NCBI GenBank assembly: GCA_036245525.1
Contig: BTPG01000004.1
Span: 23,040,272 to 23,104,271 of the forward strand
Source: Semisulcospira habei
Taxonomy: Eukaryota > Mollusca > Gastropoda > Semisulcospiridae
Direction: 5' to 3'
DNA: 64,000 nt
The notes under the pieces are model-generated. The model was not told where the DNA came from. It made no database searches and saw only the letters and a program-made list of their open reading frames with translations. Positions within the stretch are counted from its first letter, which is position 1, and each line of letters begins with the position of its first letter. Made by a program: the position numbers and the translations under genes. Below are positions 1-64,000 of this stretch, piece by piece.

Positions 1-81
1 TTTGAAAAATAACATTGGAGCAAAAAATAATACTGATAATACTGTCCAATTCAAAATGTTAATGATGTTCCATGGGGAGGA

Positions 82-945
82 TCAAATCATTATTGATATG
101 TAAAATAAATAATAACAATGGTTGCAGTCAGTCACTCTAACCAGTATTGCAAAGCGCTTGGTATTTGTTCGGTCAGTGGACTCGTCGACTTTGAGAGTGA
201 CAACATGAGAGTTTTCAATGTGTTCTGCCACTTGTGTTTCGATAGTGTCAGACATTGCCTTCAAAAATTCATAGAATGATTCAGTGCTTTCATATTTTGT
301 TGACTCTGAGATTTCAATTTGTTTGACAAATGGTGTTTCCATGGACTTCAGCAAGTTGAGCAATGACTTGAATTTACTGCATGCTAAATTCTCTTTGATA
401 ATCCAGTATGCAGCTCGTATGGCAACTGCAGCCCCTTTCTCTTGAGCAGATAGAAGGCGGATCGCTATCTCTTCAGTGTTTTTCTGAAGGGCAGGAACTT
501 TCAAGCTGTCCCTGTGTTCTTTTGTTACTTCATGGTCTGAAAGCGACGACTTGCGAAAATTGATGCATCCGCTTGTGAAGGCATTTTTCATGTTTCCATT
601 GTTACATGCAGTGCAAAACATCTTTTCGTTCTCATAACGTAACCATTTAAAAGAAAGTGTCCACGCTTGCACAAACTTTCTAGTAGTAGTGGATTCTTCT
701 TTTTCGGCTGGTTCTGCCTGTTTGTGCATTATCACACGATGTAGATGGCTGTGGATCGGGAGCATCGCCGGTCATATCTAGATCTATCACATCTCTCACC
801 TCTCTTCTTCTTCTGTCGCTTGAGAAGCGCTTGTTTGGTCGGATGCATTAGTTTCTTCTCTCACATCTTTAACGGTTTTACCAAAACCGAAGTTTTTCAG
901 CTGTTGCTGCTTTGAATCAGCTTTTATTTTCTTTTTCGGAGGCAT
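82..945 (-). pseudogene. hAT-like transposase, N-terminal half, broken
   Basis: Reading on the minus strand, a start at 945 gives MPPKKKIKADSKQQQ and about 50 residues before a stop. After a frame change, a long frame runs from 765 to 82. It has a zinc-finger-like segment (MFCTACNNG, CINFRKSSLSDHEVTKEHRD), a helical region, and VDESTDRTNTKRFAILVRV. This is the layout of the TTF/DUF4371 hAT transposases related to ZNF862 and KIAA1586. After that the frame diverges near 110, so the catalytic part is missing or cut by a splice or deletion. The matching C-terminal half of the same kind of protein is seen at 44794-46151, but in a separate copy. Confidence 0.75.
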
Positions 946-1436
946 CGCCAGTCGGATTCGCGAGTATCAAAAACGAAAGCTGTGTAAGGGAAACCACTTT
1001 GCGCATGACAACCAACCAGGGCATGGTTACGACTGCTGGTGCAGACGCACTAACTAAGCCTATCCTTTATCGATCGGTTTCGCAAAGAGGAAAGGGCGAG
1101 TGCACTAGGCTAGTCCTTTTTCAAGTTGAATGTCGCGATGTAGGCCTAACGGCCAGTAACGGGTAACGCAGTTATTAAAATGAACAAACGATGTCCGGCC
1201 TTTACGCAGCTTCGATCGGACAATGACCACCTTCATTAAAAAGCAATAAGACATTTGACAGATTGAAGGCAAATTTAATAGGACATTTGGATTTTTTATC
1301 GGACAATTGTCCGATGTTCGACGTGGATCTGAGGCCCTGGAGTTATTTGGATGAACTTTTTGTCGTTTGATGGACACGTGCAGTTGTTGTGACGCAAACG
1401 TAAGATGAGATCAAGGAACAGGTGAATTAAAATTTA
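946..1436. other. No gene recognised
   Basis: About 490 bp upstream of the hAT fragment. Short open frames only; no motif or terminal inverted repeat that I can support. Confidence 0.5.
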
Positions 1437-1480
1437 TCGGACGTCAGGCTTGTGCCAGCATTTGTTGCTGCTATCCTGAC

Positions 1481-2673
1481 ACTCACAAACCAGATAGGTG
1501 AGGCTAGCGCTGGCAGAATTGTCAGTACTCAAACCAAGGGGAATCACAGCGCTGGACAGACAACAGTTAGATCCCCTGCCCCCGCCTATCAGGCACCCAA
1601 TCGCCAGCCCACAGAGAAATACGCAGGTATAGAATAAGACAATCATTTCCATTCCTAATAAGAATGGATCAGGTCTCTTATATAACCCATGTCTTTCTCC
1701 GGAACTTAGGAAGTAGGCAGGAGAAACATACATACACAAACATGAAGGTGCGCTACTATATGTGGTCGGGTAAATACCCTGATTTCCCACAGTAGATGCA
1801 CAGAACATTACACAACAATGTAACGATACAAATTTTGCCTCGAGTTATACATGATACTCACAAACCAGATAGGTGAGGCTAGAGCTGGCAGAATTGTCAG
1901 TACTCAAACCAAGGGGAATCACAGCACTGGACAGACAACAGTTAGATCCCCTGCCCCCGCCTATCAGGCACCCAATCGCCAGCCCACAGAGAAATACGCA
2001 GGTATAGAATAAGACAATCATTTCCATTCCTAATAAGAATGGATCAGGTCTCTTATATAACCCATGTCTTTCTCCGGAACTTAGGAAGTAGGCAGGAGAA
2101 ACATACATACACAAACATGAAGGTGCGCTACTATATGTGGTCGGGTAAATACCCTGATTTCCCACAGTAGATGCACAGAACATTACACAACAATGTAACG
2201 ATACAAATTTTGCCTCGAGTTATACATGATACTCACAAACCAGATAGGTGAGGCTAGCGCTGGCAGAATTGTCAATACTCAAACCAAGGGGAATCACAGC
2301 GCTGGACAGACAACAGTTAGATCCCCTGCCCCCGCCTATCAGGCACCCAATCGCCAGCCCACAGAGAAATACGCAGGTATAGAATAAGACAATCATTTCC
2401 ATTCCTAATAAGAATGGATCAGGTCTCTTATATAACCCATGTCTTTCTCCGGAACTTAGGAAGTAGGCAGGAGAAACATACATACACAAACATGAAGGTG
2501 CGCTACTATATGTGGTCGGGTAAATACCCTGATTTCCCACAGTAGATGCACAGAACATTACACAACAATGTAACGATACAAATTTTGCCTCGAGTTATAC
2601 ATGATACAAACCAGATAGGTGAGGCTAGCGCTAACTGTTGTCTGTCCAGCGCTGTGATTCCCCTTGGTTTGAG
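1481..2673 (-). mobile_element. Retroposed multimer of a 375-bp unit with 5-prime inversion
   Basis: Three near-identical direct units at 1481-1855, 1856-2230 and 2231-2605, then 25 bp of a fourth, then 44 bp (2631-2674) in inverted orientation that match 1527-1570. The whole block is flanked by the 12-bp direct repeat TGCTATCCTGAC (1469-1480 and 2674-2685). The uninterrupted site exists on the other strand near 4875-4935. TSDs plus an inverted fragment at one end are marks of target-primed reverse transcription, with the element on the minus strand. Each unit holds a 112-codon minus frame that is open but not recognised; it includes a hydrophobic stretch MIVLFYTCVFLCGLAIGCL. Candidates are a Penelope-like long-terminal unit or a retrozyme-like circular RNA; I found no hammerhead core (CUGANGA) by eye. 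Confidence 0.8.
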
Positions 2674-2685
2674 TGCTATCCTGAC

Positions 2686-3078
2686 GTTCAACACATATGG
2701 ATTGTAAAATTTTGGGGGAGAAGGCACTGTTAAAATGAGCCATTTTGGACAAACAGTTGCATAGCCGTTAGGACCGTCTGAATTTGAGGGACAGAGTTAA
2801 AATAATGCATCAGCCTTACACAGATGGAATTTATTTGAATATTTGTTTTATTTTTACAGGCGCAGACGGTTTAGCATAATTATCATGTTTCATCATGTAT
2901 ATTACATCTATTGTGCTTTGTGTTTGTGGCTTCTGATAACTATCCCGGGGATATCTGCTGCAATCCTGATGTTCGACATGAGTTACAAATTCTGGCCTTG
3001 ACTGCCAATAAATATATTTGGGCAGCAAAGATGACTCATTGTGCAATTCTGTGTGCATGTATTCCTTTGAGTGGTATA
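2686..3078 (+). repeat. Left arm of large inverted repeat
   Basis: Together with 1442-1480 and about 3979-4010, this is the reverse complement of about 4430-4935. Shared blocks include the segment around AATATATTTATTGGCAG and the block ending at CCATATGTGTTGAACGTC. The arm is split by two insertions, the 375-bp multimer and the 3079-3972 element. Arms are roughly 470 bp once these are removed. Confidence 0.85.
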
Positions 3079-3972
3079 CAGTGTTGATTCTAGAGCACGT
3101 TTTGCGCGATGTCTCGCAATATTATGCTCCAAATCGCAAAAAAAACACAGATAGCGCGGCCGAAGAATCGCAGAAAAAAGAAACTGGACGTTTTTTTGCA
3201 CGACCAGCGCGGCCGCACCGCTGCTGCGTAAAAGCCTGCTCGAGCGTCTTGGTGCAGTGTGGCCTGAGTCGAGCCAGGGCAATTTCACTATTATTCACCT
3301 GTTTAACACGAACACAGATTCCATTCACAGAAAACCAATTCACGTGTCGCTCTCGCGCTGTGGAAGTACACATGACAGATCAGAGCGAACTCTAGTCTGT
3401 GAGTGGCTGAATAGCCTTCGGCTGTTGTAATCTGTCTTCTCATTGGCTAGCATTTCTGTACTGTATTCATGTTGTATCATTCATGTATCAACACAACCCT
3501 TTTACCGATGCGGGATTGTACTTCAGCCTGTGTTGCTTTTACCTGAGGATTGTAACTTAGTATGGATTTTACCTGATGGATTTACATTAAATACTCGAGC
3601 TGTACACGTTTCCTTGTGTTTTCCTAGCGAACTGAAGGTATGCATAGAAAGTACGATAATGTCGTGTACTTTTAACCTGGTACTCATTCACGCACACGTC
3701 TTACACACTTTCTCCTTGAGGGCCGTGATCAATTATGAGGCCATATTGGTTAACACGAAATACGGTTAACACGAAGTGATTTTCTGCCGTGTCCCCAGAA
3801 ATTTGTGTTAAGCGGAATCCACTGTATGTATGAATGTGTGTAGTATATGTCGTTTTAAAGTAAGCAGTGCAACGCGATTTGAGGGCCTCCCTTTTACACC
3901 TTGAGGGGCTCCCTTTTTTTTTAATTAGAGGGAGCCTTTGAGCTCACTTCTGAAATCCTAGAATCAACACTG
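3079..3972. mobile_element. Non-autonomous DNA element, TIR CAGTGTTGATTCTAG
   Basis: It begins CAGTGTTGATTCTAG and ends with its exact reverse complement, a 15-bp terminal inverted repeat. It is flanked by GGTATA (3073-3078 and 3973-3978). The other arm of the inverted repeat shows the site with one copy only. Inside, 3262-3826 is a partial copy of the Tigger-like MITE seen complete at 53488-54378. No transposase frame. Confidence 0.8.
3262..3826 (+). mobile_element. Partial Tigger-like MITE
   Basis: Shares the AACACGAA-rich sequence, the internal block GCAATTTCACTATTATTCAC and the right end GTTAAGCGGAATCCACTGTA with the complete copy at 53488-54378. Its left terminus is missing. Confidence 0.75.
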
Positions 3973-4011
3973 GGTATATAATGACAAAGTCTGTTTTTCT
4001 TGGTTGTCGGA

Positions 4012-4400
4012 TTTGACTTAAGTGCCAAAAGGTGCTCTCACAAAGAGGACAACTGGGTTGAAAATCAAAGTGTGACATAAAGTACCAGAAAATGTATTAA
4101 GTGATGTACACTGTATTGGCAATGTGTTTGTAAAAGAAAAAGATAATATCTGAAATGGTTTTTGAGAAGATGGCTGTTAAGATTTGTAAGTCTGGATATG
4201 TCGGACATCAGGTATTGCGACATAGTGCCTTTAAATTAGTGGGATAAAAAACACAAATCAGTTTCTAAACAGTTAAAATAATAAGTAGTGGTCACAATTG
4301 ACCTATCCAAACAATTAATGCTTTTTGGCTTAGAATGTTCTAATCCCCGAACATGATTTGTGTTGCAATACCTGACATCCGACCATATTCAATTTTTAAA
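4012..4400 (-). repeat. Dispersed repeat, copy 1 (inverted relative to 7920-8345)
   Basis: Reverse complement of 7920-8345 over most of its length, including the block GTATTGCGACATAGTGCC. It sits in the centre of the large inverted repeat. It carries two copies of the CGGACATCAGG-type motif. Confidence 0.8.
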
Positions 4401-4429
4401 ACATCCTACAACCAAGAAAAACACACTTT

Positions 4430-4935
4430 GTCATGTTATATACCACTCACAGGAATACATGCACACATTAGAGCACAATGAGAGTCTATCTTTGCTGCCC
4501 AAATATATTTATTGGCAGTCAGGGCCAGAATTTGTAACTTAAATGTCGAACATCAGGATTGCAGCAGATATCCCCGGAATAGTTATCAGAAGCCACAAAC
4601 ACAAAGCCTTTCCCCCAGTTTCAAGCACAATATTTAACAAACAAAACAGATATAAGAACAAACTGCATACAGCTTTCTGATGTAATATACATCATGAAAC
4701 GTGACGTGCTAAACAGTCTGCGCCTGTAAAAATAAACCAAATATTCAAATAAGTTTTATCTGTGTACAGGCAGATGCACTATTTTAACTCTGACCTTCAG
4801 ATTTAGAAGGTCCTAATGGCTATAGCAACTGGTTGTCCAAAATGGCTCATTTTAACAGTGCCTTTGCCCCCAAAAGTTCTACAATCCATATGTGTTGAAC
4901 GTCAGGATAGCAGCAACAAATGTTGGCACAATTCG
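4430..4935 (-). repeat. Right arm of large inverted repeat
   Basis: This arm has neither insertion and so gives the empty sites for both events in the left arm. It contains extra sequence near 4610-4680 that the left arm lacks. Confidence 0.85.
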
Positions 4936-5079
4936 AAGCGACACGACGAAGGAAACAACAGCTGCCAGCCCTAACTCCGCCAGAAACGGCGATCAAGACC
5001 CAAGACATCTATGTCAAGGGAGAACTACAAGGAAGAAGAAAGTCATCGATGGTTTCCAACACCTGAAACAGGGTGGTTG

Positions 5080-5320
5080 AGACCCATTCCCCACGCCTGA
5101 TAAAGGGTGGATGGAACGACTGAATACAACCAAGAAACCACAAGCAAGAAGGAGCTCTTCGACCATTCTCCCACACCTATAATAGGGTGGTTGAGACCGA
5201 CTCCCACACCTATAATAGGGTGGTTGAGACCCACTCCCACACCTATATTAGGGTGGTTGAGACCCACTCCCACACCTATAATAGGGTGGTTGGAACGCAC
5301 TCCCCACACCTGAGAAAATG
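5080..5320 (+). repeat. Minisatellite, ~33-bp unit
   Basis: About five direct copies of a unit containing CCCACACCTATAATAGGGTG and GTTGAGACCCACT between 5165 and 5310, with degenerate copies before and after. It is open in several frames only because the unit length is divisible by three. Confidence 0.85.
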
Positions 5321-5329
5321 TGGATGGAA

Positions 5330-6316
5330 CGAAAATCACCAATTAACACCACACGATCGACAAGCTAGAACAAGCGACAAACTACACTACGATCCTTTTT
5401 TTTTCTGCTACTTTAACAAGACACGTGTGAGCCAGCTACTCAACTGAGGCCACCAATCGGCCCTGCAGCCCCCACGGCAAAACCCTCTACTGAAGTGACA
5501 TCTGTCATGAATCGCTACACGCTATGACGTCATACTGTTTGCTAAAAGACTTACCTCCCGCCAACGAGAAAGGCAAGCCACTTTGTCTACAACACGGACT
5601 AAGAATAGAGGAAACGGACATTGTCTACTTCACACCGACCACAAAACTACGCAGCACCAACTTTAATCTACAACACCAGGCAACACTGGTCACAAAGAAC
5701 TCGTTCTAAAGCGCACACAAGTGAAAGGAGGACTGGAACGCTCGCAACAAGCGAGGCCAACTGATTCTGTGAAGCACTCGAAGAATTGAAGGCCCTTCTA
5801 CAACGACAAAACCTGGCACCTACCACCAAAACGGTATACAATTCAGGCGGCCCAACAAGCCAACGGCAACAACAGCAATCAACGAAACGACAGCCACACC
5901 AAAACAGCAGCAACAGCTACAACAATAAGCTGATTTTAAAGCATCAACTGTGAGATATGCACCACGGCAACACTGCGTACCACCTACACAGAGGACAATA
6001 CTAGAAACACTAGTCTGTCGTATGGAAGGCAACACAGCCGCACAAACAACCGGCATCGTCTACAAACACGAATACACGGAGAATCAACAACAACAACAAC
6101 ACCACTCAGTCTGGGATTGATCCGTCAAAACGGACGGATTAATAAACAAAGAATATGACTCCCACGTCGATACACGCAAACTCCGCCCAACGGTTCCTTG
6201 TATCTTATCGCGGCTAAGCCCCGCTGAGCAGGAAATGATCTTGGAACGGACAGGCACAAGCGCCGAGGGAACAGAAGACGCAGCGATACAATCGGATCCC
6301 GACACAAGACTGGACC
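5330..6316. other. No confident gene; possible degenerate coding remnant
   Basis: Short plus-strand frames occur at 5524-5709 and 6121-6330 (the latter reading LSRLSPAEQEMILERTG) with stops between them. CAA-rich stretches make the minus strand read Cys-rich by chance. I do not recognise a protein family. Confidence 0.4.
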
Positions 6317-6478
6317 CTGCAAGGATTTGAAGCAATCATACTTGACATCAATAACACCGCATCAGGAATACTGCAAGGATTTGAAAGCGTTCATACTAGA
6401 CATCTATAACACCGCGTCAGGAATACTGCAAGGGTTTGAAAGCGACCATACTGGACATCAATAATGCCGCGTCAGGAC
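6317..6478 (+). repeat. Tandem repeat, 54-55-bp unit, three copies
   Basis: Units start with CTGCAAGGATTTGAAAGCG at 6317, 6371 and 6426 and end with CCGCGTCAGGAATA. They differ by a few substitutions. Confidence 0.85.
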
Positions 6479-7919
6479 TACAGTTACATGCATGGACTAC
6501 ACGGATAACATGTCCTTATGTAAGGATTTAAATGCGACACACTGGGAGGAAGACAACAAGAAATGGACTGAGAATTGTAGGCCGGTTCCCTGATGAGTAA
6601 ATCGGAGCCTGTAGTTACTAACTACGAATACCGATCGAAACGCCCCCGAGTGCTTCACATTCTTCTGCTCGGACATTTTGAGGCGTCGGGACCAGAGTGA
6701 CCGGATGCATACCTGGGTGGGACCGGTCTTGCTCTTTTACCACAGACGTCCGAAATTTTTTTTATCATTGCATTATTATGTTATGAATTTCACCTGTTTC
6801 TTAATCTCATTATCTTACGTTTACGTCACAACAACTGCACGTCTCCATCAAACGACATAAATACATCGGTGACAGTGTTCATTCAAATAACTCCTTTACC
6901 AACTTGCATCGATCGGAGGTCAGATTTGCGACATGTGTTCGCGATCGAACGTCAGGTTGCTACAGCAATAAAATTTGTTATCACAAGAAATCATCTTCAT
7001 TCTCTGACCTACTGCCTAAAATCGGTGCTGGAGTCTCGGGCGATTCAAACTCTTGAAAATGGTCCCTTACAATATTAAATTTATACAATAAACATTTGGC
7101 TCTTTATTTTGTCTGTAAGTGTAATTACAATCGAACGTCAGAAGTGATCGAACGTCAGAAGTGATCGAACGTCAGATTTATGAAAACAGTTGCGACAAAA
7201 CGTCACGAGTTGTAGCTCTCCATTGACAAACCGGACATTCAAAACAACCACGCTGGAATGTGGCCCATAATGCATCTATCATAACCGGACGATCGTAGAC
7301 CAAAAAACCCCAAAACAACTTCGTTAAACTTGTCAAATAGTTGAACGTCAGATCTTGCGACAAAAACTGGCCGCTCACAATTTTTTTGCCAGCCTAGAAA
7401 ACTGTGACGGAAAAGTAAATTTGAAGCATATAAAATATTCAACGAAAGCGAAACAACGCAATGACGCCATTTCCGGTTTGGGTCAGCGTGCCTTTCGCTA
7501 GCACAAGTTTGTGGAAATTAAGATGCTGCTGTTGCGACAAATCTGACGTCCGACATTGGCTACTTTCAAGAGCAATAAACAAAAGCATGGCTTACCTTCA
7601 AATCTGGGAAATACACGGATTATAAGATCAATCTTACCTGAACATATGGGCATGGTTAGCACCAGGTTTGTTATGTTATTGTTGCTTTTACACGCGAGAT
7701 CAAAACAGACCGACGGCAAATCATTGTCCGCTTTCCCGGGCCGATTTTTATTGGTGAATTCTGGCGTTTTACAGTATACTCACCAACCGGCTTTACGTTA
7801 GGTGCATAAATTATTGCCAGTATATCTTCAATCATTCACACACACATTGCACTTGTTAAAGTCAACACGTGTCTTTTTAAACAGATTTTAGTTTCCCGCA
7901 AAAGAGGTCACTCACTTTT
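6479..7919. other. No gene recognised; motif-rich AT-rich DNA
   Basis: Contains at least seven copies of the CGAACGTCAG motif, three of them in a 17-bp tandem at 7131-7180. No open frame worth calling. Confidence 0.5.
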
Positions 7920-8345
7920 TGCTCACCTTTTGGCACTTAGTCATATTAAAAAAAAATTGAATATGGTCGGATGTCAGGTATTGCAACACAAATCGTGTTC
8001 AGGGACTAGCACATTCTAAGCCAAAGAGCAGTAATTGTTTGGATACGTTAATTGTGACCACTACTTACTATTTTAACTGTTTGGAAACAGATTTGTGTTT
8101 TTTATCCCACCAATTTAGAGGCACTATGTCGCAATACCTGATGTCCGACATATCCAGACTTAAAATTTTTAACGGCCATTTTCTCAAAAACCATTTCAGA
8201 TATTATCTTTTTCTTTTACAAACACATTACAAATATAGTGTACACCCAAATACATTTTCTGGTACTTTAATATGTCAAACTTTGATTTTCAACCCAGTTG
8301 TTCTCTTCGTGAGAGCACCTTTTTGGCACTTAGTCATACAAGCTA
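7920..8345 (+). repeat. Dispersed repeat, copy 2
   Basis: Second copy of the repeat at 4012-4400 in opposite orientation. It starts and ends with TTTTGGCACTTAGTCATA, so each copy has its own near-direct terminal similarity. No protein recognised. Confidence 0.75.
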
Positions 8346-8354
8346 CATTATACT

Positions 8355-8510
8355 AATGATAAGGATATAGACCAATGGCTTTAGTTCAAGGGTGGTGCCA
8401 GACTAGCTTGGCGCCTAGAGGCACCATGCTATTCTGGCACTACCCTTGAACAATTTTAGTCAAACGTATTTCACTCAATGGTGTAAGTTCCGAATGATAG
8501 GTTAAAGACT
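8355..8510. mobile_element. Hairpin MITE (TTCAAGGGTGGTGCCAG family), copy 1
   Basis: The core is a foldback: TTCAAGGGTGGTGCCAGACT pairs with the later CTGGCACTACCCTTGAA. Flanks (GGATATAGACCAATGGCTTTAG on the left) are shared with the copy at 36970-37110. No coding capacity. Confidence 0.8.
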
Positions 8511-8705
8511 ATGTACATTGCTGTTCAACTTCAAGAGACAAATTGACCATGTTGGGTAGGATTCTAATGACGTATATAAGCTGCCTGCCTTGGCTGATGC
8601 TTTCACGTAAAGCATCAGCTAGGGTGTGCAGTCTGTGTACTGTGTATTTCTTAAAGTTTAAGACTAAGAGATTGATGTAGATGCTGGTGTTTATTTGCTC
8701 ATCAG

Positions 8706-8834
8706 TTTGAAGATGCAGCAAAAGAAGTGGCAGATGAAGTGACCCGGCCTCGACCTGAGGGAGAAGACGATGTGGAGGACATTCAGGTCATGCTGACCTC
8801 AACTTCTAATGCCTGTGGTCTTCGCCAGCTCAAG
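8706..8834 (+). CDS. MCM5: MCM5 exon A (N-terminal domain)
   Basis: 43 codons, phase 0 at both ends. The acceptor is a pyrimidine-rich stretch ending in CATCAG and the donor is GTAAGG. It encodes [14 protein letters not shown] and DIQVML, matching the helical N-terminal region of animal MCM5 just before the segment that leads into the OB-fold. A 5-prime neighbouring exon must exist, because the frame is open at the acceptor and there is no start codon. None was recognised in the 8.7 kb to the left. A hairpin MITE lies about 200 bp upstream. Confidence 0.95.
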
Positions 8835-8874
8835 GTAAGGTCACTTGTCTGTCCCTCAGGCACTCATTTTTTGT

Positions 8875-9954
8875 CAGGGTTTGAAATAACAGGCATGGGA
8901 ATTGTCCACAGAATTCCGCGAAGAAGAAGAAATCGTCCGCGAAATTAAAACGTCGTCTCCGCAAAAAAAAAATCATTGTGGGTAGCAAAATGAGCAGAGC
9001 ACTGGTTTAACACCGCGGGCAGGATATGACGTGGCAGGCCGTGTCCGCGACCCGCACTGGTGGCCGAGTGCGCCGCGCTGCGCAGTAAACCTAGGTGGGC
9101 AGACGTGCACTGTATTTGCTGATATTTCGGCCCCTGAAATTGAGGCGTCATGCCCCACCCCCCCCCCTCCCCCGTTTGATTTTCAGGCCCCCCAGGAAGC
9201 AAGGTCTAGCGCCTACCCCATCCTGTCGTTTGACTTTTCGGCCCCAGGAAGCAAGGTCTAGCTCCTACCCCCCTCCCCTCTTCGTTTGATTTTTCGGCCT
9301 CTGGAAAGGAAAGCAAGGTCTAGCTTCATGGAGGCCTGAGGTTGAAGGCCTAGTTTCAGATGATTTTTGCTTGGGCAATTCCCATGCCTGAATAACTGGG
9401 GGGCCTGGGGCAAAAAGCCCTTTACTTTGGCCTCGGGCCCTTTACTTTCGTGTCCACGGTGTCCGACGTGCCCCCTTCTTTTCCGACCTACTTTGTCTCA
9501 AAGCAGCAGTAAGCGGTACTCGGCGCATCAGCGTGGTCCCGACACAGGTCATGAACATTCCACCAAACACGCATGGCTGGCTATTTTTTTAGCACGGTAC
9601 GCATTGCATCAACCTCTCTTTGTTGCATAGCGATCTAGCGCAATACGTTCACTCTGCTGTTTGCAGCTCGCTATTCTTTTAGCTAAAGCCGCTTCCTACC
9701 TCGAAGGAGAGTTCCCATGTTCTGCTGTCTTGTCCATATTTGCAGATTTGTTTCTCTGTCTGTTTATTTTCTCCTTCAAAATGAAAAAACAAACAAAAAA
9801 CCCCTAATGTTCTTCTGAAACAGATATTTTGTTTATATTTTATAACCTGTACGACTAATGGTTCATGAGCCCCTTACTTTCCTGTGGGACCCTCTACTTT
9901 TACTAACAGGGGGCCTGAAGGGCCCCGTACTTTTGAAAAGTATTTGGAACCCTG
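8875..9954. mobile_element. Non-autonomous hAT-like element, TIR CAGGGTTTGAAAT
   Basis: Left end CAGGGTTTGAAAT, right end reading CAGGGTTCCAAAT on the other strand. It starts 40 bp after MCM5 exon A. The flanks do not show a clear duplication, so the boundaries are less certain than for its nested element. Contains pyrimidine-rich blocks near 9150-9290 and a nested element at 8890-9390. Confidence 0.6.
8890..9390. mobile_element. Nested MITE, TIR CAGGCATGGGAATTG, TSD AATAA
   Basis: 501 bp with a perfect 15-bp inverted terminus and the 5-bp direct repeat AATAA at 8885-8889 and 9391-9395. CAG-starting termini with a 5-bp TSD fit the hAT5-type group. Confidence 0.85.
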
Positions 9955-10287
9955 ATTATCGAGAGGCAATGGTGGTTTTGATGATGATGATGGCCATGGC
10001 ACTTGTATCAAGTTGTGAAGGATAGCTTAAAACGAAGTCGTAAAAAAAAAAGACGCTAGAAGATGAGATGCCCTGCTGCTTTGCTTGTTCTAGTCATGAG
10101 CTGCTGCTGGCCATTCTCAAAGATTGCATGCATGAGACAGAATTTATTGTGTGCTGTGGCATTTTGTGCGCATCTGACCATCTGTATACTTTAGTTATGG
10201 AACCGTGACAGGACATAGCTTTTACTTTTAGTCCTTAAGTCCAGTTTGTGACATTGCATGATTTTTTGTTGTTTTCCTGTCCAATTT

Positions 10288-10709
10288 TTTGCTCACGTGC
10301 GAAGCAAAAGTGAGTATGTTTAGGGACAATGGTCGTTCAGCTGTCGTCTGTCTACCGTCGTCCATGGTTATCTTGAACGTTGGCATTCTCTCGGAGACTA
10401 TTCAAGCCACAGTCTTCAAACTTTGCCCAAGGATACTTTGTGGCAAGACCTTTCTAAGCGTACCGATTTGAGTGACCTCCTTAAAGGTCTAGGTCACGGG
10501 ATCAGGAAATACTAGTCATATTTTGTCAAAACTATTTTACCATCAGACCTTTCCATGCATACTAGTTTGGTTGACCCATTGAAAAGGTCGTCACGAAGCG
10601 CTCAGGAAATAGGTACAAAAAATGAAAATAGCCATAATTTAACAAGATTTTTTTTGGTGAAATACTATACACAACTTGGTACAGAGATACCTGATAGTAA
10701 GACCTTCCC
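10288..10709 (+). repeat. GCTCACGTGCGAAGC-type repeat, left part
   Basis: Matches the copy at 40165-40700, with the same internal subrepeats (block GATGGTAAGACCTTTC and ATGCATACTAATTT about 115-150 bp apart). It is interrupted at 10709 and resumes at 15984, which fixes the insertion point of the 10710-15983 composite. Confidence 0.8.
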
Positions 10710-10728
10710 AGCCCTGAAAGTTTAAAAT

Positions 10729-13700
10729 AGGTAGTGGCAGCCTCGCCAGTAGGCTACCATCAAGCATAAAATCGCTGCATTTTGTGCCAACTTCAACTCA
10801 AATTTATCATGCATCTACTGCACCGATTGTTTTCATTCTTATGTCAAAATAATATACGTCCTTTCCTCTTTCCAATGATGATAATATGATATATGTTTTG
10901 TTTGTGTGAAAAAACTGAAAAAATAAACTTTAAAGCATGTGTTTCGGCTTGCGCGAGCCGCAAGCTGACTTCCCGGCGTTTGCTTCGCGTAAGCGCCTAC
11001 ACGATCCCTCCATTCAACAAGCCAGCAGATTTACCACACACACGCTACACAGCTATATTTAGTATCAAAATGTGGGTCATGATGTCAGCTTCAAACTGGT
11101 ATAAGGTGTTTGGTGATTTTTGTATACACACATGAAATATTGTAGTTTTTCCACAAAAATAAGAACAAATTTTCGTTTTTTTAGCAAAACAGAACGTATA
11201 AAAACACACATCTGGGTACCATTTTGTAGAGGAACGTCAAATCTATCGAATGGTGTTAGAGGCTAAATTATGCAAATGTGGTGGAAAATCTGCTTGAGGA
11301 ATTTCCCACTCACGTTGTGCGCGACTTCTTCTGACCGCAATTCAAAATGGCGACGACTGAAGACGAACCGGTACTTCCACTTTCGAGGAAATTGCAAGAA
11401 AACTACGTAAGTAAAAGCTTAATCGCTTTGCAGATTTATGCTATATTGTCATTTGTTTGGTTTAGAAACTATTTCGTTTATTATTCTTCGGAATTCTTGC
11501 ATACACATCCTTCTATCACTGCGTTCAGCCTCATTGATCATCGCATCTTTCTTTGGATGGAAAGTGCCATTGAATATAGGAAAATACTTCACTACAGAAG
11601 TCAGTTAGCTTTATTAGCTGCTTAGTAATGTATTTGTAAATGCATTTATCACTTTCCTATTTAATTTCAAACGTCGATGCTCATCTGTTATGGTTATATT
11701 CAAGTTTAACTGTCGGGCATCGAAGCGAGTGATAACAGCCAGGGGCAGATAATTTGATGAGCGACTATGCGACATTGACAAAATAGGTCTCAGAGCGGCC
11801 AGTATTTCATCATTTCTCTTCGTTTTTTTTTGTTGAGATAAATAATTAGTCACACTCAGCATGATCAAAATACCCTGCTTTTTATTTTTCTTTACTCTAG
11901 GCCTAATTAAATCTTCCTCCTCAAAAGATGTTTAAGGTAAACAATGACAATAGTACTGTTTGTGTAAAGAGCCATACTCAGTCATCATGATGTTGATAGT
12001 GAACCGCCAGTATTATTTAACTGATTAACATTATATTTAACAAAACAACCTCCAGTATTTTTAAACTGATTAACATTATATTTAACTAAACAACCTCCTT
12101 TGTTTTAGGTGGTGATGAGGCGTACACTGTACTCAAGAAAGTCTTCCTAGCCAAAGGGAGGGGGAGGCGCCCTGACCTGCCCACCTTCAGTGCACTGGAT
12201 AACTCACTTCTTCAAGTTTATCTTCTGAATGAAGAGTGTGACAAGACTTTTGATGACGCACCAGCATTTTTTTGGAACCTTTTTCCGGACTTGACAGAGA
12301 GTCGTCTGAGATGTTTGGTGCCTGAGACAAAGCTAAACTGGGAAAAGCAGAACACTATACAACTGCAAGAGGATTTTATGAAGAAGCGTCATGACACGAC
12401 GTGTAGGACCACACCTACACCAACTTGGCATCACCAGACAGCAACTTTTGACAGGCGATTGCCACCTGGCATCACTACAGTCGCCAACAAAAGGCTTACT
12501 TCTTGACCTGGAGTCGTTTAGAAAATGCGAAGGCTCTAAATTCGAAATGATGTGTAGGTGGTGGTTCAGATTGACCCAGCAGACTGTGACCGCTGCAGCA
12601 ATGAGGAGGAGGGTTGTAAAAGTGTGCAACTTTAAGAATCGACTCATTCGCTGAAAAAGGGGAATGTAGATTCGTTTTGGGCGGAAACACTGGATTCTAG
12701 CATTGTGGCAGCGTTTAATCCAGCAGAACTAGGTAACACCACCACGACATTGGATTCTGAAAGAAAAGGCATGACACTGACCATTCAGCAGTTGGGGAAG
12801 GAGCTGACCAGTGTGCGGCATCGCATTAAAGAAGTGGAGCAGGAAAATCAAACACTTAATATCAAGTTTCAGGCTGAAATGAGGACTTTGCAGCAAGTTT
12901 TAACCAAAAGGACACATCAGCTGAGTCTTGTTAAAGTGAGATTAGAGGGACTCCAGATCAACCACGACAGCATCACAGCTCGCTTGAGACAGTATACGAA
13001 AGGGACACTTTCCAGAAACTAAACCATACGGCAAACAAAGTGATGAAGCTTCAAGAAAGTGTCGATGATGCAACTACTTTTGCCGCAAACATCGGAGACC
13101 ATTACCAACATTTCAAAAACACTCTGCTGTAGTGTGCATTTTTGTTCAGTGCTGATTGCATTGCTCAAGCAGTGAGCTGGTTTCATTGGTCCTTACATCT
13201 GTCCTTTGACTGTGCAGACTGTCTCGCAAGGTTCAGATAAAGCCGAGCTGCTATTTTAGACATATATATTCATCAATATAATTATGACGTACATTATTTC
13301 CATGTGTCTCTTTACATCTTTTTTTTCTGTTCATAATCATAACTGAATATCCTTTTTTTCCTCTGTGCTAAATGGCCTCAAAATCTGCATACTGGTTAAA
13401 GTTTTTCAGTCATATTTGTGCTTTCAACATGTTGTCGATGATACTTTTATTTTATTTGTAGCATGTTCAACATGAATGACATGATGTATGAAAGTGATTT
13501 TCTCTAATATTGCAGCAGAATATATATTCTGACTTGTGTCCAAACCGCATGAAAATCCATCAAGGCGTTCAGAAGTTATGCTAATTTTTGTGTTGCGCGT
13601 CGTTGCTCATGTCCGCGGCATGTCATTTTGAGCATTTTCTGGACTTTGGCACATTCTATCAGAACGGTTTATGTATATTACAGTCTGAAAAAAAATAGGC

Positions 13701-14154
13701 TTACTTTTTGTATATATATTTGTTAAAATCATCTCACAAAAGGTTATTTTAAGCGAAAGATTGTTCACAATATGGTCACAAAGTTGGACTTCTGTGCAAT
13801 GTCAACTCGGCTCCGATTTATTTTTTTCCATTTTTAGCAACTCGTTGCACATCATTGTACTGCATTATGGTTTTCATATTTGTTTCTGATACTTTCCTGA
13901 TAATACAGATTGTGAAATAAAAAGATGAAGCCTGTATCTTCTTAAGTGTCTCTGTATCCCTTGTCTGAAAATGGCTTTTCATTAGGTTGGCGGGCCACGG
14001 ACGAAAGCCTAAAAGTTTAAAATGTCGTATTTCAGGAACTAATCAACATATTTACAAAATCTTTTTTGCTGTTTGTTTGTTTCTTAATGCTCTATTAATA
14101 AAACAATGTAAGGAAGGTCTCAAGTTATAATGAAATTTTGGCTGCCACTACCTA
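10729..14154 (+). mobile_element. 3.4-kb DNA transposon of unknown superfamily, TIR TAGGTAGTGGCAGCC
   Basis: 15-bp perfect TIR, TSD TTTAAAA (10722-10728 and 14155-14161). The related element near 22315-22342 shows the same site with a single TCTAAAA, an in-window empty site that proves the boundaries. It carries a possible gene: a start at 11347 with a 20-codon first exon and a good donor GTAAGT, a frame at about 12106-12506 and a coiled-coil-like frame at 12705-13022. No DDE core was recognised. A 7-bp TSD does not match a common animal superfamily exactly; IS3EU, Dada and P-like elements are possible relatives. Confidence 0.88.
11347..13022 (+). pseudogene. Unrecognised protein gene inside the 3.4-kb transposon
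   Basis: First exon candidate 11347-11406 (MATTEDEPVLPLSRKLQENY, donor GTAAGT). A frame open from about 12106 to 12506 begins after a TTTGTTTTAG acceptor and reads GGDEAYTVLKKVFLAKGRG, LPTFSALDNSLLQVYLLNEE and FFWNLFPDLTESRLRCLVPE. A third piece, 12705-13022, is 105 residues rich in heptad-like Leu, Glu and Gln (IKEVEQENQTLNIKFQAEM), so probably a coiled coil. The joints are uncertain: the first exon ends in phase 0 while the second frame needs one extra base, so an exon is missing or a frameshift has occurred. I cannot assign a family. Confidence 0.5.
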
Positions 14155-14461
14155 TTTAAAATTTTGCCCACCAGCCTTTGGCTAGTGACTTCCAAGTTTT
14201 ACTAGCCAAACTGAAAATGTTACTAGCCAAACTGAAAATTTTACTGTTGAAAATAGCCCAACGCAACAATATAATATACCACAAGTGTTTGACGCCCAAC
14301 GTTAGAGTACTTTCGGATTGAGGACTGAAAAAGTACGGATCGGAAAACGCACGTATCAATAGCCAAACCTGCCAACCACTACGATATCGCCGTATTTTCC
14401 TATGCCAACGTTCTCAATACTACGCTACTATAATCATTAATGAAATTCTACGCTGAAGAAT

Positions 14462-15376
14462 CTATCTATCCTGTAATCTTGCCGACCGTTGGGGCACCAT
14501 GCACTGATGACTTTGCAACCAGCTTTCTCCATTCCACTCTGTTCTCTGCCATTCTTAGTGTGTCGCATATGACTCAGATCAGTCCTGCCCACCCTGAGAT
14601 ATTGTCCTCCCATCTTTTTCTGTGTCTTCCTCTCCTTTGTCCTCCTTGCACAGTGCCTTGCAGGATTGTCTTCGCAATCTCCGCTGATTGCGTGACATGC
14701 CCATACCACTTCAGTTTGCATTTTTTCATAATGGCTAATAGGTCTTCATAGGGCCCAATGGCTTGCCTGATTTTGCTTCCCACTTCCTCGTTTGTGATAT
14801 GATCTCTGTATGAAATGCCAAGCAGCTTTCGAAAACATCATTTCAGTGGCTTGTATTCTTTTTTCAAGGTTTGCTATGAGGATGCATGACTCGCAGGCAT
14901 ATAAGAACACGAGATGACTAAGGAGCGCATCAGTCTGATCTTGGAGCAAAGTGTGATGTTTCTGTCCTTCCATAATTATGGTCTTCAGTCTTGTCAGCGC
15001 TGTTGTCTGCGCAATCTGAACATTATTTCTGGTTTTGATCCTTCATCTGTCACAATGGCTCCTAAGTATTTGAATTTCTCAACTGTTTCCAGTTTTTGGC
15101 CTCCAAACATGATTTTGGTGCCAATGCCACTGGCGTTATTGGTCATCAGTTTGGTCTTCTCTGCGCTGATTTCCATTCCAAGCGCAAAGTACTGTCCAGA
15201 TTTACGACCAGCTGAGCTAGCTCCTCCTCTGTTCCTGCAAGGCCATCAATGTCGTCCGCGAAGCGCATGTTCTTGATTGTTCCGCCTCCAGTACTGACAG
15301 TTCCTTCATGATCTTTCAGAGCATTCGTCATGATTCTTTCCAGGAAGATGTTGAAAAGAGTAGGTTAAAGCATGCA
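14462..15376 (-). pseudogene. RTE-like LINE fragment (end of reverse transcriptase to C-terminus)
   Basis: Minus-strand frames, broken by shifts, give RFADDIDGLAGTEEELAQLV (catalytic FADD of reverse transcriptase), EKFKYLGAIVTDEGSK, and the C-terminal LKWYGHVTQSAEIAKTILQG and RRGRHRKRWEDNI. This is the 5-prime-truncated 3-prime part of a LINE. It is flanked by GCTGAAGAAT (14452-14461 and 15377-15386); the uninterrupted site is visible in the sister element near 22040-22060. Confidence 0.88.
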
Positions 15377-15983
15377 GCTGAAGAATAAAATATACCAAAA
15401 ACGTTTTTGGTGTTGTTTTGGTTTGTAGTGTAAGAGCATGCGGTTTGGGGCCAATGAGAACGAGCGGAGCGAACTCCGGTGTTCTCAGCGTGCATCATTT
15501 CATTCACAAAGTGCGTCAGATAAACAACGGTCTGAACCTTGCCGAAGAGAAAGGAACCCGAATCGGAAAGCCCACCGCCAGAAAAGAACAACGTTTTACC
15601 AGCCAGCCAAAGCTCCGATTGCTATATAAAAGGCAAATTTCTGTCGTGCTTTGATTCTAACAGACAATAAAGTTGTGTTGTATTGTGAAATGTCCGTGCA
15701 TCAAGCGGCATTAGGCGTTGAGCGAACATATGAGTAACTTACGTGCTAAACTTCGCTTGACATCCCCAAAATAATGTTGTACAACTTGTCTCTATTGCTT
15801 GCTTAGTATTACAAGAAGTGAAGGTTTAATGTTCGGGCACTTTCGGATTTAGGACTGAAAAAGTATGGATTGGAAAACGCACGAGCGCACTCACATTTGG
15901 CAAGTGGATTCATTTTTTTTACTCGCCCCCCCAAAAAAAATCACTCGCCGTGGCGAGTAAATTACTCGCCATTTTCCGGGCTG

Positions 15984-16035
15984 CTTCCTATGCATACTAA
16001 TTTGGATGACCTCTCAGAAAGGTCTATGGGAGAGA
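15984..16035 (+). repeat. GCTCACGTGCGAAGC-type repeat, right part
   Basis: CTTCCTATGCATACTAATTT continues the repeat after the composite insertion, then GGATGACCTCTCAGAAAGG before it is lost. Confidence 0.75.
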
Positions 16036-16039
16036 GGGT

Positions 16040-16447
16040 TTCTTTGACGAAGATGTCGACCTTCTCTTAGACCCCGCCCGCTCTCCCGATCTTGCATCCC
16101 ACTTCGATTCTTCCCTTCGAAAACTCCCTAGACACCCATGCCTCTGTCACCACCTGCTCCATACCCAACCGACTCCCCTCCCCCTGGCTCACTGATGACA
16201 TAGCTCAGTGAGGCCAAGCACGAGCGACGACAAGCGGAACGCCGCTGGCGCTCATCTGACCTCACCGTTCACAGACAGACGACAAGCGGAACGCCGCTGG
16301 CGCTCATCTGACCTCACCGTTCACAGACAGATCTTCCAAACCACCAGATCCAAAGTCTGCAGAATGATCACCAACTCCAAACGTAAACGCCTTCAAAACA
16401 AAATCCTGGAATCCACCCACTTCTTCCAAAACCCTCTAAGCCAGTGA
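16040..16447 (+). pseudogene. CR1/L2-like LINE fragment, N-terminal side
   Basis: Plus-strand pieces read LPSPWLTDDIA, then a frame with RQAERRWRSSDLTVHRQIFQ and MITNSKRKRLQNKILES, matching the region between endonuclease and reverse transcriptase in CR1/L2-type LINEs. A 60-bp segment (CGACAAGCGGAACGCCGCTG) is duplicated in tandem at about 16219-16320. The corresponding downstream part is at 19380-21200, with about 2.9 kb of other DNA between. Confidence 0.7.
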
Positions 16448-19375
16448 TTAGGTTGAGTTTTGGAGTGATATGACTGAAGGAACATAAAATCAATAGGTCA
16501 TTTTGAAACTCAATAAGTCGACAAAAAATCACGTTTTTGGCATTTTCGATTTTGAAATGTCAGCAGCAAAAAAAAACAAACGGATGTTGTCCGCCTAGTC
16601 AAAATAGTGTACAACGAACGAAGAGAATACACTTGCATAACGAACACCATCTTTTAACGAACTAATGTGATCCAACCCCACAGCCGCACGCTCCGTCACC
16701 CTTGTAGCCTGTTCAGTAGGCACAGCGGCTTTGTGTTGCTCTGTGAGCCACCAATCATAATCAAGAAAACGGGCTACTCCGTGTCAAGTTATCAACTGCG
16801 ATGTACAGTTCTACCTCAATCACACGTGCGGTTTAGTCTGCTCATTAATTGTCAAACTTGTCAACACATCTTGGTAACTGGGTCCGCAGACTCTCACTGT
16901 TGTTTACGTCAGTTTTTCGTCAGTTTTTGCGGTGCTTGCCTGCCATTTGGTTACAGTCAAGGCTGTTTCCAGTTAGACTCGGTTTGAGAAACACGAGCAT
17001 GAATGGCACCAGGCAGAGGCGTAGATTTTCATGAACCCGCGGGCAAAGGGAACTATTGAGGATCTGTGCCTCTTGCAGATGTGGATTATAATCGTTACTT
17101 AGTCCGCTTCTAATTCCTTAGTTTGAGTAACACTATCAGATAAAATCTCAAGCAATATGCATAGATTCTCATAACAACCCTTAGGTGGTGAGGACTTTTG
17201 AACGTCTATGCCTCTTGCAGACTTTAGAAACTCACTCTTGCACTGGTTACATTCATCACGCTGCCAACTTTACCTACTTGTTATACATGGTGTATAAAAT
17301 ACCAAACGCTTGTAAATTTGGCAATTTTGGATTTTTATTTATTTTTTGCTATTTTGCAATCTAATGTAATCATGTTTGCATTTCAATGACTTCCATTACA
17401 TATAATAATTAATATGCTTTTTTTTTCAGTAAACATGTGCAAACACTGAATTACTATGCTACAGTGAAGAGCACAATGGTTTTCAGCAACAAGAACCAGT
17501 TTTCTGGCAGTACTGATTCAAGCTTTAGTACACCAACCACAACACATTTTTGTCAAATTGACACTGTCGGAGTAGACAGACTGAGAACAACCCCCTCCCA
17601 TTTGGCCAAAGGGAATACAGCAAACGTAGGAAGGGTCATGCACTCGTGGCGTTATTTATGCATGTTAATTTAACATAGAAATAGAGTTCGCCATTGATGT
17701 GTGATGTGAGTGATACAGACAGTTCGTAATCACAGTCTATAGAAGAGCGTCCCCTTTCCTGGTATTCGACGTAAATAACGAACAGTATAAGCAGGATTCA
17801 AAGGCTTAAGGAAATATTTAGAAGTAAATGTACTGTCATTTACGTCTGTATCCTTGATGCTGAAATATGCCGACGGCAGTTTCAAATACACTTGTTTGTT
17901 AAATCTCAAAACCGGTGTACCGTTATGTTATGTTTCACAACTGCACAAATTTTTGATGAGCCTGAAACATCGTACTTGTGGGCGAAGTCTTTCCATTTTC
18001 TTTCCAAAAGAAGCTTAAGTTGAGACGCATTTATTTATCTGTTGCATATACGCAAGACCATTTTGTCTGCCGGCTCATGTGTGTGTGTGTGTGAGTTTTC
18101 TGCTCCTTGTAAATCAATGTATTTTTTGTTGTTGTTGTAATGTATTTTTTGTTGTTGTTGTAATGTATTTTTTGTTGTTGTAATGTATGTGCTTGTTTTT
18201 GTATTTTGCTTCACTGTTTCATTACTGTGATTGTAAAGCGCCTAGAGCACCTTGGTGATTAGGCGCTATACAAATTACCTTTATTATTATTATTATTTAT
18301 TTATTTTGCCCTTTCTCTCGCCACTTTCTCTTTGTAATCAGCTTGCGTAGCTCAGTCTACAATTTTACAATAAATTTCAAGGTCTCCCTGTAAAATAAAG
18401 ATTGTAAAATAGTTATGGGAGAGAACTCAGGAAAAAAAAAGCGCATATTGATTTTTAGCTGTGTCTTCATAAGTACTGAACTGAAAAATCAACTCAGTCT
18501 GAGGAACACAGCTGCATATTTCTAGATGCAATAACTGTGAATTGAAATGAACCCTCATGAGAATTATTCATGTGCCTCGTTCATTTCAGAAAGCTTTCCT
18601 GCTTTGTAAAAGGCAGACGCAGATTCAACAGCAATGATTATCTCACTATAGCGAGCACAGCTGTAAATTCTGGCACAAATATAACAAACGCCCCGTGTAT
18701 ACCTGCTTATGAGAATCTATGCTGTTTAAATGCGGAAGGCGGTGTCTGTCCGGCAGGCAAGCATTAGTTTAATTAAACTCTTGCTTCGGTGAGACGGCTG
18801 GTGTTTATGTCAGCTGTCAAGTGTAGGGGGGGGGGGCGCCTGTTGGGGAGGAGGGGGATGCGTTTCCCCACTCATCCAGCTTCAGTACTTTGTCGCTAGA
18901 CTGAATGAGGATGTATGCCTCTTACAGGTGGAAAGCGTTTTGCATCATGTTGGACCGTGTACCTAGTCAGGGCCCATGCTTGCAGTATTGTTTACATTTG
19001 CTTGAGAGAGGGGGCAAGTGAGAGAGGGGGCAAGTGTCACCCATTACTGTTGGCTCCTGGCCGCCCGCCGCCCTAATTTTTAGGATGCACTCTGTTCATT
19101 GAGGACTGACTGTACTCGCGCGGGTCTCGGTGACTCAGTGTCTAAGAAATGAATAAGTCGTATGACCGGCTCACTGACAGAGCAATACGTCATTTAAAAT
19201 GTGTATGCGTCAATGACCGATGAGCATCCTATACGCTGCTACGCTACCATGAACACACTCCTAGGCACTTGTAAAGACTCTCCTCTCCCCAATACACACG
19301 GCAAAGAAGCAACACACCTGATACTCTGCCTTCTCTGCCTTGCCCTCGCGACCCCCACCACCACCCACCCACCCA
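16448..19375. other. No gene recognised; small repeats only
   Basis: Holds a GT-rich run near 18080, three or four tandem copies of TGTATTTTTTGTTGTTGT at 18117-18190, and a SINE/LINE-type tail at about 18228-18300 (GTAAAGCGCCTAGAGCACC then a TTA repeat). It also has copies of the CTATGCCTCTTGCAG motif near 17065, 17200 and 18915. No supported exon. Confidence 0.5.
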
Positions 19376-19379
19376 CCCC

Positions 19380-21200
19380 TTTTCTGGCACTCCCCTCGTT
19401 TTTCCGCCCTGTTTCTCAGGATGAAGTCCTCAAGACCATAAAGTCCATGCCTTTCAAAACCTGAACTTGACCCTCTCTGAGCTTCTCTCTACCGGGACGG
19501 CCTTCCAAAACTTTTGCCCTTCATTACCGACATCATCAACACATCTCTAGAGAATGGCTCCGTCCCCGATATCTTCAAGTCCGCCATCGTCCGTCCTCTC
19601 CTCAAAAAGCACAACCTCGACCCAAACAAACTCAAGAACTATCGCCCAGTCTCCAATCTCTCTTTCCTGTCCAAGCTTCTTGAGGAGGTTGTTCTCAACC
19701 AGCTCAACCTCCACCTCGCCGACAGCCCCACCCGGGTCTGCCCTGGGGGACTTGGGTGGGGTTAGGTATTTTTTAGTTCCCAGGGTCACCCTGGTCAGCC
19801 CCACAGGGTGGGTTTTCTCTCTATTCTGGGGCATGTGTTTCTGTCTACCCTTTGTCCATTCACCTGTATTTGCCTTTTTAAAACTCTCCCTACTGTCTGC
19901 ACTGCCTGTAGCTCTTGATATTGGATGTGTGTTGCTAAATGGTCTTAGCTTTATTTAGGCCCCATGTGTTAGGTTTATTTAACGTATTTGACCGGCTGGC
20001 GACATACATTCAATGTTCTGGTTTTTTTGTTGTTTTTTTTTTGGGTTTTTTTCACAAGCAGTGCAGGCACGTCCTGAGAAAGCCTTGTTGCTGTCGGGAT
20101 GTTAAGCAATGTACAATCAATCAATCAAAACCTCACCGACAACAACCTCCTCAGTCCCTTCCAGTTCCAGTCTGCCTATCGCAAACGTCACAGCACTGAA
20201 ACAGCCCTTCTACATATCCTAAATGACCTGCTCCTCTCCACCGACTTTGGCAACATCTCCCTTGCGCTACTCGATCTCTCTGCTGCCTTCGACGCTATAG
20301 CTCACTCTATCCTCCTCCATCCACCGCCTTCAACACTCTTTTGGCATCACTGACTCTGCTCACTCCTGGTTTCTCTCCTACCTCTCCGACAGACAGCAGT
20401 CCCTCACCATCGATGGCGTCTCCTAGCAACCCAGTCAGGCTCTCCTGCAGAGTTCCACAGGCATCCGTCCTGGGCCGGTCCTATTCACACTCTACACCTC
20501 TCCCCTGTCCAACATCATCCATTCTCATCACATAAACACCACCACCTCTACGCCGACGACTCACAACTACTAGAAAAAGACAAACTCAACAACACTCGGT
20601 CACTACTGACTTGCACGGATGACTGCTACGAAGACGTGAAAAACTGGATGACAGCAAACAAGCTTAAACTGAACGATGACAAAACGGAAGCCGTGCTGGT
20701 TATATATAGTGGTAGGCACTCACCAGAAACTCTCCCAGCCCCCTCCCTCTCTCCACCTTCAACTCGACAGCACCCCCATCTCCCTCTCTGACTCGGCCAA
20801 GAACCTCGGCATTATCCTCGATTCCTCTCTTTCCATGACCAGCTTCGTCTCTGCCACAGCCCAGGCATGCTATTTCCACCTCCGTTGCATCAGTTGGATC
20901 AGAAAATACCTCACCACCGAAGCTGCCACCAAACTTGCTGTCTCTCTCATCTTATCTCGCATCGACTATTGCAACTCTCCTTTCCGGCCTCCCTCACTCC
21001 ACCACTCTCACTCTCCAGCGCGTCCAGAACAATGCTGCCCGCCTCGTCTTTAGAAAGAAAAAATCCGACCACATCACTCCCTGCTCAAATTCCTTAACTG
21101 GCTCCCCATCCCCCAACGCATCCAATACAAGATTCAGTCTCTCTGCTACAAATCCCTGAACAACTACGCTCCTGCCTATCTCTCAACTTACTTCACCACT
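19380..21200 (+). pseudogene. CR1/L2-like LINE, reverse transcriptase part, frameshifted
   Basis: Consecutive plus-strand pieces in different frames: [82 protein letters not shown] (catalytic YADD), KTEAVLV and KNLGIILDSSLSM. The order is that of a reverse transcriptase with fingers, palm and thumb. Many frameshifts and a 0.4-kb insertion make it dead. Probably one copy with 16040-16447. Confidence 0.88.
19725..20129 (+). mobile_element. SINE-like or short LINE-tail insertion
   Basis: About 405 bp interrupting the LINE reverse transcriptase between codons for HLAD and the following NNLLS. It is flanked by ACCTCGCCGACA and ACCTCACCGACA (19713-19724 and 20130-20141). It ends in a TCAA repeat tail. 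No tRNA-type promoter recognised. Confidence 0.7.
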
Positions 21201-21309
21201 ACAAGTACACTACATTACCACATTACAGTTCAGGATACAGATCTACCGCATTAGTTTACTGCATTTAGCTCCAACACAATACAGCAGGAGATGGATCAAC
21301 CATGATAAT

Positions 21310-22395
21310 TCACGGGTAGTGGCAGATTAGCTCGGCACTACAATGTGCCAACAGCCCTGAAAATGGCGAGTAATTTACTCGCCACGGCGAGTGATTATTT
21401 TTTTGGGCGAGTAAAAAGAAAAATCCACTCACCAAATGCGAGTGCACTCGTGCATTTTCCAATCCATACTTCTTAGTCCTAAATCCGAAAGTGCCCGAAT
21501 GTTCAACCTTCACTTTTCGTAATACTATGCGAGCAATAGAGACAAGTTTTACAACATTTTTGGCGAGCGTGTTAAAACATTTTTTTTACATTTGACAATT
21601 CAGACCTGCCAACCGCTACACAGTTATGGTACTAGTAGAATTTTGGACAAGTGGTAGTACTAGTAGTCTTGGAGATGTCAAGCGTAGTGTAGCACGCAAG
21701 TTACTGTTCGCTTAACGCCGAATGCTTAATGCACGGAAATTTCTCAATACAACACAACCTTATTGTCTGTTTGAGTCGAAGCATGACAAAAATTTGCCTT
21801 ATATATAGCGATCGGAGCTTTGGCTGGCTGGAAAAAACTTTCTTCTTTTCAGGCGGTGCGCTTTTCGATTCGGGTTTCTTTCTCTTCGGCATGGCTCAGA
21901 CCGTTGTTTATCTGACGCACTTTGTGAATGAAATGATGCATGCTGGGAAAACAGGAATTTCGCTCCGCTTGTTCTCATTGTCCCCAAACCACATGCTCTT
22001 ACTGACTACAACCGAAAACAACACCAAAAAAGATTTAGGTATATTTTTTTCTTCAGCGTAGAATTTCATTAATAATCGTAGCATAGTTTTGGGAATGTTG
22101 ACATAGTAAAATACGGCGAAATCGTAGTGGTTGGCAGGTCTGGCTATCGATACGTACATTTTCCCATCCATACTTTTTCAGTCCTCAATCTGAAAGTACT
22201 CTAACACTGGGCGTCAAACACTTGTGGTACATTATATTGTTGCGTTGGGCTATTTTCAGTGGTAAAATTTTCAGTTTGGCTAATAAAACTTGGAAGTCAC
22301 TAGCCAAAGGCTGGTGGGTAAAATTTTAGACTTTCAGGGCTGGCCAAGGTAATCCGATACTACCCTTGAATTATGGTTGATCCATCTCTTGCAAC
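21310..22395. mobile_element. Hairpin MITE split in its loop by the 21352-22342 element
   Basis: The left half reads GATGGATCAACCATGATAAT then GGGTAGTGGC, and the right half is its near reverse complement ending TTGATCCATCTC. The hAT-like element sits in the loop, so the MITE is older. Confidence 0.7.
21352..22342. mobile_element. Non-autonomous hAT-like element, TIR CAGCCCTGAAA, TSD GCCAA
   Basis: 991 bp, ends CAGCCCTGAAA and TTTCAGGGCTG, TSD GCCAA (21347-21351 and 22343-22347). It is the uninterrupted sister of the 10710-15983 composite and lies in reverse orientation to it. It supplies empty sites for both the 3.4-kb transposon and the RTE-like LINE fragment. A plus frame at 21729-22061 is open but unrecognised. 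Confidence 0.85.
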
Positions 22396-22680
22396 TAGTA
22401 CATAGATGGTGCCTTAAATTTGGGAATGTGTCCCTGGAGTTAAATCTATTATTTAGTATTAAGGTTGGTGGTAGAATATACTGATTGAGTGCCACTTTTT
22501 ATCTTAGACGCACTGACACCACCACACAAATAATGTAACAATACTTGGAGTCAGTACTTTGCTAATTTATTCAGTAACAATTTCATTTAAGTTTTGAGGA
22601 AATCAAGCAATTGTAACAACAGCAGCACATTAGAATGTTCACCCACCCCTCGTTTGAAAAGTCACCCAAGACTGGTCCAG

Positions 22681-23160
22681 TCAGTAGCGAGTGTACTCAT
22701 CGTTTGCAGCCAAGCATTCAATGCAGCGTTGACGCATGGAGTTCACCAGGGTTCGGAGAACATGTGGGATCGCTTCCCACTCTTGATGCAGGAACTGAGG
22801 AATGCCTTGAGGTGGGGGGTGGTTGCTGACCACATGTTGCCCCAGGACGTCCCAGAGGTGGTCGATGGGAGCCCGATCAAGTGAACGAGCTGGCCACTTC
22901 ATCCTCATGATGCCCCGTTGCTCAAGGTACTCCTCCACCACATGGGCGCGATGATGTCGAGTGTTGTCCTGCAGAACAGCATTGTCGCCTATGGCTTGGA
23001 GAGCTGGCTGGATGAGGGGCTGCACAATCTTGTCCCGATAGCGCAGTCCAGTCAGGGTGCCTCAGATAATGTGGAGGGGGGTCCTGCCTTTCCTGCTGAA
23101 GCCTGCCTTGATCTATTGGCGTTGCACTTCGTCGTGGTGGCACGGTTAGGAAAGTGACAA
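22681..23160 (-). pseudogene. Tc1/mariner-type transposase, C-terminal half
   Basis: The minus frame 23025-22681 reads IQPALQAIGDNAVLQDNTRH, HHRAHVVEEYLEQRGIMRM, IDHLWDVLGQHVV and QEWEAIPHVLRTLVNSMRQR. This is the second catalytic Asp (in QDN) through the C-terminus of a Tc1-type transposase. The usual catalytic Glu in the IEHLW motif is Asp here (IDHLW). Upstream codons are shifted in frame, and the DNA-binding half is absent. A Tc1-like terminus with CAAAACTTAAGGGCCACC on the minus strand is near 23470-23500. Confidence 0.85.
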
Positions 23161-23504
23161 TTATACCCCTGCTGTACTGGTATTTGTAGCAAAACAGAAG
23201 TGCTCAGTGTTCACGACTGACCCCTTTAGCACGTGCATCATGACTTTATCGAGTTTTTCCACCTGCCTCTGGTACGCTTGCCAATATCGCACAGCTTTTT
23301 ACAAAAACTGACGGATGTTTCACGTGCATTTGACACGTTTGTTGAAATTGATGAATTGTTGTCTATTGTTCCCTGTACAGTGGACTATCTAAGGTCAACT
23401 TTTAACCCATTTGGATCGAAAGAACATTGTAGTTTATTGGTGTACTTGCGACGATAAACAATGACACAGAAAGGTGGGGTGGCCCTTAAGTTTTGACCAT
23501 TAGT

Positions 23505-23562
23505 ATAGCTTGGAGCCTTTGAGCACCAAGTTGTTTTTGCATCACCCTTGAACTATCAGTTC
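23505..23562. mobile_element. Hairpin MITE remnant
   Basis: TAGCTTGGAGCCTTTGAGCA with CACCCTTGAACTATC: half of the foldback family also seen at 8355 and 36970. It lies about 60 bp before exon B. Confidence 0.6.
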
Positions 23563-23624
23563 ATTTCTCATTTTAGTGTGACAGGGCTGAAGGATTAATG
23601 TTGTGTTTTGATTCTGTGTTTCAG

Positions 23625-23797
23625 TCAGACCAGATGTCTCGGCTTGTGAAGATCCCAGGCATAGTGATTGCTGCGTCTGGAGTGAGGTCAAAGGCCACGC
23701 GACTGGCCATCCAGTGCAGAGGGTGCAGCAATGTCTTGAGCACCATCCATGTGCGCCCTGGCTTGGAGGGCTATGCCTTACCACGCAAATGCAACAC
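23625..23797 (+). CDS. MCM5: MCM5 exon B (OB-fold and first half of zinc finger)
   Basis: 173 nt, entering in phase 0 and ending two bases into a Thr codon. It encodes [25 protein letters not shown] and [10 protein letters not shown]. The CRGC pair and the later Cys begin the MCM5 zinc finger, which helps join the two hexamers. Acceptor is TTTCAG, donor GTAAGA. The frame continues from exon A without gap relative to human MCM5. Confidence 0.96.
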
Positions 23798-24221
23798 GTA
23801 AGATTATGTTTGGTTTTGCTTATTCGGAACACTTGGTGAATTTAGCTGTAATTACAAAAGTTGTGCTGCTGATCAAAAACAGGAAGATTTCAAGATTTCT
23901 TCTCTGTTCATACTTGCAGTAAACTTGCACACTCTCATTATCAGTAGGATTGGTTTGTGTCATTTACATGGGTGCAACTCGTCCGTCTAGGAACGGAAAT
24001 CCGTTTCTGAAAATATGGTCAAAAACGGACGTTCCGTTTTTGAGAATTTGAGGAGAAATTTTTTTTTTCTTTTAAAGCAAACAGCGAAACGATCTTTTAA
24101 CTGTGGAACTGGTTTTGGTGGAACTGGTTTTGGTAACAGCGGAAGCGCTCTTCTGAATCGGAGACAACAACCCTTGTTCTTCCTGGCACCTTGTAAACCC
24201 CGTAGTGCTAGCTAGCTCACA

Positions 24222-24430
24222 ATGCCGCAAATGAAAGAAGGCGATTCGGTAGCGTTAGTTGACGCCAATGTGAAAAACAAATGGCGATGGGAGTGGCTGA
24301 ATGAAACGGACAGCGAGAAGAATCCGCTTAGGCTCTGGTGTGTGAAACTTGACATCGGAGGAGTGTGCTATTGCATACTGTGTCATGCTCAGCTCAAATA
24401 TGGATCGAACGGCAAGACAGTAATACTTCT
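24222..24430 (+). pseudogene. Zinc-finger-like N-terminus of a transposon protein
   Basis: The start at 24222 reads MPQMKEGDSVALVDANVKNK then WRWEWLNETDSE, LRLWCVKLDIGGVCYCILCH and LKYGSNGKT. The CxxC pair followed by LKYGSNGK resembles the zinc-binding N-termini of hAT-related proteins that are common in marine invertebrate genomes. The frame then runs into simple sequence with no His pair. Family assignment is tentative. Confidence 0.55.
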
Positions 24431-25016
24431 GACAGTAATACTGCTACTACCACCACCAGTGCTAGTGTTGCTACTACCCATAGTGCTTTTGCCAGTATTG
24501 ATAAAACTGAAACCATTGCTGGTGTCAAACGAAAACAACCTTCTCCTGCAGATATCAGATGTTTTTTTAAGAAGCCAAATATTCAACAAGATTAGTTCAA
24601 GCTGGTAGAGGTGAAAGCCACCATCATCCTGATGAATTGTTATTTGGAATGACATGATACTTTTTCTTTTTAAGATGATCACTATTTTTACACTCCCAGC
24701 TTTCAAGGAGCAGTTATTTTGCAAGATGTTATAATTTCATACACAGTTCTACTATTACTTAATAAGTATTTTCTAAAGGAAAGAGGAGAGAAGAAAGACA
24801 GATTGATGAAATCAATCTTGTGCATTGCTTGCTGTTTGGTAAGTAGCATTAAACAAGTTGAAGTATAAGAGTGTATGTCTATATCTTTGTGGATCTGTGT
24901 GTTGTTTGTATTGCTTGGTGGGATGAAAGAGGGGTGGGTTTGCTGCTTTATTTTTTCATTCACATAGGACCTTTCAAATCTCTATAAAAAAATAACTCTT
25001 GAAATGCTAAAACATC

Positions 25017-25110
25017 ATATTCTTCCGGGGGGCGCGGCCCCCCTGGGCCCCCTTTCCCGGGCTCTGCCCCGGACCCCGCCGGGGCCTAGGCGCCCTGGAC
25101 CCCTGCCTTT
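25017..25110. repeat. GC-rich palindromic block
   Basis: A G/C run with GGGGGGCGCGGCCCCCC and CCCCGGACCCCGCCGGGGCC, in otherwise AT-rich intron about 120 bp before exon C. It may be a fragment of a GC-rich element end. No function assigned. Confidence 0.5.
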
Positions 25111-25221
25111 CAGTTTTTACACTTTTGCACAGTTGCACCCATGCATTTACAATTACAATACAAGAAATATTTTTGTTTGAAATTTTTGTTTCCAAATAGT
25201 TTTGTGTGTGTACGATTGCAG

Positions 25222-25377
25222 TGAGCAGGCTGGTCGCCCAAAATGTCCAATTGATCCCTACTTCATTATGCCAGACAAGTGCCGTTGTGTGGACTTCCAG
25301 ATTCTCAAACTTCAGGAGGCGCCGGAGGATGTCCCAAATGGGGAAATGCCTCGTCACATGTCACTGTATTGTGACAG
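25222..25377 (+). CDS. MCM5: MCM5 exon C (second half of zinc finger)
   Basis: 156 nt, completing the Thr codon of exon B and ending two bases into an Arg codon. It encodes [17 protein letters not shown], then [10 protein letters not shown] and [13 protein letters not shown]. The CP pair closes the zinc finger; the GEMPRH segment belongs to the N-terminal hairpin and OB-fold. A very GC-rich block lies about 120 bp before the acceptor. Confidence 0.96.
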
Positions 25378-26327
25378 GTGAGGTTTTTTGGTGGCCTTTG
25401 GTCAGCATCATTTGTGTTAGCTCGTAAATTTATTTTATCCTGTTGTGCCACCAGTGTAAACAGTACGGATGACTGTATGCACAAGGGATGCATATATTTT
25501 GAGATGTATACGGATTAATCCTAAAATCTTTACCGGATGCTAGTGCATTTGATAACTGAATGTTGTATTATTGATGGTATTTTTTTTTACCTGAATGGTG
25601 TCACCTCTGTTACACTTGAGAGTTTTACTTTGTTTCTTTGGTTTAACTCAATCAGCACTGGCTGTTTTTTCGTTAGCAATGCTCTGTATACTGGCTGTTT
25701 CGATGGGTTAGAAAAAAATCATTAAAAAAAACTGACAAATGAAAATACAATTTTCAGGTTAGTTGATTAGTAAATGAGTGCAAGCATATACAAAATTTTG
25801 AGTTACTAACCCCAAAAATGTATATTCTGGAGAATAGTAAAGATACCATTTATTTTCCACACTGCACTTCCAAGTGTAATCGGTTATCAGTTCACTTGTG
25901 ACCCACCGAATAGTTCAATCAGATGCATTCTTCTCACTCTCTGCTGTTTCAAAATCGCTATCACTGTCTTCATCAGCCTCTTCTGCATCAGAATCCTCAA
26001 TCTGGATGATTTCTATCACTTCTCTGACAGTAAATTGACGATTACTTTGCGCTCTTGTTGTGAGCAAAGCTAGTATGTTCGAAAACCACGCTCTACTACA
26101 GTAACTGTGAGGCCTAGTGATAAAAATAGGAATGAGGGTCATTGTACGAAAACAGAGCTGCACACTAGGCATGTTAGTTTCGTATTCAGAAATCCCCAGT
26201 TCTTGTAGAAGGCGGCCAACGTCACAACCCGCGATCGCGGTGATCAGAGTGCAAGCGTTGTGCAGGCCATCACCGGGATCACGGTGATCCGGGTGGAGTG
26301 AGTTAAAGATGTTATGTTTACTTTCAG

Positions 26328-26409
26328 ATACTTGTGTGATCGTGTTGTGCCTGGCAACCGAGTGACCGTCATGGGCATTTATTCCATCAAGAAGACATCC
26401 AAACCAACT
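26328..26409 (+). CDS. MCM5: MCM5 exon D
   Basis: 82 nt, with acceptor CTTTCAG and donor GTAAGT. It encodes [20 protein letters not shown] and then KKTSKPT, the end of the N-terminal OB-fold. A 167-residue open frame on the opposite strand covers this exon; I regard it as a chance overlap. Confidence 0.95.
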
Positions 26410-26537
26410 GTAAGTCATATGTTTATGATTTATGTTAGGTTAAGCTGATATCTGTTGGTTGATTTGCTAGGGGGAGGGAACTTGCTGTTTGTAAAGCTTT
26501 TAACCATGACACAACTGAGAAAGTGAACACGATCCAG

Positions 26538-26585
26538 ATTGAAGAGGCATAGACTCTCACATGAAGACCTATGCCTCTTGCCGAG
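26538..26585. mobile_element. GATCTATGCCTCTTG-type hairpin repeat
   Basis: GAAGAGGCATAGACTCTCA pairs with GAAGACCTATGCCTCTTGC. It belongs to a small foldback family with other copies near 17065, 17200, 18915, 41390, 56690, 59680 and 60930. Confidence 0.6.
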
Positions 26586-27157
26586 TCCACTTTGTAATCG
26601 TGTTCTTTGGACAACTGTGGCACTTTTGTGTTGAATTAACCCATTTCATACTGAGGCTAAAAGCTACATTATAGTAGGTACTTCAAAGCAGAGATGTTTA
26701 CCCTTATTTTGGAGTAATTGCTTACGATTTTTGGCATAGATTACGCCACTACGATTTTTTCACACTATTACGATTATTTAAAACAAAAACTATGATTTTT
26801 TAAATCATATTCCAATTTGCTTTTTTTCTTAGAAAGTGATCAAACAAAATCCTACTTCAAAACATAACCGGGTCCATGACCAGGTCCAACATTAGTACAT
26901 AAAATAATAATTTATATGATTTCTTAATTTATCGTTAATATTAGTTGCCTTTTAAATCTAGAAATAAAGTAAATGTTGGAGTTAGTCAAATTAAAACAAT
27001 AACAAGGGGAGTAAGCACACTAGGACAATTTGCTCGATTACGTCCCTTTATTTAAACCAACCTGTCAGTGTCTGTTTTCCCTTGGTTGGACCTAAGTGCA
27101 ATGATCAGAAAATTTCGCAATGTGCAAGTTTAAAAAAAAAAATTAAAAAAATTAAGT

Positions 27158-27184
27158 GGGGGGGGGGGGGGGGGGGGGGGGGGG
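27158..27184 (+). repeat. G27 homopolymer
   Basis: 27 consecutive G, preceded by two A-runs. Lengths of such tracts are often assembly approximations. Confidence 0.9.
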
Positions 27185-28112
27185 CCCAACCATTATTTAA
27201 CCCATTACAGAGATGTGCAAACTATGTGTCTTGGTTAGTGATGTGTGTGTGTAATTTTTATTTTTGCGCTCGTGCTAATATAAAAGGCACAATATAAAAA
27301 AACAGTGCAGAAATAATAGGTAACAATAATAATAGTATTACTGAAATTTTAATAGTATTACTGAAATTTCAAATAGCTAATACTGAAACTTCAAATTGAG
27401 GGTAGGCATGCCGGAATTAACACAGTGATTTTTTTCTTTCTTTTCACTTGTATCTCATTTTGAGTGTAAATAAAGTGCTTTGTAAGAACTTGTTGAGTGA
27501 GATTGCGTTTGAGAACGATCAAATGTGCTGACAGAAAGCATTACTCTTTTTACCCAAGATTACTCTTTCTGGCATAGCCCATTACTCCATTTTTTTTTTG
27601 GGGGGTAAACATCTCTGTCAAAGTGATTTTGTAAGTTACATGATCACATTTGTAAAATGTTTTCCAGATAGGTCTCATTTTTCTAATTCCAATGATATCA
27701 AGTTGAAAATAATCGGACAATTAGATCAAAAGCTATGAATTAATTTGTTTGTTTTTTTGCACGCCTTTTGGCGACAGTGAAAATTGAATGATTTGGCATT
27801 TTTGGAATTTCACAGAACCAACCTTACAGTGATAATGATACTAAATTCTACTACAATCAACTCTTTTTAGTAATCTGTGACAGCCTAGTTTTTTTCGAGG
27901 CTCTTGAACAAGGGCATCTTGCTGAAAATGATCCTCAAACTTAGTAAAATCACTGATTTTGATGGCTGAAAATTAACAAACACAAGAAAAATCATATCTT
28001 GGGTTGTAATTAAGATAGAAACATCATTTAAACATCAAAATGACCAGGATAATGAGATCTGAATAATGGAACAGGATAGACTACAAACAAAGAGGAAAAT
28101 ATTTTTGTCATC

Positions 28113-28113
<1 letters not shown>

Positions 28114-28146
<33 letters not shown>
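28114..28146 (+). repeat. C33 homopolymer
   Basis: 33 consecutive C, about 50 bp before the TTAA element train. Confidence 0.9.
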
Positions 28147-28148
<2 letters not shown>

Positions 28149-28198
28149 ACAAAAATAACTATCTCAAAGTCTACGACCGCCAGAAGATAATGACTTAA

Positions 28199-28404
28199 CT
28201 CATTCTACCCCAGACACACCACAGCAAGATATGGATCGACCATGATAGTTCAAGGGTGATGCCAGCATAGCTTGGTGCCTATCGGCGCCAAGCTATTCTG
28301 GCATCACCCTTGAAATGTCATGGTCGATCTGTGTCCTGCACTGCAAAGCAGTCTTCAGAGGACAATAGCAAAATTTGGGGATTTCGGTGTTGGGGTAGAA
28401 TGAG
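28199..28404. mobile_element. 206-bp TTAA MITE, TIR CTCATTCTACCCCA
   Basis: Starts CTCATTCTACCCCA and ends with its reverse complement; TTAA on both sides (28195-28198 and 28405-28408). It contains a nested hairpin MITE at about 28218-28336 (TTCAAGGGTGATGCCAG with CTGGCATCACCCTTGAA). TTAA targeting and size suggest mobilisation by a piggyBac-type enzyme. Confidence 0.85.
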
Positions 28405-28569
28405 TTAACCCTTTCATTACTGAATTCTCTGGTTCGTGAATACCACTGAGTACTGCTTTTATAAAGTTTTGTATTACCCCTGCTTACTGAGTTTAGAGAC
28501 TAGAAAAATACCAAAATATAGTAGTGAACGGGAAAGGCTGATAGCAGAGTACTCATCCACCGCAGATAC

Positions 28570-31500
28570 TTACTTACTTACTTACGCCTGTCACCCCTAC
28601 CCGGGTATAGGCCGTCGACGAGAGACCTCCAGCAACTCCTGTCCTGTGCTTCTCCTTCGATTCTACTCCAGGTGGTTCCCAGTCTCTTGATGTCTGCTTG
28701 GAGGTCTCGACGCCAGGAGTTTCTCGGCCTACCTCTTTTCCTCTTTCCCTGGGGGTTCCATGACAATGCCTGCCTAGTGATACTGGAAGCTGGCTTTCTC
28801 AGACTGTGACCGATCCATCCCCATCTTCTTCGCCCAATTTCATTCTCTGCTGTTATCTGCTCTGTTCTCTCCCAGAGTCTGACGTTGCTGATCTTCTCTG
28901 GCCAGTGGATTTTCAAAATTCTTCTAAGGCAACTGTTCATGAAGGTCTGTACTCTGTTGACTGTGGTTTTTGTCAATCTCCATGTCTCTGCTCCATATAG
29001 GAGAACTGCTTTTACATTGGAGTTGAAAATCCGGACTTTGGTGTGTTGTGACAGCTCTCTGGAACTCCACACTTTTTTCAACTGGAGAAAGGCTGCTCTG
29101 GCTTTACCGATTCGTGCTCTTGACATCTGCATCAGTGCCGCCTTTTTTGTCTATGATGCTCCCAAGATAGGTGAAGGACTCCACCTCCTCCAACGGGGTG
29201 CCAGCAAGCAAGACTGGTTCTTCCCTGGTTGCGTTCAGCCTCATTGTCTTTGTTTTCTGTTTGTGAATGGTGAGGCCCACTTGGGACGAGATGTCAGCAA
29301 GCCTCGTGGTCTTGTCCTGCATTTGTTGATGAGTGTGGGACAGTAATGCCAAGTCGTCTGCAAAATCGAGGTCGTCAAGCTGTGTCCACAGTGTCCACTG
29401 TATTCCACTTCGTCTGTGCTCTGTGGTCATCTTCATGACCCAGTCTATGGCCAGTAGGAAGAGGAACGGAGACAGCAGACACCCCTGCCTGACACCAGTT
29501 CTGACCTGGAGCTCTCTGGTGAACTGCCCTTCGTGGATCACGCGACATGTCATGCCATCATAGCTGCTCTTGATCAGGCGGACGAGCTTTGTGGGTACAC
29601 CGTAGTGTCGTAGGAGTTTCCACAGAGTCTCTCGGTCCACGCTGTCAAATGCTTTCTCATAATCCACAAAGTTGACGTACAGCGGGGAGCTCCACTCCAG
29701 AGACTGTTCCACGATGATGCGGAGAGTGGCGATCTGGTCTGTACATGATCGGTTCTTCCTGAATCCTGCTTGCTGGTCTCTCAGCTGGGGGTCAATGGAG
29801 CTCTTCATTCTCTCTAGGATGATCCTGTTGAAGACCTTTCCTGGTATTGACAGCAAGGTGATTCCTCTGTAGTTGGAACACTTGCTGAGGTCGCCTTTCT
29901 TGGGAAGCTTGATTAGGTACCCCTCCTTCCAGTCAGCTGGCATCACCTCTTCCCAGATCTTTCCAAACAGTGGGTACAGCATCTCAACTGTTGTCTCTAG
30001 GTCTGCTTTCAGAGACTACGCTGGGATGCCATCTGGCCCTGCTGCTTTGCCATTCTTCAAAAATGCCACTGCTTTTCTGATCTCTTCCCGGCTGGGTCTG
30101 TCACAGCTGATGGGTAGGTCGGTCTCTGCCGGCTGGATGTCGGGGGGGTCGGGTGGGCTAGGTCTGTTCAGTAACTCTTCAAAATACTCTGCCCATCTGT
30201 CGAGTTGGTCTGCTCTGTCTGCAATAGGCTTGCCTTCTTTGTCTTTTACTGGTCTTTCTGTATGGCCATACTTACCCGACAATCTTCTGGTAATGTCGTA
30301 GAGCTGTTTCATGTTGCCGCTGCCTGCTGCCTTTTCTGCCTCTGCTGCCAGGCTGTCTGTGTAGGCCCTCTTGTCTGCCCTGATACTCCTCTTCACCTCG
30401 CGGTTGGCTTCCGAGTATTCCCCCTGTGCCCTTACTTTGGCTGCTCTCGTGCGACTGTTGTTGACCGCTGCTTTCTTCTGCTTCCTCGCTTCTATCTTCT
30501 TCAAGGTCTGTGCCGACAGCCAGTCCTTGTGGTGGTGTTGCCTGAACCCTACAGTGTCTTTGCAGGTTGAGTTCAGCGCCTCTCTAACTGCCTTCCACTG
30601 CTGCTCTGTGGTGACCGCCTCCTCTTCATTTACTAGCTCCTGTAGCACTTGAAACCGGTTGGACAGCACCAGTTTGAACTCTTCTCTAACTCCAGTTTCT
30701 CTCAGGAGGCCTACATTATAGCGCTGTCTTCTTGTCTCTGTGCGGCTTTTGTTTAGCTTGAGCTTCATTCTTAAGGTAAGCAGATGGTGGTCTGAGGCGA
30801 CATCTGCTCCCCTCCTCACTCGAACATCTTGAAGGGATCTTCTAAATTTCTTGCTAATGCAGATATGGTCTATTTGGTTCTGTTGTATGGTCAGGTGAGA
30901 CCCAAGTTGCTTTGTGTATTCTTCTGTGTGGGAAGATGCTGCCTCCAATGACAAGTCGGTTTAGAGCACAAAAGTCTACAAACCTCTCCCCGTTCTCACT
31001 CATCTCTGAGCCTAGTCCCTGTCTCCCCATCACCTCTTCGTATCCGGTGTTGTCCTCCCCTATTTTGGCATTAAAATCGCCCATGACGATGGTGATGTCT
31101 CGCTCCGCACATTTGTCCATGGCACTCTGGACTCGGTCGTAGATTCTTGTTTCTCTTCCTTGTCACTGTCATTGGTGGGCGCATAACACTGGATGACGTT
31201 CAGCTTGAGCTTTTTCTTGGTTCTAAAGGCTGCTGTTATAATTCTTGGCCCAAGAGGTTCCCAGCCCATCAGCGCTCTCTGTGCCACTGGTGACAGCATG
31301 AGTGCTACTCCTTCTGTATGGGGGGCATTCTCCTCTTCGTGACCTGAATACAGAATCATCTCCCCACTTAACAGCCTTTTCTGGCCAGACTGCGTCCATC
31401 TGGCTTCACTGATGCCTAGCAGGGAAAGGTTGTACTTTTGCATTTCCGCTGCTATCTGGGCGGCCTTGCCGCTCTGGTACATGGTCTTGACGTTCCATGT

Positions 31501-31865
31501 GCCCATGGTTGTATCCCTGGATAGAGAGAGGCGGCTCGGTCCTGTGGCTTCCGAAGACTTCCGGCTTTCACCACAGGACGTCATAAGTCTTCTAGTAGAA
31601 GAACCTTCCTCCTCCAGGAAAGGAATTACTGTTAGTCTTTTCGTCGGCGTTTTTGTAGCTATTTCCTTTTTTGCAGGGTGGGGAAGCTACCCGCACGCCC
31701 AACCCCCTTACTAGGAGGACCAGGGGTTTTCTGTCGGGGTCACCTTCCCTTAGACCATGTTGGTTCACGGCACCTTATTTCATTCGGTGCATCCCTCTCA
31801 CGAGGGACCCCCTATCCACCACCCAGGGGGACGCGCCTCAGCGCCGTATGGTCCCAGCGCGAGGA
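28570..31865 (-). mobile_element. Full-length RTE-like LINE with TAAG-repeat 3-prime end
   Basis: Flanked by CCGCAGATAC (28560-28569 and 31866-31875). On the minus strand the 5-prime end begins with CCTCGCGCTGGGACC, the same first bases as the independent copy at 58298, so both are complete at the 5-prime end. The 3-prime end is GACAGGCGTAAGTAAGTAAG, a tetranucleotide tail. It inserted into the piggyBac element. Confidence 0.92.
28578..31584 (-). pseudogene. LINE endonuclease/reverse transcriptase, several lesions
   Basis: In order on the minus strand: apurinic-type endonuclease (TTMGTWNVKTMYQSGKAAQI, LLGISEARWTQSGQ, VIQCYAPTND, GDFNAKIGEDN, IDHICISKKFRRSL, SDHHLLTLRMKL); reverse transcriptase (GKAAGPDGIPA, CSNYRGITLLSIPGKVF, QAGFRKNRSCTDQIATLRII, FVDYEKAFDSVDRETLWKLL, GVRQGCLLSPFLF, DFADDLALLSHT); then a C-terminal WIGHSLRKP and GKRKRGRPRNSWRRDL. 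Lesions: frameshifts near 31100-31150, 30900 and 29110, and an in-frame TAG at 30016-30018. No RNase H domain seen. Confidence 0.92.
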
Positions 31866-31875
31866 CCGCAGATAC

Positions 31876-32279
31876 CCATAACCCTATATTGCTGTGACAG
31901 GCTTTGGACGGGCTACACATTGACGTCATGTGTCAGGGTCGTGTGATTTTGATAACACACAGGTGCAAATATGTGACAAAATGACAGTACATTAACAACA
32001 CGCACCTATGAAGCAAGCAAACGTGCATGAAAACGGATCTAAAAGTGTTTGCATGCTCTTACCGTGACAATGATGTGTTGGAAACGCATAATCCAAACTT
32101 GTGACTGTGTCATTGTCTGTTTATTGCTGTCACATAGCTGTGTCCGCAATGCACACACAGGTGTCCAAAATACAAAAAGTAACTGAAAAAGATCCACTAT
32201 TATATACACCTTGATTGTCCATGTTTACGCATACACTATGTACAGTTACTAGGAGGGTGAAGATGAAATTACAACTCTG
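31876..32279. other. 3-prime untranslated part of the piggyBac element
   Basis: Between the LINE and the end of the transposase frame; no coding signal. Confidence 0.6.
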
Positions 32280-34158
32280 CTATACACTGTCATACACTGT
32301 CGCCACTGTCACCCTGTATTTACAGTTGTACCTGTGTGTGGTACAAAATAAAACAATTGTTGTCATTACAGCAAAGGTACACTTTGCATTTCCGGCACAT
32401 GATAACAGTTTTGCACCTCTTGTAAGGGTTGTTTGCAATTGTTTGTCTCTGTAGCGGGTGTGTCGTTTGTAGCACAGAGCACATCCGTGATCACGGCCCT
32501 CCCCTTTGACAGGTAAATGGTCAACTCGGTCAAGGCGAGTCTCGTTGTTGCTGGCGGCAGAGCGGGGACGGCCGACGGACGGTCGCCGTAGATGATAGTC
32601 GGCTACCAACTCGTGGGCCAGGTCCAGCCTGAAGCTCAGGTAGTCTCTCTTGCGCCTGTCAGCGTTACGTAACTGTCCCCTGTTTGTCACCTGGCCCTCG
32701 ATCACGTAGGCATTGTACATGCTGGTCTCCAGCAGCTTCCGTTCTACACGCCTATACCACTTCATGGTTCGCTTGCTTTTGTTGATTCGCGTCATTTGAT
32801 CAAGCCGATCGACGCCACCCATGAACTGACTATAGGCTGCTGCTGTCGGAGGGCATGGAAGCTGCACCAGTGTCCCGTCCTTTTGTCGTCGCTGTGTCGT
32901 CAGGCCTGGTTCTTCAGGTGCATGTGCTGTAGAGACATAGTACACGACACGCTTGTCTTTCCAAGCCGTAGCCACCATGCCCCTACATTCTCGCCACTCT
33001 GTATGTCCGCGATCGAGACGCCTTATGTCACGCTGTGCCTTGATCAGAGTACGGGGAAAGCCGATGCGTTCAGGGCGGACCGTCCCACACAGGTAATTCC
33101 CTTTGCTAAACAGGTAGTGAGCGAGAACAGGTGAAGTGTAAAAATTGTCGGTGAAGATGATGTGACCCGAGTTTTGCAAGCTTTGGGTCAGGCCGACAAC
33201 GACTTTGGAGCTCAATCCAAAAATTTTGTTGACCTGGTCACCATGGCGACCCACATACACCTAAAAATTGTAGCAATATGCAGTGACACTATCCGCCGCC
33301 ACCCACACCTTGATCCCAAATTTCACCGGTTTGTCTTTCATGTATTGCTTGAACGACGGCCATCCTTTGAATGGTACCATCGCTTCATCCACTGTCACTT
33401 CTCGGTGGGGTGTGTATTCTGCCATGAATGAAGCCCTGATGATGTCAATCATGTATCGGATCTTGTAGAGCTTGTCGCCATTGTTGACAGGTGCTGACGG
33501 GTCACAATAGTGCACATAGCGACGGATTTGGAAAAACCGATCTCTGCTGAACACCTTCGCGATGTTGGTTCCAAGCATGTGGTACTTGGAGCCTGTGTCC
33601 CCAGTACAAGTGGTCTCTGTCAAGTTTGACGATGTCCATCATGATAATCATGCCGTAGAAGGCTTTGATGTCTGACACTGTCACATCTATCCACTCCCCT
33701 TTGTTGTTGTCCGGGTCCTCTCTCCTGCTCTTTGCTGCATTCGCGTTTGTATATGTTCTAATCGTTTCGAACACACTCTCAGAGTAGAAGAGGCCAAAGT
33801 ACCCGGACGCACTGACAGATGTGTCAATTACACGTTTTGGACCTGGCCTTCGGGTGAATGTCACCCGCTCAGGTGCAACAAATGGTCCTGCTGTCCATTC
33901 AAATTGTGGATTTCGGAACCACAGTGGCACATTGTCATCATCAAGTTCATCGCCACTTTCGTCGTCGGCATCGCGATCATTATCGTTGTTGTTAGTGTCT
34001 TGTTGCACAACACGCACAAAATCAGATCTTTCTTCCTCTGTCAACTGAACTAAATCCATCTCTCCAAAATCGCCTCTATCCCAAAACTCATCATCACTAA
34101 ATTCGTCGCTGTCACGGTCACTTTCTTCTCTCTCCGCCATTTTTGCAAGCACAACCAA
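32280..34158 (-). pseudogene. piggyBac transposase (PGBD-like), one frameshift and one stop
   Basis: Cut-and-paste transposase of the DDE_Tnp_1_7 family. The N-terminal frame (34158-33502) is very acidic (DSDEFSDDEFWDRGDFGE), then SGYFGLFYSESVFETI and DIKAFYGMIIMMDIVK. A frameshift near 33600 leads to FSRDRFFQIRRYVHYCDPSA, EVTVDEAMVPFKGWPSFKQY and KPVKFGIKVWVAADS. One in-frame TAG (33261-33263) follows TAYCYNF. Then FGLSSKVVVGLTQSLQNSGH, IIFTDNFYTSP, FMGGVDRLDQM (catalytic region) and a Cys-rich C-terminus with CALC, CAGNAKC. Only two lesions suggest recent inactivation. Confidence 0.93.
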
Positions 34159-34426
34159 AGTTCTGGAAGGAATTTTTTTTATATAAACTCCGCATCCTGT
34201 TTCTCAGGCCCCGAGCCGGAAATAACAAACACTACGCGCCTGGCGGTACCACTCTCGCGATGTCAAGGTCGCCGCTAATTAGGTAGCCACTCTCAGCGCA
34301 AACCGCTTTAGCGGGCAGCCGTACGCAGGGGAGTAGAAGCTGCGGTCCCGCTATACCGGGAGGCCGTAAGCAGAGGAGGCGTGTCTCCATCCCCGCTATA
34401 GCGGGCGGCAGTAATGAAAGGGTTAA

Positions 34427-36034
34427 GGCCAGACACTACACTCCAAATATGAGCTTTTGTCTGTCTAGAATCCGTTTTAAACTGTTAATGTATATTGATA
34501 GGGTTTGGTGAGCTGAGACAAAAAAAGTGGTTTTTGGGTGTGTACGACTCCCGTTGCCCTGGAAACCAACCAAGATGGCCGCCGTGTACACATTTTAGTA
34601 CAAATTCAAAGCAATAGATCTCAAACACTACCAAACTTAGAAACAAAGTTCTTTTTTCTGGTGATTCTTTGTCAAAACAACTACATTTTGTCAGAAGGAT
34701 TTTATTCTGAAGCTGTTGGGAAAAAAGTTATTCATGATGAAATACGCTACATGAGCTGAAAGAGGGAAAATGTCGATTTTGGGGAATTGAATAGCCACAA
34801 CTTCTTTTCCCCTTGTGCAATCACAAAATCCTTCTGACAAAATGCAGCAAAGTGAATAACAATCATAACTGCAAAGTTTGAATGCTGTACCTATTCAGGT
34901 TTATGAGATCTATTCAATAAAAGATGAAAAAAAAGTGAAAATGAGAAAAACAGAGAATAAGGTAAACATCAACCTTTACTTTGTCATAATTCAGCTTTGT
35001 AGTCATCAATATGCGAATTATGCAGTATAAACATATTTCGCATGAGAAAATGAAAAGCAAAAGTTTTCTAAGTCTTGGATATATGCACACTGATGAAGTT
35101 TCTGCAGGTAAAATGTCGAAAGTGTCTGCTGTACTTTGCCATTTCAGATACACCTGAGCGATGTGTAAAACCAATTATTTTAATCATTTACTGACCAATT
35201 CCGACGTCGCGAGCATCTTTCATCAATTCAAGTTTCTTAGGTGTTGTGGATTTCACCACCGTCCCATCAGCGTTTACATTACGAGGCTTAGGAATGTTTT
35301 CGTTCTCTCTATGTTCACTCGGGTTCGTCTGCTCCAACACATCTCTCTTCGTCTGTTCAACCTCGCAGCTGCTAGCTGAGCACCACCCAACTTCTTTGAA
35401 GCCGTTGGAGACATTTCCAACGATTACAACTGATGGACTTTGTGAAATAACTGCTGAAGGGATGTAAAACGTAGAAAATGTGTGATCTGAACAAGCGATT
35501 CTCGTATTTTGATCGAGTTGTACGCCATGCGTAATCGTTCATTGTGGGACGGTCGGAAAACCCGGAGCCTGGCCGGAAAAACCCGAAGTCGCCCGGGACA
35601 CTCGGCGCGCTCTGCTCATTGGTCGGTTTTGCAAAATAGTATTATCTCATTAGCATAGCGTCCGTACAAGGAAATCTCCGGTCGTTCGTGACGTCAATTT
35701 CGCGCCAATAGCTATTTAGCCTTCAACTTGTTTGTGGATGGGAAAGTAGAAACGGAACCAGTTTGAATGGACCCAATCATGGCGGCGTTCGTTGCTCGCA
35801 AAGCGGTGTAGTCAGGGTCCAAACATTCGATGTTTTTGAGCAAAAGACGTCGCGAATGCTTGAAAAATTGAGCAGGTGCTTCACTTTATTTATTTTTTAC
35901 AGCAAATTAAAGGTATTTTTGGATATTTTATGGTTGTGGCCGGGTTCTAAGGGGTTCAAACAACCCAAAAATCCACTCAACCCAATAACACTAAGGAACA
36001 CCCAAAATGACTTTTTGGGGTACCGTGTCTGGCC
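34427..36034. mobile_element. TTAA element, TIR GGCCAGACAC, copy 1
   Basis: 1608 bp starting GGCCAGACACTACACTCC and ending GGTACCGTGTCTGGCC, flanked by TTAA (34423-34426 and 36035-36038). The left TTAA is also the right TTAA of the piggyBac element. Two more copies are at 48096-49833 and 57700-59500. On the minus strand all copies carry a coding-like stretch (see 35150-35560), but no transposase core. Confidence 0.88.
35150..35560 (-). pseudogene. Conserved coding-like segment in the GGCCAGACAC element
   Basis: On the minus strand an open frame reads SPSVVIVGNVSNGFKEVGWC, SCEVEQTKRDVLEQTNPSEH, NIPKPRNVNADGTVVKSTTP and KKLELMKDARDVGIGQ before a stop at a possible splice region. A second frame gives YAWRTTRSKYENR and FYVLHPFSSYF. 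The segment is kept in all three copies. It may be the first exon of the protein of an autonomous relative or captured host sequence; I do not recognise it. Confidence 0.45.
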
Positions 36035-36039
36035 TTAAA

Positions 36040-36965
36040 TATAAACGTACCTTAACATCTATTATAAAAGTAATAATGTTTAATTCATACTTTCTTGTGA
36101 AAGAGAAAATTATATTCGGTATTTTCGATGATAACCCAGCACGCTTTGTTTACCTCGCAAGACAGCACCGCTGCTTGCTCAAAAGAAACACTTCGAATAC
36201 AATTGAAAAGCAATTCTAAAACCTAGCAATGTACAGATCAATAAAAAAAATGATATTACATATCGATATTTTCATCTGAAGTCGGTAGATTGGCTAAATC
36301 TGACGATATATATTCACCGAAGCACATGGTACAACTACAGCCTCGCTATCGTTTGTGCACGTCATTCTCCGAACACGCGTTAGCTCGTACACAGAGGCAG
36401 CGTGTGCGCTCTTTCGCTTTGCGTGCGGAGTCAAAGTAATGAATATATACGAAACTTGGCAGTAATATAGAAAAATGATTGACAATTTTAGGCATATATT
36501 TTTTGCTCCTGTCTGTTTTGTAGAAGAGTGAGAATATTACGTTGGAACTTTTCTACTTGAAATTTGAATACGTTCCTGTGATCGTATGCAAAAATAAATT
36601 ATACGAAAATGAAGGGCTAGCTCTACTCTACCTAACTGGCTAGCTATTTTTAGCCTGTGTCGCTTCGACGCGACACGCAAGGCGATTAAAAAGCCGATGT
36701 GTGCTGTGAACAACGCGCGCACGTTGTGCCGCCGCGGCAAGTCATGAACGATAGATACGCCAGTAAAACACGCATAAAGTACTAAACATGTAAAAATAAG
36801 CACAGAAACACACATGAACACAAAGAGTAGACTCCATACTACAACCCGGTATACATTTTATTGAATATATGCAGCATATTTTGGTTAAAATCAGTGATGG
36901 AAAATGGGTGAAATTTGGGTCACGCTTAGTTGTGCAAAGAAGGCTTGGAGTACCTAATTATAGTA
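36040..36965. other. Intron, no gene recognised
   Basis: AT-rich, short chance frames on the minus strand. Nothing with family motifs. Confidence 0.5.
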
Positions 36966-36969
36966 CTTA

Positions 36970-37110
36970 CGGATAAGGATATAGACCAATGGCTTTAGTT
37001 CAAGGGTGGTGCCAGAATAGCTAGAGGCGCCAAGCTATTCTGGCACTACCCTTGAACTATTTTAGTGAAACTTCACACACTGGTGTATTCCAAATGATAA
37101 GGGTTAACAA
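36970..37110. mobile_element. Hairpin MITE, copy near exon E
   Basis: Same flanks and core as the copy at 8355-8510 (GGATATAGACCAATGGCTTTAG, TTCAAGGGTGGTGCCAG, CTGGCACTACCCTTGAA). It ends about 80 bp before the acceptor of exon E; copy 1 ends about 195 bp before exon A. Confidence 0.8.
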
Positions 37111-37190
37111 AGATTTTAGAAACATAATCTGCGTCCACCGTTAGGTGAAGGGGTTAAAATTGATGCATGTCTTGATTTGTCCGTCTACAG

Positions 37191-37447
37191 AAGAACCCAA
37201 GGGAGAAGGTGCATGTGGGCATCCGTCAGCCTTACTTTCGAGTGGTTGGAATACAGGTCAGCACAGAGGGCACAGGCCGTTCCTCCCAGAGTTCTCTGTC
37301 ACCCAGTGAGGAAGAGGACTTGCGACGTCTGGCCGCCACACCAAACATTTATGAGACAATTGCCAAAAGCATTGCGCCGTCCATCTGGGGTAGCCCGGAT
37401 ATCAAGAAGGCCATTGCTTGTCTTCTGTTTGGTGGATCACGCAAAAG
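37191..37447 (+). CDS. MCM5: MCM5 exon E (linker into AAA+ domain)
   Basis: 257 nt, starting at a codon boundary after CTACAG and ending two bases into an Arg codon before GTTTAT. It encodes [16 protein letters not shown], then a Ser-rich [16 protein letters not shown] stretch, then [20 protein letters not shown] and FGGSRKR. This is the linker and the start of the ATPase domain. The Ser-rich part is the most variable segment compared with human. Confidence 0.96.
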
Positions 37448-37869
37448 GTTTATTTGGCTGATTTGCCCCAGCAGTGTACAACGCATGATAAATGATAGTG
37501 ATAGCTCACGTGCAGTGTCTGATTAGCTTGCCACTATGGAGAGCAACTTTAATAGTTAAATGTGAAAGATTAACTTTGTACTATGTGGTGTTTGGTGTCT
37601 GTTGTGGCTAAAGGACATGCTCTTAGTTCGATGTACTCTTTTTCCTATTTTCTGCTGAATTTAACACAAGTCAAGGGTTGCTGGATATTTAAGATAAATC
37701 TGAAAAATGCATACAATTTTACAAGTGGATTTCACAGTGTAAAATGGATTCAAAGTGGTGGTGTCGGCAAAAGGCATAAATCCTTATGAGCCCCCGCAAC
37801 TGCCTGGGCCCGGGAGGATCTATACTTCTTGTAGTTGGGTGGTCAAATGTTCTTGGCAAAGCAGGTTAA

Positions 37870-39165
<1,296 letters not shown>

Positions 39166-39169
39166 TTAA

Positions 39170-39934
39170 CTCTAGACTTCCTATACAGTTTTCTCTATAT
39201 CAGCTCTGTATTCCCAGAAGATTTTTTACACTTTAGGTAATTTTTGGGTAAGTTCGTGAAAACAGACCTTGTGACTTAACTATTGATGTGACTGAGACTA
39301 AACTTGGCAGTATCAAGAGAAAACTTACAGGTACACGCCTAGAGCATCTTACCATGTATATGCCTTATAAATCTTTCTTCTTCTTATTATTATTATTATT
39401 TCACACTGAACTTTGAATCAGATTTACCTGCCCGCAGTTGAAATTTGATTAATTTAATTGAACACAGTGTCACTCCAGTCATCGTCGGAAAGAAGTTCAT
39501 CACTTTCACTCAAAGTCAAATGAAAACGCTCTTGATCCGACAGGTCACTTGTGTGCACACTGCTAACACCTGACACTTCAACATCCCTTCGATCCTCACC
39601 AGGTCCTAGATCTCTGTCATGAATAAGTTTATCAAATAAGTCACCAAACTCCTCGTCGCTATCGGAGTGCATAATCATCATGATGCTTCAAAAACTCGCA
39701 TCAAAAAGTCACATAAAAATCGACAAAAATGTTCACAATTCAACCCACGAGTCAAGTTTTGCGGTAAAAAACAACCCTAGACCTTTCCGGTAATGACGTT
39801 ATATGCTCTCTATGCACAGGAGAGCTCTCTCTTCCTGTGAGATCACTTTCTATTTTGGTCACAAAACCAAGTGGTCTCAAGCGGAACGGGAATACACGAC
39901 ACGAGCGAAATGGCGTGGTCTGGGACGTCAAGAG
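39170..39934 (-). mobile_element. piggyBac-derived non-autonomous element, TTAA TSD
   Basis: TTAA on both sides (39166-39169 and 39935-39938) with imperfect TIRs CTCTAGACTTCC and CTCTTGACGTCC. The minus frame 39681-39454 starts MMIMHSDSDEEFGDLFDKLI and ends ESDELLSDDDWSDTVFN. It is an acidic N-terminus typical of piggyBac transposases, with the catalytic part missing. A LINE/SINE-like tail (CGCCTAGAGCATCTTACC and a TTA repeat) lies at 39333-39402 inside. Confidence 0.7.
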
Positions 39935-40164
39935 TTAACTATTTGACCATCGTTCAATAAGCTGACCTAATTCTCAGAAAACTTTTCACTTTGAAAGAAG
40001 GATTGTCTCCCTGTTAGATCAAGTAGCAAAGATAGTGTCAGGACTCTGTAAGGACTCTGTAACTGAAGTGAACTGACTCACACACACACACACACACACA
40101 AACACACAGAGTAGTTAAATTACATAATCTCGGAGTGTTTTGTCTTTTTTTCTTTTTCATTTTT

Positions 40165-40700
40165 TGCTCATGTGCGAAGCAAAAGTATGTTCTGGGCCAC
40201 TGGTAATCTGTCCGCTGTGGTAAACTTTAACGTTGGCATTTTCTCGGAGACTATTCAAGCCAGTCTTCAAACTTGGCCCAAGGATACTTTGTAGCAAGAC
40301 CTTTCTAAACATACCAATTTGAGTGACCTCACAAAGGTCAAGGTCACGGGATGAGGAAATAGGCCAAAAATGGCTATATTTTGAAAAAAACAATATTTTC
40401 TCAAATACTATTCACAATTTCAAACCCAAACCTGGTACAAAGATACCTGATGGTAAGACCTTTCTATGCATACTAATTTCATTGATACCTTGAAAAGGTC
40501 AAAGAGCACAAAAGCTCGGGAAATTGGTCCAAAATAGCCATATTTTGACAAAAGATGTTTGTTCTCAAATACTATTCACAACTTCAAACCCAAATTTGGC
40601 ACAGAGCTACTTGATGGTAAGACCTATCTATGCATACTAATTTGGATGACCCTTTGGAAAAGTCAAGGGTCATAAGAGGGTGGCAAATGTGTGTAAAATG
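40165..40700 (+). repeat. GCTCATGTGCGAAGC-type repeat, uninterrupted copy
   Basis: Matches 10288-10709 plus 15984-16035. Internal subrepeats with GATACCTGATGGTAAGACC and ATGCATACTAATTT recur about every 120-190 bp, at roughly 40300, 40440 and 40610. It ends before the G27 tract at 40761-40787. Confidence 0.8.
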
Positions 40701-40760
40701 CAAATTTTTGATACAATTGTAGATATCATCAACCTTTTTTGCAAATTTTTTAGAAAACGT

Positions 40761-40787
<27 letters not shown>
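40761..40787 (+). repeat. G27 homopolymer
   Basis: 27 consecutive G followed by TTAACAG; the third long G or C tract in the window. Confidence 0.9.
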
Positions 40788-40791
<4 letters not shown>

Positions 40792-40857
40792 CAGATAAGT
40801 GAAAAAATGCTTACATTTTCAGAAAACATGGATTTTGCTGGTGCAAAAGCCAGCAGC

Positions 40858-41755
40858 CGAAATCATGACGGGACTTTTAGGTATCTATCGGCCTGTTGTT
40901 TCCTACCGACCCGGAAAAGCGGTTCCAATGGGATTCATGAAGCACTTGTTGTCCCGATTGACGTCATCTAAGGGCCCGTAAGTTAGAGGCACAACACCCC
41001 TCCTTTAACTTAGCTAAAGTCCCGTTCCAAGTCGTATTCCAAGATGGCTGCGCCCTTACTGCTGGCTATTCATCGAGCACAATTGAGAAGGAGGGACCGC
41101 ATTTTCAGGGCTAGAACTAACCCTTTGGACCACTACGACGATGTAAAGCTGCACAAGAAGTTTAGATTTACGCGTCAACAGATTTTTGATATAATTGATG
41201 CGGTAAAAGACGAAGTGGATGTGGCGAATCATGTCTGTGCCATTTCTTACTACGCTATGTAGTGCACTGTGGGTGTGCTGCCTTCACGTGTTTGTTTCCG
41301 CCACCGCAATGTGCAGGCAGCTCTGCTTGTCAAGTCCAATGTAGATGTACGTTAGGTAAGGAGTACCTAGTAGGCTTCCATAGTATGAGGATCTATGTCT
41401 CTCCGACAATGGTGGGTTTGGGTTATACCCATCGGTGTACATGATCAATGAAAGTTATGCAAACTTCCTGGGTCAGTTGCAGTTATGCCGACTCCTCAAC
41501 GATGATTTCCAGATGCCCGTAGGACAAAACTAGAGGCTGCGCATGCGCATTGGGAGGGCTTCCCCCCAAAAATAAGTCAAGGTCCCTAGTCTATAAATAG
41601 TTGGGACTTTAGCTGCCGTCCCTGTAAATTCCTTCTGCGAGCCCGTCATGAATTCCATTTGACTGGCGTTGTTTACGGGACCGTTCCTAAAAGGACGATT
41701 GGGTTTGTGGTCCTGTTAATGAAAAGTCCCGACATGATTTCGGCCCCTGGCCTTT
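40858..41755 (+). mobile_element. Harbinger-like element remnant
   Basis: Left end GCCGAAATCATGACGGGACT, right end reading GCCGAAATCATGTCGGGACT on the other strand, a TIR of more than 20 bp with one or two differences. Further inner similarity around GGGACTTT and TCCCGTT. It contains a PIF/Harbinger transposase start. Confidence 0.75.
41044..41262 (+). pseudogene. PIF/Harbinger transposase, N-terminal fragment
   Basis: Starts MAAPLLLAIHRAQLRRRDRI, then ARTNPLDHYDDVKLHKKFRF and TRQQIFDIIDAVKDEVD. The RTNPLD..DD.EL..+FRF pattern is the N-terminus of HARBI1-like nucleases. The frame stops at 41262; a shifted continuation (RNVQAALLVKSNVD) follows briefly. The DDE core is missing. Confidence 0.8.
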
Positions 41756-41838
41756 ACCTTTACTTATTGTCACAAAGGTCACACGTATGTCAATAGGTTA
41801 TACATGCGAGTCATGATGGCTTTGCCTTTCTTGTTTAA

Positions 41839-42912
41839 CTCTTAATCACCTATAAGAACATACACTGTCTATTCTCCTGTACCTAGAAGATAGTAAGAAA
41901 ATTACTGAGAAAATGGGTTACTTCACCAAAGCGTCTATAACTTTTTTGAATAGACAGATATTTAAGTCTGGTTTTTTTTTCTTAGCTGACATATGGATGG
42001 ATAGTATTTTATGTTGTGGTGGAGTATAATTTGATACCTGTTTATATTTACTGTAATTAATTACAGGTAAATTAACTGAAAAAAATGCACCTTGATTATT
42101 TTGATATCTGTAAATGACAAACAAAAGACGTAAAACTGAAAAATGTGTCGGTGGGCGAAAATATGAAAGTGTGTGATAGTGGAGTGAGATAATTTTACAT
42201 TAGTGATCACTATTACCAGGCAATCCACTGATAATCCTTCAGGTAATCGAAGTGCGCGTATCCCCGTCGGCGGATGTTGCTACAAATTGATCGCCAAGTT
42301 CGTCTGTTGGGCGAAAGTTTCGAACATTTCAGCAGGGAAATACTGATAAAAATAATCAAGTGGTGTCGCTTCCAACTCAAGTGGAGTTGTTGGGCCCACA
42401 TATCGTGTGAAAGGCTGCAAAAAAGTCTGAAATTAGCCGCTGATGCCAGATAGCATCGCCGCCGCCATCTTGCAGTCGTCGCCTTGGTAAACACTGCTGA
42501 AATACTCCGGTATTTTCGTCATCCCAGCCCGACAGATCGCTAATATGTACACTAGATGTACACTAGACACACTTATGTCACTTCCCTCTGGCTCTGAAAC
42601 TGGATAATTGCCAATTTACTCCGAAATAGCAGTAAACTCTGGGTCACTGTCGTGTATGTTGCCATGTTTGCAAACACGTGCGTTAGTGAGCAGCCAGGTG
42701 CACGGTAAAACTCTCCCAATTCGACACACACAGTGGCTTAGAGCGCATGCCCAGTGTCTAAAGTTAGTTTGACCTTGCCCCCTATGGTATACAATCTCAC
42801 CTTCTTCACAGAAGAACCAAACTTATCACATGGCTTCTAAATTTAGTACCGAGGACGGGCGTCTATGGGCGCTTTAGGTAAAGACCCGAAGGGCGTTACA
42901 GGTGATTAAGAG
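41839..42912 (-). mobile_element. piggyBac-like element, TIR CTCTTAATCACCT, internally deleted
   Basis: TTAA on both sides (41835-41838 and 42913-42916). TIR CTCTTAATCACCTATAA versus CTCTTAATCACCTGTAA. The minus strand at about 42525-42275 reads DLSGWDDENTGVF and, in another frame, YVGPTTPLELEATPLDYFYQ and YFPAEMFETFAQQTNLAINL. That is the piggyBac segment leading into the catalytic domain; the core itself is gone. Confidence 0.85.
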
Positions 42913-42916
42913 TTAA

Positions 42917-44790
42917 AGTATTTCTCCCTGATCACCTTGGCGATGAATGATTGACCCACTACTCATTGAATTAGCCCATTGAATTTTGACTGAGTGTGTT
43001 AACCTAAATAAATAAACCCTGCACAACGTGTTGTCTTTATATCAAGTAACCTGACAATGACTACTCCAAGGACCATTCTAGAAATGCAACGCTATCAGTG
43101 CGAGAAATGGCTAAAAATAGATTGATACGCTAACGGCAGCGCAGAATAATTAAGTGCGATTCCTCATTTGCTTTTGCTGCATGTCCAAGCTGCTATTTAA
43201 GTTCATTGGGTGTGTCGACAAGGCATAGCAAACACAGTATGTGCTGAAATGTGTCTTCAGACAGTGTTGATTTTTTTCTTCAATATAGGGGGTCAGACCT
43301 AGTGCAGCAGATTAAGTTTACAGTTGCCAGACGGTCAGCAGGATTTCCCAGGGGATCACAGAAATGATGTCTAAGATGATCACATACTTTGTAACACACA
43401 CAAACAGAACGGACAAGTCAACAAAAACTTTTTTACGCAAATTTTCTTTTAAAGTTTTTATTCATTAAAGTTAATTTCTCCAGGATCAAGCATCTCAACA
43501 CACTCAGAAAACTGCAACAGATACTGCTGACAGTATTATGTATGGGTCCTTTGTGTACTAAATACAATGCCAAATGTCGAAATTCATCGTTCGGTGGGTG
43601 TGTTGTTTTTGTACCCAAGAGCGCAGATTATCATCTGCATCGGCCTCATTTTGAATTTGTGCATATTTACTAGCCTACGTCACAAGGCAGAACCCGGTCA
43701 ATACTGCAGACGAGGTCATCGGTGTGGTGTACACACGTGTCCGTGAACACTCATGTACTGATGTTCTCCCTGATGTTTTCCGGCATCCCTTTGACATAAT
43801 TTTCCATGAGAATGTAAAATAAACCTTCCATACTTGCTATGTTGTCAAAATCAATGCGAGTTACACTTTACATGCTACCCTGAGTAATGATCGTGCTGGG
43901 GGTGTGGCTTGTTCGACTCGGTCTCCGCGACAAGCGACCGAGCCAGCGTCCACGGTGCATAGTCAGTTTGACCTTTGATCCTTTATCCCTCGGAAACATG
44001 AAACAGAACAGTGGTATTTATACCCACTATCTGCACTGCAATTTCACATCTCACACATCGAAGTCTACGTAACTGAAAGCATATCTGGAAACGACAAATG
44101 CACCATCGCAGCAGGAACACTACCTCCGTGAATCGAGTGAATGAGAGCCCGCACAGACAAAAACATGTCACGACCAGCGATCGGTGCCGCAATTTTGACA
44201 CGCACTGTAGTTTTCAGATCCTTGCAGCATAAAATCTGATGAACTAGCTCGTAACTTTATGATAAAACAGGTTTAAAATCTTACGAAATCAGTAAGAGAT
44301 AAATTCTACTGAAGATCATGAATTCTGAAATCACTAACGCTCGCGGAACTATAGGAAGATCGACAAAGACCGTAGCCGGATTACTTACTGATTAACATAG
44401 CAAGAAAGCGACAAATTCTGAATGTCACTTCTACTTAGGAGTATCTTGTCTCTCTTTCTCTTTCTTCTCTTCAATTCCGAGTCTGTCATTGTCGGCCGGC
44501 GCCGCCAGCAATCTTTTAAATGCGTTCCGTCACAAGATTCCGGTGGCCTCTTTTCGCTTTGAACGGATGAAAGAAAGCATTTGGTGGGACAATAGGGTGG
44601 TCACTGTCTAAGTGGGTGTGTTGTATACTAAATCCCAGTAAAAGCTTTTTGCGAACTGAAGCATTAAAAAAGGTCAGGAGTGCCCCTTTAAAGTTGTTAT
44701 TCTCTGCCTTGTGAGAACTCTTACAGAATGAATGTGTTACAGTCATTCCTTCTTTTTCCCATGGAAGTATTGCACTGCTCTGTTGACAAT
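42917..44790. other. Intron, no gene recognised
   Basis: About 1.9 kb with short chance frames only and no clear terminal repeats. Confidence 0.45.
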
Positions 44791-44793
44791 TTT

Positions 44794-46151
44794 CTAACGG
44801 TCTGAGGCAGCAGCAAGAACAGACTTTATACGCATCTTCTGCTGTAGTTTTTTGATGCCAAGTCTGTTACTGCTGGCATTTCTGAGTCTGTTTTGAGCAG
44901 AGAAGCCTCTTTCACAAGGCACAGAGGTCAGGGGAATAGCAAGTACAATCTGTGATAACACAGTAAAATCAGGAAACTGGTTCCCTGACCTTATGAGGAG
45001 AGAACAGAATTCCTGCAGGTTCATGTGATTGTGTGCAGCAACTGCAGCAAAACACTTGAACTGCAGGAAGTCCATTTTAGTCCTTTCCTCAACAATGAGA
45101 GATCCCTGTAGTGTACCATCTACAGTGTGCTGCTCACCATAAATGCTGAGCAAAACCTCCAGCTTGTCTTCCCCATACCTGGCAAGTTCATAGGGGGTAC
45201 TGGGAATAGAAGCTGGATTGAGTACAGCATCAAGACAGCCCAGGAGGTTCAACTGATCATTGGGAAACCGCTTTTCCAATTGATAAATGAGTGCTCTGAG
45301 ATAGTTTTCCTCAGTCTAGAGAACTGCTGTTGTACATTTTCACTGATCTGAACCACCACACCATGAAAACTGCCATATCCTGGATCTCTGATCTGAGCAT
45401 ACAGGTCTATCATGGCTTGGACAGACAAAACGGTAGCTGACAGCATGGATAGTCAATTACATCCTCTTGAAAAACCTTGCTCAGTTTGGTAATAGCACTG
45501 AGAACATCCTTCAGCAGGCAAAGAGCAAGCAGACAGTTTGGCTTTTTGACTTTCTTCAATATGCCCTTTGCCTCTGGAGTGTTCTTGGCTGAAACTTCGT
45601 GCTCCTGTGCCAGAACTAGCACCAACCAGCATCCATGGAGAGCATCTACTGCCTAGATACTCGACCATCTGACACTGCTGGGCCTTTTGAAATGCTTCAC
45701 ATTTGCACGCATGACTGCAGATAGTTCTCTTATTTTCTGGTATCTAGCAGAGGAATATAAAAAGAAGTTATATATATTGTTTATGGTTGTCTGCAAGTCT
45801 GTCAAGAATGGGATGCCCTTAGCAGCATGAAAGGCTGCTAAAGCTAGACTGTGGGCAGCCCAGCGAGTGGTGATGGCAAATGGCACACATCTTGTCAATC
45901 TAATGCCCACCCCATTCTTCTTCCTCTATCATGGCACTGGCTCCATCTGATGAGAAGACAACAACCTTTGACAAAGGAATGCTGTTCTTCCCCAGGAAGG
46001 AGAGCATGGCATCATATACTGTCTCAGCTTTCCCAACTGCAATTTCAATGTTGTCTTCAAAAATTATTTTGGATTTTCCGTTACAAACAAATTTGACATA
46101 CAAAATGAGTTTCTTGTGTGCGGCAATGTCAATGGATTCGTCTGCCATCAA
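44794..46151 (-). pseudogene. hAT-like transposase (ZNF862-type), C-terminal half, frameshifted
   Basis: Minus-strand pieces in order: MMADESIDIAAHKKLILYVK, VVFSSDGASAMI (RNase-H-fold region with SDGA), RLTRCVPFAITTRWAAHSLA, SSVRWSS, KGILKKVKKPNCLLALCLLK, AITKLSKVFQEDVIDY, then ILSIYGEQH-like sequence, and the hATC dimerisation region SQIVLAIPLTSVPCERGFSA with QNRLRNASSNRL. At least four frame changes. The start is cut by a LINE insertion at about 46158. It belongs to the same family as 82-945. Confidence 0.9.
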
Positions 46152-46470
46152 CAGACCTGTTTACTTACTTACTTACGCCTGTTGCCCCTCCCCAGGTATA
46201 GGCCGTCGACGAGAGACCTCCAGTGACTCCTGTCCTGTGCTTCTCCTTCGATTTAACTCCAGGTGGTTCCCAATCTCTTGATGTCTGCTTGGAGGTCTCG
46301 ATGCCAGGTGTTTCTCGGCCTGCCTCTTTTCCTCTTTCCCTGGGGGTTCCATGACAATGCCTGCCTAGTGATACTGGAAGCTGGCTTTCTCAGACTGTGA
46401 CCAATCCATCCCCATCTTCTTCGCCCAATTTCATTCTCTGCTGTTATCTGCTCTGTTCTCTCCCAGAGTC

Positions 46471-48063
46471 CAGGGTTCCCACAGAGTCATGGAAGTCTGG
46501 AAAAGCTATGGAAAACACAAAAAAATATTTTCCATGGCTGGAAAAACTATGGAAAGTTCGTTTTTGTTAAGCTATGTATGGAAAAGTTTTGGAAAATTAA
46601 AAGTCTGGCAATCTTACATCGACATGCAATTTACTTTACAAGAAAAATCAGAAAGTTTTAAAACGTAACCTAAAGACTATAATTTAATTCATAAGCTGAT
46701 TGTTTATCACTTGAAGGCTGCCCTTTTTTTTTTATCAGCAGTGACTTTCCTTGCAGAAAAGCTGCACATCCATTGTTAGAATCTTTCAACTTCCTTTTGT
46801 CCTGTGGCCACATTGGGCAATTAGGTTATAATGCCCCCTTTTCACACACTGTTATCTGTTAGCCTCTTGCAGCATAAAACTATGAACGAAGAACTTTTCT
46901 GCCAAAACAAAACATCCACGCGGAGCATATCACAGGAGAAACATTTTCAGCAATTCTTTAAAAAATTAAGAGTTGGGGTTTTTCACAAGACTAATGATGA
47001 TGATGATGATGATGCATAGCATTTATATAGCGCATTTCTCATATTTATAATATAACTCAATGCGCAGAATGTAGCCGCGAACTGAACCCAACAAGCACGC
47101 TCACGTGAATCACATACATTCACTCACACACTGTACGTAAACACAGAACATTCACGTGGTGCTAAGGGCAAGCTCAAGCGAGCTACTGACGGTATTTGGA
47201 AATCGTTTTGTATTTGAAATTTTATTAAGTTGGCTGAAACTGATAACAAAGTGGAGGGGGAGGAAGAGCCGGAGTACCCGGAGAAAGAACCCCCGACGGT
47301 CCGCCCGAATTAACGTGACACTTAACTAGAGGAGAAAAATCCGACGCCGGAACCCGGAATCAAACCTCGCACCTTTAGCATTGGTGGCAGGCGCCTTAAC
47401 CACTGCGCCACGGACCGCCCCGTCAATGCACTAAGTACCCCTTGACAAAACTGTCTGCAAACCTGTATACAATCGTGCACATGCCCCTATAAGGCTCCCA
47501 TGAACACACTAAGTCAACTCGAATTACCCAAATTTTCCGCTTTTCCACACCACCTGTCATGCCTCTTGTTGCTCAAAACGCCCAAACAGGCAAAAATGGG
47601 AACTTTCACACCCTGAAAAATTGGCAAAAACAGGGGAAATTTTTCAAACTATGTCTCACGGAATTGTTACTATATGAACCGGAAGCAATTGCCCCGTGTA
47701 GCCTGCGCATGGAACGTCACGCAGATTTTTGCCAAAGATAGAAATGGGGAAGTGCATCTTGAGCCACTTATGGCTAGAAAAAAAGTCAATGCTAAGCTTG
47801 GTTAGCACCAGCTTCGGATGGAGCAAAGCACAAAGCTCGATGCGAGGCACACATACCCAGGGGGATTGCCTCAGCATATCTCACATTAAAGATAAGATAT
47901 CTCACATTAAATAAAATAATTTGCCCCGAAAAATAGGTTCCACATTTAATTATTACACAAGTTTGGCGTATATATTAGTGAGCTTTGGAAAACTGTTGTG
48001 TCAGTCTTAAAAAGGTCTTTAAAAAGTATGGAATTTTTTTCCACCAAACTTGTGGGAACCCTG
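46471..48063. mobile_element. hAT-like element, TIR CAGGGTTCCCAC, carrying a SINE
   Basis: Ends CAGGGTTCCCAC and GTGGGAACCCTG, with direct repeats CCCAGAGTC (46462-46470 and 48064-48072; 8 or 9 bp). The empty site is at about 28870-28890 in the other LINE copy. Subterminal sequences are rich in TGGAAAA-type repeats. No transposase. Confidence 0.88.
46988..47424 (-). mobile_element. tRNA-derived SINE
   Basis: On the minus strand the 5-prime part reads CCGTGGCGCAGTGGTTAAGG (A box) and GAGGTTTGATTCCGG (B box) about 45 bp apart, the internal polymerase III promoter of a tRNA-type SINE. The 3-prime part ends GCGCTATATAAATGCTATG followed by a CAT repeat. The tail resembles LINE-type 3-prime ends also seen near 18230. 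Confidence 0.8.
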
Positions 48064-48095
48064 CCCAGAGTCTGACGTTGCTGATCTTCTTTTAA

Positions 48096-49833
48096 GGCCA
48101 GACACTACACCCCAAATATGAGCTTTTGTCTGTCTAGAATCTGTTTTAAACTGTTGATGTATTTTGATAGGGTTTGGTGAGCTGAGACCAAAAAAGTGGT
48201 TTTTGGGTGTGTACGACTCCCCGTTGCCCTGGAAACCAACCAGATGGCCACCGTATACACATTTTAGTACAAATTCAAAGCAATAGATCTCAAACACTAC
48301 CAAACTTAAAAACAAAGTTCTTTTTTCTGGTGATTCTTTGTCAAAACAACTACATTTTGTCAGAAGGATTTTATTCTGAAGCTGTTGGGAAAAAAGTTAT
48401 ACATGATGAAATACGCTACATGAGCTGAAAGAGGGAAAATGTCGATTTTGGGGAATTGAATAGCCACAACTTTTTTCCCCCCTTGTGCAATCACAAAATC
48501 CTTCTGACAAAATGCAGCAAAGTGAATAACAATCATAACTGCAAAGTTTGAATGCTGTGCCTATTCAGGTTTATGAGATCTATTCAATAAAAGATGAAAA
48601 AAAGTAAAAATGAGAAAACGGAGAATAAGGTAACCATCAACCTTTACTTTGTCATAATTCAGCTTTATAGTCGTCAATATGCGAATTATGCAGTGTAAAC
48701 ATATTTCGCATGAGAAAATGAAAAGCAAAAGTTTTCTAAGTCTTGGATATATGCACACTGATGATAAAGTTTCTGCAGGTAAAATGTCAAAGGAAACTGT
48801 CAGGTGCACAAAGTGTGTGCTGTACTTTGCCATTTCAGATACACCTGAGCGATGTGTAAAACCAATTTTTTTTTAATCATTTACTGACCAATTCCGACGT
48901 CGCGAGCATCTTTCATCAATTCAAGTTTCTTAGGTGTTGTGGATTTCACCACCGTCCCATCAGTGTTTACATTACGAGGCTTAGGAATGTTTTCGTTCTC
49001 TCTATGTTCACTCGGGTTCGTCTGCTCGAACACATCTCTCTTCGTCTGTTCAACCTCGCAGCTGCTAGCTGAGCACCACCCAACTTCTTTGAAGCCGTTG
49101 GAGACATTTCCAACGATTACAACTGATGGACTTTGTGAAATAACTGCTGAAGGGATGTAAAACGTAGAAAATGCGTGCTATGAAGTAGCGATTCTCGTAT
49201 TTTGATCGAGTTGTACGCCATGCGTAATGGTGCATTGTGGGACGGTCGGAAAACCCGAAGCCGCCCAGAGCCTGGCCAGAAAAACCCGAAGTCGCCCGGA
49301 ACACTCGGCGCGCTCTGCTCATTGTTCGGTTTTGCAAAATAGTATTATCTCATTAGCATAGCGTCCGTACAAGGAAATCTCCGGTCGTTCGTGACGTCAG
49401 TTTCGTGCCAATAGCTATTTATAGAGCCTTTGTAGCCTTCAACTGGTTTGTGGATGGGAAAGTAGAAACGGATCCGGTTCGAATGGACCCAAACATGGCG
49501 GCGCCAATAGCTATTTAGCCTTCAACTTGTTTGTGGATGGGAAAGTAGAAACGGAACCAGTTTGAATGGACCCAATCATGGCGGCGTTCGTTGCTCGCAA
49601 AGCGGTGTAGTCGGGGTCCAAACATTCGATGTTTTGGAGCAAAAGACGTCGCGAACGCTTGAAAAATTGAGCAGGTGCTTCACTTTATTTATTTTTTACA
49701 ACAAATAAAAGGTATTTTTGCATATTTTATGGTTGTGGCCAGGTTCTGAGGGGTTCAAACAACCCAAAAATCCACTCAACCCAAAAACACTAAGGAACAC
49801 TTAAAATGACTTTTTGGGGTACCGTGTCTGACC
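48096..49833. mobile_element. TTAA element, TIR GGCCAGACAC, copy 2
   Basis: TTAA at 48092-48095 and 49834-49837. About 95% like copy 1 by eye. It has a local tandem duplication of about 95 bp at 49408-49590 (from CCAATAGCTATTTA to CATGGCGGCG). Confidence 0.88.
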
Positions 49834-49837
49834 TTAA

Positions 49838-50224
49838 ATGGAAGCCCTGTATATCTGTTAAATTCCTGTTGCTGCGCATGCGGTACTGTTGCTGTGTTGG
49901 CGTTCGGCGCTCTCACAAAAGCTTTGTTCTGCTCGGCATGCGGCTGTGAAACGTGTTCACGACGACACACTAGTGCATTTTTCAGTACGTAAAGATAAAG
50001 CTTACTGCGTCAGAGTAAAATTGTTAACGTCAGTCTGACGCAGAACTTGGAACACTAGTGCGTCACAGGTGGTTTAGAGGGTCAGATGCGCACATTTCTG
50101 CGTAATAATTATCACTGTCAGATTTATGCGTAATGGTACTTTAAAACTACTGTTGCAAGTGAAACTGCAGTTTGAAGTTACATGAAGTAATTTCGAAACT
50201 GAAGTGTTTGCTTGGTTATTTCAG
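49838..50224. other. Intron before exon G, no gene recognised
   Basis: Short CAGTCTGACGCAG-like repeats near 49990-50110; nothing coding. Confidence 0.5.
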
Positions 50225-50293
50225 GTGTACACATCAGGGAAAGGCAGCAGTGCAGCTGGTCTAACGGCATCGGTCAACAGAGACCCGCAGACT
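50225..50293 (+). CDS. MCM5: MCM5 exon G
   Basis: 69 nt, 23 codons, phase 0 at both ends. It encodes VYTSGKGSSAAGLTASVNRD followed by PQT, the conserved stretch that follows Walker A in all MCMs. Acceptor TTTCAG, donor GTAAGT. The RAG1-like transposon begins only about 120 bp downstream. Confidence 0.96.
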
Positions 50294-50417
50294 GTAAGTG
50301 GCATGATTTGTGGGTAAATAACTTTAGTTAACAAAATGTCTTGAACTTGAAATGTCAGTGCATTTTTGTTCTCGTTTTAGTGATTTTTTTAATAAGCACT
50401 GATGTCAAGAGTTTTGT

Positions 50418-51016
50418 CACGGCTTTACCAGCCAGTGCTGGCGCCTAGCACTTAGTTCGCTTCCAGCTGCCAGAGAGATAAGGCGCCGCGAGGTCACATA
50501 CCACAAGCACTTAGTTCGCTTCCAGCTGCCAGAGAGATAAGGCGCCGCGAGGTCACATTCCACTCTCGCCCGCTCATTCTATTTATATCACACTTGGTAC
50601 TGTGGGGTACACACGGCTCTACAGTGTGACCGGCGCTCTGCCGCTATAACAACTACCTACTGGTTTGTATTCATAACACATCTCTGCCTAAAGTGACTGT
50701 TGTGGAAGCAACATCGTTCAAAAGTTGAAATTCTCACCTACACACAGATACCAAACATGACAACATTACGACTTACACTTGTGTAGCAGGTTATGATGAA
50801 AATAAAGGGAACGCGAATTTGTTGATGTATGATGTCGGTGTTTGTTGTGAAATTGACAAAGTTCCCACAGCCATAACACGAAGACGTAACTTTTCCCAAC
50901 GAAACACACTTGCATGCATAAGGGTCAGCATGCCTACAGTAAGTATCACTTACCGGATTTTCGTTCCATGGTGGGGGACGGAAGCAGGAGGGTGGTTAAT
51001 GAGGTCACTGACAGGT
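50418..51016 (+). repeat. Left TIR of the RAG1-like transposon
   Basis: Reverse complement of 55877-56405. It is longer because 59 bp starting CACTTAGTTCGCTTCCAGC are duplicated in tandem (50449 and 50508). Confidence 0.9.
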
Positions 51017-51107
51017 CGCGTGTTCTGGCATTTCTAGCCCGCAGCCGTTTCGGTACTCCACAGACTGCTATTGCCATCCCAAAATACGATCAGTCCATAA
51101 CAGGTCA

Positions 51108-51882
51108 CAGGGCTCGAAATTAGCGGGGGCCCGGGGCCAAAAACCCGCAAAGTTGATTTCGGGCTCGGAAAGTTGAAAAACGAAGGGCCCGCTTGGCCCG
51201 CAAAATAATTCGTCTGCTACAGCTAGCTCTACTCGGCAGTTTCGTATTTGGGCCAAGGGAAGCAACCCACACCGGTGCCCTAAATTTGGACAGAAGTGTA
51301 ATATGAATAGATGATTGAAAAAAAAAGAAAAAGAAAAGGCAAAATCTGTTTGTTTAACTTTAGTTTATCAGGAAGAGTACTGTTAAGTTTAGTTCCCTTT
51401 CATGGTTTTGTTTTGAACTTTTGTGCATTGAGGTCAGATTTTTTGTTAGGTTACTCATATTAAAAATTTAATGATGTGTATTGTGCAATACTCAGTCACA
51501 AAACTGAAAAGTATTATACAAGAGACTCACTTGATTTTTTTCTATTTTGTTTAATGGCCATTTCAGGCTCACTAGTCACTGGAATATGTGTGTCACTGAA
51601 TGTGTGTGTGTGTGTGTTTTCCCCTTTTTTGTTGGTAATGTTTGAAAGTGAAAGAAAAGGCAAATAAAAATGACATCACTCAGCAAAATTGGAAATTCAA
51701 TTGTTTTTATTTTAGATTATCAGACAAATTGTACTTTCTACTTATTATATTGTCAATAATTCTTTTGTTTTTTGTTTGCATTATTTTTCAAAGTTGGGCC
51801 CCGAAAGTTGCTTGTGGGCCCTCAAATTTTTCAATCAAGGGGCCCGGTGGCCCCCAAAGAAAAAAGTTAATTTCTAGCCCTG
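51108..51882. mobile_element. Non-autonomous hAT-like element, TIR CAGGGCTCGAAATTA, TSD GGTCA
   Basis: 775 bp. Left end CAGGGCTCGAAATTAGC, right end reading CAGGGCTAGAAATTAAC. TSD GGTCA (51103-51107 and 51883-51887). No coding capacity. Nested between the left TIR and the transposase gene of the RAG1-like element. Confidence 0.85.
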
Positions 51883-52001
51883 GGTCACAATATTCAACAG
51901 TGTTTTTAAACATACCTTGAGGTTTAACACATTTTCTGACGCACTAGACATAAGAACCGAATACCGAGTTTCTGTTCACAGATACACAACTCCGGCGCCG
52001 T

Positions 52002-55000
52002 CTATGTGAGAATTTTTTTCTGTTTGACTACTGGAGGAATGACGGAGTGGAGGACGGGTGACACGAGTGTCATGTGCTCGGTCATGAGCAGTCTGAGTTT
52101 TTCCTCCTCTGTCTGCAAGCCATATGTCCTGCTCTTTAGAATGTTAATGGTAGCGTGACTCTCTTCACCTCCCTGCTCACCATGAAGCGCCAAACCAAAT
52201 CCCCACTTTGTCATAAATTCAATGCAGCGACATTCCAGGATGTGTTGTTTCGGAATGATGCTACTGGCTGGAAAAGTACTTCGAAAAAAACGCATGTAGT
52301 TTGCAATCTTGTCATTGATGTCTTGCATTGATTCATTTCTGCTCTTCACCGGCAGTTTGTGAGAAACATTAGTGTGGACTTGTGAGTACAGGTCGTTCAG
52401 AATTCGGAACTTTAAGTGACTGCTGCATGAAGTTTAGGATCATCTGTCAGCTTCATGGCATTGCTGATAACACTGTCACCAACATCAGTCAACACATCAT
52501 ACTTCAAGTAACGGTGGCAGTGGTTGCCAACAAACGAACGGCCATGGTATGCTTGCATGAATATCTTATTCCTCTTTATTGCTTCGTCAAGGCCAGAAGT
52601 GACAGGCCCGCACAGAAATGGCAACTTTGTCTCTTCTCTCAGAGCTTCTATTTTGTCCTCGAATTCTGCTACCCGCTGCATCTTCTGCTCACGTCGTTCA
52701 TCAAAATGTTTTGCACTCTCATTGTGTCTCTTGTCACTCAACACTGCAATACCCTCAGGCAGCTGTTTTCTTTTTTCCAGTTCTTTGATGACTCTTACTT
52801 CTGAAATGTACTTTTCAAAAGGTGTGTTTTCATCATGTGCCTCCTTTCCCTCGGCCAGTCTTTCAGCAATGGCTTTATCAAGTTCGTGGCATTCTTGCTC
52901 AAGGAGGGAATGATGTTTTTTTACTATACCTAACAGAAGATGGAGGTATGGTGGTGCCGTTTGCGAAATCTCAACATCAAAGATTGGTTCATGTACAACA
53001 TTGTTGTAACCCTTGGCATTCTTTTTGTCTCCTCCTGCACGAATCGCCTGTAATCCCTCTTGATGTTGTTCAGAGTTCTTTTTTTCACTTGTACTCGCTC
53101 ATGTGGAGCTCTTTGTAGCTGACTTTTCGAAGCTGTGCACCAGAGACAAGGGTGGACCCCTTGTGCTCCTGAGAGACCAAAAAGTTTGAGGAGAAAATCA
53201 TAATCTCCAAACAGAAATACACGTATCTGTTTTTCTTTCCATTTCATGGTTTGGAGAACTGACACCTGCTCTTTAAACGGCTGCAAAATTGTTTGAAGAT
53301 TTTCATGACTGTCTTTACAGTTAGCCATACACACCAAAAACGTATTGTGTTTAGAGTTAGGGTTTTGGAGATTAGCAACTTGAAGCATTGTTTTATAACT
53401 GTTACCGACATGATCTCCTCCTAGTTTTATCCAAATTTCATCTTTTGGTATTTGTTCATGCCATTCAAGAAGATTTGCAGCTTCATACAGTGGAGTCCAG
53501 TTAACACGAACTCGCTTAACACGAATTTCCGGTTAACACGAACCGCTTTTGCATTCCCGGCTGACGGCCTTCTTATTATGTATTAAAATTTCACTGATAA
53601 CACGAAATGCTTAACACGAAATTTTCGCTTAACACGAAGCTGTTTTCGGTTCCCGACCAGAGCAATTTCACTATTATTCACCTGTTTAACACGAACACAC
53701 ATTCCAGTCTCAAACACCGAAAACCGATTCATGAAAGGGGCACTGCACGTGTCGCTCTCGTGCTGTAGTACACACGACGCATGAACGAACTCTAGCCTGT
53801 GATTGGCTGAATAGCCTTCAGTCGTTGTAATCCGTCTTCTCATTGGCTAGTGTTTCTGAACTGAATTCATGCATCATTCGTGTACCAACACTCCCTCAAT
53901 TCAGTTAACTACCGATCACGGCTACCCCCAAGGTAAAACAGAAGTCGACTACGCTTGAAGTGAAAAAACAAGATTAATGAGATCCACGATTGTCTCTCTA
54001 CACGGGCTGTCAATAACGCAAGACTGACTTCGATCATGGCCCGTTTTTTAAATGACTTTGACTGTGTTGCTTTTACCGATGCCAGATGCCCGTGTTGCTT
54101 TTACTTTACTATGGATTTTACCTGATGGATTTTACGTTAACTACGTGAGCTGTACACATCCTTGTGTTTTCCTAGCGAGCTGAACGTAATGTAAGCATAT
54201 ATAGTACAATAATGTGCACTTTTAACCTCATACTCATTCATGCACGCATCTCTTACACACTTTTTCCTTGCCGGGAGGGCCGTGATCAATTTTGAGGCCA
54301 TATTGGTTAACACGAAATACGGTTAACACGAAGTGATTTTCCGTGTCCCCAGAAATTCGTGTTAAGCGGACTCCACTGTACTTGTTAAGCAGTTCAGGAA
54401 CAAAATGTGTGAGATCTTCTATGTATGCGACAGGCGTTTTCTGGCTTTCCTTCTTGTTCGTGACTTTGTTTTCAAAGGTCAGATTCTTTTGTTCAATGGT
54501 CACTCTGCCACAGAGTGCTTCCTTCTGGGCCTGCCTTTCTTTCTTTCACTTTCAAGGTTGACACCAATACTTCTCATGAAGCGTTTGTATGTTCTGTACT
54601 TGGACCAGCTTAATCCTAGATTGGTTCTCAGCGCAATACCCTGTTTTCTACAGACATATATGGATCGCCTATGGCCTGCTCTGTCTAATATTGCAGTCAT
54701 TTTTTCATTTCTTTCTCGTCTTAACTCGTCAGCTATTTGTTCAGCTTCGTCCACCTCTGATCCACCAGATATATTCGCTCTAACATGGGCTAGCACCTTC
54801 GACCTTCTTTGTATTACGGCCGATGATGCCACTGTTGTTGGTTTTCTTGGTTTGGGTATGTGCATAAAATACAAAGGCTGTCCTCCAGTCTCGCAACGAA
54901 TTGTGGCATCAGCTGATTCATTAAGCATTGTGCGGTTTAGTGCCGTCTGATATTTTTCTTCCTCCTTTGTCAGTGGCATCTGCAGTTCCTGGATAGGTCG

Positions 55001-55711
55001 AAGGCTGGGTCGTTTGATATGTGGAGATGTGGCTATATCGACACCCGTTTTTTCAATGGGTGAAATGGCTATTTCATGCGTCCGCTTTGCTGGTGGAGAT
55101 GGGGTCCACACTCTTTGTAACGGCGACGTTTGAGCATCGACTGTGCATGGCGTTTTATGGGGAGTAGACGTCGGCGGAATGAAAACTTGTATACCACTAT
55201 CACCTTCATTAGTGCTGTTATTAGTGTCAGTGTTATGAGTGTCACATTCCGCGGATTGAAACGATCGTTTCTTTCCATGCCGCGAACCCCGCTTTGCTGG
55301 TCGTCCTCCTTTACCTAGCTGCATGAAGTGAACACACGCGACACATTCTTCAACACTCGTATTTGGATCGAACATGGTCCAAATGTGTTGTGATGAGGCA
55401 ATATCAGACGCCGCATTTCGCGTTGTCTCCTCGGACACGCGTGTTTCAGTCGAGTCTATCCGTTTCATCCGACTATAGCAACTCATACACATTGTTTTTG
55501 AGTGCATCATGTCTTTGTCTTCCTGGATATTAATTCCATAACACTTGTGGAGTAAGTGTTCATAATTGATACAAAGAAATGACTTTTTATCACTGTGTTT
55601 CTTTTGTGATCTCTCGCCACACATTCTGCACAATGCATTTACTCTCATTGCATGGAACACACCTGTGTGTACACAGACTGTACGCGTTTCATCAGACTCC
55701 ATCATGATCAA
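52002..55711 (-). pseudogene. Transposase with RAG1-like N-terminal zinc region and DDE-type core
   Basis: N-terminal 55711-54500 (start Met at about 55702-55705) is about 400 residues. It has NALCRMCGERS, a spacer ending GINIQEDKDMMHSKTMCMSC, YSRMKR, and after ~30 residues VEECVACVHF with basic GRPAKRGSRHGKKR. The CxxC, D-x-IH-x-FCxxC and CxxC spacing follows the zinc-binding N-terminal region of RAG1. The core then continues: LTHFVPELLNKY (interrupted by a Tigger MITE, frame restored to YEAANLLEWHEQIP), KLGGDHVGNSYKTMLQ (first Asp), RVFLFGDYDFLLKLFGLSGA (second Asp), HPCLWC, QTAPPYLHLLLGI, AYHGRSFVGNHCH, and FGLALHGEQGGEESHA (likely catalytic Glu). Lesions: frameshifts near 54500, 53030 and 52410, plus the insertion. 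Confidence 0.85.
53488..54378. mobile_element. Tigger-like (pogo/mariner) MITE
   Basis: 891 bp. Ends CAGTGGAGTCCAGTTAACAC and the matching GTGTTAAGCGGACTCCACTG, TA on both sides (53486-53487 and 54379-54380). Repeated TTAACACGAA blocks near each end. No transposase. It splits a Tyr codon of the RAG1-like transposase exactly at TA. Confidence 0.9.
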
Positions 55712-55876
55712 AAGTTAAATCAAAAGTACATTTACAAGGTTGACTGTTAGTGTTACACTATTTCCCAAGAAAGAAACGTGGCTATCTCCTCCAATAGTAT
55801 CCGTGTAACTAAGCCCTCTCTTTCCCCAATTCCGGGAGTGTACACTAAGGCGGATGTCTGGAAATTGTCTGTCGAC

Positions 55877-56405
55877 ACCTGTCAGTGACCTCATTAATTA
55901 CCCTCCTGCTTCCATCCCCCACCATGGAACGAAAATCCGGTAAGTGATACTTACTGTAGGCATGCTGACCCTTATGCATGCAAGTGTGTATCCTTGGGAA
56001 AAGTTACGTCTTTGTGTTATGGCTGTGGGAACTTTGTCAATTTTACAACAAACACCGACATCATAAATCAACAAATTTGCGTTCCCTTTATTTTCATCAT
56101 AACCTGCTACACAAGTGCAAGTCGTAATGTTGTCATGTTTGGTATCAGTGTGTAGGTGAGAATTTCAACTTTTGAACGATGTTGCTTCCACAACAGTCAC
56201 TTTAGGCAGAGATGTGTTATGAATACAAACCAGTAGGTAGTTGTTATAGCGGCAGAGCGCCGGTCACACTGTAGAGCCGTGTGTACCCCACAGTACCAAG
56301 TGTGATATAAATAGAATGAGCGGGCGAGAGTGGAATGTGACCTCGCGGCGCCTTATCTCTCTGGCAGCTGGAAGCGAACTAAGTGTCAGCTATGGTAAAG
56401 GCGTG
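55877..56405 (-). repeat. Right TIR of the RAG1-like transposon
   Basis: Matches the left TIR at well over 95% by eye. One notable difference is TGTATCCTTGGG against TGTTTCGTTGGG near 55985. Confidence 0.9.
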
Positions 56406-56442
56406 TTGTTGTTGTTTATTTTCAGTTATTTTTGTTTTGTGT

Positions 56443-56458
56443 CCCCCCCCCCCCCCCC
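56443..56458 (+). repeat. C16 homopolymer
   Basis: 16 consecutive C about 40 bp right of the RAG1-like transposon. Confidence 0.9.
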
Positions 56459-56459
56459 A

Positions 56460-56929
<470 letters not shown>

Positions 56930-56989
56930 TGATTGAAGAAAAACTACTAGTGTGTAGGGGGAGGGGTGGGGGGGGGGGATAGTTGAAGG

Positions 56990-57062
56990 ATGGTATTAAA
57001 ATAGCTTAGGGCCTACAGGTGCCAAGCTCTTCCATGACCCTTGAACTACTACGGTTGATTTT
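56990..57062. mobile_element. Hairpin MITE remnant
   Basis: AATAGCTTAGGGCCTACAGG with GCCAAGCTCTTCCATGACCC: a diverged copy of the TTCAAGGGTGGTGCCAG family, just after exon H. Confidence 0.55.
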
Positions 57063-58297
57063 CATCCGTTGTAGCATATCCGAGCCTTGCGGGATATCTC
57101 CCATGTGCATTCTACCAGTGGCACTTTACACTGTACCCGAAGGTACTGTAAACCTTATTGGTAGCTGGATGCATGAAAGGTAAAAATAAAATTTCTGGTA
57201 TTTTTAGTATGTTTTAAGTCCCTTATATTTATAGAAGGGACTTTTTAGGACAGGTCGCGGTGGGGTGAATTTAATAGCATGTCCATGATATCAAAGGCGG
57301 GCAGGCTAAACCTCTAACAATTGAAGTAACAAGATAAAAATTACGTCCTGTCTAGTTACGCTAACCTCGCTGCTGAACGTACATTTGTGTGTGCGTATGT
57401 ATGTAAATGAGAGAATCTCTGATATTTCTGTACACACAAGCTTGAAACTTGGCAAAATACTTTCTTAAGTGGGTGGCTAAGAGAGCCTCTGAGCATATTG
57501 TAATTGAATGTCTCATTGAAGACATAAACAACCATTTATAGGAAGTCGGTTGACACGGATTAGAGTCCGTAATTTTTGTCATATTTACTTGAACTTTTGC
57601 ATATAGCTAGTTTGGAGAAAGACCAGATGAGTTCGTTAGCCAGCTTTGTATCTTTTCAACTAAGTTAGTAAAAATTAATTCTTTTCAGAAAAGAATTAAG
57701 GCCAGACACGGTACCCCAAAAAGTCATTTTGGGTGTTCCTTAGTGTTTTTGGGTTCAGTGGATTTTTGGGTTGTTTGAACTCCTTAGAACCGGGCCACCA
57801 ACATAAAATATCCAAAAATACCTTTTATTTGCTGTAAAAAATAAATAAAGTGAAGCACCTGCTCAATTTTTCAAGCAATGCTCAAAAACATCGAATGTTT
57901 GGATCCTGACTACACCGCTTTGCGAGCGAACGCCGATCTGTTTGGGTCCATTCGAACCGGTTTCGTTTCTACTTTTCCATCCACAAACCAGTTGAAGGCT
58001 ACAAAAGCTCTATAAATAGCTATTGGCGTGAAACTGAAGTCATTAACGACCGGAGATTTCCTTGTACGGACGCTATGCTAGTGAGATAATACTATTTTGC
58101 AAAACCGACCAATGAGCAGAGCGCGCCGAGTGTTCCGGGCGACTTCGGGTTTTTCTGGCCAGGCTCCGGGCGGCTTCGGGTTTTCCGACCGTGCCATAAT
58201 GCACCATTACACATGGCGTACAACTCGATCAAAATACGAGAATCGCTAGTTTAGATCACGTATTTTCTACGTTTTACATCCCTTCAGCAGTTATTTC

Positions 58298-58867
58298 CCT
58301 CGCGCTGGGACCATATGGCGTTGAGGCGCGTCCCCTGGGTGGTGGATAGGGGGTCTCTCGCGAGAGGGGTGCACCGAATGAAATAAGGTGCCGTGAACCA
58401 ACATGGTCTAAGGGAAGGTGACCCCGACAGAAAACCCCTGGTCCTCCTAGTAAGGGGGTTGGGCGTGGGGGTAGCTTCCCCACCCTGCAAAAAAGGAAAT
58501 AGCTACAAAAATGCCGACGAAAAGACAAACAGTAATTCCTTTCCTGGAGGAGGAATGTTCTTCTACCAGAAGATTTATGACATCCTGTGGTGAAAGCCGG
58601 AAGTCTTCAGAAGCCACAGGACCGAACCACCTCTCTCTATCCAGGGACACAACCATGGGCACATGGAGGCAGGCATTGTCATGGAACCCCCAGGGAAAGA
58701 GGAAAAGAGGTAGGCCGAGAAACTCCTGGCATCGAGACCTCCAAGCAGACATCAAGAGACTGGGAACCACCTGGAGTAAAATCGAAGGAGAAGCACAGGA
58801 CAGGAGTCGCTGGAAGTCTCTCGTCGACAGCCTCTACCCGGATAGGGGTGACAGGCGTAAGTAAGTA
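58298..58867 (+). mobile_element. Internally deleted LINE with both ends intact
   Basis: 570 bp flanked by AGCAGTTATTTC (58286-58297 and 58868-58879). It has the 5-prime end CCTCGCGCTGGGACC and the 3-prime end GACAGGCGTAAGTAAGTAAG of the LINE at 28570-31865, but about 2.7 kb between endonuclease start and C-terminus are missing. The join is near 58665, at a short AGG/GG overlap. Confidence 0.92.
58511..58864 (+). CDS. 117-residue fused LINE reading frame
   Basis: Starts MPTKRQTVIPFLEEECSSTR, passes SLSRDTTMGTW (the start of the endonuclease, GTWNVKT in the full copy) and changes at the join into RQALSWNPQGKRKRGRPRNS, ending SLVDSLYPDRGDRRK. The frame is kept across the deletion and has no stop. 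It keeps a basic C-terminal region but no endonuclease or reverse transcriptase. Whether it is made as a protein is unknown; an in-frame join has a one-in-three chance. Confidence 0.6.
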   Translation: MPTKRQTVIPFLEEECSSTRRFMTSCGESRKSSEATGPNHLSLSRDTTMGTWRQALSWNPQGKRKRGRPRNSWHRDLQADIKRLGTTWSKIEGEAQDRSRWKSLVDSLYPDRGDRRK

Positions 58868-59504
58868 AGCAGTTATTTCACAAAGTCCATCAGTTGTAAT
58901 CGTTGGAAAGGTCTCCAACGGCTAGCAGCTGCGAGGTTGAACAGACGAAGAGAGATGTGTTCGAGCAGACGAACCCGAGTGAAGAGAGAACGAAAACATT
59001 CCTAAGCCTCATAATGTAAACGCCGATGGGACGGTGGTGAAATCCACAACACCTAAGAAACTTGAATTGATGAAAGATGCTCGTGACTTCGGCATTGGTA
59101 AGTAAATGATAAAAACAAAAAATTGGTTTTACACATCGCTCAGGTGTATCTCCAAATCAAATAGCTATTTATAGAGCCTTTGTAGCCTTCAACTGGTTTG
59201 TGGATGGGAAAGTAGAAACGGAACCGGTTCGAATGGACCCAAACATGGCGGCGTTCTTCGCTCGCAAAGCGGTGTAGTCAGGGTCCAAACATTCGATGTT
59301 TTTGAGCAAAAGACGTCGCGAATGCTTGAAAAATTGAGCAGGTGCTTCACTTTATTCATTTTTTACAGGAAATAAAAGGTATTTTTGGATATTTTATGGT
59401 TGTGGCCGGGTTCTAAGGGGTTCAAACAACCCAAAAATCCACTCAACCCTAAAACACTAAGGAACACCCAAAATGACTTTTTGGGGTACTGTGTTTGGCC
59501 TTAA

Positions 59505-60168
59505 ACAATAAAAATCTTGACTTCTAGAGAAAGTCAGACAGTGGAGGTGACTTAAAAGAGGCAACTCTGTCACCACGCAGACACTGACAATACTCTAAAT
59601 ATGACATCATTCTCTCTCTCGCGCGCGGCTCTCTCCGCTCTCTCTCACACAAACATGCACGCATCTCCAGGAGGAATAGATCCTCATAAGCCCTCCAGGC
59701 GCATGAGGATCTATGCCTCTTAGAGATGTTTGGAGCGGGCGTGAGCGCACTAACGCACACACGCATCGACGCGCTTACACACATCGACGCGTTTTCAGAA
59801 GAGCATGCAGGTGAGCTGTGTATTTAGTATATCATGCAGCTAGGTAAAGTCAACCTGCTTTCACACAAATTATAGCAAGACTGAAATTATACCGTGAAGT
59901 TCTAGTTTTGTCACCATTTTCTGAAGCCTATGAAGCGAAAGTGAAGCTCATATTACGTAAAATATAAAACTTGCATCATGACAAATGACATTCGACAAAT
60001 CAGTGACGCGCATGTCCTGTGGCCCTTGTAGAACTCACTGACGCATTGGCAGATCTACGTGACTTTTTCAATAGGAGATAATTTAACATCAGAATGAGGT
60101 CAAAGACGAAAGGTAGAGACTATTGACCATGAGGACAGCTCTCATATAGAAGGGACTTTGTGGGTTAT
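59505..60168. other. Intron before exon I, no gene recognised
   Basis: Contains a clear hairpin repeat at 59672-59735 (GAATAGATCCTCATAAGCC with GCATGAGGATCTATGCCTCT). Otherwise nothing coding. Confidence 0.55.
59672..59735. mobile_element. GATCTATGCCTCTTG hairpin MITE, best copy
   Basis: Perfect or near-perfect foldback around AGGATCTATGCCTCTT, the clearest member of the family noted at 26538. Confidence 0.7.
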
Positions 60169-60295
60169 TACTTACTTACTTACGCCTGTCACCCCTACCC
60201 GGGTATAGGCCGTCGACCTCCAGCAACTCCTGTCCTGTGCTTCTCCTTCGATTCTACTCCAGGTGGTTCCCAGTCTCTTGATGTCTGCTTGGAGG
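60169..60295 (-). mobile_element. 127-bp LINE 3-prime stub
   Basis: TACTTACTTACTTACGCCTG onward matches the 3-prime end of the LINE at 28570; flanked by TTTGTGGGTTAT (60157-60168 and 60296-60307). A 7-bp internal deletion (GAGAGAC region) distinguishes it. A typical extreme 5-prime truncation. Confidence 0.92.
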
Positions 60296-60557
60296 TTTGT
60301 GGGTTATGGTTCATCCCATCTTGTTCACTCTGATCTGCATCCTGAAATAAAAAATTGAAAAGGAGTATAAAGTGAGTAGGAGAGAACTTGTGAGGAGCAT
60401 TCATGTTTAGCTGCCACAATATTTATCACAGTTTTTGGTGTAAATTGTTTATGGATTTTACAGTAAAGAGGATGTGGCTTAAGTGGATGGAAATTGGCAA
60501 GTTGCAGTAAATGTTTTATTTCAAGGAGTTACAATTTTTACTTCATGCTGTCTTTAG

Positions 60558-60734
60558 GCTGGCATCACCACAACTCTGAATTCCCGCTGCTCCGTTTTGG
60601 CTGCTGCAAACAGCGTGTTTGGCCGCTGGGATGACACAAAAGGAGAAGAGAACATTGATTTCATGCCCACCATCCTTTCTCGTTTTGACATGATCTTTGT
60701 GGTCAAAGATGAGCATGATGAGAATCGTGATATG
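60558..60734 (+). CDS. MCM5: MCM5 exon I (sensor 1 and arginine finger)
   Basis: 177 nt, 59 codons, phase 0 at both ends. It encodes [19 protein letters not shown] (sensor 1), [20 protein letters not shown] and then SRFDMIF with the arginine finger. Acceptor TTTAG, donor GTAAGT. It is followed within 30 bp by a G homopolymer. The remaining C-terminal part of the protein must lie beyond the right edge. Confidence 0.97.
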
Positions 60735-60761
60735 GTAAGTGACTTGGTGAAATCTAATTGA

Positions 60762-60783
60762 GGGGGGGGGGGGGGGGGGGGGG
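60762..60783 (+). repeat. G22 homopolymer
   Basis: 22 consecutive G, then T, then six more G, starting 28 bp after exon I. Confidence 0.85.
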
Positions 60784-61370
60784 TGGGGGGATGTGTGACA
60801 TGCTGTGAAGAGAACAAAATGAAAAGGTACCTTTTTCACTTTTGATTCTTCAGTGCTAGGGCACACAGCTAACACCCAATTGCAAGAAGTATAGATTATA
60901 ATGAGCCCCCACATATTTTGCTCTTTAGAATCAATGCCTCTTGCTTCTTTAGTGGGTATTCATATTCTTTCATGGATGAAGTTATTGGCTGGTGGTTGAT
61001 GCTTTTGGATTGCATTTTGTGAATTCTTGCTGTCGGGGTTTTGAAGCAGAAGTGGGTTTAGACCTATTAACCCTTTGAACCCTGAGTATATAACAAGGTA
61101 CCTTTTTCACTTGTGTGTAGAGTGTTCATGGAGAAGTAGTACCTTTGACTTTTCAGCCAGCAGCGCCTCTTGGGGCAGGCAGGAGCACTGGTCTTCACAT
61201 GGCACTCAACTCTCACAGCTGGCTCCAGGTCCTTTACCTAGCCACACCCCGGTAACCGCTTCTGCTGGCGGGCGAAACGTTGTGAGGGGCTGACGCGTCT
61301 CTCAGTCAGTTGAAATACTTGGAGAGGAGACGGGCGCCGCCAAGTTCGCCTAAGCCCATTGAAAGGACTG

Positions 61371-64000
61371 ATGGACAAGCAACAGAATAAGAATAACATG
61401 CCGGATCGGTCGGGGCCCGGATCACCAACGACCGCGCACCCCATTGGAGGTCTCCAGGGTGGGGGCGACAAGTGTGTTACTGGAACCAAACCCACCATCA
61501 AGCTGCCCACGCAAGGAATAACTATCGGAACTTGGAACGTTCGCACACTCTACCAGTGCGGCAAAGTGAAGGAACTCACCCACGAGTTGAAGCGCTATCG
61601 CTGGGACATTGTAGGACTTGCAGAAGTTCGATGGACAGGCTTCGGAGAAACAACAACAGATGAAGGCCATAAAATCTGGTTCAGCGGAAAAGAAACCAAG
61701 CACGAACATGGCGTAGCTTTTATCGTAAGGAAAGAGGTGGCTGGAACTGTCATCAGCTGCACCCCCGTGTCAAGCAGACTAATCTCCATCCGCATCTCCG
61801 CCCGACCGCACAACATCACTATCATTCAAGTATACGCTCCAACAGCAGATCATGATGATGAAGAATTAGAAGAATTTTACGAACAACTGGACAACATCAT
61901 CAAGAAAACACCTAAGAAAGACATTCTGACTGTCCTCGGTGACTGGAATGCAAAGATCGGCCCTGACGCCTACCAACAATGGGCAGGAACAGCTGGCAAG
62001 TTTGGCCTTGGAGAAACAAACGACAGAGGCCTGCGACTTTTAGAGTTCGCACAGAGTCACCGTCTCACCGTTGCTAATACCCTCCATCCACACAAGAAGT
62101 CAAGAACAGTGACATGGCAATCGCCAGGAGGCCTGGTCCATAACCAGATTGACTTCATCTTGCTGCCTCGACGATTCAAATCCAGCATTAACAAAGCACA
62201 AACGAGGTCCTTTCCTGGCGCTGATATTGGCAGCGACCACAACCTCGTCCTTACTAGCCTCAAGTTGAAGCTGGCATTGAAACGAGATAGCAAGAGCCCT
62301 CGCATCAGATTCGACCTCGAGAAGCTAAAAGACCCGGAAGTAGAAGAGGTCTTCCAAGCCCAGGTGGGAGGCAGATTTGCAGCCTTGGCTACTTTGGACT
62401 GCGACGTAGACACCCTTGCTGGAAATATAAAAGAGGTGTTACTTTCTACAGCAGAAGAAGTGCTGGGGAAGCAGAGGAAGCGCAAACAGCCCTGGGTCAC
62501 CAATGACATCCTCGATCTCTGTGATGAGAGGAGAGCCTGGAAGAAAAAGAGAGGCCAAGACCTCACATCAGCAAACAAGTACAGACTTGTCAACAAGAAG
62601 ATCAGGAAGAGGATGAAAAAAGCCAAAGAAGATTGGATTGAAGACCAGTGTTGTAGCGTGGAAGAGGGCATGGCAAACGGCAACAGCAAGAAGGCTTATG
62701 AAACGCTAAGGACCCTCACCAAGACTCAACAGCGAACAGCCACAGTCATCGAAGACAGCAGCGGCCAACTCCTTACGGAAAACACTGCTGTACTAAACAG
62801 ATGGACTGAGTACTGCCGAGACTTGTATAACTACAAGGCTGAGCCAGACACCAGCATCCTCCAAAACAACCAGGCTGGGGCCAGGAAGGCTGAAGACCTG
62901 CCAGTGTTAGCTGAAGAGGTGGAAGCAGCCGTACGCAGCCTGAAGGGAGGAAAGTCTCCAGGTGTAGACAACATACCTGCTGAACTGTTGAAACATGGAG
63001 GAGAAGTAACAACGAAGGTCCTCACTACACTCTGTCAAAAGATCTGGGAGCAAAAGAAATGGCCAGTAGAATGGACACAGTCTCTAGTGATCCCGCTCCC
63101 CAAGAAAGGAAACATGAAACAGTGCCAGAACTACAGAACTATCAGTCTGATAAGTCACCCTAGCAAAGTAATGCTTAGAATCATTCTCAACCGCCTCAAA
63201 ACTTTCGCCGAGGAACTGCTGGCAGAAGAACAGGCTGGCTTCAGAGTTGGAAGAAGCACTGTAGAGCAGATTTTCAACTGCCGCGTCCTGATCGAGAAAC
63301 ATCTGCAGCATCAGCGCGAACTCTACCACAACTTCATTGATTTCAGGAAAGCATTTGATCGCGTCTGGCACGACGGACTCTGGCAAGTCATGAGATCGTT
63401 CAACATAGAGGAGGGACTGATCCAAATGATAGAAGCGCTTTACAAGAACGCCTGCAGCGCGGTTCTACTTAACAATCAGTCAGGCGAGTTCTTCAGGACG
63501 ACGATCGGTGTCCGTCAAGGATGCCTGCTCTCTCCTGTCCTTTTCAACATATTCCTGGAGAAGATCATGCAGGAAACCCTCCACGACCACCATACTTCAA
63601 TCTCTATTGGTGGCAGATCCCTGTGCAATCTTCGATTCGCAGACGATATTGACCTCATGGCAGGCAGCAATAGTGAGCTCCAAAACCTGACAGACAAACT
63701 TTCAAGTAGCGCAGGGTCTTATGGCATGGAGATCAGTACGGATAAAAGCAAAGTGATGATCAACACCACAAGCGACAGCAGCAGCAACATTCACATGAAC
63801 GGCCAGAAGCTAGAAGAGGTCAATAGCTTCAAGTACTTGGGAGCCACCCTGTCCAAAGACGGTAGTTGCGTAGCAGAGATCCGTATCAGGATAGGTACAG
63901 CAACATCCGCAATGGCCAGGCTGGACAGGATATGGCGAAGTAACTCCATCAGCTTCACCATCAAGTACAGGCTTTACAAGTCCCTCGTAGTGTCTATTCT
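61371..64000 (+). CDS. Intact LINE endonuclease/reverse transcriptase (runs off right edge)
   Basis: An ATG at 61371 (MDKQQNKNNMPDRSGPGS) opens 876 codons without a stop up to the window edge. Endonuclease: ITIGTWNVRTLYQCGKVKEL, IVGLAEVRWTGFGE, IIQVYAPTAD, LGDWNAKIGPD, NQIDFILLPRRF, GSDHNLVLTSL. Reverse transcriptase: LKGGKSPGVDNIPAELLKHG, QNYRTISLISHPSKVMLRII, EQAGFRVGRSTVEQIFNCRV, NFIDFRKAFDRVWHDGLWQV, GVRQGCLLSPVLFNIFLEKI, LRFADDIDLMAGS (catalytic FADD), then FKYLGATLSKDGS. It is an RTE-like EN+RT LINE, of the same broad clade as 14462-15376 and different from 28570-31865. It inserted in the MCM5 intron after exon I; about 220 bp before the ATG look like its 5-prime leader. Confidence 0.93.
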   Translation, partial: MDKQQNKNNMPDRSGPGSPTTAHPIGGLQGGGDKCVTGTKPTIKLPTQGITIGTWNVRTLYQCGKVKELTHELKRYRWDIVGLAEVRWTGFGETTTDEGHKIWFSGKETKHEHGVAFIVRKEVAGTVISCTPVSSRLISIRISARPHNITIIQVYAPTADHDDEELEEFYEQLDNIIKKTPKKDILTVLGDWNAKIGPDAYQQWAGTAGKFGLGETNDRGLRLLEFAQSHRLTVANTLHPHKKSRTVTWQSPGGLVHNQIDFILLPRRFKSSINKAQTRSFPGADIGSDHNLVLTSLKLKLALKRDSKSPRIRFDLEKLKDPEVEEVFQAQVGGRFAALATLDCDVDTLAGNIKEVLLSTAEEVLGKQRKRKQPWVTNDILDLCDERRAWKKKRGQDLTSANKYRLVNKKIRKRMKKAKEDWIEDQCCSVEEGMANGNSKKAYETLRTLTKTQQRTATVIEDSSGQLLTENTAVLNRWTEYCRDLYNYKAEPDTSILQNNQAGARKAEDLPVLAEEVEAAVRSLKGGKSPGVDNIPAELLKHGGEVTTKVLTTLCQKIWEQKKWPVEWTQSLVIPLPKKGNMKQCQNYRTISLISHPSKVMLRIILNRLKTFAEELLAEEQAGFRVGRSTVEQIFNCRVLIEKHLQHQRELYHNFIDFRKAFDRVWHDGLWQVMRSFNIEEGLIQMIEALYKNACSAVLLNNQSGEFFRTTIGVRQGCLLSPVLFNIFLEKIMQETLHDHHTSISIGGRSLCNLRFADDIDLMAGSNSELQNLTDKLSSSAGSYGMEISTDKSKVMINTTSDSSSNIHMNGQKLEEVNSFKYLGATLSKDGSCVAEIRIRIGTATSAMARLDRIWRSNSISFTIKYRLYKSLVVSI

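Follow-up and report, generated by a model that had tools for sequence, protein, structure and literature searches.

A dead Chapaev-type transposon very probably lies in an intron of MCM5, combining an N-terminus with a RAG1-like zinc domain and a DDE core that is predicted to resemble those of RAG1 and Transib, and having likely moved by a cut-and-paste route. The feature adds a new fossil to a family already known, and was located within a stretch of 64,000 nucleotides from Semisulcospira habei (hereafter, the window). The original prediction had described a RAG1-like element of the Transib/ProtoRAG kind; this label was not retained, as the core belongs to DUF1280, which corresponds to Chapaev transposases according to the available text of PMC3985635. 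The coordinates of all features are given in Table 1.

Table 1. Features of the element and its surroundings, with positions in the window.
Feature	Positions	Strand	Basis or detail
Exon upstream of the element, presumed MCM5 Walker A region (VYTSGKGSSAAGLTASVNRDPQ)	50225..50291	+	translation; edges by eye
MCM5 exon downstream of the element, Walker B region	56784..56926	+	edges by eye
Whole Chapaev-type element	50418..56405	-	5'-CAC...GTG-3' ends; end comparison
Target-site duplication, ACAA on minus strand	56406..56409	.	end comparison
Target-site duplication, ACAA on minus strand	50414..50417	.	end comparison
Inverted-repeat arm, 509 nt, 98%	55877..56385	-	repeat search
Inverted-repeat arm, 509 nt, 98%	50508..51016	+	repeat search
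Subterminal unit, two tandem copies	50447..50563	.	copies at 50447-50504 and 50506-50563; start-to-start 59 bp
Transposase piece 1: Chapa/RAG1-like zinc domain, linker, pre-core stretch	54521..55705	-	P0001 residues 1-431, 49%
Transposase piece 2, past frame break	54381..54545	-	P0001 residues 424-484; final aligned residues enter nested element
Transposase piece 3: first and second conserved Asp, C(2)C motif	53041..53487	-	DUF1280 match 53251-53457
Transposase piece 4, past frame break: LH motif, insertion region	52439..53050	-	
Transposase piece 5, past frame break: H(4)H with second His -> Arg, conserved Glu region	52035..52412	-	
Nested element, splits the gene	53486..54380	.	25-bp inverted ends (92%); TA at both edges
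Putative hAT-type non-autonomous insertion, between gene end and inverted repeat	51108..51897	.	inverted CAGGGCT(C/A)GAAATTA ends

Host intron and element ends

The proposed position inside an MCM5 intron was supported on both sides. Indeed, the exon downstream of the element matched MCM5 chains (E = 4e-25, phmmer) and the Pfam MCM model (1.2e-23), and the upstream exon encodes VYTSGKGSSAAGLTASVNRDPQ, which we take to be the Walker A motif of MCM5. At the edge of the window (63579-63656), a chance row in the tblastn output also revealed a short frame containing FADDIDL, which suggests a reverse-transcriptase fragment.

The boundaries given in the original prediction proved exact to the base, based on the outer inverted ends and the sequence flanking them. 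The outermost 13 bp of the element are inverted copies (CACGCCTTTACCA and CACGGCTTTACCA), identical at 12 of the 13 positions and starting with CAC; a terminal match of this quality was reached in none of 2000 base shuffles of both flanks. ACAA was present directly outside both ends. Identity between the flanks was limited to these 4 bp, as a five-base comparison differed, and, taken alone, some 0.4% of random pairs would show a 4-bp match by chance, a rate that is probably exceeded in the A/C-rich flank. Both the ends and the duplication were read from one copy, and represent a single insertion.

Inverted termini of more than 500 bp had also been claimed, and correspond to the two 509-nt arms. 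The repeat search stopped short of the outermost 13 bp because the arms are broken by the subterminal tandem duplication, together with a small length difference. The edges of the arms (56385 and 50447) were considered as element ends and rejected, since no plain target duplication was present there; the outer 13-bp repeat was decisive. The tandem duplication, with its 59-bp spacing, affects the outer portion of the arm on the low-coordinate side, and has no counterpart at the opposite end.

N-terminal zinc domain and core compared with RAG1

The proposed relationship between the N-terminus and that of RAG1 was supported by the family profile and by some of the relatives. The N-terminal piece of the window scored 14.5 bits against Pfam RAG1_imp_bd, below the cut-off of 23.3, and 16.6 bits against zf-AD (cut-off 28), slightly above its RAG1_imp_bd score; its best PDB match was the RAG1 chain 21wb, with an E value of 0.15. 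The relationship became clear with the family N-terminal profile (34 out of the 35 relatives), which gave E values of 1.6e-9 for the same chain and 1.1e-8 for full-length RAG1. The next match, 7po9_A (0.052), is presumably a zf-AD domain, from a Drosophila protein judging by its name.

Nine relatives were scanned for RAG1_imp_bd: four exceeded the cut-off (P0033, P0034, P0035, and P0037), three remained below it, and two gave no match. When the N-terminus of P0035 served as the query against 610 candidates, two further relatives were retrieved but RAG1 was not. The order C-x2-C, H-x4-C-x2-C, W, C-x2-C was common to the window, RAG1, and most relatives with sequence letters. A count of this motif by regular expression (9/37) was too strict, and skipped relatives such as P0006 and P0035 despite their cysteine pairs.

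In the Pfam scan, neither the window piece nor P0001 or P0002 showed a RING match. RING-finger matches below the cut-off were observed in P0035 (24.8 bits, just under the cut-off of 27) and P0036, with a domain order as in RAG1. Moreover, P0035, P0036, and P0037 exhibited both RAG1_imp_bd matches and DUF1280.

The core of the window matched DUF1280 with 46.1 bits (cut-off 25; E = 6e-12), and PF06918 was found in 35 out of 35 relatives among the matches listed. A search of the window core piece against PDB sequences returned no transposase and no RAG1. The Pfam RAG1 core was not listed at E values up to 10 for four window pieces and P0001, in a search where matches weaker than about 0.1 are mostly removed by the HMMER filters. 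When the core of a relative was modelled, RAG1 was its best structural match: Foldseek placed the whole core on RAG1 loosely, with an rmsd of 7-14 Å and a TM-score of 0.56-0.70 by RAG1 length. As had been proposed, the zinc N-terminus and a DDE core belong to the same gene, and this core is predicted from the model to fold like RAG1 and Transib. Judged by this predicted fold, the element would operate like RAG1/Transib, and it is classified as Chapaev. Among viral structures, one match was below 0.001, to a Sylvanvirus protein of 200 aa.

These resemblances could also be expected if the element were a direct relative of RAG1, from the RAGL/Transib lineage (ProtoRAG-like), and zinc motifs of the RAG1 type are indeed present in RAGL transposons of molluscs, according to the available text of PMC7204232. 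We nevertheless consider such an origin very unlikely, given a DUF1280 core with no Pfam RAG1 core listed in the same four pieces and P0001, a target-site duplication of 4 bp versus 5 bp for Transib (PMC4411706, available part), and the short distance from the transposase gene to the repeats, which leaves a RAG2-like gene little space. When frames that overlap the transposase pieces are set aside, no ORF of the element exceeded 102 aa, and none of the four such small ORFs scanned reached a Pfam cut-off.

Transposase gene, its relatives, and its decay

At least 35 relatives of the transposase were identified in public protein data, several of them as predicted proteins of 900-1040 aa; those bearing an organism name came from Littorina saxatilis, Nucella lapillus, and Lineus longissimus. 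P0001, a predicted protein of 993 aa whose contig measures 3175 bases, showed 50% identity across 96% of the window N-terminal query, and aligned with the window as five pieces with identities of 49-68% (tblastn). One annotated protein of N. lapillus (P0012, 1594 aa) exhibited PF00566, which we take to be a TBC domain, and DUF1280 in one gene model; this model is probably a chimera, annotated across a transposon that lies in an intron.

All of the motifs named in the original prediction were found in the element, including HPCLWC (C(2)C), together with YLH (LH); the splitting of the gene by frame breaks and by the nested element was absent from that description. The frame changes near 54530, 53045, and 52425, with missing residues at the last of these. 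In the H(4)H motif, of which each histidine is kept in 32 of the 33 relatives with sequence letters, the second histidine is an arginine in the window copy (QHILECR), and the other core motifs are kept. Because of the nested insertion, the frame breaks, and the loss of this histidine, the window copy is not expected, from its sequence, to produce a working transposase.

The nested element is characterized by CAGTGGAGTCC-type inverted ends with TA flanks, and is assumed to be pogo/Tigger-like. Stretches similar to it were observed near the window start, at 3557-3826 (85%) and 3270-3494 (79%). The insertion located beyond the gene end has CAGGGCTCGAAATTAGC-like ends with GGTCAC at both edges, and is presumably of the hAT type.

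The retention of the core motifs, save one histidine, might suggest that a host gene was domesticated here and that no dead transposon is involved; with a gene interrupted by a nested element and by at least three frame breaks, and with transposon ends still recognisable, this is highly improbable. A chimera or artefact, in which an unrelated zinc-finger exon lies beside an unrelated transposase or an assembly join is involved, might be suspected from a gene in five pieces with frame changes between them, but has next to no credibility, being contradicted by P0001 and others, which are single predicted proteins with both parts, and by the matched element ends and target duplication.

For a Chapaev-type transposon that has since died, the following course can be proposed by analogy with the established behaviour of RAG1 and Transib. 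A dimer of the intact enzyme would bind to the long inverted repeats and cut beside the terminal CAC; the freed ends would then be joined to target DNA with a 4-bp stagger, which would leave ACAA on both sides. The zinc-binding N-terminus may aid dimerisation, nuclear import, or regulation. The copy has since decayed: a second element inserted at a TA within the gene, three or more breaks disrupted the reading frame, and a histidine that acts as a metal ligand was lost. The ends of the window copy might be open to action by an intact relative.

Origin of RAG1 and comparison with known systems

The association of a RAG1-type N-terminus with a DDE-type core had been presented as bearing on the assembly of RAG1; as a new clue to this assembly, it was not supported. 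In its available part, PMC4411706 describes the Chapa domain, its name for an N-terminal part of RAG1, in Chapaev and Chapaev3 transposases, reports this domain followed by a RING finger in two Chapaev subgroups, and concludes that the fusion of Chapa and catalytic core is ancestral; the central inference of the original prediction was therefore already in print. The architecture argues against an assembly of RAG1 in which a Transib core was joined to an N-terminus from a different transposon, and the same argument was made from Chapaev in 2015 (PMC4411706, available part). What is new here is a Chapaev lineage with 35 or more relatives in public protein data, and the good model with a RAG1-like core could be used for testing the activity and the origin of the RAG1 DNA-binding domains.

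Chapaev transposases could even be collinear with RAG1 from end to end, a possibility that we regard as somewhat doubtful: a zinc N-terminus, a RING-like finger (in some relatives), a G-G-(Q/R)-P motif and helices that correspond to the nonamer-binding and dimerisation domains of RAG1, and a DDE core. If so, the domain order of RAG1, including the nonamer-binding module, would be older than the split between Chapaev and Transib/RAG, rather than the product of an assembly of N-RAG-TP and Transib. An equivalent of the nonamer-binding domain with a GRP motif is described for Transib in the available part of PMC9435367, in the text of which the term Chapaev had no match.

Among the known systems, N-RAG-TP of Aplysia, compared by description only, is a mollusc transposon whose protein resembles the RAG1 N-terminus (PMC8355894 and PMC2996935, available parts). 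Transib and RAGL/ProtoRAG share a RAG1-type core fold with the window element, as far as the model predicts, and zinc motifs of the RAG1 type are found at the N-terminus of RAGL as well (PMC7204232, available part). However, both belong to a different sequence family, with no RAG1-family core listed by sequence for the four window pieces and P0001; the Transib duplication is 5 bp long (PMC4411706, available part) versus 4 bp here, and RAGL carries a RAG2-like gene, which was not found among the four small element ORFs scanned.

Chapaev3 belongs to the same superfamily as the window element, according to the available texts of PMC4411706 and PMC4079192, but has a 3-bp TWA duplication (PMC4079192) instead of ACAA. 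The wider CMCT clade is characterized by CA..TG ends, duplications of 2-5 bp, and C(2)C and H(3-4)H motifs (PMC12730594, available part). Compared with Chapaev (CMC group), the window copy is dead (nested element, frame breaks, and His to Arg in H(4)H), has inverted repeats of more than 500 bp (a possible further difference), and, like P0001 and P0002, lacks a RING match in the piece scanned. Overall, the Chapaev hallmarks of PMC4079192 were found in the element, with H(4)H decayed in the window copy. The target-site duplication falls within the 3-4 bp range (ACAA on both sides, one insertion), and a Chapa zinc domain is recognised by the family profile (21wb, 1.6e-9), the window piece alone being below the Pfam cut-off. 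Common to the element and Chapaev are the CAC/GTG ends, the 4-bp duplication, the DUF1280 DDE core, the C(2)C, LH, and H(4)H motifs, and the Chapa N-terminus.
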